From: Muribaculaceae bacterium
GTDB taxonomy: Bacteria > Bacteroidota > Bacteroidia > Bacteroidales > Muribaculaceae
Assembly: GCA_017557625.1 (NCBI GenBank)
Contig: JAFYYG010000006.1
Location: 1-50,603, forward strand
Direction: 5' to 3'
DNA: 50,603 nt
Part shown: positions 1 to 50,603 of the stretch, piece by piece
Numbering within the stretch: position 1 is the first letter of the stretch
How the letters are laid out: every line of letters starts with the position of its first letter
Program-made: the position numbers and the translations under genes
Notes under the pieces: model-generated
The model's database searches: none
The model's input: only the letters and a program-made list of their open reading frames with translations
Told to the model about the DNA's origin: nothing

Positions 1-2
1 AC

Positions 3-101
3 AAACAAATCAAAAAAATACAGAAAGAACTGAATGCAAGACCAAGAAAAAAACTCAATTTCAGCACACCTGTTAGAGAGTTCTACAAACATTTTTCTTA
101 A
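3..101 (+). mobile_element. IS30-family transposase, C-terminal tail (partial)
   Basis: An open frame entering from the left edge ends at the TAA at 99-101. Its last residues include IQKELNARPRKKLNFSTP, the usual C-terminal signature of IS30-family transposases (IQ..LN.RPRK.L.F.TP). Only about 32 residues are inside the window, so the catalytic DDE domain cannot be seen. The A/T-rich stretch after the stop (about 112-145) probably holds the right inverted repeat, but the exact element end cannot be fixed without its left end. The element reads toward gyrA and might contribute readthrough transcription. Confidence 0.7.
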
Positions 102-208
102 CTTTGTTTCAAAATATGCATTTGCTTGTTGACTCTACAATTTGTGTAATTCGTGGTTTTATTTCAAAAATTGTCCCTCAAATTTATGGATAATTCAAGG
201 AAATATTG

Positions 209-216
209 TAATTTTG
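209..216 (+). promoter_or_regulatory. -7 box of the gyrA promoter
   Basis: TAATTTTG matches the Bacteroidetes -7 consensus TAnnTTTG exactly and lies about 98 bp before the gyrA ATG. No good -33 TTTG lies 17-21 nt upstream, so this is a half-supported promoter. Confidence 0.4.
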
Positions 217-313
217 TAGGTTAATTTTAATGTTTCGGCGTGACTGTGATGATTGAGGCAACATTTCGCTGGATTTGCAGCTCGCCACAGGTAAAATTTT
301 TAATTTTTTAGAG

Positions 314-2926
314 ATGAACAACGATCGAATTATTGAGATCAATATCGAAAACGAGATGAAGACCAGCTACATCGATTATTCGATGTCGGTTATCGTTTCG
401 AGAGCACTGCCCGATGTGCGCGACGGCTTCAAGCCAGTGCATCGGCGTGTCCTTTTCGGTATGGAACGACTAGGGAACACTTCTAATGCTCCCTACAAGA
501 AATCGGCACGTATCGTGGGTGACGTGCTTGGTAAATACCACCCACACGGCGACTCGTCGGTATATCTGGCAATGGTGCGCCTTGCTCAAGACTGGGCTAT
601 GCGCTATCCACTAGTTGACGGGCAAGGTAACTTTGGTTCCATCGACGGTGACAGTCCAGCTGCCATGCGTTACACCGAGGCACGCTTAGGCAAGATGGGC
701 GAGGAGATGATGCGCGACATGGACAAGGACACCGTGAATTTCGTGCCAAACTTTGACAACACTATGGACGAACCAGAAGTGTTGCCAACCCGATTCCCTA
801 ACCTACTTGTGAACGGCGGCTCTGGAATCGCTGTGGGTATGGCAACCAACATGGCGCCACACAATCTCACCGAGGCAATCAACGCTTGCTTGGCAATGCT
901 CGAAAATCCCGACATCGACACCGAAGGACTGATGAAGTATATCATCGCCCCCGACTTCCCAACAGGTGGCATTATCCATGGATATCAAGGTGTAAGGGAT
1001 GCTTTTGAGACCGGTAAAGGACGCATTGTCATCCGTTCTAAGGCCGAGATAGAGAGTGAGAATGGCCGCGACCGCATCATCGTTAGCGAGATTCCTTACA
1101 ACGTGAACAAGAGCGAACTCATTGAAAATATCGCTTCGCTTGTTGAAGATAAACGCATTGATGGTATTTCCAATATTAATGATGAGAGCGACCGTCAGGG
1201 TATGCGCATCGTCATTGATGTGAAGAAAGACTTCAATGCCAATGTGCTGCTAAATAAGCTTTACAAGATGACCGAGCTGCAGTCGTCATTTAGCGTCAAT
1301 AATGTGTGCCTCGTGAAAGGCCGCCCACAGACTGTGACGTTGAAAGATATGCTTCACTACTTCCTCGAGCATCGCCATGAGGTGGTGATTCGCCGTACCG
1401 AATTTGAATTGAATAAAGCTAAAGAACGCGCCCACATCCTCGAAGGACTGATTATTGCCAGCGACAATATTGATGAGGTAATACACATCATTCGCAGTAG
1501 TAAGAACACCGATGAGGCACGTCAGCGTTTGGCAGAGAGATTTGACCTCGACGACATCCAAACCCGCGCTATCGTAGAGATGCGCCTGCGCCAGCTCACC
1601 AATCTTGAGCAAGACAAGCTCCACGCCGAGATGGAAGAATTGATGAAGACTATTGAGCGTCTTGAGGAGATATTGACAAATCCCGACGTATGTCGCAAGG
1701 TCATCGCAGATGAGCTGATTGAAGTTCGTGACAAATATGGTGACGAACGTCGCACTCAAATTGAATATTCTGCCGAAGAGATGAATGCCGAGGACTTCTA
1801 TCCCGACGACCCGATGATCATCACAATCTCGCACTTTGGCTACATCAAGCGCACTCCACTGAGCGAATATCGTACTCAAAACCGCGGTGGAGTGGGAGCG
1901 AAGGGTAGTGCCACTCGCGATGAGGATTTCATTGAGTACATCTATGAGGCTACCAACCATAACTATATGCTCTTCTTCACTGAGCAGGGACGCTGCTACT
2001 GGCTGCGCGTGTTTGAGATACCCGAGGGAGCTAAGAACTCTAAGGGTCGCGCCATCCAGAACCTTCTCAACTTAGGTCCAGAGAACCGCATATATGCCTT
2101 TATTCGTGCCACTAAGCTCAAAGACCCAGAGTATAACCAGAACCACTATATCGTCTTTGGCACTAAGAATGGTATCGTAAAGAGAACTCGTCTATCGGAG
2201 TTCTCTCGTCCACGAGTCAATGGTGTGAATGCTCTCAATATTCGTGAGGATGATAGGCTTATTGGTGCAGTGCTTACCGAAGGTGACAGCGAGATTGTGC
2301 TCGCTAACCGCAACGGTCGCGCCATACGCTTCTCTGAGACTAAGGTTCGTGCTATGGGTCGTACAGCTACCGGCGTGAAGGGTATGACTCTCGACGGCGG
2401 CGATGATGCTGTGGTGGGCATGATTTGCATGCGCTCTACTGCGCAAGATGATGTGCTTGTACTCTCAGAGCAGGGTATGGGCAAGCGCTCTAAGCTTGAG
2501 GATTACCGTGTAACCAATCGTGGAGCCAAAGGTGTGAAAACTATCAACATCACCGAAAAAACTGGCAAGCTTATTGCAATACGCAATGTGAACGACAGTA
2601 ATGACATTGTCATCATCAACAAGTCGGGCATTACTATTCGCCTGAAAGTATCTGAACTTAGGGTTTTAGGGCGTGCCACTCAGGGCGTAAGACTCATCAA
2701 CCTTGAGAAGAAGAACGACGAGATAGCTTCAGTATGCAAGGTTGATACCGACCCTGAAAAGATAGAGGAATATATCCCTGAGGGCGAAGGCCTGCAGCAA
2801 GACCTCAACTTTGAACAAGATAATGAAATTGGAGAAAATGAGATTGACGAATTAAACGAAAACAACGATTCGCAGTCTTATGACCAAGAAGCAGAAGAAG
2901 GCACTTTGCCTTTCACAGAATCATAA
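314..2926 (+). CDS. gyrA: DNA gyrase subunit A
   Basis: GyrA is the breakage-reunion subunit of type IIA topoisomerase; with GyrB it introduces negative supercoils using ATP. I take the ATG at 314 (870 aa) because the family's N-terminal region ([19 protein letters not shown]) follows directly; an upstream in-frame TTG at 275 adds 13 unrelated residues. The catalytic tyrosine is Tyr120 in AAMRYTE. The quinolone-determining region reads [14 protein letters not shown]: the E. coli Ser83 equivalent is Ser81 and the Asp87 equivalent is Leu85. The GyrA-box ([10 protein letters not shown]) precedes the six-blade C-terminal beta-pinwheel, and the protein ends in a long acidic tail. No Shine-Dalgarno is seen, as usual for Bacteroidetes. 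Confidence 0.98.
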
Positions 2927-2981
2927 CAGTAACTATCAAAGAGAAAAATAAATAAATTTCTAACTATAAACATTTTGAATT

Positions 2982-4001
2982 ATGAAAAAGTTTTTCTTAT
3001 TTTTTGCTTGTGCATCCCTCTTTGTGATGGGAGCTAAGGCACAAGATTCTAAGTCTCTTTTCAATGAGGCTCAGAAAGCCTACAATGCCTACTTCGTTAA
3101 GGCACAGACAGGCGATCTCGACGACGAGGCTGCTGCGAACTTGCAGAACAGCTTCAACCTCTACACTCAGGCTCTTGCTTGCGACACTACTTATGAAACT
3201 AACAAAGATGGCACCCCAAAAGTTGATAAGAAGACTGGTGTTCAGAAGTACAAAACTAAAGTTTCGGGAGACATTGTCAAGGCTTTTACAAATATGATTA
3301 ACAATAATGACTTCTTACGTGTCGGCGAATACTATCGAGGCAAAGAAGACTTCCACAATGCTGCAATTGCATACGCTCTTAGCGCCGATTTGTTACAGTC
3401 AAAGTTTGCACAGGAAGCCCCCGACAATGCAACACTCTCTGAAATTCTCTTCCTTCAGGGTTTTGCAAATTTTTTTGATAAAAACTATAAGGACTGCTTT
3501 ATCAATATGGTTAATGCAAAAGAACTGGGATATACTTCTAACAACATTGATGCGTACATCTCTGACGTTCCAAGTATGATTGTTCAAGATTATGTTAATG
3601 CTAACAACTATGCTGCTGCTGATGAAGCACTTGACTACATGATTGCCAAAGTGCCATCTGTTTCTAGTCTTTACTCACTCAAGGCTCGTGTTGTGGAGTT
3701 TGAGAATGGTTTTGATGCCGCCATACCTGCCTATGAGACTGCTCTAGCAAAAGATCCAAACAGCGCTTTCACTAACTATTGCTTGGGTTATGGTTACTAT
3801 GGAATTGTTGAAAACGCAATCAATAACTCTAATGCAATGTCTGATGCAGCTGTAGCTAAGGAAGTAGCACACCTCCTTGATAAGCCCATTGAGTATCTTA
3901 ATAAAGCTATTACCCTCAACAACAACATTTCGTCAGATATGCTTGAGGATGCACAGAAGAAACTCGAAAGACTCCAACTTATCAAGAGCTTTGTTAAATA
4001 A
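2982..4001 (+). CDS. Secreted tetratricopeptide-repeat protein (first of a pair)
   Basis: 339 aa with a clear signal peptide (MKKFFLFFACASLFVMGAKA, cleavage before QDS), so exported to the periplasm or cell surface. The rest is helical with TPR-like repeats, clearest around residues 205-325 (SLYSLKARVVEFENGFDAAIPAYETALAK type helices). Residues about 69-95 carry a Lys-rich segment (VDKKTGVQKYKTK) that recurs in the next gene, which shows the two are paralogues. It lies 55 bp after gyrA, an arrangement I recall from other Bacteroidales, but no enzymatic role can be read from the sequence. A scaffold or partner-binding role is inferred only from TPR content. Confidence 0.85.
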   Translation: MKKFFLFFACASLFVMGAKAQDSKSLFNEAQKAYNAYFVKAQTGDLDDEAAANLQNSFNLYTQALACDTTYETNKDGTPKVDKKTGVQKYKTKVSGDIVKAFTNMINNNDFLRVGEYYRGKEDFHNAAIAYALSADLLQSKFAQEAPDNATLSEILFLQGFANFFDKNYKDCFINMVNAKELGYTSNNIDAYISDVPSMIVQDYVNANNYAAADEALDYMIAKVPSVSSLYSLKARVVEFENGFDAAIPAYETALAKDPNSAFTNYCLGYGYYGIVENAINNSNAMSDAAVAKEVAHLLDKPIEYLNKAITLNNNISSDMLEDAQKKLERLQLIKSFVK

Positions 4002-4046
4002 TAGTATCTCATCAATTTGATGAGTTCTTAATAAGTAATACTATTC

Positions 4047-4085
4047 AACGCTGTGCATAGCATAATTAATGTTGTGCACAGCGTT
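4047..4085 (+). terminator. Hairpin between the two TPR genes
   Basis: AACGCTGTGCA (4047-4057) and TGCACAGCGTT (4075-4085) form a perfect 11-bp stem around a 17-nt loop, followed by an A/T-rich stretch and the next ATG only 11 nt later. A shorter palindrome (CTCATCAA/TTGATGAG, 4008-4024) precedes it. It could be an intrinsic terminator, a processing site, or an RNA structure limiting translation of the second TPR gene. Confidence 0.55.
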
Positions 4086-4096
4086 TAATAATTTAA

Positions 4097-5314
4097 ATGA
4101 AAATGAGACAATTAGTTCTTGTGTCTTTTCTGTTTTTAATGAGTGGTCTTTCGGCACTAGCGCAGAATCGCCTTGTTACTGAGGTGAAGAAAGAAATCAG
4201 CGCCATGACTCTCACCGTTGATAGCTACAAGAACTCATTGAAAAAAATCAACAAGGCCCTCGAGCACGAGGAGACAAAAGAAAAAGCCGAAACTTGGTGG
4301 GTTGCAGGCAAGATACAATATGCCATCTACGATAAGATGATGGCTAATAAGGCAGTGGGGGATAAAATCAACTCTATTGATGCAGGTCTTGCACTCATAG
4401 ATGGTTATGACAAGATGCAAGTGGCACTTCACAAAGACACCATCAATATATTAGACAAAAAAGGAAATCCTGTTGTTGACAAGAAGACAGGAAAGAATAA
4501 GGTCAAAACCAAATATTCACAAGAGATTATGAATAAAATTATCGACCACATTGTTGATTATAGCGCTGTGGCGGGTGATTTTTATTCGGCGGGAGATTGG
4601 AGTAATGCCTACAAGGCATGGGACATTTATTGCAACACCGCGAAATGCCCTTGGGCAATAAAGAAAAAGGTGAATGAACCCGACTCTGTGATTGGTTACA
4701 ACCGTTTCTATCAAGGCTTAGCCGCTTATCAGAACAAGGAATATGACAAGGCTGTTGAACAACTTGCCAATGCACGCAGCCTAGGTTACAAGAAAAAAGC
4801 TCTCTATGACACATGGATTGACGCATTAATCAAGCAGAAAGACACTATCTACCTTGTGAGTGTGGCACATGAAGCTCATGATATGCTTGGTGCTAAAGAC
4901 CCAAGATATGTTAGAATATTAATCAATCATTATCTGAAGGCTAAATATTATGATGAAGCCAACTCATTGCTAGATGAGGTAATAAAAACCGACTCAACGG
5001 TAGCAGAGTATTATGATCTTAAAGGACGTCTCGCCGAGACACAAGAGGGTATAGATGCCGCTTTGCCATTCTACAGGAAAGCAATAGAATTGAATCCCGA
5101 TTTAGGCATAGCATTGTTTGACCTCGGTAATGCTTTATACAGCAAAGCCATTATCAACAATGACAATAGATCAAAAGATGCACTCAGACTCTATGATGAA
5201 GCCTTGCCATATCTTGAGAAAGCACATAAACTGATGCCACACAACGAAAATGTGAAAAATGTGCTAAGCCGAATCTATTACGTTACAGGAAGCAAAAAGA
5301 TTGATGATTTGTGA
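4097..5314 (+). CDS. Secreted tetratricopeptide-repeat protein (second of a pair)
   Basis: 405 aa with a signal peptide (MKMRQLVLVSFLFLMSGLSA, cleavage near LAQ). TPR helices run through the mature chain, clearest at about residues 205-235 and 300-390 (YYDLKGRLAETQEGIDAALPFYRKAIELNP type). Residues 114-140 hold the Lys-rich segment VVDKKTGKNKVKTKYS shared with the preceding gene, so this is a tandem duplication product with about 60 extra residues. An ATG two codons downstream is an alternative start. It converges with lpxA, with 61 bp between the stops. Function is unknown; envelope assembly scaffolding is a guess from TPR content and export. Confidence 0.85.
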   Translation: MKMRQLVLVSFLFLMSGLSALAQNRLVTEVKKEISAMTLTVDSYKNSLKKINKALEHEETKEKAETWWVAGKIQYAIYDKMMANKAVGDKINSIDAGLALIDGYDKMQVALHKDTINILDKKGNPVVDKKTGKNKVKTKYSQEIMNKIIDHIVDYSAVAGDFYSAGDWSNAYKAWDIYCNTAKCPWAIKKKVNEPDSVIGYNRFYQGLAAYQNKEYDKAVEQLANARSLGYKKKALYDTWIDALIKQKDTIYLVSVAHEAHDMLGAKDPRYVRILINHYLKAKYYDEANSLLDEVIKTDSTVAEYYDLKGRLAETQEGIDAALPFYRKAIELNPDLGIALFDLGNALYSKAIINNDNRSKDALRLYDEALPYLEKAHKLMPHNENVKNVLSRIYYVTGSKKIDDL

Positions 5315-5375
5315 TAAAAAGCTCTATCCCCTTTGTGCTTCTTTTACTTTTTTCTTTATCATTAGACCAGCCTTT

Positions 5376-6155
5376 TTATATCCCCATTCTCACGATGCCG
5401 CGCTTTGAGGTTTTCACGAAGTTGACAATCTCATCGCGTTCACAAGATTGTGGAACCTCAGCAACAACTTTGGCTAGCGCCTCGCTGTTATTTAGTCGGG
5501 ACAAGTAAAGAACTCGGTAAACTTGCTGAATTTTGTTAATCTGCTCCTCGCTGAAACCTCTACGGTGAAGTCCCACAGAGTTGACTCCTTCGTAGGAGAT
5601 AGGGTAGCGGCCTGCCATAATGTAGGGAGGCAAATCCTTATTAACAAGTGAGCCACCTTGCAACATTACATGCTTACCAATGTGGGTGAACTGATGCACC
5701 AGAGCACCGCCGCCAAGCACTGCAAAGTCGCCAACCACCACCTCTCCAGCTAGTTGTACCTGATTAGACATTATGACATTGTCGGCAAGCACACAATCAT
5801 GAGCCACATGGCAATAAGCCATGATAAGACAGTTGTTGCCAATTACGGTCTTGCCCTTCGACGCTGTGCCACGATGAATGGTTACAAACTCGCGGATGCT
5901 GGTGTTGTCACCAATGATTGCCAAGCTATCCTCCCCCTTAAACTTCAAGTCTTGAGGAATATCACTGACCACGGCTCCCGAGTGAATGTGACAATTGCAG
6001 CCAATCCTCGCGCCAGAGTGTATCACGGCGTTGCTGTCGATAATTGTGCCGTCGCCAATAACTACGTTTTCGTCGATAGTGACAAAGGGACCAATTGTCA
6101 CATCTTTTCCTATTAATGCGTTCTCACTAACACATGCTAGTGGTGAAATATTCAT
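5376..6155 (-). CDS. lpxA: Acyl-ACP--UDP-N-acetylglucosamine O-acyltransferase
   Basis: LpxA carries out the first step of lipid A synthesis, moving a 3-hydroxyacyl chain from ACP to the 3-OH of UDP-GlcNAc in the cytoplasm. At 259 aa it has normal length. The N-terminal two thirds is a left-handed parallel beta-helix of hexapeptide repeats (ALIGKDVTIGPFVTIDENVVIG). The catalytic histidine is His119 in CHVAHDC, matching E. coli His125. The C-terminal helical domain (RRGFSEEQINKIQQVYRVLY) is complete. It is the last gene of lpxD-lpxC/fabZ-lpxA, starting 12 bp after the fused gene's stop. Confidence 0.97.
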   Translation of the reverse strand: MNISPLACVSENALIGKDVTIGPFVTIDENVVIGDGTIIDSNAVIHSGARIGCNCHIHSGAVVSDIPQDLKFKGEDSLAIIGDNTSIREFVTIHRGTASKGKTVIGNNCLIMAYCHVAHDCVLADNVIMSNQVQLAGEVVVGDFAVLGGGALVHQFTHIGKHVMLQGGSLVNKDLPPYIMAGRYPISYEGVNSVGLHRRGFSEEQINKIQQVYRVLYLSRLNNSEALAKVVAEVPQSCERDEIVNFVKTSKRGIVRMGI

Positions 6156-6167
6156 TATCTTAGTGTT

Positions 6168-7559
6168 TTATTTGTTCTTAATAATTTGAGCCATAAATTC
6201 CACTTCGCTCACAATCTTCTCACCAACAAAGGCATAGCCTTTCATGATAGCGCATCCACGGCGCAATGGTGTCATAAATGAGATATGGAAAATAAGAGTG
6301 TCGCCAGGAACAACCTTTTGGCGGAATTTCACATTGTCTATCTTCATGAAATATGTGGAATAGCGCTCAGGCTCGTCAACCCCATTAAGCACCAGCAATC
6401 CACCTACTTGTGCCATCGCCTCGATTTGAAGCACACCAGGCATCACGGGTTCTTGAGGGAAGTGTCCTTGGAAAAACGGCTCGTTGCTAGTAACATTCTT
6501 CACGCCCACGATATAGTTCTCGCCAATCTCTATTACCTTGTCGACGAGTTGCATAGGATAACGGTGAGGTAATAATTCCCTAATATGGTTGATATCCATC
6601 ACAGGTGGCTTGTTGGGATCGTAAAGTGGTGCTTGCACATTCTGATATCTCAATTCTTTACGTATCTGGTTAGCAAGCTTGGTGTTGATGGTGTGCCCAG
6701 GACGAGTAGCGATAATTCTTCCCTTTAAAGGCCGACCAATCAGCGCTAAGTCACCAAGCACATCGAGGAGTTTATGGCGTGCCGGTTCGTTAGGGTGGGT
6801 GAGAGGTTTGTGGTTGATATATCCCAATTTGTTGGATTTTGTATGATCTACTCCAACTAAGTCGGCAATTTTGTCAAGCTCTTCTTGTGGCATCTCTACA
6901 TCGTAGATAACAATGGCATTGTCAAGGTCACCGCCTTTGATGAGATTATTTTGAACAAGAGGCAAAATTTCTCTAACAAAAACGAAAGTGCGGCTTCCGG
7001 CTATTTCGTCTTTGAATTTGCTCAGTGAAGACAGTGATGCAAACTGATTATTTAGAACCATTGAGTCATACTCAACCATCGTGTCTATTGAGAAGTCCTC
7101 ATCGGGCAGGACAATCAGTGACGCACCAGTAACCTCGTCAACAACTTTAATGCGTTGTTTTACTACATAATACTCCTTATCGACATTTTGCTCAACAATG
7201 CCTGTATCTTCAATCTTGGTGCAATATTCTATAGCGCTGCCATCAAGAATTGGAAGCTCAGGACCGTTAACCTCAATACAGCAGTTGTCGATGCCTGCCG
7301 CGTAGAGTGCTGCCATAGCATGCTCGATGGTGCCTATTCTGACCTCTTTATTGGCGCGGCTTGCAAGAACTGTACCTCTGTTGGTCGCTACCACATTCTC
7401 TGCAAGAGCCTCAATAACAGGACATCCTTCAAGGTCAACCCTCTTGAAAATGTAGCCCGTGTTTTCAGGTGCTGGTTTAAAAGATGCCTCTACCTGCACA
7501 CCAGTGTGAAGACCTTTTCCACTGACCGAGAATTCAGCTTTTAGAGTGAGTTGTTTCAT
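6168..7559 (-). CDS. lpxC/fabZ: Bifunctional UDP-3-O-acyl-GlcNAc deacetylase / 3-hydroxyacyl-ACP dehydratase
   Basis: 463-aa fusion. Residues 1 to about 310 are LpxC, the Zn-dependent committed step of lipid A synthesis; likely metal ligands are His80 (GTIEH), His262 and Asp266 (HKLLD), with catalytic His289 (GHTINTKL). Residues about 320-463 are FabZ, the hot-dog dehydratase of fatty-acid elongation, with the active-site His366 in QGHFP and Glu380 in LQIEAMAQ. FabZ and LpxA compete for 3-hydroxyacyl-ACP, so the fusion ties supply and use of that intermediate; such fusions are typical of Bacteroidetes. It lies between lpxD (17 bp) and lpxA (12 bp) in one operon. Confidence 0.97.
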   Translation of the reverse strand: MKQLTLKAEFSVSGKGLHTGVQVEASFKPAPENTGYIFKRVDLEGCPVIEALAENVVATNRGTVLASRANKEVRIGTIEHAMAALYAAGIDNCCIEVNGPELPILDGSAIEYCTKIEDTGIVEQNVDKEYYVVKQRIKVVDEVTGASLIVLPDEDFSIDTMVEYDSMVLNNQFASLSSLSKFKDEIAGSRTFVFVREILPLVQNNLIKGGDLDNAIVIYDVEMPQEELDKIADLVGVDHTKSNKLGYINHKPLTHPNEPARHKLLDVLGDLALIGRPLKGRIIATRPGHTINTKLANQIRKELRYQNVQAPLYDPNKPPVMDINHIRELLPHRYPMQLVDKVIEIGENYIVGVKNVTSNEPFFQGHFPQEPVMPGVLQIEAMAQVGGLLVLNGVDEPERYSTYFMKIDNVKFRQKVVPGDTLIFHISFMTPLRRGCAIMKGYAFVGEKIVSEVEFMAQIIKNK

Positions 7560-7576
7560 TATATTTTATAATTGTG

Positions 7577-8617
7577 TTATAGTTTTTCTCTTTTTATTTC
7601 GTCAACTAATTGTTTCAGTTGCTTGATGTCTTGAGAGATTTGAGGAATACGTTTCAAATAGACTTGGTTCCTGGCAAAATCAAGGGCGTTGATGGCTGGA
7701 GAACCTATCAGCTTCAGATTGCTTCCAACACTGTTTGGTATGCCAGATTGTGCACCAAAACCGTTGTTGTCGCCAATAGTGATGTGGCCGGCAAAGCCCA
7801 CTTGACCTCCTACCATGTTGTTCTTGCCAATCTTAGCGGAGCCGGCAACGCCCACTTGAGCCGCCATAACGGTGTTTTCACCAATCTCCACATTATGAGC
7901 AATTTGGATAAGGTTATCGAGCTTAGCACCTTTCTTCACGATTGTGGATCCCATTGTGGCACGGTCGATAGTGGTGTTAGCGCCAATCTCTACATCATCC
8001 TCTAGGATCACGATACCTATTTGGGAGATTTTCTCGTAAGTACCATCCTCCTTTGGCGCAAACCCGAAACCGTCGGCACCTATTACAGCACCAGCCTGAA
8101 CAATGCATCTGTTGCCAATCTTGCAGCCATGATACACCTTTACTCCGGGATAAAGGATAACATCATCACCAATAGTAACATTGTCACCAACAAATACCTG
8201 AGGATAGATTTTCACATTTTTGCCGAGTCTAACATTTTTCCCAATATAGGCAAAAGCACCAACATAAATATCCTCAGTAACTTTCACGTCATCTGAGATG
8301 TGGCAAGGCTGCTCAATACCTTTTTTTGCGGGTTCTTGACTACTTATCATGTTAAGAAGCATGGCAAGGGTCTCGTAAGGATCATCAACCCTGATGAGCG
8401 TGGTAGTCAATTTCTGCTCGGGCTGGAAATCCTTTCTAACAAGTACGGCAGTAGCTTTTGTTGAATATATATAATGTGTGTATTTGGGGTTAGCCAAGAA
8501 AGTAAGGCAACCGTTTGTAGCTTCTTCAATCTTAGAATAATTCTCGATATAAGCCTTAGCATCTCCCTCAACGGTTCCTTTGACAATCGACGCTAATTGC
8601 TCAACTGATATTCTCAT
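7577..8617 (-). CDS. lpxD: UDP-3-O-(3-hydroxyacyl)glucosamine N-acyltransferase
   Basis: LpxD adds the second 3-hydroxyacyl chain, on the 2-amino group, in the third step of lipid A synthesis. 346 aa. The N-terminal uridine-binding domain (residues 1 to about 100, with [19 protein letters not shown]) is followed by a long hexapeptide-repeat beta-helix ([20 protein letters not shown]...). The catalytic His lies in [11 protein letters not shown]. The C-terminal helix ([19 protein letters not shown]) closes the trimer in known LpxD. First gene of the lpx operon, with a near-consensus promoter 40-70 bp upstream. The HD-domain phosphohydrolase gene often found before lpxD in Bacteroides is absent here. 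Confidence 0.97.
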
Positions 8618-8657
8618 AATTATGATCTAAAAATATTATTATCTTTAAATTAATCTA

Positions 8658-8688
8658 CAAAGTTGCGAAAAAACGGCGATATGGCAAA
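8658..8688 (-). promoter_or_regulatory. Predicted promoter of the lpxD-lpxC/fabZ-lpxA operon
   Basis: On the minus strand a TTTG (8685-8688) is followed after 19 nt by CAACTTTG (8658-8665), one mismatch from TAnnTTTG. Transcription should start near 8652, about 35 nt before the lpxD ATG. Confidence 0.5.
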
Positions 8689-8820
8689 GTCTATATGGAA
8701 AAATTAACATAAAAACCATCTTATTGGCCACCATTACCGTAAAAAACGATATAAAATCACCTCATTTTTAGTTTAGAAACTGCACTAGTCTATTATATAG
8801 ACAGGGTAGGGGAGAAGACT

Positions 8821-9930
8821 TTATTTTGTGCAAGAAGATCCATTTTTGCTGTGGTCATTTAAAATCTTGATTTGTTGTCTCACTGATTCTTGGTGAATAG
8901 CGCTCATTATGGTTTTTATGAACTCGGCGCTTAGTCCCAACTTGTCGGCTTGATTGAGGCATTTCTGAAGTATCATGTCATATCTGTTGGTTTGTACGAC
9001 CTGCATTCCATTTTCTTTTTTGTAGGCACCAATCAATCGGCACACTTCAATTCTTTTGCTTAGAATGTTCAGTAACTCGTTGTCGCATTCATCTATTTGC
9101 TGTCTCAGCATTTCAAGACTCTCAGAAGACTGATTTTTCTCTCTCATTACCAATGATTTGATGACACTGTAAAGTTCTTGTGGTGATATTTGTTGTTCTT
9201 TGTCACTCAATGCTTTATCGGGCATAAAGTGCGATTCAATAAACAGCCCGTCAAATCCCATGTCAAAAGCCTGTTGTGACAGGGGAGCAATGAGTTCGCG
9301 TTTCCCTCCCATGTGAGATGGGTCACATAAGATGGGGAGGTGTGGATAGCGTCTATGAAGCTCAATAGCGAACTGCCATTCGGGTACATTGCGGTAAAAG
9401 TTGTTGCCATAGTAACTGAAGCCGCGCAAGATGGCACCAATCATTGTAACACCCGCATTCACAATGCGTTGCATTGCTCCAATCCATAGATTAAGGTCTG
9501 GGTTTACTGGATTTTTCACAAGTACAGCAATCTCATCATGACCGTTAAGGGCATCAGCAATCTCTTGAACGGCAAAGGGGTTGGTGCAAGTGCGTGCTCC
9601 AATCCACAGTACATCTATTCCAGCTTCTATTACTGCATTGACATGCTCGCGGGTAGCAACTTCGGTGGCAACTAACATCCCTGTTTCTTGCTTAACAAGT
9701 CTAAGCCATTCTAAACCTTTGTTACCAACTCCCTCAAAGGTTCCTGGTAGGGTGCGAGGTTTCCACAAACCAGCACGGAAAACCGATATGCCTATAGCTT
9801 TTAATTGCTTTGCAGTTACAAGTGTTTGTTCCAAACTCTCGGCACTGCAAGGACCAGCAATTAGTAATTGAGTTGAGCCGTTACTCGAGAACGGCAATGG
9901 TGATATGTTTTCAAGAAGATTGTCTTTCAT
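8821..9930 (-). CDS. Bifunctional DAHP synthase / chorismate mutase (type II)
   Basis: 369 aa. Residues about 15-265 form a class I-beta, KDO8P-synthase-like DAHP synthase (LLIAGPCSAES with the metal-binding Cys; ILCDPSHMGGKR; FIESHF), which condenses PEP and erythrose-4-phosphate at the entry of aromatic amino-acid synthesis. Residues about 275-360 form an AroQ-type all-helical chorismate mutase (LRQQIDECDNELLNILSKRIEVCRLIGAYK), making prephenate. The mutase domain may also mediate feedback control. One oddity: the motif I remember as IHRGFS in relatives reads ILRGFS here. Transcribed alone; a TACATTTG -7 box lies at 9950-9957. Confidence 0.93.
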   Translation of the reverse strand: MKDNLLENISPLPFSSNGSTQLLIAGPCSAESLEQTLVTAKQLKAIGISVFRAGLWKPRTLPGTFEGVGNKGLEWLRLVKQETGMLVATEVATREHVNAVIEAGIDVLWIGARTCTNPFAVQEIADALNGHDEIAVLVKNPVNPDLNLWIGAMQRIVNAGVTMIGAILRGFSYYGNNFYRNVPEWQFAIELHRRYPHLPILCDPSHMGGKRELIAPLSQQAFDMGFDGLFIESHFMPDKALSDKEQQISPQELYSVIKSLVMREKNQSSESLEMLRQQIDECDNELLNILSKRIEVCRLIGAYKKENGMQVVQTNRYDMILQKCLNQADKLGLSAEFIKTIMSAIHQESVRQQIKILNDHSKNGSSCTK

Positions 9931-9949
9931 TATTCATTTTTTTATTATG

Positions 9950-9957
9950 CAAATGTA
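9950..9957 (-). promoter_or_regulatory. -7 box for the DAHP synthase/chorismate mutase gene
   Basis: TACATTTG on the minus strand is a perfect TAnnTTTG, 19 bp before the start codon. The only nearby -33 candidate (CTTGC near 9981) is at 23 nt spacing, so the promoter is half supported. Confidence 0.4.
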
Positions 9958-10140
9958 CCACTTATTTTTCAATTATATTGCAAGGGGAGTTGCTTATTTT
10001 GGGAATCGGGAATTTAAATTGTTTTATTTAACATAATACTGATTATAAAACAGGGATGGTTATAAAAAGCATTATAGCACTACTGTTATTCTTAGTATTA
10101 AAATTTTGTACAAAACCATACCAAAAAAACTCATTGAAAT

Positions 10141-10171
10141 TTTGTAGATAAGCGATAAATAATTAATTTTG
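10141..10171 (+). promoter_or_regulatory. Promoter of the PAP2 phosphatase gene
   Basis: TTTG (10141-10144), a 19-nt spacer, then TAATTTTG (10164-10171): a full match to the Bacteroidetes consensus. It predicts a start about 12 nt before the ATG at 10191, so a very short leader. Confidence 0.65.
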
Positions 10172-10190
10172 CCATATAAAAAAACGAATA

Positions 10191-11027
10191 ATGAAACTTC
10201 GACTTCGCACATATACCATTTTTGTGGCAGTCACCCTATTGTCGTCATTTATACCATTCCAAGCATTATGTGCCGGCACCGCTCTTGACTCATTGGAAAT
10301 AACCCCGCGAGAATCGGATATTTCATCGGTCAATGACACATTATGCGAAAAAAATGCATTTAATGGAGAAATATTTAATTCCAAGCAATTAATTGTGCCA
10401 GGCCTATTCATGGTTTCAGGGCTTATTGGCGCCATCGACTGCAACAATACCCTTAACCGTAGTGTCAATGAGGCCTTCAATGATTTAAGTGACGGCCATA
10501 CTTGTAAAATAGATGACTATCTGCGTTTTTTGCCTTCGGTATCACATTTGGTGCTTGGTAGCATTGGCGTGAAATCAAAATATAATTTCAAGGAAAGATT
10601 TCTCATCTCAGCGACTTCTCATGCCGCTATGCTTATTATGGGTTATGGTTCTAAATACATTATCAAAGAACAACGTCCCGATTTAAGCAATAATCATTCT
10701 TTCCCCAGTGGCCATGTCGCCCTGGCATTCACAGGGGCTGAACTCATGCGACAAGAATATGGAACAGTTTATGGCATAGCTGGTTACGCAGTTGCAACCA
10801 GTGTGGCGGTATTACGCCTTTACAACAATAAGCACTGGTTTAATGATGTGCTGATGGGTGCAGGCATTGGAATATTAAGTGCACGAATTGGATGTTGGCT
10901 GCTTCCTTTTGAACGTAATTTATTCGGAATCAACAGCAAAAGCAGTAAAAGTTCAACTGTCGCTATAACACCCACCTACAATGTCGCAGAGAAGGCGCTT
11001 AGCGTGTCGGTAATTGCTGTGTTCTAA
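10191..11027 (+). CDS. PAP2-family lipid phosphatase, exported
   Basis: 278 aa with an N-terminal signal peptide or anchor (residues 1-28, ending ALCAG) and hydrophobic helices at about 66-82, 140-155 and 195-235. The three PAP2 motifs are complete: K155-x6-R162-P (KYIIKEQRP), P172-S-G-H175 (FPSGH), and R209-x5-H215-x3-D219 (RLYNNKHWFND). These carry out phosphomonoester hydrolysis by a phosphohistidine mechanism on the periplasmic side. Substrates could be undecaprenyl diphosphate, phosphatidic acid or lipid A phosphates (LpxE/LpxF type). The nearby lpx operon makes the last attractive but does not prove it. It has its own promoter and converges with smpB. Confidence 0.88.
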   Translation: MKLRLRTYTIFVAVTLLSSFIPFQALCAGTALDSLEITPRESDISSVNDTLCEKNAFNGEIFNSKQLIVPGLFMVSGLIGAIDCNNTLNRSVNEAFNDLSDGHTCKIDDYLRFLPSVSHLVLGSIGVKSKYNFKERFLISATSHAAMLIMGYGSKYIIKEQRPDLSNNHSFPSGHVALAFTGAELMRQEYGTVYGIAGYAVATSVAVLRLYNNKHWFNDVLMGAGIGILSARIGCWLLPFERNLFGINSKSSKSSTVAITPTYNVAEKALSVSVIAVF

Positions 11028-11056
11028 AACAAATCTACGTCTCCCCTACTCGATTA

Positions 11057-11512
11057 TCAATGTTTCATCATTCGATCCATAGAACGCTTGTCTTCACGCG
11101 CTTTGATAGATTGACGCTTGTCATATTGCTTCTTGCCACGGGCTATAGCAATGTCAACCTTGGCAAATCCATTTTCATTTATAAATACTCGCAACGGGAC
11201 AATGGAATATCCAGGGAGAACACATGCTTTGGCTATCTTGTTGATTTCTTTGCGAGTAAGTAGTAATTTCCGATCGCGGTGTGTGACATGATTATTGTAA
11301 GAACCGTAAGAGTACTCGGCAATATACATTCCCTTCATCCACACCTCACCATTCTCCACCATGCAATAAGTGTCGGTCAAGCCTGCCTTTCCTTGTCTGA
11401 TTGATTTAATCTCGGTGCCTGTCAGTACTATGCCTGCAGTAAAAGTTTCAATTATCTCATAATCGAATGTGGCACGACGATTTTTTATATTTATGTTGCT
11501 GGTTGTTGCCAT
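11057..11512 (-). CDS. smpB: SsrA-binding protein
   Basis: SmpB delivers alanyl-tmRNA to ribosomes stalled on non-stop mRNA for trans-translation. 151 aa, normal length. The beta-barrel core is evident ([49 protein letters not shown]), as is the basic C-terminal tail ([19 protein letters not shown]) that enters the mRNA channel. It lies 18 bp after the Yip1-family gene, so the two are probably co-transcribed. The tmRNA gene (ssrA) is not in this window. Confidence 0.97.
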
Positions 11513-11530
11513 TTGATGTGAAAGATTTGA

Positions 11531-12076
11531 TTAATGGTTTATTAATGAGCCTAATATGTACCATATTATGCCAGGAAACGCTAACATCATAATCGATGAA
11601 ATTACAACAAACTTCACCGATTTGTTGCTATCAACACACAAGAAATCTACGCCACGATAAGCAATATAAGGCATATACAGCACTAGAAAAAACAACGGGG
11701 TGAACTCACCGCTAAGAATGTTTCTCAATATCAATAATACAACCAAGAATGATAGGTTGTAGATAATATAATTGCTCAGCTTAGACATTGCCAAACTGCT
11801 TCGAGTGAACTGAGGGTAAAATCCCGACAGAAGATATACACACAAATAGTAAGAGAGCATAAACATAGAAAATGCTACAATAGCATCCATCAATGATGAT
11901 GAGATAGTATGGGAGGCACTATCATAAATCATTGGCACAAACGACGATATGGCAAGGATTGCCAATAATGGGTAGAAGAATGTGCCAAGCACCCGCTGAG
12001 CAGAGTAGCATTTGTCGTCAATGTATTGCCAACCCACTTTGGGCGATATCAATAATACTATAAAATTTCTTATCAT
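11531..12076 (-). CDS. Yip1-family integral membrane protein
   Basis: 181 aa with about five hydrophobic helices (around residues 30-48, 60-85, 105-120, 125-142 and 155-177). The start MIRNFIVLLISPKVGWQYI has the SPK.GW motif of Bacteroidetes Yip1-domain proteins just before the first helix. No function is established for these bacterial members. It is upstream of smpB in the same transcription unit; the pairing looks positional rather than functional. A -7 box (TAATTTTG) lies at 12103-12110. Confidence 0.75.
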   Translation of the reverse strand: MIRNFIVLLISPKVGWQYIDDKCYSAQRVLGTFFYPLLAILAISSFVPMIYDSASHTISSSLMDAIVAFSMFMLSYYLCVYLLSGFYPQFTRSSLAMSKLSNYIIYNLSFLVVLLILRNILSGEFTPLFFLVLYMPYIAYRGVDFLCVDSNKSVKFVVISSIMMLAFPGIIWYILGSLINH

Positions 12077-12102
12077 TACTTGCCGTTTTTATTTTCAGTT
12101 TG

Positions 12103-12110
12103 CAAAATTA
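12103..12110 (-). promoter_or_regulatory. -7 box for the yip1-smpB unit
   Basis: TAATTTTG on the minus strand, 27 bp before the start codon. No -33 TTTG at the right spacing. It is divergent from the -7 box at 12165-12172. Confidence 0.4.
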
Positions 12111-12164
12111 ATAAAATGACAAATAAAATAAAATTAAAAATGAGTAAGAAGACAAAAAAATAAG

Positions 12165-12172
12165 TAATTTTG
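12165..12172 (+). promoter_or_regulatory. -7 box for the LolC/E-like permease gene
   Basis: TAATTTTG, perfect consensus, 23 bp before the ATG at 12196. No convincing -33 element upstream. Confidence 0.4.
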
Positions 12173-12195
12173 CATTTTCTTATGGAGCATCAAGA

Positions 12196-13461
12196 ATGAA
12201 ACACGAATTATTTATCGCATCAAGACTAAAACTCGGGAACAAAGGCGAGGCTAATTCCCGAAGTCTCAATGTAGCTGGCGTGGGTATCATTCTTGCAATC
12301 ATCATTATGATTCTCTCGGTAGTGATTGTCCTGGGTTTCAAGAAAGAAATCACTTCTAAAGTGACAAGCCTAGACCCGCACATCAAGGTATATAATGGCG
12401 CCATAGGTCTTGACAACAATTTTGCCGTAGTGGATTTTAATGAAATAGCAAACGGAATAAACAGCGACCCCTCAATCAAAAAACATTTTACCAGCATTTC
12501 GCTGATTGCCGAGAAACCAGCCATCCTAAAAACAGACGACAACTTCAAAGGGCTCCAATTTCGAGGAGTAGATGCTAACTATGACTTCTCGTTCCTAGAG
12601 AGACATCTTGTTAAAGGACGCGTTCCAAGATTCGAGAGTAGCGACAGTACAAATGAAATCATAGTCTCAAGCATAATCGCAAAACAGCTCATGCTCGATG
12701 TTAATGACCGCATCTTCACCTACTTCATCGACGATAAGGTGAAAGTAAGGAAATGCAATATCGTTGGTATTTTCAACACCGATTTTGACGCTTTCGACAA
12801 GGTCTTCATTGTGGGCAACATTGCTTTGCTGCAGAGTGTCAACGGATGGCAGACTAACATAGGGAACTATGTTGGCATCAATATTGACAACATTTCCAAT
12901 CTTGATAATTCTGAGGCTACCGCTTATCAGTTATTCAGCAAACTGGCACAGCAGTCCTACAATGATCCAAACAATACCACTTTATATAATGTTTCCAACA
13001 CCAAGCGCAACAATCTTTCATATTTCACCTGGCTGAGTATGCTCGACATGAATGTGATCATTATTCTCACTCTCATGATTATCGTCTCGTCTTTCACACT
13101 CATCTCAGCACTCCTTATGGTGGTACTTGAGCGCATCAAGATGATTGGACTTTTCAAGGCTCTAGGAGCAACCAATACAACGATACGTCACATATTCATT
13201 TTCATGACACACAAAATCATATTCAAGTCTATGATTATTGGAAATGTGTTGGGCATAGGATTGGCATTGTTGCAGAAGCATTTCCACATCCTAAAGCTCA
13301 ATCCCGACGCTTATTATATGAACTATGTACCCATTGATATCAACATTCCCGCAATCATCATCCTCAACATCGCAATATTAGTGATTTCTTACATCACACT
13401 GATTGGACCATCCTACATCATTTCGTCAATTAAACCCACATCGACTATGAGGTTTGAGTGA
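12196..13461 (+). CDS. FtsX/LolC/LolE-like ABC transporter permease
   Basis: 421 aa. One transmembrane helix near residues 25-50 (VGIILAIIIMILSVVIVLGF) is followed by a large extracytoplasmic MacB-type domain (about 55-280) and three C-terminal helices (about 282-310, 335-355, 385-410), the FtsX layout. The N-terminal FIASRLKLGNKGEANSRSLNVA resembles LolC/LolE family starts. In Gram-negatives such permeases pair with a LolD-type ATPase to release lipoproteins from the inner membrane. No ATPase gene is adjacent, so the partner must be elsewhere. The ATG at 12182 is out of frame and closes after five codons, so 12196 is the start. Confidence 0.85.
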   Translation: MKHELFIASRLKLGNKGEANSRSLNVAGVGIILAIIIMILSVVIVLGFKKEITSKVTSLDPHIKVYNGAIGLDNNFAVVDFNEIANGINSDPSIKKHFTSISLIAEKPAILKTDDNFKGLQFRGVDANYDFSFLERHLVKGRVPRFESSDSTNEIIVSSIIAKQLMLDVNDRIFTYFIDDKVKVRKCNIVGIFNTDFDAFDKVFIVGNIALLQSVNGWQTNIGNYVGINIDNISNLDNSEATAYQLFSKLAQQSYNDPNNTTLYNVSNTKRNNLSYFTWLSMLDMNVIIILTLMIIVSSFTLISALLMVVLERIKMIGLFKALGATNTTIRHIFIFMTHKIIFKSMIIGNVLGIGLALLQKHFHILKLNPDAYYMNYVPIDINIPAIIILNIAILVISYITLIGPSYIISSIKPTSTMRFE

Positions 13462-13622
13462 TCATCGAAGTGTGTCGTGAATGGCGACGGAGTGGTAACC
13501 GCCTCCATTGTCGCGGCAATTAACGAAATACTCACTTCTCACGGCTGGTCTGTCAGTAAGTCAAATAAGGTCAGACAATCAAAAAACTCTCCACTAATTA
13601 CTCAAAACTGAAAAGTATTTCG

Positions 13623-13630
13623 TATTTTTG
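13623..13630 (+). promoter_or_regulatory. -7 box for the nuclease module
   Basis: TATTTTTG matches TAnnTTTG and sits 17 bp before the ATG at 13648; no clear -33. It suggests the nuclease/partner pair is transcribed independently of the permease, 186 bp upstream. Confidence 0.4.
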
Positions 13631-13647
13631 TGGCAAAATGAGATTTT

Positions 13648-14448
13648 ATGATAAAAAACTTAGACAATTCCGACCTGAAATTCCCGCAGGATGAGCGCAT
13701 CAGCTTTCAGGAGGAAGGGCATATCTACCTGCTCGACGGCGAGCGACGACTCACTCCAGTGAGCAATGTTTACAGCAAGTTCTTCAAGCCGTTTGACACC
13801 AAGAAATGGGCAGAGCTCAAAGCTGAAGGAACTCCTATGACCGCTGCACAGCTAATGGAACAATGGAAGTGCAACGGCATGATGGCGAGCTTTGCCGGCA
13901 CCCATCTGCACAAGCAGATTGAGGAATACCTCAATGGCGATGAATATATGGCACCCATGTGCCGATTCACCTACAACGGCGAATTTATCCACGAAGACAA
14001 AATCATAGGAATCAACAAGGAGATAGAATACTTCCATAATTTTGTCAAGGAGGTGGATTTCACTCCCTTCCGCACCGAGTGGCGCGTCTTTGACGAGGAG
14101 CTCGGCATAGCGGGCACCATCGACCTAATATGCAGCCGCAAAGACTGCACCTTTGAGTTCTACGACTGGAAACGCAGCAAGTCGCTGATTGACGAGTACG
14201 GCAACGAGTGCAGGAGCAACAAGTATGATATTCGTGGCATCAATGGCTTGGAGCATGTCCCAGATTGCAGCTATGCGCACTACGCCTTGCAGCAGAACCT
14301 CTATAAATACATTGTAGAGAAATGCTATGGTCTAAAAATCAGCGCCATGCACCTAGTGGTGCTGCATCCCGACTATCCAACCTACAGAGTAATTAATATC
14401 CCTGAATTACCAAAAGAAATTGATATCATTATAAAATCTTTAAAATAA
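13648..14448 (+). CDS. PD-(D/E)XK (RecB/Cas4-like) nuclease family protein
   Basis: 266 aa, not a recognised named gene. The chain shows the RecB-family nuclease signature in order: G84-THLHKQIE92 (motif I, His88 and Glu92), E144 in TEWRV, the metal-binding aspartate D159 in GIAGTID, D173-W-K175 (the D/E-x-K step), and Q215-x3-Y219 (QQNLY), the QxxxY motif that follows the active site in RecB, AddB and Cas4. There is no helicase domain, no Fe-S cysteine cluster of the Cas4 kind, and no signal peptide, so a cytosolic single-domain DNase is most likely. It is followed after 3 bp by a small ORF. The role is unknown; defence, repair or a phage relic are all possible. Confidence 0.75.
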   Translation: MIKNLDNSDLKFPQDERISFQEEGHIYLLDGERRLTPVSNVYSKFFKPFDTKKWAELKAEGTPMTAAQLMEQWKCNGMMASFAGTHLHKQIEEYLNGDEYMAPMCRFTYNGEFIHEDKIIGINKEIEYFHNFVKEVDFTPFRTEWRVFDEELGIAGTIDLICSRKDCTFEFYDWKRSKSLIDEYGNECRSNKYDIRGINGLEHVPDCSYAHYALQQNLYKYIVEKCYGLKISAMHLVVLHPDYPTYRVINIPELPKEIDIIIKSLK

Positions 14449-14451
14449 CCT

Positions 14452-14793
14452 ATGAGAATAAATTATTCACTAAGCAAAGAGGATAATAAAAAACTCAAAG
14501 AGATAATCAAACGCGGCATCCTGCGCTGTTGCGAGCAATGGTTGGAAGAAACAAACAAAATCATCTCTAAAGAGTATGATGAAAAAGAAAATGCTTTTGA
14601 TCGCTGCATGGAAATCACCCTACGTTCCAAGAAATTTTACAAAGAGGCTATGAGACGTGAAGATTATTATAGAACCTCAATGCTTCTCATAGGTGCCGCA
14701 AACCTATTGGTTGAAGGATATTTGACAGCCGATGATTTCGAGGAGTGCAGTGAAGAGGTCACTAAAAAAGTTCTCTTACTTGCCGATGATTAA
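14452..14793 (+). CDS. Small helical protein of unknown function
   Basis: 113 aa, cytosolic, predicted all-helical and strongly charged (many Lys/Glu: SKEDNKKLKEIIKRGILR; EEVTKKVLLLADD). It starts 3 bp after the nuclease stop, so the two are almost certainly co-translated. No known domain is recognised. A regulator, inhibitor or adaptor of the nuclease is inferred from position only. Confidence 0.65.
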   Translation: MRINYSLSKEDNKKLKEIIKRGILRCCEQWLEETNKIISKEYDEKENAFDRCMEITLRSKKFYKEAMRREDYYRTSMLLIGAANLLVEGYLTADDFEECSEEVTKKVLLLADD

Positions 14794-14834
14794 GACTCGT
14801 AATCAATAATAATCTCTAAAAAACGAACTCAGAT

Positions 14835-14865
14835 TTTGAAAATCTCGCAAGTTAAAGTAACTTTG
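14835..14865 (+). promoter_or_regulatory. Promoter of the dTDP-sugar cluster
   Basis: TTTG (14835-14838), 19 nt, TAACTTTG (14858-14865). The -7 box runs into TAACTTTGCAAGTTAA (14858-14873), whose ends are inverted (TAACTT/AAGTTA). The same 16 bases occur at the large amidase promoter (45185-45200). Predicted leader about 95 nt. Confidence 0.65.
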
Positions 14866-14920
14866 CAAGTTAATTAGAATATGAAGTTATTAATAAAGTT
14901 GTTGAGTAAAACAGTATTGT

Positions 14921-14952
14921 CTTGTCAGTTTGTTTACTTGTCAGCTTGTTAG
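14921..14952 (+). repeat. 16-bp direct repeat in the rfbB leader
   Basis: CTTGTCAGTTTGTTTA (14921-14936) and CTTGTCAGCTTGTTAG (14937-14952) are adjacent and match at 13 of 16 positions. They end 13 bp before the rfbB ATG and belong to the quasi-repetitive leaders seen before several genes here. Confidence 0.7.
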
Positions 14953-14965
14953 CTTTTAAAATATT

Positions 14966-16168
14966 ATGACCACCTATCTTGTTACTGGTGCCGCTGGTTT
15001 TATTGGCGCCAACTTTGTGAAATACATCACCGCTAAGCACGGCAATGACATCAAGGTGATAGTTCTAGATGCGCTCACCTACGCCGGAAATATCAACTCC
15101 ATCAAGGAGGAACTTGAACTGCCAAATGTCACTTTTGTGAAAGGCGATATCAAGGACTACTATGTTGTCAAGCAGATTTTTGATAACAACGATATTGACT
15201 TCGTGGTGAACTTCGCCGCCGAGAGCCATGTGGACCGAAGCATTGAGAACCCCAAGTTGTTCCTCGAGACAAATATCCTGGGTACCCAGAACCTGCTCAA
15301 CTGCGCCCGCGAGGCATGGGCCGACGGAAAAGACGACACTGGCAAACCTGCTGCCTATAAAAAAGGTAAGAAATACCTGCAAATCTCCACCGACGAGGTC
15401 TATGGCTCGCTTGAGAAGGACTTTGACGAGGCTCAACCTCTTCATGTTGATGACGAACTTAAGAAAGTGATTGAAGGCCGCCATGACCTCACCACCTTCG
15501 GCAAAGATTTCTTCACCGAGGACACTCCGCTGTCGCCACGCTCTCCTTACTCTGCCTCCAAGACCAGTGCCGACATGATAGTGATGGCTTATCACCACAC
15601 CTATAATTTCCCAGTCAACATCACACGTTGCAGCAACAACTACGGTCCATACCACTTCCCCGAAAAGCTTATTCCGCTCGTGATTCACAATATCCTTGAG
15701 GGCAAAAAACTGCCAGTCTATGGCAAGGGGCTGAACGTTCGTGACTGGCTTTATGTAGAGGACCACTGCAAAGGCATCGACCTGGTTCTGCGCAAAGGAA
15801 AAATTGGCGAGGTGTATAACATCGGTGGCTTCAACGAGGAGAGCAACATCAACATCGTCAAGCTCATCATCGACACCATCGCACGCATTATGCGTGAGGA
15901 GCCGAAATATCAGTCACTGCTCAAATGCAAGCTCGATGACATAAACTACGACTTGATAACCTACGTTACCGACCGCCCGGGTCACGATATGCGCTACGCT
16001 ATTGACCCGACCAAGATTGCAACACAACTCGGCTGGTATCCCGAGACTCCGTTTTCCGTTGGCATCGAGAAGACCATCCGTTGGAACCTCGACCATCAGC
16101 ATTGGGTCAACGACGTGACAAGTGGAGATTATCAGAAGTACTACGAAGAAATGTATGGAAACAGATAA
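14966..16168 (+). CDS. rfbB: dTDP-glucose 4,6-dehydratase
   Basis: Converts dTDP-D-glucose to dTDP-4-keto-6-deoxy-D-glucose, the branch-point for rhamnose and amino-deoxy sugars. 400 aa, longer than the usual 340-360. The Rossmann motif is TGAAGFIG (7-14). Catalytic residues are visible: Thr142-Asp143-Glu144 in STDEVYG and Tyr195-x3-Lys199 in YSASK. The extra length sits between about residues 115 and 190 (around GKDDTGKPAAYKKGKK and EGRHDLTTFGKDFF), which I recall from other Bacteroidales RfbB. First gene of a cluster with rfbA 66 bp downstream; unlike classical rfb operons, rfbC and rfbD are not present. Confidence 0.96.
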   Translation: MTTYLVTGAAGFIGANFVKYITAKHGNDIKVIVLDALTYAGNINSIKEELELPNVTFVKGDIKDYYVVKQIFDNNDIDFVVNFAAESHVDRSIENPKLFLETNILGTQNLLNCAREAWADGKDDTGKPAAYKKGKKYLQISTDEVYGSLEKDFDEAQPLHVDDELKKVIEGRHDLTTFGKDFFTEDTPLSPRSPYSASKTSADMIVMAYHHTYNFPVNITRCSNNYGPYHFPEKLIPLVIHNILEGKKLPVYGKGLNVRDWLYVEDHCKGIDLVLRKGKIGEVYNIGGFNEESNINIVKLIIDTIARIMREEPKYQSLLKCKLDDINYDLITYVTDRPGHDMRYAIDPTKIATQLGWYPETPFSVGIEKTIRWNLDHQHWVNDVTSGDYQKYYEEMYGNR

Positions 16169-16169
16169 T

Positions 16170-16234
16170 CAATGCATAATGCACAACTGACAACTCAATA
16201 CTTATAACTCACAACTTGACTACTCACAACTATA
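16170..16234 (+). repeat. Quasi-repetitive leader before rfbA
   Basis: The rfbB-rfbA gap consists almost wholly of degenerate short words (ACAACT, CAACTC, ACTCACAAC, TAACTCACAAC) running up to the rfbA ATG. No promoter consensus is seen in it. Confidence 0.5.
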
Positions 16235-17113
16235 ATGAAAGGTATAGTACTTGCAGGCGGTTCGGGGACGCGACTTTATCCCGTGACTAAAGGCTTATCA
16301 AAGCAATTAGTGCCAATATATGACAAACCGATGATATACTACCCTATCTCGGTTCTTATGCTTGCCGGCATCAGGGAAATTCTAATAATCTCTACGCCTC
16401 ACGACCTGCCTCAATTTGAGCGACTGCTGGGTACTGGTGAGGAGATTGGCTTGAAATTCAGTTATGCCGAGCAACCCTCACCCGACGGACTGGCACAGGC
16501 TTTTATCATCGGTGAAAAATTCATTGGTGATGACTCGGTGTGCCTCGTGCTTGGCGACAACATATTCTACGGACAAGGATTCACTGGTATGCTCAAAGAC
16601 GCTGTTGTCCAGACTAACGACAAGTCGTGCGCTACACTCTTCGCCTATGCAGTTAAAGACCCTAATCGTTTTGGTGTTGTGGCCTTTGATGAAAATGGCA
16701 AGGCTTTTGACATAGAAGAGAAACCATTACAGCCAAAGTCAAATTATGCTGTTACCGGTCTGTATTTCTACCCCAATGATGTGATTGAGGAGGCAAAGAA
16801 TATAAAACCCTCATCTCGCGGAGAATTGGAAATCACCACCGTCAACCAGCATTATCTTGCACAAGACCGTGTGATGGTCAAGACTCTGGGTCGCGGTTTC
16901 GCATGGCTCGACACAGGCACACCTGCTTCGATGCTCAATGCAAGCAATTTTATCGCCACCATCGAGACCTGTCAGGGGGTGCAAGTGGCAGCACTCGAAG
17001 AGATAGCCTACCGCAAGCATTGGATTGACGACAAGCAGCTGCGCAAACTCGCCAAGCCACTCTCAAAGAACGACTATGGCAAGTATCTGCTAGATTTAAT
17101 AGGGAGAATATGA
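16235..17113 (+). CDS. rfbA: Glucose-1-phosphate thymidylyltransferase
   Basis: Makes dTDP-glucose and PPi from dTTP and glucose-1-phosphate, supplying RfbB. 292 aa, normal length. The N-terminal nucleotide-binding signature [14 protein letters not shown] and [16 protein letters not shown] are intact, as are the metal-binding Asp in [10 protein letters not shown] and EIEEKP-type sugar site ([20 protein letters not shown]). End-product inhibition by dTDP-rhamnose is known for the family. The stop overlaps the next start by 4 bp (ATGA), so translation is probably coupled to the first ketoisomerase paralogue. Confidence 0.97.
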
Positions 17114-17511
17114 CAAAGCCAGAATTAATAAATCTGCCAAAAATATGTGACCCACGCGGTAATCTCTCATTTATTGAGAGTGAGGGCCATGTGCCTTTTG
17201 AAGTTAAGCGTTGCTACTGGATTTATGATGTGCCTGGTGGCATGTTCCGCGAAGGTCACGCCTTCAGTGAGCAGGATGAGTTTATTGTGGCTCTCTCAGG
17301 CAGTTTTGATGTAGTGCTTAATGACGGAATGGGTGAAAAACGATATCACCTGTCACGCTCCTATTACGGTCTCTACGTCCCACACATGACATGGCGATCA
17401 ATTGACAATTTCTCAACCAACTCGGTGGCTCTCGTTCTAAGCAGTACTATTTATGACCCCAGCGATTATATTGAAGATATCAACGAGTTTATAAAACTGA
17501 AAAATGGCTGA
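17110..17511 (+). CDS. FdtA/QdtA-like sugar 3,4-ketoisomerase paralogue, altered active site
   Basis: 133-aa cupin of the WxcM/FdtA family, which converts dTDP-4-keto-6-deoxyglucose to the 3-keto isomer. Family landmarks are present ([28 protein letters not shown]). The catalytic GHxHK motif, however, reads GHAFS: His50 stays but the second histidine is Phe52, and the following Lys is lost. The next gene has the intact motif. This copy may be inactive, regulatory, a subunit of a mixed dimer, or specific for another substrate. It overlaps rfbA by 4 bp and the next gene by 8 bp. Confidence 0.85.
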
Positions 17512-17944
17512 AAACGACTTCCATAAGACTTCAAGCATCGACCAGTGCCAAGTGATTGAACTTGACAAGCATCATCATGCCAATGGCAACCTCTCGGTGG
17601 TAGAGAATGGAGCGCAAATACCGTTTGACATCAAGCGAGTATATTACCTTTACGATGTCCCTGGCGGTGAAGAGCGTGGCGGTCACTCCCACAAGCAACT
17701 AAGGCAATTCATGGTTGCCATTAGCGGCTCGTTTGATGTCATTATTGATGACGGTGTGCATCAACGATGTGTCACACTCAATCGTCCCTATATGGGGTTA
17801 CTAATAGTGCCTGGCATCTGGCGCGTGATCAATAATTTCTCGTCGGGCTCTGTATGTCTCGTGATGGCTTCCAACCATTATAACGAAGACGACTATGTGC
17901 GCGACTACGAAGAATTCAAGAAACTCACTTCAAGCAAAATTTAA
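17504..17944 (+). CDS. FdtA/QdtA-like dTDP-4-oxo-6-deoxyglucose 3,4-ketoisomerase
   Basis: 146-aa cupin of the FdtA/QdtA family. The motif VYYLYDVPGG is followed by ERGGHSHKQLRQFMVAISG, with both catalytic histidines His61 and His63 intact, then SFDVIIDDG. It should convert the RfbB product to a dTDP-3-keto-6-deoxyhexose. Whether galacto (Fdt) or gluco (Qdt) stereochemistry results cannot be read by eye. Its start overlaps the upstream paralogue by 8 bp, and the aminotransferase follows after 2 bp, which matches the fdtA-fdtB order of Fuc3NAc/Qui3NAc clusters. Confidence 0.9.
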   Translation: MAENDFHKTSSIDQCQVIELDKHHHANGNLSVVENGAQIPFDIKRVYYLYDVPGGEERGGHSHKQLRQFMVAISGSFDVIIDDGVHQRCVTLNRPYMGLLIVPGIWRVINNFSSGSVCLVMASNHYNEDDYVRDYEEFKKLTSSKI

Positions 17945-17946
17945 TA

Positions 17947-19071
17947 ATGAAATATCCATTTCTTGACTTGGCAAAAGCCAACGAGCCATATATGGAGCAG
18001 CTGCAAGAAGCGGCTTGCAATGTGATAAAATCGGGCAGATACCTACATGGCGAGCAGATCAATCTGCTGGAGCAGGAAATTGCTGGAGTGTGCGAGGCAA
18101 AATACTGTATCGCTGTTAGCAACGGACTTGATGCGCTTAGACTTATACTGAGAGCATATATTGAACTTGGTGTGCTCCATCACGATGACCATGTGATAGT
18201 GCCTGCCAACACCTATATTGCCTCGATACTCGCCATCAGCGACAATGGCATGACACCATGCCTGTGCGATGCTCGCTCCGACACCATGAACCTCGATTCG
18301 TCGTTCCTCGAGAACCTCATCACTCCTGCCGTGAGAGCTATAATGCCAGTACATTTATATGGCACGCCTTGTTGGAATGAACAGTTGATGGACATTGCAA
18401 AACGTTATGATCTCAAGGTGATTGAGGACAATGCACAAGCTATTGGAGCTAGGTCTAACACCCCGGGCATATATGGCACTTATACCACTGGTGGCTTAGG
18501 GCATGCTAGTGCCATAAGCTTCTACCCAACCAAGAACCTGGGTGCACTAGGTGATGCTGGCGCTGTAGTGACTAACGATGAAGACCTTGCCAAAACAGTG
18601 CGCACTATCGCCAATTATGGCAGTGACCGCCGTTATCACAATATATACCTGGGACTCAATTGCCGCATGGATGAGATACAAGCTGCTATGTTGCGGGTGA
18701 AGTTGCGTTATCTCAATGTTGAAAATTTGCGTCGTGACGAAGTGGCGCAAACATATAACGAGCAAATTATCAACCCATTAGTCAGGAAACCCGACATCTT
18801 TGAAGACATGATACAGATATGGCATCAATATGTGATTCGTGTGGAGAAACGGGACGAGATGCGAGCCTACCTTGAGAAAAACGGTGTAATGACCGACATT
18901 CACTACGCTACACCCCCTCACCGTCAGCCTTGTTACCGTATGTTCCAGTCTTATAGGTTGCCAGTAACGAACGATATTGCCGACCACGCCATAAGTCTAC
19001 CTATTGGCCATCCCATCACCACCGACGATGCCGAACAAATCGCAAAGATTATCAACGGGTTCAAGTGCTAA
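17947..19071 (+). CDS. DegT/DnrJ/EryC1-family sugar aminotransferase (FdtB/QdtB-like)
   Basis: 374-aa PLP enzyme expected to transaminate the 3-keto sugar to a dTDP-3-amino-3,6-dideoxyhexose. The Schiff-base lysine is Lys196 in FYPTKNLGALGD; VIEDNAQAIGA carries the cofactor-binding Asp, and NYGSDRRYHNIYLGLNCRMDEIQAAML is the family's typical core. Position directly after the ketoisomerases supports FdtB/QdtB function. No hexapeptide N-acetyltransferase (FdtC/QdtC) follows, so the amino group is either left free or modified by a gene elsewhere. Confidence 0.9.
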   Translation: MKYPFLDLAKANEPYMEQLQEAACNVIKSGRYLHGEQINLLEQEIAGVCEAKYCIAVSNGLDALRLILRAYIELGVLHHDDHVIVPANTYIASILAISDNGMTPCLCDARSDTMNLDSSFLENLITPAVRAIMPVHLYGTPCWNEQLMDIAKRYDLKVIEDNAQAIGARSNTPGIYGTYTTGGLGHASAISFYPTKNLGALGDAGAVVTNDEDLAKTVRTIANYGSDRRYHNIYLGLNCRMDEIQAAMLRVKLRYLNVENLRRDEVAQTYNEQIINPLVRKPDIFEDMIQIWHQYVIRVEKRDEMRAYLEKNGVMTDIHYATPPHRQPCYRMFQSYRLPVTNDIADHAISLPIGHPITTDDAEQIAKIINGFKC

Positions 19072-19124
19072 CCAGATTTTAGTGTTGAGAGTGGAGACAA
19101 GTGTTCTGTATGTTGCGTTGACAA

Positions 19125-19180
19125 TGCAACACACCAAATAACTGATAACAGACAACCGATAACTGACCTCTGACAACTTA
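19125..19180 (+). repeat. Quasi-repetitive leader before the MBOAT gene
   Basis: A string of near-repeated words (AACTGATAACAGAC, AACCGATAACTGACC, TCTGACAACTT) fills the 50 bp before the ATG. No consensus promoter is visible in this 109-bp gap, so transcription probably continues from upstream. Confidence 0.5.
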
Positions 19181-20581
19181 ATGCAATTTGACAGCTATAT
19201 ATATGCTCTGTTTTTGCCATTAGTATTTGCTGGCTACTGGATTCTCCGTAATAAATTGTTGTGGCAGAATCTTTTTCTGCTTGCGGCAAGCTATACCTTC
19301 TACGGATGGTGGGACTGGCGATTCCTCGGGTTAATTTTAATTACTTCGGCTACCACTTTCATCTCGGGTTTAGTCATCAAAAAAGACCATTCACGGCGCT
19401 CTAAAATGTGGCTTGCGCTCAACCTCATCATCAATTTGGGAATTCTCGCCACGTTCAAATATTTCAACTTCTTCAAAGACTCCTTTACCGACATCCTGCG
19501 GTTCTTCGGCGCAAATCCAGACTGGCCAACCCTCAATATTCTACTGCCCGTGGGCATCTCGTTCTATACCTTGCAAGCTATCAGCTACAGTTTTGATGTG
19601 TATAACGGCAAGGCACAGCCCACACGCAACGTGGTGGCCTTCTTCGTCTATATTGCCTTTTTCCCGCAGTTAGTGGCAGGTCCCATCGAGCGGGCGAGAA
19701 ATCTGCTGCCGCAATTCCTGAAAAAGAAAAACTTTGATTACTACAATGCGGTAATTGGAATGCGTCAAATCTTGTGGGGTCTGGTGAAGAAACTCGTCAT
19801 TGCCGACAATCTTGCTGGATATGTCGATAGCCTGCTTTACCACCCTTCGGTGATGAGCGCATCATCTATCTTCATGGCGGCAATTCTATTTGCCTTCCAG
19901 ATTTATGCCGACTTCTCGGGATATAGCGATATCGCAATTGGTTCGGCTCGTCTTTTCAACATCAAGCTGCTCCCAAATTTCTACTATCCTTTCTTCTCAC
20001 GTAACATGAAAGAATTATGGCAACGGTGGCATATATCGTTGATGACGTGGTTGAGAGAATATATCTATTTCCCCCTAGGCGGCTCACGGCGAGGCAAGTG
20101 GCGCACATGCCTCAATATTATGATTGTCTTTGCCGTTTCAGGACTGTGGCACGGTGCCGACTGGACCTTTGTGACATGGGGCACGGTCAACGGCTTGATG
20201 CTGCTGCCATTTGTGTTCCTCAAGAAAAAGACCTATTCTGACCACGCCCAATTGCGTGACATTCCAAAATGCCTGCTCACGTTCCTGATTTTCGCCCTTA
20301 TCTTCTTGTCGTTCCGCTCGCCCAACATTGCCCACCTGCAAGAATGCCTCATCACTTTAGCTCATGGCAGCTATCTCACCATGCCTATGGGTATCTCGGC
20401 TATCTATTGCTATATTTTACCTTTTGTTATCGTAGAATGGTTTGGGCGCAAACAGGAATTTCCTATAATGACCTTGAAAATGCCGACCATCGCCCGTTGG
20501 GCAATCTATTGGGGTCTGCTATTCCTCATTGCTTTCTATGGTGCGAAAGCCGATATTCAATACATATATTTCCAATTTTAG
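19181..20581 (+). CDS. MBOAT-family O-acyltransferase (AlgI/DltB-like)
   Basis: 466-aa polytopic inner-membrane protein with about ten hydrophobic helices. MBOAT landmarks: QLVAGPIERARNLLPQF, the RWHISLMTWLREYIYFPLGG block, and the catalytic histidine His324 in GLWHGADWTFVTWG. Such proteins move acyl groups (usually acetyl) across the membrane onto surface glycans, passing them to a periplasmic SGNH partner, which is exactly the next gene (6 bp away). The neighbouring dTDP-sugar genes suggest an O-antigen or capsule target, but the acceptor is not shown by sequence. Confidence 0.92.
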   Translation: MQFDSYIYALFLPLVFAGYWILRNKLLWQNLFLLAASYTFYGWWDWRFLGLILITSATTFISGLVIKKDHSRRSKMWLALNLIINLGILATFKYFNFFKDSFTDILRFFGANPDWPTLNILLPVGISFYTLQAISYSFDVYNGKAQPTRNVVAFFVYIAFFPQLVAGPIERARNLLPQFLKKKNFDYYNAVIGMRQILWGLVKKLVIADNLAGYVDSLLYHPSVMSASSIFMAAILFAFQIYADFSGYSDIAIGSARLFNIKLLPNFYYPFFSRNMKELWQRWHISLMTWLREYIYFPLGGSRRGKWRTCLNIMIVFAVSGLWHGADWTFVTWGTVNGLMLLPFVFLKKKTYSDHAQLRDIPKCLLTFLIFALIFLSFRSPNIAHLQECLITLAHGSYLTMPMGISAIYCYILPFVIVEWFGRKQEFPIMTLKMPTIARWAIYWGLLFLIAFYGAKADIQYIYFQF

Positions 20582-20587
20582 AACGTC

Positions 20588-21652
20588 ATGAAACCATCGA
20601 TAAAAAAATTCTGCTTGCGCACTCTACTGGCTGCCTCGCCGGTATTTCTTTTCATGGCATTCTATGCTGTCGTTGACCCATTCCACATCGTACATCCCGT
20701 AACCGTTGACGCGCAAGGGCGCGACTCGGTGATAGTGAGCAACAACGCCGGTTTCACCTCGGTGGAGACATATCTGTTATATAATGACCAATATCATTAC
20801 GATTCTTTTATTCTGGGGTCTTCGATGTCGCAGAATTTCAAGGCGAGCTACTGGGAACCTTATCTTGACAGCACTGCATCAATCCTTCACTTCGATGCCT
20901 CGAGCGAGACACTCACGGGAATCATCAATAAAATGCGTTTCCTAAACGATCATGGCTCAACCATAAAGAATGCCCTCATAGTCATCGAAGCCAAAATGCT
21001 GGAGCGGCGGCAGCCTAACGAGGAAGACATTCTCTATATTCAGCATCCAGCAACGACAGGTGCAATTGACTGGCTTCATGTTCATACTCTGTTTTTTAAT
21101 GCCTTCCGCGACTTGAATCAAGTGAAATATGCCCTGTTGCCTGGTCGATATAAGGAAGAACTGCAAAACGAAGGGATTATTAGCGACATCGCACCCGACA
21201 GAATAGGTCATCTCAACGAGATGTTTTATGGTAAAATAGACTCAATTATCACCATTAACCCTAATGAATACTATACACCCGAGCGTATCAAGCGTATCAA
21301 GCGTGTGAGTCTGCCTACAGCAAGTCAACCAGCTATTGATGAGGAGATGGAGAACCAGCTCAAAACCATCAAGGAAATTCTTGACAGTAATCACACCAAT
21401 TACATCATCATTGTGCCGCCCCGCAACACTAACCCTCGTCTCTCCCAGCATGACCTGTGGGTAATGAAGGCCATATTCGGAGAAGACAAAGTGCATGATT
21501 TCAGCCATCACCCAGAGCTCGTAAACAACGACCGAGTCTATTACGACTATGCCGCACACCTGATCTCTGCCAAATGCAAAATGTTGCTCGACAGCGCCTA
21601 CTATGAGCAGCGACACCACGTCATAAAGAACCCTTATTTCAAGCTGAAATAA
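20588..21652 (+). CDS. SGNH-hydrolase-like O-acetylation partner protein (AlgJ/AlgX/DltD type)
   Basis: 354 aa with an N-terminal membrane anchor (residues about 9-29) and a periplasmic domain. The likely nucleophile block is ILGSSMSQNF (Gly77-Ser78-Ser79), and a C-terminal YYDYAAHLI supplies the D-x3-H of SGNH enzymes. These proteins take the acyl group delivered by MBOAT and transfer it to the polysaccharide. Six bp after the MBOAT gene, so one functional unit. Last gene of the cluster; a new consensus promoter for murI begins 10 bp after its stop. Confidence 0.8.
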   Translation: MKPSIKKFCLRTLLAASPVFLFMAFYAVVDPFHIVHPVTVDAQGRDSVIVSNNAGFTSVETYLLYNDQYHYDSFILGSSMSQNFKASYWEPYLDSTASILHFDASSETLTGIINKMRFLNDHGSTIKNALIVIEAKMLERRQPNEEDILYIQHPATTGAIDWLHVHTLFFNAFRDLNQVKYALLPGRYKEELQNEGIISDIAPDRIGHLNEMFYGKIDSIITINPNEYYTPERIKRIKRVSLPTASQPAIDEEMENQLKTIKEILDSNHTNYIIIVPPRNTNPRLSQHDLWVMKAIFGEDKVHDFSHHPELVNNDRVYYDYAAHLISAKCKMLLDSAYYEQRHHVIKNPYFKLK

Positions 21653-21661
21653 CTATTTGAT

Positions 21662-21692
21662 TTTGTTATTTTATCGGTTTTCTTTACCTTTG
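21662..21692 (+). promoter_or_regulatory. Promoter of murI
   Basis: TTTG (21662-21665), 19-nt spacer, TACCTTTG (21685-21692): full consensus. The leader of about 55 nt consists of quasi-repeats of GACG, AACGA and AAACGA words (about 21708-21753). Confidence 0.65.
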
Positions 21693-21754
21693 CAGTCTAG
21701 TTTTCAGTTGACGTGTTGACGAGCAAAACGATAAACGAATAACGACAAACGATT

Positions 21755-22594
21755 ATGACATCACAATACAGCACAAAACCAGCCCCCATTGGGGTTTTTG
21801 ACTCAGGATTCGGCGGTCTATCAATATTGAGGGAGATAAGAAAGACACTGCCGCAATATGACTATATATTCCTCGGCGACAATGCCCGCGCACCATACGG
21901 AAACCGCTCCTATCAGCTCGTTTATGAGTTTACTTTACAAGCAGTAAAGCACCTCTTCTCCAAAGGCTGCCACCTCGTGATTCTCGCATGCAATACGGCA
22001 TCGGCGAAGGCATTGCGATCCATTCAGCAGCGCGACCTCAGCAACCTCGACGCGAACCGACGGGTGCTTGGTGTGATTCGGCCCACTGTGGAGCGAATAG
22101 GCGACATCACAAAGAGCCGCAAAGTGGGAATTTTCGGTACCCCAGGCACCGTACAGAGCCTTTCTTACGATATTGAGATTGCAAAAATGCATCCCGACAT
22201 AAAAGTGTATAGCCATGCCTGCCCCATGTGGGTGCCGCTGGTCGAGAACCGTGAGAGTGATGGCCCGGGAGCCGACTATTTCGTGGAGAAAGACGTGAAA
22301 GCGTTGATGTCGCAATGCAGCGACATTGATTCCATAATTCTCGGTTGCACCCACTACCCGCTGCTATTTGACAAAATCAGGAAATACACTCCTGAGAGCG
22401 TCCAAATCATTGAGCAAGGCCCCATTGTCGCAGCCAGTTTGAAAGATTATCTCCAGCGTCACCCCGAGATGGAGCAACGCTGCACACGAGGAGGCACCTG
22501 CCAATACTGCACCACCGAAGACGCATCACGCTTCTCACCCCTCGCCTCAATCTTCGTCAACCACACAGTAGAGGCACAGCATGTGATTCTATGA
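21755..22594 (+). CDS. murI: Glutamate racemase
   Basis: Interconverts L- and D-glutamate for peptidoglycan stem peptides, without cofactor. 279 aa, normal length. GVFDSGFGGLSILREI (Asp16-Ser17), GDNARAPYG, the first catalytic Cys79 in LACNTAS, and the second in LGCTHYPLLF are all present. A short C-terminal Cys-rich stretch (CTRGGTCQYCTTED) is seen. It is the only peptidoglycan precursor gene in the window and is transcribed from its own promoter. The stop codon runs directly into a 14-bp tandem array. Confidence 0.96.
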   Translation: MTSQYSTKPAPIGVFDSGFGGLSILREIRKTLPQYDYIFLGDNARAPYGNRSYQLVYEFTLQAVKHLFSKGCHLVILACNTASAKALRSIQQRDLSNLDANRRVLGVIRPTVERIGDITKSRKVGIFGTPGTVQSLSYDIEIAKMHPDIKVYSHACPMWVPLVENRESDGPGADYFVEKDVKALMSQCSDIDSIILGCTHYPLLFDKIRKYTPESVQIIEQGPIVAASLKDYLQRHPEMEQRCTRGGTCQYCTTEDASRFSPLASIFVNHTVEAQHVIL

Positions 22595-22650
22595 GAATCG
22601 GGAATAGAGAATCGGAGATAGTGAATCGGGGATAGTGAATCGGGGATAGA
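22595..22650 (+). repeat. Four 14-bp tandem units GAATCGGRRATAGW
   Basis: Units at 22595, 22609, 22623 and 22637, each 14 bp, beginning GAATCGG and ending ATAGA or ATAGT, with one to three differences between units. The array starts at the base after the murI stop codon. Confidence 0.85.
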
Positions 22651-22659
22651 AGATCTGGG

Positions 22660-22707
22660 ATTGTGCATTAAGCATTGTGCATTAAGCATTGTGCATTGTG
22701 CATTAAA
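22660..22707 (+). repeat. Second 14-bp tandem array, ATTGTGCATTAAGC
   Basis: Two exact 14-bp units (22660-22673, 22674-22687), then a truncated 7-bp unit and a final near-unit ending at 22707. It abuts the stop codon of the minus-strand TPR gene. Same period as the preceding array but unrelated sequence. Confidence 0.85.
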
Positions 22708-22708
22708 T

Positions 22709-23002
22709 TCAGGGATTATACAGGTCGTGATTATAGAAGTCTAGTATTTCCAGAGCATGGGCGTAGGCTTGCTTAGCGGGGCTTTCAGGGTCGCGCTCTG
22801 ATGCTTCGAGCCAACTGCTCATTGCCTTGCCCCATTCGCCGAGTTGGCGATAGGCATTACCCCGCAGATAAAACAGCTGCGCGATGTATTTCTTGTTGTC
22901 CTCGTTATCCTCTTTCTCAATGATATAATCGCAATGTGCTATCACGTCGCGCGACTCGCTGCGACTAAGCATATCTTTTATCTGTTGTAGTGTTTTTTCC
23001 AT
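22709..23002 (-). CDS. Small TPR-like protein
   Basis: 97 aa from the ATG at 23002, chosen because it directly precedes the amphipathic helices; the longer open frame to 23125 would pass through the predicted promoter. Helical pairs with TPR spacing (QLFYLRGNAYRQLGEWGKAMSSWLEASERDP) cover residues about 40-75. No signal peptide, so probably cytosolic. It is transcribed alone, divergent from the HerA-like gene. Function unknown. Confidence 0.75.
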   Translation of the reverse strand: MEKTLQQIKDMLSRSESRDVIAHCDYIIEKEDNEDNKKYIAQLFYLRGNAYRQLGEWGKAMSSWLEASERDPESPAKQAYAHALEILDFYNHDLYNP

Positions 23003-23011
23003 ATCCACAGG

Positions 23012-23019
23012 CAAAGGTA
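23012..23019 (-). promoter_or_regulatory. -7 box for the small TPR gene
   Basis: TACCTTTG on the minus strand, perfect consensus, 9 bp before the ATG, implying an almost leaderless mRNA. It helps decide the start at 23002. No -33 at ideal spacing. Confidence 0.4.
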
Positions 23020-23094
23020 GCAATAAAAACAAAAACTTATTAACAAAAATGACTTTTTTTGCTATAAACAGTGTCGTTTTTAATAATAAAGTTG

Positions 23095-23102
23095 TATTTT
23101 TG
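23095..23102 (+). promoter_or_regulatory. -7 box for the HerA-like gene
   Basis: TATTTTTG, 28 bp before the ATG at 23131; matches TAnnTTTG. No good -33 element. Confidence 0.4.
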
Positions 23103-23130
23103 CATAATATAGAATAAAACACCAATAATC

Positions 23131-24744
23131 ATGTATAAAGACAATCAATTTTATATTGCTCACGGACCCAACGGAGCAATATGTATCAATGGAAAGATGG
23201 CAAACCGCCATGGTTTGATTGCCGGTGCCACTGGTACGGGTAAAACAGTTTCATTACAGGTAATCGCTGAGAGTTTCTGCCAGGCCGGCGTGCCGTGTTT
23301 TATGGCCGACATCAAGGGAGACCTCTCAGGAATCAGTCAACCAGGAAAAGTGTCCAGCTTCATTGAGAAGAGAATACCAGAATTTGGACTAAACCAAGAA
23401 GAACTAACCTTCGAGGGATGCCCAGTAAGGTTCTACGACGTGTTTGGCAAGCAAGGCCATCCCATGCGCACGCGCGTCTCGAACATGGGTCCTCTGCTGC
23501 TTTCACGTCTGCTGGGGCTTAACGACGTGCAAAGCGGTGTGCTCACCATCGTTTTTAAGGTTGCCGACGAGCGCGGACTGCTCCTCGACGACCTCAAGGA
23601 CCTGCGCGCTATGCTCGACTATGTGGCAAAGCATGCTGCCGAATACACGACCAAATATGGCAATGTGTCAAGTGCCAGCGTTGGAGCAATACAGCGTTCA
23701 TTGCTCGCTTTAGAAGACCAGGGCGGCGAGAACTTCTTCGGAGAGCCGTCGTTCGACATCTTTGACCTTATCGCCACCGAGGGTGGCAAGGGTGTGATGA
23801 GTGTGCTCGCCGCCGATGAGCTGCAGCACAACCCCAAGCTCTACTCCACTTTCCTGCTATGGCTTCTGTCAGAAATCTACACCAAACTGCCAGAAGTAGG
23901 CGACATGCCACAACCCAAACTCATCTTCTTCTTTGACGAGGCGCACATGCTATTTGATGACACCTCAAAAGCCCTCGTTGACAAGATTGAACAGGTGATT
24001 CGCCTGATGCGAAGCAAGGGCGTGGGAATCTACTTCGTAACACAAAGTCCCGCCGACCTGCCAGAAATAGTGTTAGGCCAGCTTGGTAACCGCATCCAGC
24101 ATGCCTTGAGAGCCTACACCCCTCGCGACATTAAGGCTGTGAAAGTCGCTGCCGAGACATTCCGTGCCAACCCGAACTTTGATACATCCGAGGCTATTTC
24201 TAACCTCGAGACTGGTGAGGCACTCGTCTCCTTCCTTGACGAGAAAGGTGCTCCCACAGTTGTTGAGCGCGCCAAGATTCTCTTCCCCTTGAGTCAGATT
24301 GGCCCTATCGACCCGATGACCCGCAACACTATCATCAACCGCTCAATGATTTACGGCAAGTATGATGAGCTCAAGGAGCGTGAAAGCGCATTCGAGGTGC
24401 TGCTTGCCGAGAGCGAGAAAGAAGCGAAAGAGGCTGCCGAAGCCGCTGCCAAAGCCGAAGCCGAGAAGCAAGCCGCCAAAGAAGCCAAAGAAGCAGAGAA
24501 ACTGGCGAAGGAAGAAGAGAAGAAGAAAAAGAAACCAGGCTTCTTCAAAAAGATATGGAAAGCCATAGTCACCGCTGTAACAGCAACTATTGCCACCATT
24601 CTCGGCAACAAATTAGCCAACAAGATTAGCGGCAAAAAAGAGCGCAAAAGCTCCACTTCCACTACCGGAAAAATAGTTAAGAACGCCACCAGCGCTGCAA
24701 CAAGAACTATCACCCGCGACATACTTGGCAACCTTATCAAGTAG
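23131..24744 (+). CDS. HerA/DUF853-family ATPase
   Basis: 537 aa. Walker A GATGTGKT (residues 32-39) and Walker B FFFDEAH (Asp269-Glu270) define a RecA-fold P-loop ATPase; FVTQSPADLP supplies a sensor-like block. It matches the DUF853/YjgR helicase-HerA-like group, thought to be FtsK/HerA-type DNA translocases or pumps, with no settled role. After about residue 415 comes a long Ala/Glu/Lys coiled coil (EAAEAAAKAEAEKQAAKEA), then a Lys-rich stretch and a hydrophobic/basic C-terminus (about 470-537) that could bind membrane or DNA. Encoded between murI and dnaG, separated from dnaG by three hairpins. Confidence 0.88.
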   Translation: MYKDNQFYIAHGPNGAICINGKMANRHGLIAGATGTGKTVSLQVIAESFCQAGVPCFMADIKGDLSGISQPGKVSSFIEKRIPEFGLNQEELTFEGCPVRFYDVFGKQGHPMRTRVSNMGPLLLSRLLGLNDVQSGVLTIVFKVADERGLLLDDLKDLRAMLDYVAKHAAEYTTKYGNVSSASVGAIQRSLLALEDQGGENFFGEPSFDIFDLIATEGGKGVMSVLAADELQHNPKLYSTFLLWLLSEIYTKLPEVGDMPQPKLIFFFDEAHMLFDDTSKALVDKIEQVIRLMRSKGVGIYFVTQSPADLPEIVLGQLGNRIQHALRAYTPRDIKAVKVAAETFRANPNFDTSEAISNLETGEALVSFLDEKGAPTVVERAKILFPLSQIGPIDPMTRNTIINRSMIYGKYDELKERESAFEVLLAESEKEAKEAAEAAAKAEAEKQAAKEAKEAEKLAKEEEKKKKKPGFFKKIWKAIVTAVTATIATILGNKLANKISGKKERKSSTSTTGKIVKNATSAATRTITRDILGNLIK

Positions 24745-24790
24745 CCACAAACAAACCACTAATTTTCACGAATTTACACGATTATGTTAT

Positions 24791-24815
24791 CCCCAGCACA
24801 ATCAAGGTGCTGGGG
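24791..24815 (+). terminator. Hairpin 1 after the HerA-like gene
   Basis: CCCCAGCAC (24791-24799) and GTGCTGGGG (24807-24815), perfect 9-bp stem, 7-nt loop, followed by a T-rich GATTTTTG. Typical intrinsic terminator, 46 bp after the stop. Confidence 0.75.
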
Positions 24816-24833
24816 TGATTTTTGACACATTTT

Positions 24834-24864
24834 GAGACAATTGGGGTCAGACCCCGATTGTCTC
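24834..24864. terminator. Hairpin 2, long palindrome
   Basis: GAGACAATTGGGGTC (24834-24848) and GACCCCGATTGTCTC (24850-24864) form a 15-bp arm pair with a single T-G wobble around one base, followed by ATTTTT. The near-absent loop makes it as much a DNA palindrome as an RNA hairpin. Confidence 0.65.
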
Positions 24865-24882
24865 ATTTTTGAAGAAAAAACT

Positions 24883-24912
24883 TCAAGCACTGCGGAGTGT
24901 TGCAGTGCTTGA
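24883..24912. terminator. Hairpin 3 before dnaG
   Basis: TCAAGCACTGC (24883-24893) and GCAGTGCTTGA (24902-24912) make a perfect 11-bp stem with an 8-nt loop, followed by GAGTTTTAAC. It is the third strong stem-loop in 125 bp. Confidence 0.65.
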
Positions 24913-24998
24913 GAGTTTTAACGTAACTGTTCTATGGTTATTTATCGTCTCCACTAATTTTGATAAATTAGGCTGCGTCAAGGAAAAACTCAAATAAA

Positions 24999-25030
24999 TT
25001 TGTTTTTTCTCTCAACTTGCACTAATTTTG
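24999..25030 (+). promoter_or_regulatory. Promoter of dnaG
   Basis: TTTG (24999-25002), 20-nt spacer, TAATTTTG (25023-25030). The box ends 5 nt before the ATG at 25036, so the transcript should be leaderless or nearly so. Confidence 0.6.
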
Positions 25031-25035
25031 TAGTC

Positions 25036-27366
25036 ATGATTGACAGGGAGACTGTAGATAGGATTCTTGACACTGCAGATATAGTGGATGTTGTGTCAGA
25101 TTTCGTGAGTTTGCGCCGTAGTGGTGCGAACTTCAAAGGTCTGTGCCCGTTCCACGACGAGAAGACGCCATCGTTCATGGTATCGCCAGCCAAGCAGATT
25201 TGTCACTGCTTTGGATGCGGCAAGGGCGGCAGTCCCGTTAACTTCATCATGGAGCATGAGCAGATGTCCTACGTAGAGGCCCTGCGCTATCTTGCCAAGA
25301 AATACAATATCGAAATCCACGAGAAGGAGCTCACCAACGAGGAAAAGGCAGCCCAAACTGAGCGTGAGAGTATGCTCATCATCAACGAATTTGCCTCGCA
25401 ATGGTTTGAGGACCAACTCTTCAACACTCAAGAAGGCAAAGACATTGGTTTGAGCTATTTCTACGAGCGCGGCTTCAACGATGCCATCATCAAGAAGTTC
25501 CATCTGGGATTTTCCCCTCAAGACAGCAAGGCGCTTTACACTGCCGCTACAGGAAAGGGTTACAACAAGCAAAACCTCTTCAATGTGGGCCTGTGTATCG
25601 ATGACCGCCGCGGTGGAGGCTATGACCGCTTCCATGGGCGCGTGATGTTCCCAGTGGTGAACATCGCCGGCAAAATCATCGCATTTGGCGGACGCACTCT
25701 TAAGAAGACTAAAGAAATAGCAAAATACTTAAACTCGCCCGAATCGACAGTCTATGTCAAGAACCGCGAGCTTTACGGACTATTCCACTCAAAGCGTGCC
25801 ATCGTCAAGGAAGACAAGTGTTTCCTTGTGGAGGGCTATACCGATGTCATCTCGATGCACCAGGCGGGCATTGAAAATGTGGTTGCATCGAGCGGCACTT
25901 CGTTGACCGAAGGCCAGATTAGAGCCATCCACCGCTTCACCAAGAATGTGACGGTTCTATACGACGGCGATTCGGCGGGCATAAATGCCTCGCTGCGAGG
26001 CATTGACATGCTGCTTGCCGAGGGACTGAATATCAAAGTGCTTCTCCTGCCCGAGGGCGAAGACCCTGACAGCTTTGCCCGAAGTCACAGCGCAAGCGAG
26101 TTCAAGCAGTATATAGCCGACAACGAGACTGATTTCATCAGCTTCAAGGTAAAAATACTGCTTGAGGGCACCGAGCGCGACCCCATCAAGCGCGCCGCCG
26201 TGATTGGCGATGTGGTGAAGTCCATTTCGGTAATCCCCGATGCAATTACTCGCTCAGTATATGCCAAGGAGTGCAGCATCCAGCTGGGCATCGGCGAAGA
26301 AGTGCTGTTACAGGACATTAAAAAGAATATCTTGCGTCTCAAAGAGGAAGCCCGCAAACGGCGTGAGCGAGAGAAAAATCGTGAAGACCGAAGGCAAAAC
26401 CACCAACAGCCCGCCGTTGAGGATTTCCCAAGCCAAGATGTGGTACCCGACACGGCACCACCATACATTGCTCCACCGATTGGCGAGGACAAAGCTACCT
26501 TCGACACCGAGCCGCCGGTTATCGACGCACCGCCAGCTAACATGGATTTTGAAGACAGCACGCACACAGTCACCACTCCCCCACCCACAGTTGATGACAC
26601 ATCACACTACGTGGCGAAGCAAACCAACAAAGAAAGCGTGCTATACCTTGCCGAAAAAGGCGTGATGAGCAACATCGTGAAATATGGTTTGTGCTATCTG
26701 TGTGTGAACAACGACCCTGACGGCAATCCCCAGCCCATCTCAGTTTTGGAGTATATCAGCAGCGAGTTTGCTCTCGACAATATAGACTTCACCATCAATG
26801 CTTTCAAAAAGACCTTTGACGCCAGTCTGCAATATGTGGACGAGTTCTACCAGGCTTTAGCGACGTTTGAGAGTCAACAACACGCTTATGCTGAGGAAGA
26901 GTATAAAAAGGCTCTTGCAACAATCAATCCCGATGGCATGACAGTTGCCACCATCGACAAAAAAGAAAAAGAGATATTGAAGGGCATCAACAATGAATTG
27001 GATGCTAAAATCAAGGAGTTCCGCAAGAACTATCTGGAGAAGAAGCTGTGCTCGCACTTCGACGATGAAGTGCGTGCCACTGCCCTATCGCTCGTGAGCG
27101 ACAAGCACCAACTGAGTAAAATCTACTCGATGGAGAACATTGAACAATCCATTGAAAGCCGCTTAGTCACTATCATCCCCGAGGCAATCAACAACCTAAA
27201 GAACTCCATCCTTAATTACGAAATCCTCGTCATTAAAGAGCAAATGAAGCATGCACAAGGCGAAGACGCACACAACCTGATGACGCAGCTCCAAAACCTC
27301 TACCAAACCCGCAAAGAATTAGCCAAATTCATTGGCGAGCGAGTGGTAAACCCAAAGATTAAGTAG
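25036..27366 (+). CDS. dnaG: DNA primase
   Basis: Synthesises RNA primers at the replication fork with DnaB helicase. 776 aa from the ATG at 25036; an upstream in-frame TTG at 25000 lies inside the promoter. The CHC2 zinc motif is C37-x2-H40...C58-x2-C61 (CPFH, CFGC). The TOPRIM core has VEGYTDVISMHQAG and LYDGDSAGINAS. It is longer than E. coli DnaG (581 aa): residues about 450-535 are a charged then Pro/Thr-rich linker (PPYIAPPIGEDK; TTPPPTVDD). The C-terminal helical part should bind DnaB. Convergent with the dockerin gene; only 11 bp separate the stops. Confidence 0.96.
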   Translation: MIDRETVDRILDTADIVDVVSDFVSLRRSGANFKGLCPFHDEKTPSFMVSPAKQICHCFGCGKGGSPVNFIMEHEQMSYVEALRYLAKKYNIEIHEKELTNEEKAAQTERESMLIINEFASQWFEDQLFNTQEGKDIGLSYFYERGFNDAIIKKFHLGFSPQDSKALYTAATGKGYNKQNLFNVGLCIDDRRGGGYDRFHGRVMFPVVNIAGKIIAFGGRTLKKTKEIAKYLNSPESTVYVKNRELYGLFHSKRAIVKEDKCFLVEGYTDVISMHQAGIENVVASSGTSLTEGQIRAIHRFTKNVTVLYDGDSAGINASLRGIDMLLAEGLNIKVLLLPEGEDPDSFARSHSASEFKQYIADNETDFISFKVKILLEGTERDPIKRAAVIGDVVKSISVIPDAITRSVYAKECSIQLGIGEEVLLQDIKKNILRLKEEARKRREREKNREDRRQNHQQPAVEDFPSQDVVPDTAPPYIAPPIGEDKATFDTEPPVIDAPPANMDFEDSTHTVTTPPPTVDDTSHYVAKQTNKESVLYLAEKGVMSNIVKYGLCYLCVNNDPDGNPQPISVLEYISSEFALDNIDFTINAFKKTFDASLQYVDEFYQALATFESQQHAYAEEEYKKALATINPDGMTVATIDKKEKEILKGINNELDAKIKEFRKNYLEKKLCSHFDDEVRATALSLVSDKHQLSKIYSMENIEQSIESRLVTIIPEAINNLKNSILNYEILVIKEQMKHAQGEDAHNLMTQLQNLYQTRKELAKFIGERVVNPKIK

Positions 27367-27377
27367 TAAGTGTTAGG

Positions 27378-29915
27378 TTATTGTCTCGTAAGCACTGCAT
27401 GGCTGTTGCCGTTATAGGTGAGGAAGAATTGTACGAGATAAGCACCAGGAGAAGCAACTGTCAAGTTGGCTCCACCTTCCACTATATTATTGAGTGTGCC
27501 ACCCCAGTTGAGGGTCCAGTCATGGTTGGCACGGAACTTGAATTCTCCTTTATTCAGCACCATATAAGTTTCCCAAGCACCTATGCTTTGGTTATAGGTC
27601 AAGTCAACGTCCGTTGCCCACTGAGTTCCTTGTTGCACTGCACTACCAATAACACTCACGCTTGAGATTGTGCTGAGGTTGTAATGAAGAGCGGTCAAAT
27701 CAACATCAACCTTATAGAACCCCTGCGGCGCATAGAGGTTATAACCACTTGCAACAAGGTTGCCACTCATGGCATTACTTTGATAGCTTTCAGTTCCCCA
27801 ATTTGTTCCATCCCAACTGTCCTCATACTGCCTGAACTTGAAATCGGTGTTCAAGAACATGTAACCAATGTAAGTGCCGTCATTATTCAACGAAAGGCCC
27901 GCAGCGGGATTACCCCAGTTATTGGCAACACCCGCTTGCCAAATTGTGCCCGGCAATTCACAACCTTCGATTGTATAGGTCTTATAGCCCAAGTCTATAT
28001 TCACCTCATACTGACTCATTTGAGAATCATAAGGGATCAAGAAATATCCACTCTTTCCAAACCCAAACGAGCCATTAGTGGCGGTAATATCATAGTCGTA
28101 GGGAGAAGTAATCATGTCGGCTTCTGTGCTCGACGACTCGGGAGCAATCTTGAAATAAATGTCGCTATCGCCCGCAGGAATTGTCGCCTTGTAGGTGTTT
28201 AAACTTGTTGGGGTCATAGCAATAGTCTGTCCACTACCATAGCTTTCAATATTGATTGAATAGTTCTCTATAAGCACAGGTATGTCGATTGTATTGGAGG
28301 ATATTGTTACACCACCCAGATGCCCCTCCACATGGCAGTATAGATGACAGCCACCTGTGCGGGGACGGTTATAGGCACTGAACACGGCTTCTTTCAACTC
28401 ATTGAGGTTAACCCAACCGTTATGATCAATCGCCACTGATTTGTTGCCAAACACCAGTGTGAGGTCTCCCTCAATGTCGGTAGAGATGGTACACAACCTG
28501 CGAGTTGTGCTACTGGCATAGTTTAAAGTGAGATCGATATATTCTCCCACATCACATTTGGTGATATTCAAATAATTGGAGCCGACTAATCCGTTTTGGG
28601 TATCAATAAACATATAGTCGCCCGAGAGGTCGTTGAAATAGACATAATAGGAACCAGTCTTAGCGGGAATATTGTAACCTCCTTGATAACCCTTTCCGTA
28701 TGGGAACTCATTGGTACCCCAGTCGTAGTCCCAATTGCCAGGGGCAAACTTCAACTCACTGTCACTGCTGATTCCAAAATAGCGATACCAGTCATGGTTA
28801 TCGCTTGTGCCAATTGCAGTCATGGCATCGTTCTCTACCAACCATCCTTGATAGGCTCCTGGCATAGTGATTGTGTTGTAAGATGCTTGAATGTCGCTCA
28901 ATCGAGTCATTGTCATAGTCTTGTAAACGGTGTTAAGCTTTATCTTGAAATAGCCGCCCTGATTAATAACAATGTTGTCAGGATAGCTTGAGGTGTTACC
29001 CGAATACACCTGTCCGCCATTCTCATTGCCACCACCTATCACTTTCTCCCAACTGCCTGGGTTCTCAATTAGTTTGAACTCACCGCCAGTGGGGAAATAG
29101 CCATAATACTCGAGATATCCCTCGCCATTCTCGTTATAGGTAGCACCCTGAACAGGATACAAAGGCACCATGCCCATGTTGCCACATGCTGGATTGCTAT
29201 TAGTCCAGTGGTTAGTGCCTATGAAGCTTCCAGTAAGCCACCACAGTTTTATTGGCTGAGACGACTCAAAGGAGAGCTGCGGCATGAATATAAACGATTT
29301 CTCATTGCTGATAATGACATCCTCGCCATTATCAAGTTTCACTTCTACCCTTGCAACAAGATTCATGCTAGTAGGAACATCACTTGGCGAAGACCAGCCC
29401 AGTTCGGTCCTGAACATCTCCGACATTGATTCATAGCTTATCGTTGTGCTTGTGCTGCCACTCACATCAAGGTAACAATAAGTCCTGAAGGTATCGTCAG
29501 TGCCTATCACAAGCATATACACAGGATTTTCCACGTCATAACCTAATGTGGTGACATCATCCCAAGTGAACTTGAAATACTCACGGGGGAGATAGTTGGC
29601 GACACTCAGGTTGAAAGCATCGAAGATGGAGCTATATAAACCACCGTCAAGAATCACATTATATATCATAGTGACATCAACAGTCGTCACCGAGCCATCC
29701 AGATTCACGTCGCAATCGTAGCCCGACACATCTCTGGTGCCTAGAAGATAATTATAAACAATAGTGACATCATTAACAGTCACTGCACCATCATGATTGA
29801 CATCACAACGGCCCAGAAATCCGTTATATACCGTTCCAGTAACCGCCTCAGCATGAGGAGCGACCAAAACAACTAAAGCCAAAACAAGGCCTGCCAAGTG
29901 TAAAATCCGTTTCAT
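27378..29915 (-). CDS. Secreted dockerin / SusE-SusF-like multidomain protein 1
   Basis: 845 aa with a signal peptide (residues 1-24, ending HAEA) and no lipobox. Two dockerin type I calcium loops follow at 38-50 (DVNHDGAVTVNDV) and 69-81 (DVNLDGSVTTVDV). Then come several SusE/SusF-type beta-sandwich modules that in relatives bind starch-like glycans: one with LWWLTGSFIGTNHW, one with ITMPGAYQGWLVEND and YVYFNDLSGDYMFID, and a C-terminal one with GEFKFRANHDWTLNWGG. An extra EF-hand-like loop (IDHNGWVNLNELKE) lies near mid-protein. It is a close full-length paralogue of 36900-39392. No SusC/SusD or cohesin is in the window, so the anchoring partner is unknown. Confidence 0.85.
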   Translation of the reverse strand: MKRILHLAGLVLALVVLVAPHAEAVTGTVYNGFLGRCDVNHDGAVTVNDVTIVYNYLLGTRDVSGYDCDVNLDGSVTTVDVTMIYNVILDGGLYSSIFDAFNLSVANYLPREYFKFTWDDVTTLGYDVENPVYMLVIGTDDTFRTYCYLDVSGSTSTTISYESMSEMFRTELGWSSPSDVPTSMNLVARVEVKLDNGEDVIISNEKSFIFMPQLSFESSQPIKLWWLTGSFIGTNHWTNSNPACGNMGMVPLYPVQGATYNENGEGYLEYYGYFPTGGEFKLIENPGSWEKVIGGGNENGGQVYSGNTSSYPDNIVINQGGYFKIKLNTVYKTMTMTRLSDIQASYNTITMPGAYQGWLVENDAMTAIGTSDNHDWYRYFGISSDSELKFAPGNWDYDWGTNEFPYGKGYQGGYNIPAKTGSYYVYFNDLSGDYMFIDTQNGLVGSNYLNITKCDVGEYIDLTLNYASSTTRRLCTISTDIEGDLTLVFGNKSVAIDHNGWVNLNELKEAVFSAYNRPRTGGCHLYCHVEGHLGGVTISSNTIDIPVLIENYSINIESYGSGQTIAMTPTSLNTYKATIPAGDSDIYFKIAPESSSTEADMITSPYDYDITATNGSFGFGKSGYFLIPYDSQMSQYEVNIDLGYKTYTIEGCELPGTIWQAGVANNWGNPAAGLSLNNDGTYIGYMFLNTDFKFRQYEDSWDGTNWGTESYQSNAMSGNLVASGYNLYAPQGFYKVDVDLTALHYNLSTISSVSVIGSAVQQGTQWATDVDLTYNQSIGAWETYMVLNKGEFKFRANHDWTLNWGGTLNNIVEGGANLTVASPGAYLVQFFLTYNGNSHAVLTRQ

Positions 29916-29946
29916 AGCTATATCTTTTTGATTTTTATTTCATTTT

Positions 29947-30090
29947 GCAAAAATAGTGCAAGCCGAGAGAAATACAAAATGAAAAGCGAAGTTTTTCATT
30001 ATTATTGCCGAGGTGCCGCCTATTATATCCAATAATAGTGCAAGCCGAATACAATACAAATGAAAAGCGAAGTTTTTCATTTGTATGAGG
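29947..30090 (-). repeat. Two tandem 82-bp promoter-bearing repeat units (locus A)
   Basis: Unit 1 begins at 29948 and unit 2 at 30030, an 82-bp period. Each reads (plus strand) a -7 complement, AGTGCAAGCCGA, then a -33 complement, then a palindrome around the loop GCGAAG. In unit 2 the palindrome arms are 12 bp (30055-30066 and 30074-30085). Unit 1 ends with GAGGTGCCGCCTATTATATCC. The same repeat occurs at 44746 before rnr. Confidence 0.85.
29948..29978 (-). promoter_or_regulatory. Promoter of dockerin gene 1, inside repeat unit 1
   Basis: On the minus strand TTTG (29975-29978), 19 nt, TATTTTTG (29948-29955): full consensus, 33 bp from the ATG. Unit 2 keeps a TTTG (30057-30060) with 19-nt spacing to TATTATTG (30030-30037), one mismatch, so a second weaker promoter may lie upstream. 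Confidence 0.65.
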
Positions 30091-30143
30091 GCTCAATCTT
30101 CTTGAATTTTGTTTTTAATTGTTGGTAATTGTTTGACAAGAAT

Positions 30144-31709
30144 TTACTTGTTGTTTTTCTTATATTCCTCTGAGAGGGAGTTACGCAATGTGGGGCCATC
30201 CATTTTTAGATATTTCTCCATTGATTTTACTGTTCCAAGCGTTTCTTTGTTGCGCTTGTAATAGTCAATCACTTGCAGCATCACTTCGCAGTACATCGCC
30301 TCATCGGTCTTGCTCACATTGAACTCGATGGCATGCTCTGCCATAGCCGCCAGATAGGCAGCAAAAAGCTCCACATTATCTACTGGAACACCTTCGGTTA
30401 TAGTAAATGTGAATTCATCGGTGTTCTCCATCCATTTCATCAGGAATTGGATAGCATCAATATTTGCCATATTTTTTGTGTTGGCGGGTTGCTCTAAATA
30501 CCACTTCGCCAGCCGCAGGGCGTCGTCGCGATGCTCTCTACACCCCTCGGCGGTGGCTATCTCATCTGTGCTTGGAATACTGAGTTCTTCGGTCTTGTAA
30601 ATCTTAGTCATCACCGTGGGTTCGGTTGCCGATGGGATGAAGCGATTCTCGCCAAACCAGTTGGCAAACCTCTCCAGTTTCTCTGAGCCGTCTTTTGTGT
30701 CGGCCCATTTGTTGGTCTCGTCTTCGGCACCAGGCGACATCAGCCACATGTTATAGGCCTCCCAATTTCCGCTCTTGATGAGTTTGCGATGGTAATCAAG
30801 CAATGAGAGGTTGTAATACCCTGGTGCCACAGAGTCGATGTGCGCTAATGCCTCCTTGCGCATGTCGGCAATCTGCGCAACAGTGAGTTTCTTGGTTTGC
30901 AAAAACTCCTCAAGTGCTGGCGACTTCATAAATCCCAACTCATACATCATGGGGAAAGGAAATTGCACCTTTGAGGTGTCGCTTGTCATATAAATGGTGT
31001 TCTCTTGGGTCAGACTCACATGAACCTTGTTCTCACCATCTATCTTCACATTCTCGCAAAAAAGGTCATAGATGAGCTTGCCCATCTCTTCACCACGGTC
31101 AGAGCCAGGCTGGAGGTTGCACACCACCTCGGCATAGACGATGGCCCAAAGCGGCTCGGTAGAGTCTGCAAATAGCAGTGCCAAGCGGTAATAGTTGCTG
31201 GCAAAGTCGGGTTGCACCTCCACACCTTGCAGGTAGCACTCAACCGCCTCGTTGTATCGCTTGTGCATCATGTGGATGTTGCCTTTCTCAAGATAGAGAT
31301 AGCCCGAGTTGGGGAAACGCTTTAAGCCCTCGTCGTAGGTCTTGATAGCCGCTTCGGGGTCGCCCAGCACATCTTGTGCATTGCCAACCAACTGGTAGCA
31401 TTGCGATTCAATCTCGGGATGATTAAACAGCTTAGGGCCTTCCTTGACGATGTGTTTGAAGTCGCCAGCCTTGTAATATGCGAAAAGCCGCTCATACTCA
31501 ATGGCGTAGTTGTTTTTATACTTCTTGCACAACTTGTCAAGAATCTTGATGGCCTCTTCGGGGCTTCCATTATCCATCAGGTTAACCGCCTCTTCAAGCA
31601 GCACACGGTCGTTATCATTAACCAGGTCAATAGACCGCTGAGCCTGCGCTCCCAGCGACCAAGCCACTAAGCACAGGAAAATCAAAATGCGGAAAAAGGA
31701 CGTTTTCAT
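30144..31709 (-). CDS. Secreted TPR protein
   Basis: 521 aa with signal peptide (MKTSFFRILIFLCLVAWSLG, cleavage near AQA-QRS). TPR units span about residues 30-200 (SPEEAIKILDKLCKKYKNNYAIEYERLFAYYKAGDF; GDPEAAIKTYDEGLKRFPNSGYLYLEKGNIH). The C-terminal 300 residues have no domain I recognise. It lies 16 bp downstream of the Sel1 protein gene and is the last gene of that run. Probably a periplasmic or surface scaffold; function unknown. Confidence 0.85.
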   Translation of the reverse strand: MKTSFFRILIFLCLVAWSLGAQAQRSIDLVNDNDRVLLEEAVNLMDNGSPEEAIKILDKLCKKYKNNYAIEYERLFAYYKAGDFKHIVKEGPKLFNHPEIESQCYQLVGNAQDVLGDPEAAIKTYDEGLKRFPNSGYLYLEKGNIHMMHKRYNEAVECYLQGVEVQPDFASNYYRLALLFADSTEPLWAIVYAEVVCNLQPGSDRGEEMGKLIYDLFCENVKIDGENKVHVSLTQENTIYMTSDTSKVQFPFPMMYELGFMKSPALEEFLQTKKLTVAQIADMRKEALAHIDSVAPGYYNLSLLDYHRKLIKSGNWEAYNMWLMSPGAEDETNKWADTKDGSEKLERFANWFGENRFIPSATEPTVMTKIYKTEELSIPSTDEIATAEGCREHRDDALRLAKWYLEQPANTKNMANIDAIQFLMKWMENTDEFTFTITEGVPVDNVELFAAYLAAMAEHAIEFNVSKTDEAMYCEVMLQVIDYYKRNKETLGTVKSMEKYLKMDGPTLRNSLSEEYKKNNK

Positions 31710-31725
31710 AATTATGTCATATTAG

Positions 31726-32922
31726 TTATTCTTCTGTTGGATATTTCGTCTCTCCCATTGGGGAATGACTCTTTGATAAAAATGCGAGGATGAAGTCAAC
31801 AAACTGTTGCTCAGTAACATCACCCATTAGACCATCATAGCTCACATGGCTAGCATTGCCACGACTCATGCCGCCAAACACCCAGCACTTTTCAAGATTA
31901 GTGATGTCATCAAAGTTCATCGTCTTCTCTAAGGTGTAATAGGCGCACTCGCCCGACTTGGTGTTTATCACCGCTGCCGAGTAGAGGCACAATGGCGTCT
32001 CCTTTGGTTCTGGAAAGCGATATACTATTATCTCAGTCGAGTCGTTGGGATGGATAACGCTTGAGGAAACATCTTTCCAGTCCCACTCATAGTCCGTGAT
32101 GAATAGAGAACCTAAACTCAATTGCCAAGAGGTGACATCGGTTAAACAGTCTTTTTCTACCTTTCCATTCTCATAATTCCACAATATGTCAGGAATGTAA
32201 CGGAACTGAAAAGCGTACATCCTCATCGTACTGCCTTTCTCCATTGTTTCTAGTAATAATTTAATATCATCAGCGATTTCATCATCGTTTATGCATTCAA
32301 GAAGCTTTCTAGCTTTTTCACGGTCAACGTTAGTGCCCCATCCGTTGAAATAATACTTTGCCAACATGAATTTTGCGGCAGATTCACCTTCAAACTCATT
32401 GTCAGCAGCCATTCTAAAATAGCGAAACGCCTCTTTCAAGTCTCTCTCAACTCCATCGCCATTCTCATAGAACAAAGCTACTTTTCGTTGAGCAGGGTAA
32501 AAACCATTGTCTGCCGACTCCTTAGTGTATTTAAAGGCTTGTCTATAGTCTTCTTCGACGCCATCTCCACTACTATAGCAACTTCCCAACCAGTACATTG
32601 CAGATTTATTACCTTTTTCAGCTGAACTTTTAAACCACTTGACAGCCTCTGCATGATCTTCGGCAACTCCCAAGCCGTCATGATAACAAATTCCAAGCCA
32701 CAACTCGCCATAGCGGTTGCCCTTTTGAGCTGCATCTTGAATTAACTTGAAAGCCTCATCCCAGTTTTTATCAACACCATCACCATATATATAGCGAACT
32801 GCTAAATCCACCTGACTATTGAGGTTTCCCAATGCCATTGAGTCACGCAGTTCCTGTATAGATTGTGCATTGGCACTAAACGCCGCCCAGCAGAGCATTA
32901 GTAGCAATATTATCTTTTTCAT
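31726..32922 (-). CDS. Secreted Sel1-repeat protein
   Basis: 398 aa; signal peptide at residues 1-19 (ending SANA). About five Sel1-like repeats run from residue 35 to 215 (AEAVKWFKSSAEKGNKSAMYWLGSCYSSGDGVEEDYRQAF pattern), forming an alpha-solenoid typical of protein-protein contacts. The C-terminal 180 residues are a separate, probably beta-rich domain of unknown type. It is followed after 16 bp by the TPR gene and preceded after 59 bp by the JAMM-motif gene, so one operon is likely. Confidence 0.85.
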   Translation of the reverse strand: MKKIILLLMLCWAAFSANAQSIQELRDSMALGNLNSQVDLAVRYIYGDGVDKNWDEAFKLIQDAAQKGNRYGELWLGICYHDGLGVAEDHAEAVKWFKSSAEKGNKSAMYWLGSCYSSGDGVEEDYRQAFKYTKESADNGFYPAQRKVALFYENGDGVERDLKEAFRYFRMAADNEFEGESAAKFMLAKYYFNGWGTNVDREKARKLLECINDDEIADDIKLLLETMEKGSTMRMYAFQFRYIPDILWNYENGKVEKDCLTDVTSWQLSLGSLFITDYEWDWKDVSSSVIHPNDSTEIIVYRFPEPKETPLCLYSAAVINTKSGECAYYTLEKTMNFDDITNLEKCWVFGGMSRGNASHVSYDGLMGDVTEQQFVDFILAFLSKSHSPMGETKYPTEE

Positions 32923-32981
32923 AATTGTTGGAGTTTTGGTTCTTATCTATATTTAAAACGCCACTAATTTGGAAATATTTC

Positions 32982-33854
32982 TCAATTGTGGTTATTGATT
33001 TTATTCATTAGTGACTTAAATTCTTCATAATCCATTACCAATATATTTGGATTTGATGCTGTGAAAATCTGTATGACATCTTTCTTGAAAGCGGTTGATA
33101 ACACATAATAGGTGTTTAAGCCAAATAGATCTCTTCCATAAAGCATCATGTTACAAATGTCGGTTGGGGTAATATATGGGTTATCGGGGGTATGTGAATG
33201 TGCTAACCCCTCAACGACCTTCTCTCCATCAATATATATTGGCTGTTCTAAGAAAGAATGGTGATAACGCCTGAAAGCCAGCGGTTTCATGTCAGGAGAC
33301 AAATCAACTGAGTAGTCATTACCTATTGGGACTACATTGCTTTTATTGGCGCTCTGCAAGAAATACACTCTGATAAGGTCTGGCCCAAGCCAAATGACAT
33401 CAACATTAACGTCACCTGAAGCTCTAATGCTATCGCCATAGGCTTCAATGGCAACCCTGATACAACGCTTGCGTTCATCACGCGCTTTTTGCTCAGCGTC
33501 GGTCATAGGTCTTACTGTATTGTCCCATGACACTTTTTCACTCTCAATATCAGATGTAAAAGAGAATACTACATCATCGTCACGACTGAAAAAATAGGTC
33601 AAAGACGATGGGTCAATTACTATTCCACTACCATTCACTTGATCCATCATTTGGCAATAAGTCATTGCTGTATCGGCAGCTTGCCAAGCGAGCTTTTCAA
33701 ACATGTATAATCTCACGCCCTCAACTAAAATGCTATCGGTTATTTCCGAGAGTTCATCCTCGTCGGGCAAATCGAGTTTAGTTCCGTCTTGACCATTAGC
33801 CACAAATGGCAAATTAGCAATAAGTAATATCAATATTGATAGAATCTTTTTCAT
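32982..33854 (-). CDS. Secreted protein with JAMM-like metalloprotease motif
   Basis: 290 aa with a signal peptide (residues 1-20, cleavage near VANG-QDG). I do not recognise the family. Residues 217-232, GLAHSHTPDNPYITPTD, fit the JAMM/MPN+ zinc motif H-x-H-x7-S-x2-D exactly in spacing, with Thr229 for Ser: His219, His221 and Asp232. The flanking GLxHSHTP resembles the GxxHTHP of JAB/MPN and DUF4329-type domains. The upstream catalytic Glu cannot be placed surely; Glu203, Glu211 and Glu215 are close. A secreted metallopeptidase or deubiquitinase-like hydrolase is a hypothesis. Upstream of the Sel1 and TPR genes, downstream of the barrel genes. Confidence 0.7.
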   Translation of the reverse strand: MKKILSILILLIANLPFVANGQDGTKLDLPDEDELSEITDSILVEGVRLYMFEKLAWQAADTAMTYCQMMDQVNGSGIVIDPSSLTYFFSRDDDVVFSFTSDIESEKVSWDNTVRPMTDAEQKARDERKRCIRVAIEAYGDSIRASGDVNVDVIWLGPDLIRVYFLQSANKSNVVPIGNDYSVDLSPDMKPLAFRRYHHSFLEQPIYIDGEKVVEGLAHSHTPDNPYITPTDICNMMLYGRDLFGLNTYYVLSTAFKKDVIQIFTASNPNILVMDYEEFKSLMNKINNHN

Positions 33855-33928
33855 ATCATTTTTGTTTTCGGTCGTTACTATATATTTTCAACGTTAATAA
33901 CTCAGTGATTATTATCTGATTTAGTTCT

Positions 33929-34644
33929 TTATCTTCCATAATTGGCGATATCGAAAGCAAATCTTATCATCAACGATATCTGGTGGTCGGCATGACCAGC
34001 ATAGTTCTTCACTGGCAGTTGAGGAGGGTATTCGTTATTGATGTAATTGAATGAGTCCTTGAGAATAATCCTTGGAGAGTATTGCAAGCCAATGTACCAC
34101 TTGCGATTACGCCAAGTTAAGCCAGCCAAAAGGTCGACACCAAGACTGTGATGAGTGTTAGTAAAATCATTCATTCCATACTCGTCCATATAGCTGAATT
34201 CATACTCATCTTCTCCAACCTGTTGATTAAAAGTGTCGTATCTCGCTTTGCGCCATTCATAGGATAGGCCAGCACCCACCTGCCATGATACCAGCGGTGC
34301 ATGATACCTGTTGTGACATTAAAAAACGCAACGTGTGCATTACCGTATTAGCCTATTCCCCCATCAGAACAAAGACCAGGATGAACATCTAAACCTACTG
34401 ACTTATCATTGGAATAGGCATACTCAACGCCAGCTCCAAGATTAAACAGATAAGATGGCGCTAGGTCATATTTGTCGGCGTTTCCAATCTTTGTGAACAA
34501 GCCGCCTATCGCGCCATGCTCAAGGCTCAAGCGTATAGTGCCCTTGTGCAAAACACTGCTACTTGCAATTTCCAAGCTGTCACCCTGCGCCAACAGCACA
34601 CCAGGCACCGCTAGCAATATCATTATGGAGAGATACTTTTTCAC
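33929..34644 (-). pseudogene. Disrupted outer-membrane beta-barrel protein
   Basis: The gene starts at 34644 with signal peptide MKKYLSIMILLAVPGVLLA and barrel-like strands, and hits TAA at 34348-34350 after 98 codons. The same frame beyond the stop still looks coding (YGNAHVAFFNVTTGIMHRW), and near 34280-34290 the barrel sequence resumes in another frame (SWQVGAGLSYEWRKARY...), running to a stop at 33929 with typical final strands (HQISLMIRFAFDIANYGR). So at least a nonsense codon and a 1-nt frameshift separate the parts. Intact length would be about 238 aa. Its start overlaps the previous gene's stop by 4 bp, so it decayed within an operon. Confidence 0.8.
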
Positions 34645-35270
34645 TTTACTTTAAACTTATATCCTAACGACACAAAACCGTTGTACTGATATATTTTGGT
34701 GCTGTTACTATGTGTCAAATTTTCGTTATACTCTTTGTTGGGATAAACATTCAGCAGTCCCATAAATCCCTCAATCCCAACAACGAGATGATAATCAAAC
34801 TCGTAGGAGATACCCAGAGGCACGCAAAGGTCAAATTTGCGAGCCCTATTCAACTCAAAACTGGTAGCATTAACCACAAACGCAGGGGCGATTCCTGCAT
34901 TTATCGACAAACCACGCCACGCATACCAGCGAGCAACAACAGGCACAAATATCCTGTCGTTCTTGAGAGTTGCCGATCTGTTTGATCCGGAATAGTCAGA
35001 ATATTTTGCGCCACCCATAGAATATACCGCACCAATCGCCACACTCCATTTAGGGGCAAACTGGTACTCGCCTTCCACTCCTACATGAAAACCGTAGCGA
35101 GGGTCGAAATAATCGGAATAATGATCAACATTAAATATTGACCCGCTAAAGCCTGCATAAGGCTTGATGGTAAACTGCTTCACTTCGTTCTGCGCCAGTA
35201 AAGTGCCAGTAGCGATAATCATGCACATGAGTGCAATAGTTAAATTCTTAATAAAATAAATGGTTTTCAT
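34641..35270 (-). CDS. Small outer-membrane beta-barrel (porin-family) protein
   Basis: 209 aa; signal peptide through about residue 26 (ending GTLLA). The mature chain alternates amphipathic strands of about ten residues with short turns (FTIKPYAGFSGSIF; KWSVAIGAVYSMGGAKY; FVSLGYKFKVK) and ends in an aromatic/basic terminal strand, the pattern of 8-strand OmpX/OmpA-like barrels in Bacteroidetes. Preceded by a TAACTTTG -7 box; its stop overlaps the disrupted barrel gene by 4 bp. Function unknown; related in style to 35511-36128. Confidence 0.8.
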   Translation of the reverse strand: MKTIYFIKNLTIALMCMIIATGTLLAQNEVKQFTIKPYAGFSGSIFNVDHYSDYFDPRYGFHVGVEGEYQFAPKWSVAIGAVYSMGGAKYSDYSGSNRSATLKNDRIFVPVVARWYAWRGLSINAGIAPAFVVNATSFELNRARKFDLCVPLGISYEFDYHLVVGIEGFMGLLNVYPNKEYNENLTHSNSTKIYQYNGFVSLGYKFKVK

Positions 35271-35310
35271 ATCGTTATTGTTTTTGAAGTTGCATATCTA
35301 TTTAACGTTA

Positions 35311-35318
35311 CAAAGTTA
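35311..35318 (-). promoter_or_regulatory. -7 box for the 34641-35270 barrel gene
   Basis: TAACTTTG on the minus strand, perfect consensus, 40 bp before the start codon; a TTG at 35340-35342 with 21-nt spacing is a weak -33. It would begin the run barrel, pseudogene, JAMM, Sel1, TPR. Confidence 0.45.
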
Positions 35319-35339
35319 ATAATAAAAAAACTCAAAAAG

Positions 35340-35492
35340 CAACATCTATCGATGTTGAAAAGCTGGCTTCGCCAGATTATTTTATAATTTGAATAAAATG
35401 CACACGCTCGCAAGGCTTTGAGCAAGCTAAGCTTTGTCTCGCTTAATCGCATTTTTCCTGCGAAAGCAGGCTTTTTGACGAGCTTCGCTCGC
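35340..35492. repeat. Chain of short stem-loops between barrel genes
   Basis: Consecutive hairpins: CAACATC/GATGTTG (35340-35357), CTGGC-TTC-GCCAG (35363-35375), CCTGC-GAAA-GCAGG (35457-35470) and CGAGC-TTC-GCTCG (35479-35491). The first and third are flanked by T-runs on one or other strand. They probably end the dockerin 2 - lipoprotein - barrel transcript. The last hairpin and its flank (35471-35510) are homologous to 40063-40106. Confidence 0.6.
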
Positions 35493-35510
35493 AGCTTTGT
35501 GAACAAAAAA

Positions 35511-36128
35511 TTAGAATCGGTAGCCGATGGAGATTTGGGCATTGCCGTTCTTAATCGGGTCTTCATCCTTAAAGATTTTGGTAAACCCCAAAGTGTAACG
35601 AGCTTGCACAAACACGTCACTAGCAATATTGTAGGTCGCACCTAAACCAAGTCCAAAGTCAACGGTGTTAGTATATTTCTTCCTGTCACTGGTTTTATAA
35701 TCATCATCTGTATCTTCCCACTTACCGCGATACTTACTATAGACATTAAAACCAATTTGTGGACCAAAATCTATGCTTACCGCCTTGCTCACATAGAATT
35801 TCATCATTAACGGCACATTGATGTAGTTTGTGGTATAGATGAATTTATACATGCCACTAGGATCACCAGTATCTTTCATAATGCCACCTTGAGACGCGAA
35901 CACCACCTCAGGTGCGACAGCAAACACATTACTGGCACGATATTCGGCAAACAAACCAACTTGATAGTTCATTTGAGCATAATTGCCACCAAAATATAAT
36001 TTTGTTCCACTTCCCCAGAAGTGAGTCAAGTCAACCCCGACCTTCGGACCAAAAGTGAAAGTTTTCTGCGCCATAGCTACGCTAGTAGCCATAATCATGC
36101 ACATTAGTGTGATAGTTATTTTTTTCAT
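35511..36128 (-). CDS. Porin-family outer-membrane beta-barrel protein
   Basis: 205 aa; signal peptide MKKITITLMCMIMATSVAMA before QKTF. The mature chain (FTFGPKVGVDLTHFWGSG, NYQVGLFAEYRASNVFAVAPEVVFASQGG, TVDFGLGLGATYNIASDVFVQARYTLGFTKIF, ending AQISIGYRF) matches the Bacteroidetes OMP_b-brl_2 pattern: eight amphipathic strands ending in an aromatic-terminal strand. Role unknown (structural, adhesion or small-solute). It lies 39 bp after the lipoprotein gene in the operon begun by dockerin gene 2. Confidence 0.88.
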   Translation of the reverse strand: MKKITITLMCMIMATSVAMAQKTFTFGPKVGVDLTHFWGSGTKLYFGGNYAQMNYQVGLFAEYRASNVFAVAPEVVFASQGGIMKDTGDPSGMYKFIYTTNYINVPLMMKFYVSKAVSIDFGPQIGFNVYSKYRGKWEDTDDDYKTSDRKKYTNTVDFGLGLGATYNIASDVFVQARYTLGFTKIFKDEDPIKNGNAQISIGYRF

Positions 36129-36167
36129 ATCATTTTAGGTTTTGAATTTAGAACATAAAATTTCGAT

Positions 36168-36851
36168 TTATTGTAAATGTATTGGAGCATACATATCGGG
36201 CGAGGCCCAATTCACATCACTTCGCAAATATATCTTATTGCTCAAATTCAACACTTGGTCTGAGGTGCCCAGGTGGCAGTCAAAATAGTAAATATAGCAG
36301 TCGCCTACTGTCTTTCGTCCCTGTTCACGGTCGGCCAATGAGAGCTTGCCCCTGTAATCCTTCAAGATTTTGTCCTTGGTTTCAGTATTGTAAACACACA
36401 CACTTATCCTTGGACAAACGACAACATAATCATGAGTGGTTTGAGTATAATAGTCATAATAATACCCTGCAAAATAACGCTCACTGACAAAATCGTCGGC
36501 AGTAATGAAGTCACGGCCTTTTCTTATTAAATAAAGAACTCCGTCATTCCATTTCTCCACATTAGCCGGATCCTGCTGCGACAACTGGTCCAGCTGCGCA
36601 GAGCGCGCTTCAGTCATTGGAAAAATGCAATACTGACCAACTGCACGATAGGAAAACTCAAAGAGAGTCAAATTGGGTTTACCGCCATAGTAGTAACCCA
36701 CATTATTCGTGAGTTTCTCAAGCTCAGTATCATTCTCTTGCGCGTCAACAACTTTGACATTCACATTAACAGGATCCTCATCTACGGAGTCACATCCCGC
36801 AAGCGCCACAGCACTTGTAACGAGTAAAAAATAGATTAATATCTTTTTCAT
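36168..36851 (-). CDS. Putative lipoprotein of unknown function
   Basis: 227 aa with a lipobox at residues 16-20 (VALAGC region, Cys20) after a short hydrophobic signal, so lipid-anchored; the acidic residues right after Cys (DSVDEDP) fit surface-export signals described for Bacteroidetes lipoproteins. The rest has many Tyr residues (GYYYDYYTQTTHDYVVV) and is probably beta-rich. I recognise no domain. It sits between dockerin gene 2 (48 bp) and the barrel gene (39 bp), suggesting one transcript and possibly one surface complex. Confidence 0.75.
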   Translation of the reverse strand: MKKILIYFLLVTSAVALAGCDSVDEDPVNVNVKVVDAQENDTELEKLTNNVGYYYGGKPNLTLFEFSYRAVGQYCIFPMTEARSAQLDQLSQQDPANVEKWNDGVLYLIRKGRDFITADDFVSERYFAGYYYDYYTQTTHDYVVVCPRISVCVYNTETKDKILKDYRGKLSLADREQGRKTVGDCYIYYFDCHLGTSDQVLNLSNKIYLRSDVNWASPDMYAPIHLQ

Positions 36852-36899
36852 GTCTTTTATTGTTTTAGATTGTGTCGCAATTTTTTGGGGAATAATAAC

Positions 36900-39392
36900 T
36901 TACTGTCTTATGAGAGTGATGTGGCTATCACCATTATAAGTAAGGAACACCTGCACCAAATAAGGTCCTGGATGGGAAATGGTTAAGTTGGCACCGTCAG
37001 GGACTAGATTCTCGTCAGTGCCGCCCCAATTGAGATACCAGTTATGGTTGGCGCGGATTTTATACTCGCCTCTGTTGAGTACATATATTCCTTCCCATGC
37101 TCCTGTGTTCTGGTTATAGGTCAAGTCGAGGTCAGTGCCCCATTGAGTGCCTGTAGGCACTGCGCTGCCAATGATGCTAACACTCGAGATGGCTGTGAGA
37201 TAATAACTGAGATTGGGGATGTTGACATCAACCTTGTAAAATCCAACCGTAGCATATAGATTGTTGCCGTTTTCCATTAGTGTACCGGCATTAGAGCCTT
37301 GCCCCCAAGTCTTGCCATCCCAGTTGTTTTTGTTTTCCCTGAACCTGAAATCGCCATCGAGGTACATATAGCCAGTGTGTGTGCCGCTGTAGTTAATCGA
37401 CAAGCCATTAGCGGGGTTGCCCCAGTTATTGGCGTTACCAGCCTGCCATATCATGGATGACTGTTCTTTTCCTTCTATGCTATAGGTCTTATGATTAAAG
37501 TCAAGATTTACCTCATATTCTCTATATGCTTCATCATAAGGAATTTTGAAATAACCTGGATTTCCAAAGTCAAATATTCCATAAGTCTCTTCACTGTCAT
37601 ACTCACTTGGTGGAGTAATCATGTCATACTCTGCGCCAGATGATTCTGGAGCAATCTTGAAGCGGATATCACCAGCACCAGCAGGGATTATAGCCTTGTA
37701 ATAGTTTATTAAGCCATTCTCAAGAATCATATCTATTCTCTCGCCTGTGTCGGCAATGACAATCGAATAGTTCTCAAGCACAACGGGAATAGAGATATCG
37801 TTGGATTTCACCGCAACATTTCCCGACCGGGCTTCAACATGGGCTTTGAGAGCGCATCCTCCAGTGCGAGGGGGATAGTAGGTATCAAGCACTACCTGCT
37901 TGAGGTCGAAAAGGTCAACCATGCCGTCTCGGTCAATCTCTAGTTCCTCGTTGTCGAAACACAGCATATAATATCCGTCAATGGTTGTGACAATATCGCA
38001 CACCTTAACCTTTGTGCCCGGACTAACATCAGCGGTGAGGTCGAGGCAATCACCCTCCACATTCTTGGTAATCTTCAGGTAATTGGTGCCAGGTAGTCCA
38101 TCATTATCTATAAACATGTAGTCACCCGAGAGGTCGTTGAAATATACTTCATAAGTGCCGGCTTTTGTTGGAATATTGGCACCATCCTGAATTCCTTGAC
38201 CATAGGGAAACTCAGCAAGTCCCCAGTTGTGGTCCCAACTGCCCGCAGCAAACTTCAACTCGCTGTCGGCATCAAGGGTTACCGAGGCATGCCAATCATG
38301 ATTGTCGGTTGATGACATGGCTGTCATAGCATTGCCCGCCACATTCCAGTCTTGATATCCACCAGGCATAGTGATGGTGCTGAATGATGCCTGATCATCG
38401 GCAAGACGGGTCATCGTCATAGTTTTATCAACAGGATTAAGGTCGATTTTATAGTATCCGCCTTGAGTGATATGGATGTTATCGGAGGCTCCCGAAAAGA
38501 CCTGACCACCATTTTCGTCACCGCCACCTATGGCCGTACTCCAATCTCCAGGTGTTTTTATTATCGTAAACTCTCCACCAGTAGGGAAATAGCCATAATA
38601 TTCAAGTGGACCCTCGCCATTCCTGTTGTAAGTAGCTCCTTGCACAGGATACATAGGCACTAAACCAAGACCATAGGGTGTATTCGACCAGTGGTTTATG
38701 CCTACAAAACTGCCAATAAGCCACCACAACTGGATAGGTTTAGAAGAAGTAAACTCGGTGTAAGGCACATAATCAAACTCCAACTCTTTGCTTATAAGCA
38801 CCTCTTTATTGTTGATTTGCACTTCCACTCTGGCATAGAGAGGAATATGTTCAGGAACATCTTCAGGATTGTTCCAATGGAACTTATATTGCAACCACTC
38901 TGTTATATCCTGTGGCTGTATATTATTCTCATTAGTGCCTGAGTGAGAGCAATAATAATTTTGATATGTGGTGATGGATTCGGTAGATAGCAACAGCATG
39001 TAATCGAGAGTAGTCACTCCGTTCTCGGCAGCCACATCATCCCAATAGAAATGATACCAGTCATGATATTCACCATCATCGATATCAAGATATTCAAGAT
39101 TCAAATCAAAAGCATCACTTATAGAAACATATTGACTTTTTCCGAGCAAAACATCATAAATCAGAGTCACATCGGCTGCGGTGACATAGCCATCATGATT
39201 GGTATCACAAAGCAAGTTGTTGCCAGAAGCACCCAACAGATAATCATAGATTGCTGTGACATCACTGGCGGTCACTGTGCCATCCTGATTCACGTCACAC
39301 TGGCGATAGAGATAGTCAATTACTGTAACAGAACCACTTGCCGATGCGGATATCATCAGCAATCCCAGCAAGGTAAAAATTTTTCTTTTCAT
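36900..39392 (-). CDS. Secreted dockerin / SusE-SusF-like multidomain protein 2
   Basis: 830 aa from the ATG at 39392, whose product begins with a proper signal peptide (MKRKIFTLLGLLMISASASG); an in-frame start 14 codons upstream would spoil it. Dockerin loops lie at 33-45 (DVNQDGTVTASDV) and 63-75 (DTNHDGYVTAADV). Tandem SusE-like modules follow (LWWLIGSFVGINHW; ITMPGGYQDWNVAGN; YEVYFNDLSGDYMFID; GEYKIRANHNWYLNWGG), with an internal EF-hand-like loop (IDRDGMVDLFDLKQ). It is collinear with 27378-29915 throughout, so the two arose by duplication and then flanked the envelope cluster. Probably surface or secreted glycan binding; neither catalytic residues nor a lipobox is seen. Confidence 0.85.
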   Translation of the reverse strand: MKRKIFTLLGLLMISASASGSVTVIDYLYRQCDVNQDGTVTASDVTAIYDYLLGASGNNLLCDTNHDGYVTAADVTLIYDVLLGKSQYVSISDAFDLNLEYLDIDDGEYHDWYHFYWDDVAAENGVTTLDYMLLLSTESITTYQNYYCSHSGTNENNIQPQDITEWLQYKFHWNNPEDVPEHIPLYARVEVQINNKEVLISKELEFDYVPYTEFTSSKPIQLWWLIGSFVGINHWSNTPYGLGLVPMYPVQGATYNRNGEGPLEYYGYFPTGGEFTIIKTPGDWSTAIGGGDENGGQVFSGASDNIHITQGGYYKIDLNPVDKTMTMTRLADDQASFSTITMPGGYQDWNVAGNAMTAMSSTDNHDWHASVTLDADSELKFAAGSWDHNWGLAEFPYGQGIQDGANIPTKAGTYEVYFNDLSGDYMFIDNDGLPGTNYLKITKNVEGDCLDLTADVSPGTKVKVCDIVTTIDGYYMLCFDNEELEIDRDGMVDLFDLKQVVLDTYYPPRTGGCALKAHVEARSGNVAVKSNDISIPVVLENYSIVIADTGERIDMILENGLINYYKAIIPAGAGDIRFKIAPESSGAEYDMITPPSEYDSEETYGIFDFGNPGYFKIPYDEAYREYEVNLDFNHKTYSIEGKEQSSMIWQAGNANNWGNPANGLSINYSGTHTGYMYLDGDFRFRENKNNWDGKTWGQGSNAGTLMENGNNLYATVGFYKVDVNIPNLSYYLTAISSVSIIGSAVPTGTQWGTDLDLTYNQNTGAWEGIYVLNRGEYKIRANHNWYLNWGGTDENLVPDGANLTISHPGPYLVQVFLTYNGDSHITLIRQ

Positions 39393-39465
39393 ATCATTTA
39401 TGTTTTTGTGGTGGCAAAACAATTTGAACGCCACGAAGTTAGCAATAATTCTTCACTCTCGGCGG

Positions 39466-39473
39466 CAAATTTA
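39466..39473 (-). promoter_or_regulatory. Candidate -7 box of dockerin gene 2, next to a C8 tract
   Basis: TAAATTTG on the minus strand fits TAnnTTTG, 73 bp before the ATG. A run of eight C (39493-39500) lies where the -33 element would be expected, and a TTTGCTA/TAGCAAA inverted repeat follows near 39502-39528. No TTTG is at the right spacing, so this is weak. Confidence 0.3.
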
Positions 39474-39718
39474 GCAAAAAATTGTCAATTTACCCCCCCC
39501 ATTTGCTAATTTTTGTTAACTAGCAAAATTTTAGTGTATTCCAGTTTATTGGTTATATTCTGTTGCGGTAATGCCTGAAGTAGGTTTGAATTTCATATCA
39601 ATTCGTTCAACCACTGCACTTAGCGTTAATGAGTTGTTTTTTAGATAATACTCATAATTCATATTTGAAATATTGAAATATGGAATAGGAATATAATCAT
39701 GTTAATCATGTTGAAGAT

Positions 39719-39832
39719 TCAAGAAAAATTCAATATAAACATGACCAATGTTGGACTTTTGGGGCTTCGACTGCATCCAAGCGTTGCTGAAAGTGCCAAT
39801 AAGACGAAAAAAATATATACTAATTTCTTCAT
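39719..39832 (-). CDS. 37-aa small lipoprotein
   Basis: A short ORF from ATG at 39832 to TGA at 39719. The product starts MKKLVYIFFVLLALSATLGC: charged N-terminus, hydrophobic core, and a lipobox (TLGC, Cys20), followed by only 17 residues (SRSPKSPTLVMFILNFS). It has a strong promoter about 40 bp upstream, which argues it is expressed. It may be a genuine small lipoprotein (lysis-protein or entericidin-like in size) or the surviving 5' end of a longer decayed lipoprotein gene. Downstream is a 9-bp tandem AACATGATT pair. Confidence 0.55.
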   Translation of the reverse strand: MKKLVYIFFVLLALSATLGCSRSPKSPTLVMFILNFS

Positions 39833-39869
39833 GTTTTTTTATATGAGGAAAATGTAAAATAAAACCATG

Positions 39870-39901
39870 CAAAGGTAGCACATTTACATAGAAATACCAA
39901 A
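39870..39901 (-). promoter_or_regulatory. Promoter of the small lipoprotein gene
   Basis: Minus strand TTTG (39898-39901), 20 nt, TACCTTTG (39870-39877): near-ideal. Predicted start about 30 nt before the ATG at 39832. Confidence 0.6.
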
Positions 39902-40280
39902 CATTTTGCCTGTACCCTAACTTTTTACAACACATTATATTTCAGCTTATTACAAGCATCTTAAATGTGCCTTTTCACTTTTGACCCTCAAAATGACACA
40001 ATAATGCCAAAAACCAACTGAAAAAAATATTCAATATTGCTCCCTCATCACACATGAGCGTGCCTTTGTGACGAGCTCCACTCGCAGCTTTTCGAGACGA
40101 AAAATCTTTTGTTGTCTTTGTATTTCTTTGTTGACTTTGTTTGATTAATGCTCGCGGCGTCAGTCCAATTCTGCATTGTGACTTCTGCATTGTTTTAGGC
40201 TTGGATTTTAGAATAAAATGAAAATTGTTTGTAGTTATTATTAATTGTTTGATAAAAAACCACTAACTTTGCACGTTTTT
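39902..40280. other. Intergenic stretch upstream of ruvX
   Basis: No gene seen. It holds a copy (40063-40106) of the stem-loop sequence at 35471-35510 (GACGAGCTCCACTCGCAGC here, GACGAGCTTCGCTCGCAGC there), a run of quasi-repeated words (TTTGTTG, CTTTGT; 40108-40145), two copies of TTCTGCATTGT (about 40168-40195), and the ruvX promoter at its right end. Confidence 0.6.
40264..40271 (+). promoter_or_regulatory. -7 box of ruvX
   Basis: TAACTTTG, perfect consensus, ending 9 nt before the ATG at 40281. A TTG at 40245-40247 (16-nt spacing) is a possible -33. It makes the upstream in-frame start near 40245 impossible and predicts an almost leaderless mRNA. Confidence 0.5.
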
Positions 40281-40709
40281 ATGGGACGAATACTTGCTAT
40301 AGACTATGGTCGCAAGCGTTGTGGAATCGCTGTCACCGACCCTCTCAAGATTATCGCCAACGGTCTTGAAACCGTTGCCACTCACAAGCTTATGGACTTC
40401 CTCAAGGAATACATGAGCCATGAGGATGTGGAACTGATTGTGATTGGTCAACCCACTCAGATGAATGGTCAACCCAGCGAGAGTATGCGCTACATCACAC
40501 CATTTGTCAACCGCTTGAGAAAGGAGATGCCCGAAATGCCTATCGAGATGGTTGACGAGCGCTTCACCTCTACCCTCGCCCATCAGGCGATGATTGACGG
40601 GGGCATGAAGAAAAGCGACCGCCGCGACAAAGCTCGTGTTGACACCATAGCCGCCAGCATCATCCTGAACGATTATCTACAAAGCAAAAAACTACAAAAC
40701 GAATTATGA
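40281..40709 (+). CDS. ruvX: YqgF/RuvX-family putative Holliday junction resolvase
   Basis: 142 aa from ATG 40281. RNase H-fold family linked to 16S rRNA 5'-end maturation and Holliday junction resolution. Motifs: MGRILAIDYGRKRCGIAVTD (first catalytic Asp), VIGQPTQMNG, MVDERFTS (Glu), and the final Asp in DRRDKARVDTIAASIIL. Normal length. It overlaps def by 4 bp (ATGA), so the two are translationally coupled. Confidence 0.94.
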   Translation: MGRILAIDYGRKRCGIAVTDPLKIIANGLETVATHKLMDFLKEYMSHEDVELIVIGQPTQMNGQPSESMRYITPFVNRLRKEMPEMPIEMVDERFTSTLAHQAMIDGGMKKSDRRDKARVDTIAASIILNDYLQSKKLQNEL

Positions 40710-41278
40710 TACTACCTGTTTATATCTACGGCCAACCTGTGCTGCGCAAAGTGGCTGAGCCCATCGACAAGGACTTTCCGAATCTAGCCGAGCTTATCCA
40801 GAACATGAAGGATACAATGTACGATAGCGACGGCATTGGCATCGCCGCGCCACAAGTGGGCGTGAGCGCGAGAGTGGTTTATATTGATGTGGATTCCCTG
40901 AGCGACAAGTTCCCTGAGCTTAAAGACAAACGCATGGTGCTTATCAACCCCGAAATCGATATCGATGAGGACAGTCCCACCGAGAGCCGCGAGGAAGGCT
41001 GCCTTAGCGTGCCAGGCATCCATGAGAACGTGACTCGACACACCAAGCTGCACATCAACTACTTCGACGAGAACTGGCAGGAGCACGATGAGGACATCGA
41101 GGGGTTCTTGGCTCGCGTTATTCAGCATGAATGCGACCACTTGGAAGGCCATGTGTTTACCGACCGTATCTCGGCAATTCGCAAGCAGATGATTCGCAAC
41201 AAACTCAACAACATGGTAAAAGGCAAGGTGGATTGCGACTATCGAGTAAAACCCTACAAACCAGCAAGGAGAAGGTGA
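40706..41278 (+). CDS. def: Peptide deformylase
   Basis: Removes the formyl group from N-terminal Met of nascent proteins. 190 aa. All three motifs are intact: GIGIAAPQVG (44-53), EEGCLS with metal ligand Cys99, and QHECDHLEG with His141, Glu142 (catalytic) and His145. It overlaps ruvX by 4 bp. A short basic C-terminal extension (VKPYKPARRR) may contact the ribosome. Confidence 0.97.
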   Translation: MILPVYIYGQPVLRKVAEPIDKDFPNLAELIQNMKDTMYDSDGIGIAAPQVGVSARVVYIDVDSLSDKFPELKDKRMVLINPEIDIDEDSPTESREEGCLSVPGIHENVTRHTKLHINYFDENWQEHDEDIEGFLARVIQHECDHLEGHVFTDRISAIRKQMIRNKLNNMVKGKVDCDYRVKPYKPARRR

Positions 41279-41326
41279 TTGCGCGCCGCGCTGAAAATGT
41301 TAGGTAGAGATCAGAGTTGAGTGCCT

Positions 41327-41404
41327 TTCCTCCTTCCACTTTCCACCTTCCACGATAAACAAAAAACTATAAACTTTGAACTATAAACTATTAACTATAA
41401 AGAA
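41327..41404 (+). repeat. Quasi-repetitive leader before nagB
   Basis: Two blocks of near-repeated words: CCTTCCACTTTCCACCTTCC (41331 onward) and an A/T block of AACTATAAACTTTGAACT-like words (41365-41402) ending at the nagB ATG. Confidence 0.55.
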
Positions 41405-42214
41405 ATGAGACTAATCATTGAACCTGACTATGAGCAGGTATCGGCTTGGGCCGCCAATTATGTGGCTTCGCGCATCAACGAGGCAAAACCCACTCCAGAG
41501 AGACCGTTTGTATTAGGATGTCCTACCGGCAGTTCGCCTCTGGGAATGTACCTCAAACTTATCGAGCTTAACAAAGCTGGTAAGGTGTCGTTCCAGAATG
41601 TGGTGACTTTCAACATGGACGAGTATGTTGGTCTGCCCGAGGAACATCCCGAGAGCTACCATAGCTTTATGTGGAACAACTTCTTCTCGCACATCGACAT
41701 CAAGAAGGAGAACGTGAACATCCTCAACGGCAATGCCGAGGACCTCGAGAAAGAGTGCGCCGAGTATGAAGAGCGCATCAAGGCTGCTGGTGGCATCGAC
41801 CTCTTTATGGGTGGCGTGGGTCCTGATGGCCACATCGCTTTCAACGAGCCAGGCTCTTCGCTTACCTCGCTCACACGCATGAAGACACTCACTCAAGACA
41901 CAATTATCGCCAACAGCCGTTTCTTCGACGATGACGTTAACAAGGTACCTAAGACCGCTCTCACCGTGGGAGTCGGCACTGTGATGGCAGCCCGCAGCGT
42001 GATGATTATTGTCAATGGATACAAAAAGGCTCGCGCCCTGCAACAGGCAGTGGAAGGCGGAGTGTCGCACATGTGTACCCTCAGCGCCCTGCAAATGCAC
42101 CGCAAGGCTATCATCATCTGCGACGAGGATGCCACAATGGAACTGAAAGTGAGCACCTACCGCTACTTCAAGGACATCGAGAGCAAAAACCTCGACCCAG
42201 CAACTCTTTTATAA
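41405..42214 (+). CDS. nagB: Glucosamine-6-phosphate deaminase
   Basis: Converts glucosamine-6-phosphate to fructose-6-phosphate and ammonia, feeding amino-sugar carbon (host or wall glycans) into glycolysis. 269 aa, collinear with E. coli NagB: Asp72 in NMDEYVG, Asp141 and His143 in [10 protein letters not shown], and Glu148, all at the same positions as in E. coli. [12 protein letters not shown] binds phosphate. Followed by a strong palindromic terminator shared with rnr. Confidence 0.97.
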
Positions 42215-42341
42215 GACAATTAAGGACAATAGCTTTTTAGCATTTGATACAATTCATTAAAGACAATTGCCTCTGCCGCATTTCAGCGGAGACAATTGTC
42301 TTTATTATTTTCAGAAAACAAAGCGGTAGTCCTTAATTGTC
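42215..42341. terminator. Nested palindromes between nagB and rnr (bidirectional terminator)
   Basis: Inner hairpin AAGACAATTG (42260-42269) / CAATTGTCTT (42293-42302) with additional GCCGC/GCGG pairing inside and a T-rich flank. Outer arms GACAATTAAGGAC (42215-42227) and GTCCTTAATTGTC (42329-42341) are a perfect 13-bp inverted repeat. It lies between convergent stops. Confidence 0.75.
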
Positions 42342-42350
42342 GTAAAAGTA

Positions 42351-44717
42351 TCAGCGACGACGATGCTTGCCGGTCTTGCCTCCTCGGGCGGATTTTCCTT
42401 TGGTCACTTCTCGGCGGGTGCTGTTGCCTCGCTGTCCACGTTTATGACGACGTGATGCCCTGCCGCCTTCATACTCGGCACGCAGTCGGTCGGTAGCCGT
42501 CTCTCTTGACATCTGCGAAGCGTAGGTTATCGGAGCCTTGTCGATGCGGTGGCTATCGGCAGGATTCTCATTGTCAACAAGCACAAAGTCGAGCTGCTTC
42601 TTCACAAGATCGGCTCTTGCCACCTGAATCGTAACAGTGTCTCCAAGCTGATATTTCTTGCCACGGCGACGTCCGCGAATCATATAGTTCTTCTCGTCGT
42701 ACTCGTAGAAGTCATCGTCGAGGTCACGCACGGCAATCATACCCTCGCAGTGCGTATCGTTGAGCTCCACATACACGCCCCACTCTGTCACGCCCGAGAT
42801 TTTGCCTTCATAGACTTCTCCTAATCGAGCACCCATAAATTCCACCTCTTTATATTTTATTGAGGCGCGCTCGGCATTGGCAGCGAGCTGCTCCTGACTG
42901 CTCACATGCTGGCAGTCCTCCTCAAGCTTCTCGGGATTGGCAGTGCGTGCGCCTTTCACGGCATACTTGTCGAGCAGCCGGTGTACCATCACATCGGGGT
43001 AACGGCGGATGGGCGAAGTGAAGTGGGTGTAGTAATCAAACGCCAGTCCGTAATGCCCCACGTTCTCGCTCGAATACACCGCCTTAGCCTGAGCCTTGAT
43101 GGCGAGCAGCGAGATAAGATCCTCTTCGGGCTTGCCCTTGATGTCTTTGAGCAGCTTGTTGATGGAGCGGTTCACCTCCTTAGCGCTGCCGCTAATCTTT
43201 AGAGTATGACCGAAGTGCGCAGCAATGTCAGCTACGTTGTTGAGCTTTTCTTGGTCGGGTTGCTCGTGGATGCGATAGACAAAGGCCTTAGCCTTTTTGC
43301 TTGGCGGCACTTTGCCGATGTGGGCAGCCACGGTGCGGTTGGCGAGAAGCATAAACTCCTCTATTAGCTGGTTAGCCTCCTTCGACACATGCAGATGCAC
43401 AGCGGTGGGAGTGCCTTTCTCATCGATGTCGAAATATTTCTCCTCGCGGTTGAACTCAACTGCGCCTTCCTCAAAACGCTGTTTGCGAAGTTTCTGCGCC
43501 AACTCATGGAAAGTAAGAATCTCCTGCGCCAATTCGCCCTTGCCTGTCTCGATGATTTCCTGCGCCTCCTCGTAGCAGAATCGGCGGTCGCTGTTGATTA
43601 CCGTGTGACAAATCTTGTATCTATAGACCTTGGCGTTGTCGTCCATCTCAAAGACCACCGAGTGGCACAACTTGTCCTCATGGGGGCGCAACGAACAGAT
43701 GTAGTTGCACAACCGCTCGGGGAGCATGGGCACTGTGCGGTCAACGAGATAAACCGAGGTGGCACGGGAATAGGCTTCCTTGTCAATAACCGAGTCGGGT
43801 TTCACGTAGTGCGTCACGTCTGCTATGTGAACACCTATCTGCCAACGTCCGTTGGGCAGCTTCTCTATCGACAGTGCGTCGTCATAGTCTTTGGCATCGG
43901 CTGGGTCGATGGTGAAAGTCGTCACGCCACGCATATCGCGGCGGCGTGCCACTTCCTCGTCGGTGATGCCTGGTTCGAGTTTGTTGGCGACACGCTCAAC
44001 GTTTTCGGGATAGTGGTAAGGCAAGCCGAATTCAGCTAGAATAGCGTGAATCTCGGCATTGTTCTCGCCTGCCTTGCCAAGCACGTCAACCACCTCACCG
44101 ATGGGGCTGTTGCTGCCGTCGGGCCACTCGATGATGCGCACCACAGCTTTATCGCCTGTCTTGCCGCCAGAGAGCTTGTCAAGAGGTATAAAGATGTCGG
44201 TGGCGAGGAACTTGCTGTTGGTGGCGAGGTGGGCGAAATATTTCTTTATATTGAGAGTGCCAATGAACACCTGCTCTTTGCGCTCCACAATCTTGATGAC
44301 CTCGGCCTCAGGCTCGAAACCGCTGCGGGCGGCGCTGATGTGCACCATCACCTTGTCGCCATTGAGGGCATGCATCGAGTTGCGCTCGGCAACCATTATG
44401 GGGGTGGCATCGTCACCCTCAAGCTGCACACTGTTCTTGCCGTTGCTGCGGCGGATGAAGATTCCCGCCGCCACATTGTTGCGCTGTGCGGCCTTAAACT
44501 TGCCAGGAGCAATCTCGTTGATGAAGCCATCCATCGACAGCTGCTCCAGGATCTCAACAATCAGCGCGCGCTGCTTGGGCGACTTGGCACCCACCTGAGC
44601 ACTTACCTGCTTGTAGTTAAACGCGGCCTCATCCTGCTCGTTGAAGAAGTTGATAACTTTGTCATGAAACTCACGACGCTCTATCTTGTAGGAATTTAAA
44701 CGGTCTTTCTTTGCCAT
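42351..44717 (-). CDS. rnr: Ribonuclease R
   Basis: 3'-5' exoribonuclease of the RNB family that degrades structured RNA. 788 aa. Order: N-terminal winged helix (residues 15-75), two cold-shock domains, the RNB catalytic domain (DPADAKDYDDALSIEKL with the metal-binding Asp cluster; HFTSPIRRYPDVMVHRLL), an S1 domain (LGEVYEGKISGVTEWGVYVEL), and a Lys/Arg-rich tail (about 745-788) that should bind RNA. In other bacteria RNase R works with tmRNA-SmpB; smpB is 31 kb away here. Its promoter lies in the 82-bp repeat. Confidence 0.96.
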   Translation of the reverse strand: MAKKDRLNSYKIERREFHDKVINFFNEQDEAAFNYKQVSAQVGAKSPKQRALIVEILEQLSMDGFINEIAPGKFKAAQRNNVAAGIFIRRSNGKNSVQLEGDDATPIMVAERNSMHALNGDKVMVHISAARSGFEPEAEVIKIVERKEQVFIGTLNIKKYFAHLATNSKFLATDIFIPLDKLSGGKTGDKAVVRIIEWPDGSNSPIGEVVDVLGKAGENNAEIHAILAEFGLPYHYPENVERVANKLEPGITDEEVARRRDMRGVTTFTIDPADAKDYDDALSIEKLPNGRWQIGVHIADVTHYVKPDSVIDKEAYSRATSVYLVDRTVPMLPERLCNYICSLRPHEDKLCHSVVFEMDDNAKVYRYKICHTVINSDRRFCYEEAQEIIETGKGELAQEILTFHELAQKLRKQRFEEGAVEFNREEKYFDIDEKGTPTAVHLHVSKEANQLIEEFMLLANRTVAAHIGKVPPSKKAKAFVYRIHEQPDQEKLNNVADIAAHFGHTLKISGSAKEVNRSINKLLKDIKGKPEEDLISLLAIKAQAKAVYSSENVGHYGLAFDYYTHFTSPIRRYPDVMVHRLLDKYAVKGARTANPEKLEEDCQHVSSQEQLAANAERASIKYKEVEFMGARLGEVYEGKISGVTEWGVYVELNDTHCEGMIAVRDLDDDFYEYDEKNYMIRGRRRGKKYQLGDTVTIQVARADLVKKQLDFVLVDNENPADSHRIDKAPITYASQMSRETATDRLRAEYEGGRASRRHKRGQRGNSTRREVTKGKSARGGKTGKHRRR

Positions 44718-44744
44718 AATTAGTTAGTAAAAGGTTATGATAAT

Positions 44745-44858
44745 GCAAAATTAGTGCAAGCCGAATACAATACAAAATAAAAAGCGAAGTTTTTTATTTT
44801 TATTGTTGAGGCGCAGCCTGATTTATCCAAAATTAGTGCAAGCCGAATACAATACAAC
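44745..44858 (-). repeat. 82-bp promoter-bearing repeat units (locus B)
   Basis: Unit 1 starts at 44746 and unit 2 at 44828, again an 82-bp period. The unit 1 palindrome is AAAATAAAAA (44774-44783), loop GCGAAGT, TTTTTATTTT (44791-44800). Relative to locus A, a G-C pair in the stem is an A-T pair here, so both arms changed together. Unit 2 is cut at 44858 by a MITE-like element and resumes at 45031-45061 (right arm TTTTATTT, then ACGCAGCCTGATTTATCC). Confidence 0.85.
44746..44776 (-). promoter_or_regulatory. Promoter of rnr, inside repeat unit 1
   Basis: Minus strand TTTG (44773-44776), 19 nt, TAATTTTG (44746-44753): full consensus, 28 bp before the rnr ATG. Unit 2 keeps TAATTTTG (44828-44835) and a TTG (44855-44857) at the same spacing, a possible second upstream promoter. 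Confidence 0.65.
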
Positions 44859-45030
44859 AGGGTGTGTCAAAATTCTGGTTTAGTGCGCTTCGCGCAGAAA
44901 TCAAACAAATCTATGTCAAATCAATCATTATTTAATAAAATGATTTCTAATAAAATATATATTTGTTTGATTTGGAAATATTTGAATGATTTCTCACGCA
45001 TAGCGTGACTCCTCTTTTTTGACACACCCT
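44859..45030. mobile_element. 172-bp MITE-like element with 14-bp terminal inverted repeats
   Basis: AGGGTGTGTCAAAA (44859-44872) and TTTTGACACACCCT (45017-45030) are perfect inverted repeats. Inside are further inverted pairs: AAATCAAACAAAT/ATTTGTTTGATTT (44898-44910, 44961-44973), AATCATT/AATGATT (44923-44929, 44939-44945), and terminal-proximal hairpins GCGC-TTC-GCGC (44885-44895) and CACGC-ATA-GCGTG (44995-45007). No ORF. It sits inside unit 2 of the 82-bp repeat; no clear target duplication is visible, and about 14 bp of the unit are missing. Confidence 0.8.
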
Positions 45031-45161
45031 TTTTATTTCCGAAACGCAGCCTGATTTATCCTTTTTTTAAAAAAAACTATACTACGAAATATGCTATGCC
45101 AAAAACTGATTCGCATGCAGATTCAATGCAATTTTTCTAAACTCAAAAATCAATATTCTTG

Positions 45162-45192
45162 ATTGCTCTTTTATTTTTTTTCATTAACTTTG
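45162..45192 (+). promoter_or_regulatory. Promoter of the large amidase gene
   Basis: ATTG (45162-45165), 19 nt, TAACTTTG (45185-45192). The -7 box lies in the palindrome TTAACTTTGCAAGTTAA (45184-45200), whose 16 right-hand bases equal those at the rfbB promoter. A second inverted pair CAAGTT/AACTTG follows (45193-45210). Confidence 0.6.
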
Positions 45193-45236
45193 CAAGTTAA
45201 AAACAACTTGACAAAAATCAACAAAAACATACCATC

Positions 45237-48200
45237 ATGAGCAGATTTTTACGAACGTTCTTGACCTTAGGGTTGGTGCTGACAATGCTATCAGCATGGG
45301 CCGAGGAACAGAAACAACCCAGCGAATTGAAGTTCTACATCAATGCCGGACACGGCGGATGGGGACATGGAGACCGCCCTATGCCTACTGTGCCATTCCC
45401 CAGCAGACAAATCACTATCCAAGATTATTCTCATGGATATAACACCCCTGAACCATCACCAACAGCAAAAACTGTCTATCTTCCCGACACCTGCGGATTC
45501 TTTGAAAGCAATACCAACCTATGGAAATGCGAGGGACTGAAAGAAACACTGGTCAAAATGGGTGCTAATCCAAATAACATCAGGATGTCGAGAGATGAGA
45601 ACGGACCTTATCCACAGACATCCTATACGCAATATGACAACGAAATAAGTAAATACACCCCTATCATCGCCGGCGAGGCCGAAGAGATGGCTCCCGACCT
45701 ATTTATATCTATCCACTCCGATGCAGGAGTGACAAGATATGGAGCGTCATCGGCATATTTAGACAACCATGTGCTGTTCCTCTATCGTGGCCATGATGCC
45801 GCGGGAGGTGACCTCTCGGCAGGCAGCCGCGATATCGCCTACGCCCTTTGGGACAAGCATTTCATGGATGATATAGACTATATGTCGCCAGATATAACTC
45901 GCACAAGCACCAACATACGCGGCGACTTTGATTTCTATGGCACTGGCATCGATGTTACCAATAACATCTATTCAGGTATTCCCTACGAAGGCTATCTGGG
46001 AGTTTTAAAACACGGCTATCCAGGCATACTAGTCGAGGGCTTCTCTCACCAATATGAGCCTGAGACTCACCGAGCATTGAACCGCGACTTCTGCCGTCAG
46101 GAAGGCGTGCGCCTGGCGCGAGGCATCTGCGACTATTTCAACATGACTCCCGAGACCACCGGCTATATCATGGGCACGGTGAAAGACCAGAGCCAGGATC
46201 CGCCATTCACATATTACAATAGCGGCGAGGACTCCTACCTGCCCATCAATGGTGCTATGGTGAAACTTTACAAAGGCAACAACCTCATTAACATCTACCC
46301 TACCGACGAGTTCTATAACGGCATCTTCTGCTTTGAGAACCTTGAGCCAGGAAATGACTATTATATAAATGTGGGAGCCGAGGGATATGCTCCTCTAACC
46401 CATCAAGGGCCATTCACAGTGGTCGCCAACGAGACCACTTATCCTAAGCTCTACATGACTCAAAGTTCAAGCACAACGATGCAAGAGTCAGACTTGGAAC
46501 TTGACCTCACACAAGAGTTCACCGACCAAAGCATCAGCGTGCTTGAGGGCAAGACCGTTCGACGCGCTATCCTGCACAACGGAATGCTCTATGTGCTGGC
46601 GGTTGACAACAACAAGGCACCTTATATCTACAAAATCAACCCCGACACCCAGCAGGCCACCGCCATCAGCACCACAGGAGTGACCGATGTCGCCAACGAG
46701 AACAACCAGGGCAGCCAACTCTACACCATCAGCGACATCGCAATCACCAGCGACGGCAAGCTCCTTGCCTGCAACCAACTGCAATGCCAAAACTCTGCTT
46801 CTGAGGTAGCAAGTGGCAAAAACCGCGGTACATTCCGCGTTTACAAATGGGACTCGATGACTGGAAACCCCTCGCTGTGGTTCACATCGCAAGCGGCTGG
46901 ATATTGGTATAACGCCGACGTGGGCAACACTATGGTTTATTACGGTAATTCCACTTCGGGCAAACTCATCACCACAGCCACAACTACTGGTTCGTCGAGA
47001 GGTATAAGGGTCATCAATTTCACTATTCATGACAACAATTTGATAGAAACTGTCCTCAACAAAAGCAATGACGTTGCAAATGCCGTTTCATTCGGCGAGG
47101 ACTACCAACTTACACACAGCAATAGGCATCGCGACTTTGTGGTGCTTAACGGCTCACTGCACAAGGCTATTGAGGTGCAGGTAAACACACTTGATGCAGA
47201 TAAGAAATCCTATACAATTGACAATCAAACGGTGAATGCATACGCCACTACGGTCTTCCCGCTTGGCATGCTCAACAATCAAGACAACGCGTCGATTGGC
47301 GGCAATTTCTTCAAGCATGGTCTTTTCAATATCTATGTAACACCATTCTCAAGCGACGGCATTGACAACACCGGCATCGCGCTTTATGCCGCCAATGCCG
47401 GACTGGGTTCGGAAGAGGCCATCACAGCGACAGGAACAGAATTGTCACAAAAGGTGAGCACCTACACCATGGCCGACGGCTATAGCGAGGGCGATGACCT
47501 GATCATCTACCTGCTACGCGACAACCTACTCACCAAATGGAACGCCAACGGAACAATCATCATTCCCGATGATTCCACACCAAAAGGCATCTATGCCTAC
47601 GGACTCAGCAGCGCCGCCAACAGTGACGGCAGCTACACCTTCAACTTTACATCAAACGCCAACTCCCATGAGGCAAGCCTCGTGTTCTTCGACAGCAGCA
47701 CTCAGCAAGAAGTGGGCAGAGTGAGCATCGCCAACGTGAGCGAGGGCGTTGCGAACACCGTCACCCTCGCGCAATGCGAAATCCCTGGAGACATCAACCA
47801 GACGCTCAACTGGGGCGTATACCTCAAGGGCAAAAACATCACCGCAATCAATAAACTTAATCCCGATGACGCAATCTACAACTACACGCGGCTCGGCGTG
47901 ACCGTTGATAACAGCCCTGAGAGCGACTTCTTTGGAAGATTTTATGCAATTGACCGTACTGGCAAAAATACCGCTACTAATGGTCTTTGGGCATTCAATG
48001 CTGACTATAGTCGCATCAACAACACAGTTTTGAGAGGTGGCGAGACTTATACTAACCCATATCGCGTTGCCACTGACCAAAACGGCAAGATATATATCGC
48101 CGACTGGGGCGATGGGCACTCGGGAGTCTTTGTGGCATCACCTGATAATTTGAACGGCACCTTCCCACAGTTCTTTGAGGGCGATCGACAAACTAGCGGA

Positions 48201-49772
48201 CTTATAACCAACAACGGTCAAAACGTGGGAAGCTCTAATATATCGGTTGCCATTGGTGGAACAGGAGCAAACACCAAACTTTACACATATCTTGAAGACT
48301 TTGAGGAGAATAATGTCGCTGTCTATAACATTGGTCAGCCCAATGGCACTTTAGCCACATCCTGGGGCACAGCTCCTTCGGCAATACTTCATGTTAGTTC
48401 AATTATGCTAAACGGCAATAGTGATATTGTGCCCGACAAGTTTGGTGGTGTTTGGGTATCTCAACGCCGCACCAAGGGAAATAATGCCCACGCCAACCCT
48501 TCTCTCATCCATGTTGATCCAAATGGAACAATAAACTACAACTCTGGCGATAATCTTTCAAGTCTTAACGGTTCGCCACAGGCAGGATTTGCCATGAACC
48601 GTGAGAATACAATCCTCGCCATTGGCGACGGCGATGGAGTTATTCAGGTTTATGACATCACCTGGAACGGCAACACACCTACACTCACCCCAAGGACATC
48701 ATTTACATCAACAGTCACTAACACCAACGGCGAGATTCAGCAGATGGACTTCGACTGGGGCGGAAATCTCTATGTTGCTGGAACAAAATTGGGAATCTAT
48801 TCTATTCCCGTCAGCGACAACTCGTCGATAGTGCCAGCAAAGCTCGCTCTCACGGTCACCAAGCGGAGCGTGGAGAAAACTTTGGCTGAGCTTGTTAATG
48901 ACAACGATATAGTACTGCGCAACGCTTATACCATCGCCGATGACTATCTCACCTGCGTATATGTCGGCAAGGACAGCCGTACCATCTACTGCAAGGACGA
49001 CAACTGTTATGCCGACAAAAGCATTATGAGCGAAGGTCAGCGCGACTTCATTGCCGAGCATTTCGCTGGACAGAGCACCCACGACCAAAGCAACTGGATA
49101 GCCATCACACTGCCACGCGAACTCACCACTGGCGACGGCAATTGGTGTGGACGCAATATCACAGGCATCACCGGCATGGTTACCAATCGTGAGAACCCAG
49201 CCATGACTGTCTCCTCCATGCCTACCCCGCTCGATGAGGTTGATTACACTCCAAACACCTACATCACCTGCAACTTCGTGAGCGAGAACTGGAACAATCC
49301 AAATTACTTCTTCGTCAAGCCAAAACCCTACGAATATGCCTTCATAACATGGGCGCAGTGGGATGCCCAGAGCAACGCGTTTGTCGTTCCAAGCAACAAT
49401 AACTCCGCGAACCTCACAGGCGGGTTCCGTGTTGACCTCAGCCTGATGGACTATCCTGGCCTCACAAGCGACAACCCAGCCGACCTCTACACCGACGGTG
49501 CCGCCTATCAGTTCAACGCCATCATCATGCGCATGGGCAATGGCACGAAAAGCATTGGCGAGGATTTCACCATCTGCCCGCTCGACTTCACTAATGACAA
49601 CATAATCACTAATATCACAAAGCCCGTGACCGATGATGCCACTGTTGTCAAGACCGAATATTACGGAGTCAACGGCATGCAGCTCAACGGCAAGCCCGAG
49701 CAAGGCATCTGCATAGAGAAGCACCACCTTAGCAACGGTGAAATCATTTCGAAGAAAATAATTGTCAAATAA
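45237..49772 (+). CDS. Giant secreted N-acetylmuramoyl-L-alanine amidase-like protein with C-terminal sorting-type domain
   Basis: 1511 aa; signal peptide MSRFLRTFLTLGLVLTMLSA, cleavage near WA-EEQ. Residues about 30-300 are an Amidase_3 domain with all four key residues: His39 (NAGHGG), Glu90 (FESNTNL), His160 (SIHSDA) and Glu267 (LVEGFSHQ). A carboxypeptidase-regulatory-like beta-sandwich follows (about 310-410, INGAMVKLYKGNN), then a long repeat-rich region (about 430-1240) resembling beta-propeller blades (LYVLAVDNNKAPYIYKINPDTQ; GKIYIADWGDGHSGVF). The last 40 residues (EYYGVNGMQLNGKPEQGICI...KKIIVK) look like a Bacteroidetes type IX sorting or por-type tail. Most amidases are 200-450 aa. 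Possibly a surface wall-cutting enzyme; the natural substrate is unknown. Confidence 0.85.
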   Translation: MSRFLRTFLTLGLVLTMLSAWAEEQKQPSELKFYINAGHGGWGHGDRPMPTVPFPSRQITIQDYSHGYNTPEPSPTAKTVYLPDTCGFFESNTNLWKCEGLKETLVKMGANPNNIRMSRDENGPYPQTSYTQYDNEISKYTPIIAGEAEEMAPDLFISIHSDAGVTRYGASSAYLDNHVLFLYRGHDAAGGDLSAGSRDIAYALWDKHFMDDIDYMSPDITRTSTNIRGDFDFYGTGIDVTNNIYSGIPYEGYLGVLKHGYPGILVEGFSHQYEPETHRALNRDFCRQEGVRLARGICDYFNMTPETTGYIMGTVKDQSQDPPFTYYNSGEDSYLPINGAMVKLYKGNNLINIYPTDEFYNGIFCFENLEPGNDYYINVGAEGYAPLTHQGPFTVVANETTYPKLYMTQSSSTTMQESDLELDLTQEFTDQSISVLEGKTVRRAILHNGMLYVLAVDNNKAPYIYKINPDTQQATAISTTGVTDVANENNQGSQLYTISDIAITSDGKLLACNQLQCQNSASEVASGKNRGTFRVYKWDSMTGNPSLWFTSQAAGYWYNADVGNTMVYYGNSTSGKLITTATTTGSSRGIRVINFTIHDNNLIETVLNKSNDVANAVSFGEDYQLTHSNRHRDFVVLNGSLHKAIEVQVNTLDADKKSYTIDNQTVNAYATTVFPLGMLNNQDNASIGGNFFKHGLFNIYVTPFSSDGIDNTGIALYAANAGLGSEEAITATGTELSQKVSTYTMADGYSEGDDLIIYLLRDNLLTKWNANGTIIIPDDSTPKGIYAYGLSSAANSDGSYTFNFTSNANSHEASLVFFDSSTQQEVGRVSIANVSEGVANTVTLAQCEIPGDINQTLNWGVYLKGKNITAINKLNPDDAIYNYTRLGVTVDNSPESDFFGRFYAIDRTGKNTATNGLWAFNADYSRINNTVLRGGETYTNPYRVATDQNGKIYIADWGDGHSGVFVASPDNLNGTFPQFFEGDRQTSGLITNNGQNVGSSNISVAIGGTGANTKLYTYLEDFEENNVAVYNIGQPNGTLATSWGTAPSAILHVSSIMLNGNSDIVPDKFGGVWVSQRRTKGNNAHANPSLIHVDPNGTINYNSGDNLSSLNGSPQAGFAMNRENTILAIGDGDGVIQVYDITWNGNTPTLTPRTSFTSTVTNTNGEIQQMDFDWGGNLYVAGTKLGIYSIPVSDNSSIVPAKLALTVTKRSVEKTLAELVNDNDIVLRNAYTIADDYLTCVYVGKDSRTIYCKDDNCYADKSIMSEGQRDFIAEHFAGQSTHDQSNWIAITLPRELTTGDGNWCGRNITGITGMVTNRENPAMTVSSMPTPLDEVDYTPNTYITCNFVSENWNNPNYFFVKPKPYEYAFITWAQWDAQSNAFVVPSNNNSANLTGGFRVDLSLMDYPGLTSDNPADLYTDGAAYQFNAIIMRMGNGTKSIGEDFTICPLDFTNDNIITNITKPVTDDATVVKTEYYGVNGMQLNGKPEQGICIEKHHLSNGEIISKKIIVK

Positions 49773-49776
49773 GCAA

Positions 49777-50466
49777 TCAGTTATGCAGGTCTCTTTCCTT
49801 GAATTCTCTGATTACTGCAGTGAACTGCTGCCAGTAAAGGTTGGTTTTATGCTCCCCCACTCCATAGAGTGTGCCAAATTGGGCTTTGGTGACAGGCTTT
49901 TCATGGGCCATTATCGTCAGGACCTTGTCACTGAATATCATATATGGAGGAATGCCCTTGACCTTTGCTAATGCCCTGCGAGTGTCTTTGAGTTTTGCCA
50001 GTAGGGCGACATCACAATCTTGCTCAACACCAATGGGAAGTGCCGATTTTGTTGGTTTTTTCGATGTTGGCTGAGTGTAATAGAAACGCGAGAGGTGAAT
50101 TTTGCGTTTTCCGTACAGCACTTCCCGTCCGAAAGGCGTTGACTTGAGGTGGTCGTCCTCTTCGTAGGCTATGTAAATCAAGCCAAGTTGCAGCATCTGC
50201 AACAGGTAGGCGTTCCACATCGCCTGAGTGAGGTTGTGCCCCACCCCATAAGTCTTGAGTTTGTCGTAGCCTTTAGCGATAATCTCGCTTTTTCGCGACC
50301 CTCGCAGTATGTCGATTAGCGTCATGAATCCCACAGACTCTTGAGTCCGCGCCATGGCACTCAATGCCATCTGGCATAGTGTTGTGCCGTCAATCCTGTC
50401 GGGAGGATTGTTGCACACATCACAGTTGCCACAGTCGTGGTCGTAACGCTCGTTGAAATAGTTTAA
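49777..50466 (-). pseudogene. recQ: RecQ helicase, C-terminal part, interrupted by an insertion element
   Basis: About 229 residues: zinc-binding cysteines (HDCGNCDVC), the RQC winged helix (LIDILRGSRKSEIIAKGYDKLKTYGVGHNL), and an HRDC domain (LLAKLKDTRRALAKVKGIPPYMIFSDKVLTIMA). This is the C-terminal third of RecQ, a 3'-5' DNA helicase for recombination and fork repair. The helicase core (DEAD box) should precede the first recognisable residues (LNYFNERYDHDCGNC), but the frame instead runs into IS982-type sequence at about 50467. So the gene is broken here unless the window edge hides an assembly join. Whether the upstream part survives lies outside the window. Confidence 0.75.
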
Positions 50467-50486
50467 CGTGAGTTCGACGAAAATAA

Positions 50487-50603
50487 TCAAAAGAGAGTGA
50501 GCTGGTTATCAAATTCCCGCTCTAACTGAAGCATCGGTTTCTTCGGGAAGAAGCAGTATGCAGCAAGTCCAGCCATGAGGTTGTTGACAAAATTGTGAAA
50601 TGA
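50487..50603 (-). mobile_element. IS982-family transposase, C-terminal tail (partial)
   Basis: Entering from the right edge on the minus strand, 38 residues end at TGA (50487-50489): SFHNFVNNLMAGLAAYCFFP then KKPMLQLEREFDNQLTLF. This is the C-terminus I recall from IS982-family transposases of Bacteroidetes (HSRHRSF.NF..N...ALAAYCFFPKKP). The element end must lie between 50467 and 50487, where RecQ sequence begins. Confidence 0.7.

Follow-up and report, generated by a model that had tools for sequence, protein, structure and literature searches.

A repeat dispersed through the genome of a Muribaculaceae bacterium (assembly GCA_017557625.1, contig JAFYYG010000006.1) is probably a non-autonomous mobile promoter of the REP/MITE type, which inserts after TTT(G) and is recognised, most plausibly, as folded single-stranded DNA. 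As proposed, it is a ~70–90 bp repeat of which one DNA strand would fold into a bulged hairpin, with a sigma-ABfr-type promoter forming the 3' end. The window, that is, the whole analysed stretch of 50,603 nucleotides, contains three loci of this repeat (Table 1). A preliminary description had found two of them, upstream of a dockerin gene and of rnr, each with two units 82 bp apart. Both are real and carry their -7 boxes at the expected positions, but a third, upstream of dnaG on the other strand, had been missed. There the dnaG ORF of the program-made list begins at 25000, within the promoter unit.

The dockerin-side and rnr-side loci share a 114-nt block with 85% identity. The 16-nt core has three exact matches and five with up to three mismatches, compared to 0.48 expected, and five were reached in none of 100 shuffles. 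By eye, the distance between the -33-like and -7-like elements is 19 nt in 4/4 units of these loci, as first reported, with GTTG rather than TTTG at the -33-like position of unit 2b. Between the two loci a stem base pair has indeed changed from G-C to A-T on both arms. The palindrome attributed to all four units is the centre of a hairpin in the others but is missing from unit 2b because a 170-bp inverted-repeat element, separate from the promoter unit, sits within it. Ends resembling those of the 170-bp element were seen by eye in L028 and L207, and it seems to be present elsewhere in the genome. The 82-bp tandem, originally taken as the unit, reflects a real but secondary spacing that arises where copies abut; most of 30 loci in this genome consist of a single full copy. 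Elsewhere in the window, the long ORFs at 27378–29915 and 36900–39434 are similar in length and contain diverged repeat blocks of 67–75% identity. They are probably paralogous dockerin genes, with the unit only before the first.

Table 1. Promoter units and associated features in the window.
Feature	Position	Strand	Remarks
Unit 1a, full, before dockerin gene	29945..30030	-	profile match, 78 bits
Unit 1a, -7 box TATTTTTG	29955-29948	-	
Unit 1a, -33 TTTG	29978-29975	-	
Unit 1a, inner palindrome	29979-29999	-	
Unit 1b, without left end	30030..30092	-	profile match, 43 bits
Unit 1b, -7-like TATTATTG	30037-30030	-	
Unit 1b, -33 TTTG	30060-30057	-	
Unit 2a, full, before rnr	44743..44828	-	profile match, 71 bits
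Unit 2a, -7 box TAATTTTG	44753-44746	-	
Unit 2a, -33 TTTG	44776-44773	-	
Unit 2b, right part	44828..44858	-	19 bits
Unit 2b, -7 box TAATTTTG	44835-44828	-	
Unit 2b, left part	45030..45060	-	15 bits; separated from right part by the 170-bp insertion
170-bp inverted-repeat element in unit 2b	44860..45029	.	perfect 10-bp ends GGGTGTGTCA/TGACACACCC, by eye
Third copy, short inner hairpin, before dnaG	24961..25033	+	profile match
Third copy, -33 TTTG	24999-25002	+	20 nt to -7 box
Third copy, -7 box TAATTTTG	25023-25030	+	ATG at 25036
Dockerin / SusF_SusE protein gene, 845 aa	27378..29915	-	putatively served by units 1a/1b
RNase R (rnr), 788 aa	42351..44717	-	putatively served by units 2a/2b
dnaG	25036..27366	+	identified by dnaG domains; putatively served by third copy

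Read toward the gene, the unit consists of G(G)ATAAATTAGGC.GC.CCTCGG, a variable inner hairpin, TTTG, 19–20 nt holding CTCGGCTTGCAC, and then TAATTTTG. Its right end (TTTG, 19–20 nt, TAnnTTTG) is a promoter motif of the sigma-ABfr type. The -33 TTTG column is conserved in alignment A1 (spacing by eye), where the G is absent from L007 and L015. The palindrome first described is genuine but forms only the centre of a larger structure, since the whole unit (~70–90 bp), including the -7 box, can be folded into one bulged hairpin in which the left end pairs with the unit's own -7 box. The ends are not identical repeats; they pair over 7–9 bp with a bulge, and the pairing continues as the hairpin. 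Single strands of L006, L019 and L028 fold end to end with both RNA and DNA energies, while L001 and L012 do so with RNA energies and partially with DNA (the letters of L012 being inexact). A longer class has, between the left TTG and the main hairpin, a further small hairpin (L012, L016 and L049, by eye, and L083).

The pairing was evaluated on 138 aligned copies, 136 of them distinct. RNAalifold returned only four pairs on an alignment of mixed lengths, so model R1 is approximately a sequence profile. The 19-pair outer structure used for the counts and for profile R2 was chosen from single-sequence folds and inspection; one pair in it is weak, with 52 cells unpaired. In this structure 88.5% of cells are paired, compared to 74.1 after shuffling. 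There are 326 two-sided changes (115.8 shuffled, 30–86 when the structure is slid), and the covariation score is 0.319 (0.122 shuffled, 0.030–0.079 slid). Kinship of the copies can lift such values above shuffles; the slid control preserves kinship, and a structure derived from these very sequences has an advantage over it. One-sided changes, mostly of the G-U type, occupy only 45 cells, and the compensation claimed from one base pair in the window extends to the family. The scarcity of one-sided relative to two-sided changes suggests pairing at the level of DNA rather than RNA. Exchange of letters is also apparent where the -7 box meets the left end. The fully pairing combinations among the 138 rows are ATT/AAT (53), GAT/ATC (10), TAT/ATA (8), AAT/ATT (4) and GTT/AAC (3), with TTT/AAA, AGT/ACT and GGT/ACC seen once each. 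Incompletely pairing combinations occur too, most commonly AAT/ATC (9), ATC/AAT (7) and CTT/AAC (4). Covariation of a -7 box with a sequence ~70 nt away is unusual, and directly testable.

In the genome of origin (3.05 Mb, 88% complete) the dockerin-region query had 43 matches with E of at most 10, of which the best 30 are loci L001–L030. Profile R2 gave 45 matches there and 55 in G708, a one-contig genome from a different family; most of the genomes compared are MAGs. Within the genus, R1 matches occur in 55/61 genomes, with up to 70 in one genome, and the unit was found in 33/119 genomes and 11/30 genera of the family. Draws from the order Bacteroidales contained it in 16/295 genomes with R1 and in 36/344 genomes (23/195 genera) with R2. 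A draw from the phylum yielded 1/247, the genome of origin itself, with R1 and strict filters that make this a weak test for distant copies. Distant copies retain the same skeleton with different letters. The left-end pattern occurs at 29, 49, 33 and 20 sites in four genomes, compared to 0, 1, 0 and 2 for the reversed control. Its exact form appears in 32 stretches of named records, many from rumen, all recorded as Muribaculaceae, Prevotellaceae, Porphyromonadaceae or Bacteroidales bacteria. Plasmids gave no match to the unit, and phage records gave one, in MT839029.1 (L286), which is marked UNVERIFIED and has the unit before a thioredoxin-like gene. This record is probably bacterial DNA, because a bacterial-looking ORF precedes the unit and the thioredoxin-like ORF follows it. 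Left-end matches in viral contigs (at least 120 stretches) were dismissed as chance matches, as none of the 80 loci examined had a profile match; the right-end pattern had no match in viral contigs.

The consensus reported for promoters of the housekeeping factor sigma-ABfr combines a -33 TTTG with a -7 TAnnTTTG (PMC7366714, PMC6847099), and the unit carries both. Most such promoters are not known to belong to a repeat. The motif PM2 of B. thetaiotaomicron is different, being of the -10/-30 type. At 28/30 loci of the genome of origin a same-strand ORF begins with an ATG 3–309 nt downstream, and the 28 ORFs are all different. The two loci without one are L004 and L007, and L004 is followed by a cobalamin riboswitch (RF00174) that begins at its -7 box. 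In L021 the unit is followed after 9 nt by a TPP aptamer, which scores 52.0 bits against a cut-off of 54.3. At L011 and L024 the ATG lies just 3 nt past the matched right end, and the short gap may reflect either a leaderless transcript or a miscalled start.

A simple gene caller applied to 95 clusters from three sets placed 33 in line with genes, 38 between divergent genes, 4 against genes, none between convergent genes, 17 at ends and 3 inside an ORF. When the seven exceptions were reread, six had a same-strand ORF 9–77 nt downstream and the other, L158, had only a 65-aa ORF at 111 nt. In G708 a downstream ORF follows 36/40 clusters (median 25 nt), including an RNase R-like one identified by eye, although this test is permissive: in 29/40 clusters an ORF on the opposite side also reads away from the cluster (median 136 nt). 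The idea of a dispersed, promoter-like cassette directed at gene starts is supported, with copies nearly always pointing toward one. Neither of the two computational counter-findings named in the preliminary description, a lack of such orientation and arm changes without compensation, was obtained. The -7 box is exact in 120/128 gene-proximal copies and in 16/33 copies lying upstream in arrays (p=1.3e-8), a difference that fits selection on a working promoter. An ORF of at least 60 aa lies within 200 nt of 226 of 256 gene-proximal or single copies; the other 30 have none, which indicates that non-promoter copies exist; L205 and L211 are also of this kind. Taken together, the motif and its placement strongly indicate promoter activity, and RNA polymerase would start at the element's own promoter. 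The further suggestion, that the repeat puts unrelated genes under common control, is not supported: no result points to co-regulation, and the motif belongs to the housekeeping sigma factor.

Evidence for mobility comes from orthologous sites. Among 60, G001 and G042 are the nearest relatives as judged by RNase R, and both were searched for the starts of the 28 genes that follow copies. For 26 genes this yielded 49 orthologous upstream regions, 23 filled and 26 empty, which upholds the earlier proposal of spread to new sites. Seven loci are clean, with both flanks aligning to an empty site by eye (L005, L006, L008, L017, L019, L023 and L027). At L005, for example, G001 reads ..ACTATTTTTG/C.. 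where the genome of origin reads ..ACTATTTTTTG/ATAAAATAGG....CACTATTTTTG/C.. (slashes marking joints), with flanks alike on both sides. The automatically placed junction falls exactly after TAnnTTTG at 13/26 empty sites, compared to 0.68% of positions in these regions; an insertion exactly after a host TAnnTTTG would rebuild the promoter in register. At the remaining 13/26 the automatic junction follows TTTG once and TTT twice, with neither at 10. By eye, L005 (in two relatives), L012, L013 and L017 also look like TAnnTTTG junctions, although the automatic placement put them a few bases off or elsewhere. In L008 and L027 the insertion lies at a TTTG or TTT outside any -7 box. L020 aligns poorly. 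Several loci keep the right flank alone, and in these the promoter region may have been replaced. At L006, L019 and L021 the inner hairpins differ between G000 and G001 at the same site, pointing to turnover at fixed sites.

The flanks of filled sites are in keeping with this target. Among 116 copies with flanks, 70 are non-tandem copies with host left flanks resembling a -7 box, and the exact TAnnTTTG is present in 30/70; in G708 it occurs in the left flank of 17/40 clusters. At L019 the left box TATCTTTG is the same as that of the empty relative, and the right box is the element's TAATTTTG. TTT or TTTG is present on both sides of the unit, yet it also belongs to the element's end sequence. 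At L027, TTTT is followed by C, which the empty site has as well, so the final base there comes from the target. The G after TTTT is kept in 208/226 copies with a nearby ORF and in 23/30 without (p=0.016, suggestive only). These joints suggest entry after TTT, with a -7 box left on each side. Insertion would take place after TTT(G), and in retained copies this sequence mostly belongs to a host promoter's -7 box, TAnnTTTG. The element begins with G and has a TAnnTTT(G) of its own as its end; a -7 box would therefore stand at both joints, the old one upstream and the new one in register with the gene. Further insertion at the new end would then produce head-to-tail arrays. Overall, empty sites and junctions show the mobility of the unit and its target at the level of sequence.

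A search for what moves the unit covered 31 left-end sites in four genomes and found no ORF-bearing version that could be an autonomous parent, nor a parent transposon with the same ends. At 29 sites the right end lies within ~180 nt (in some by eye only) with no ORF between; at L214 and L482 it was not found nearby. The genome of origin has three RAYT-like Y1 genes (L031, L032 and L033), none flanked by the promoter unit. Each of these genes has its own palindromes, of GGGGTC.GACCCC type and CGAGACTG.GTCTCG type, unlike the promoter unit. In thirty Y1 loci of the genus, drawn from a longer list, L199 has a clear copy at a distance of 290 nt and L191 a partial one. A Y1 transposase as carrier finds no clear support, and its presence does not track the element in the genus: all 6/6 genomes lacking an R1 match have Y1, and six genomes lacking Y1 carry 4–46 R1 matches, with the caveat that these MAGs are incomplete. 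The GTAG/CGTC tag is absent from unit ends in A1. Structure is kept over letters, which favours recognition of the folded strand, and this strand would be recognised in trans by an HUH-like or other structure-reading recombinase.

Other repeats are associated with the unit at some loci. A second hairpin repeat, AATAAAATGCTC..CGCTTAATCGCATTTTT, occurs in L017, L009, L141, L205, L206 and L213; in L017 it is present four times, head to tail. This repeat encloses the promoter unit in L205 and L206, and the nesting is reversed in L009 and L141. At several sites in G637 (L269, L280 and L428) the promoter unit belongs to a 225-bp repeat whose ends, GTCTGTCCATAAAGTC..GACTTTATAGAC, are inverted, and is carried with it. 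At L269 it does not serve as a promoter, as the gene there faces it.

The main rival to recognition of a folded strand is a MITE of the conventional kind, double-stranded and with imperfect inverted repeats at its ends, which would be moved in trans by a DDE transposase, duplicate TTT or TTTG and contain a promoter incidentally. The inverted imperfect ends (AAATTAG/CTAATTT), small size, lack of an ORF, empty sites and TTTG on both sides are all consistent with such an element, and BrickBuilt of Porphyromonas gingivalis, with GAAA or AAAA duplications, is described as one (PMC4596501). However, the ends of the unit differ in sequence and pair with bulges, its letters are free to change if pairing is kept, and no DDE element with these ends was met among the loci read, which makes this reading rather unlikely. 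The unit may instead have no dedicated mobility, promoter regions being copied by short-homology recombination or template switching at the common TAnnTTTG, together with copying from arm to arm. Arm-to-arm copying would also yield two-sided changes, and the loci that conserve only the right flank, as well as the differing inner hairpins in G000 and G001, could be produced in this manner. The seven clean insertions with both flanks kept, and the two insertions outside a -7 box, argue against it, and it appears improbable.

The palindrome directly upstream of the -33 element before many genes could also be read as an operator, bound by a transcription factor that controls them all. A regulon box of this kind is very improbable, given that the inner palindrome varies in length and letters between copies and even between orthologs, that the unit is absent from 26/49 orthologous sites, and that letters are free where pairing is kept. 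Selection on an RNA fold (a leader, attenuator or small RNA) would account for the strong compensatory changes, and the downstream unit of an array would be transcribed. However, one arm holds the -7 box, downstream of which transcription would be expected to start, and the rarity of one-sided changes (45 cells) speaks for DNA. In addition, an Rfam scan of 10 loci reached the gathering score only for the riboswitch after L004, and an RNA element is the most doubtful of the readings considered.

If the unit is a mobile promoter as proposed, many genes of gut and rumen Bacteroidales, including the housekeeping genes rnr, dnaG, leuS and secA, would be driven by inserted promoters with their register unchanged. 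This would let promoters turn over and tandem promoters arise by a direct route, explain a large repeat family, and offer natural filled and empty alleles for measuring the effect of promoter insertion. A more speculative extension, to which only a modest chance is given, is that the element enters the -7 region while it is melted by RNA polymerase and TAnnTTTG is single-stranded, with the left end, complementary to the element's own -7 box, acting as guide. In that case the promoters of Bacteroidales would themselves be transposable, insertion and transcription would be coupled, and the orientation of copies would follow from the mechanism as well as from any selection.

No description of a hairpin-promoter unit was found in the literature, where coverage of subscription papers was thin. 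Promoter sequences dispersed before unrelated genes have reportedly been recognised in prokaryotes as putative mobile promoters (a 2012 paper). Copies of the unit likewise precede unrelated genes, but the unit has in addition a defined structure, a defined target within the -7 box and empty sites. Its short length, many copies, lack of an ORF and insertion polymorphism are traits of MITEs. BrickBuilt is a dispersed intergenic MITE without a transposase of its own for which promoter activity, in both directions, is reported; it has 19 copies built of 23-nt repeats with leader and tail, 12-bp inverted ends and GAAA/AAAA duplications, and its authors make the comparison with putative mobile promoters themselves (PMC4596501). 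The two share their occurrence in Bacteroidales, dispersed intergenic location, absence of an own transposase, filled and empty sites, and tandem sub-repeats. BrickBuilt is, however, not one covarying hairpin, and the accessible part of its description does not mention entry into -7 boxes; conversely, no 23-nt internal repeat was seen in the units, each being one hairpin.

REPs and REPINs are short bulged hairpins with many intergenic copies that are moved in trans and contain no ORF, and Bacteroidetes RAYTs with atypical flanking structures are known as subclass 2.6 (PMC6006769, PMC3733652). The unit resembles them as an imperfect palindrome with a conserved fold, many copies and no ORF, but differs, as far as the accessible accounts go, in lacking the GTAG/CGTC tag, in not flanking the RAYT-like genes of its own genome, and in carrying a promoter in one orientation toward genes. 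Internal bases of the unit can pair with its end, as those of IS608 do. Hairpin ends and insertion beside a short fixed sequence are further features that the unit has in common with the IS200/IS605 group of single-strand insertion sequences (PMC6006769), from which it differs in having no transposase inside or beside it and in that one hairpin is the whole element. Judged by its sequence, the unit is a promoter-bearing REP/MITE-like repeat, unusual in that the host -7 box would serve as the entry point and would also belong to what the element carries.
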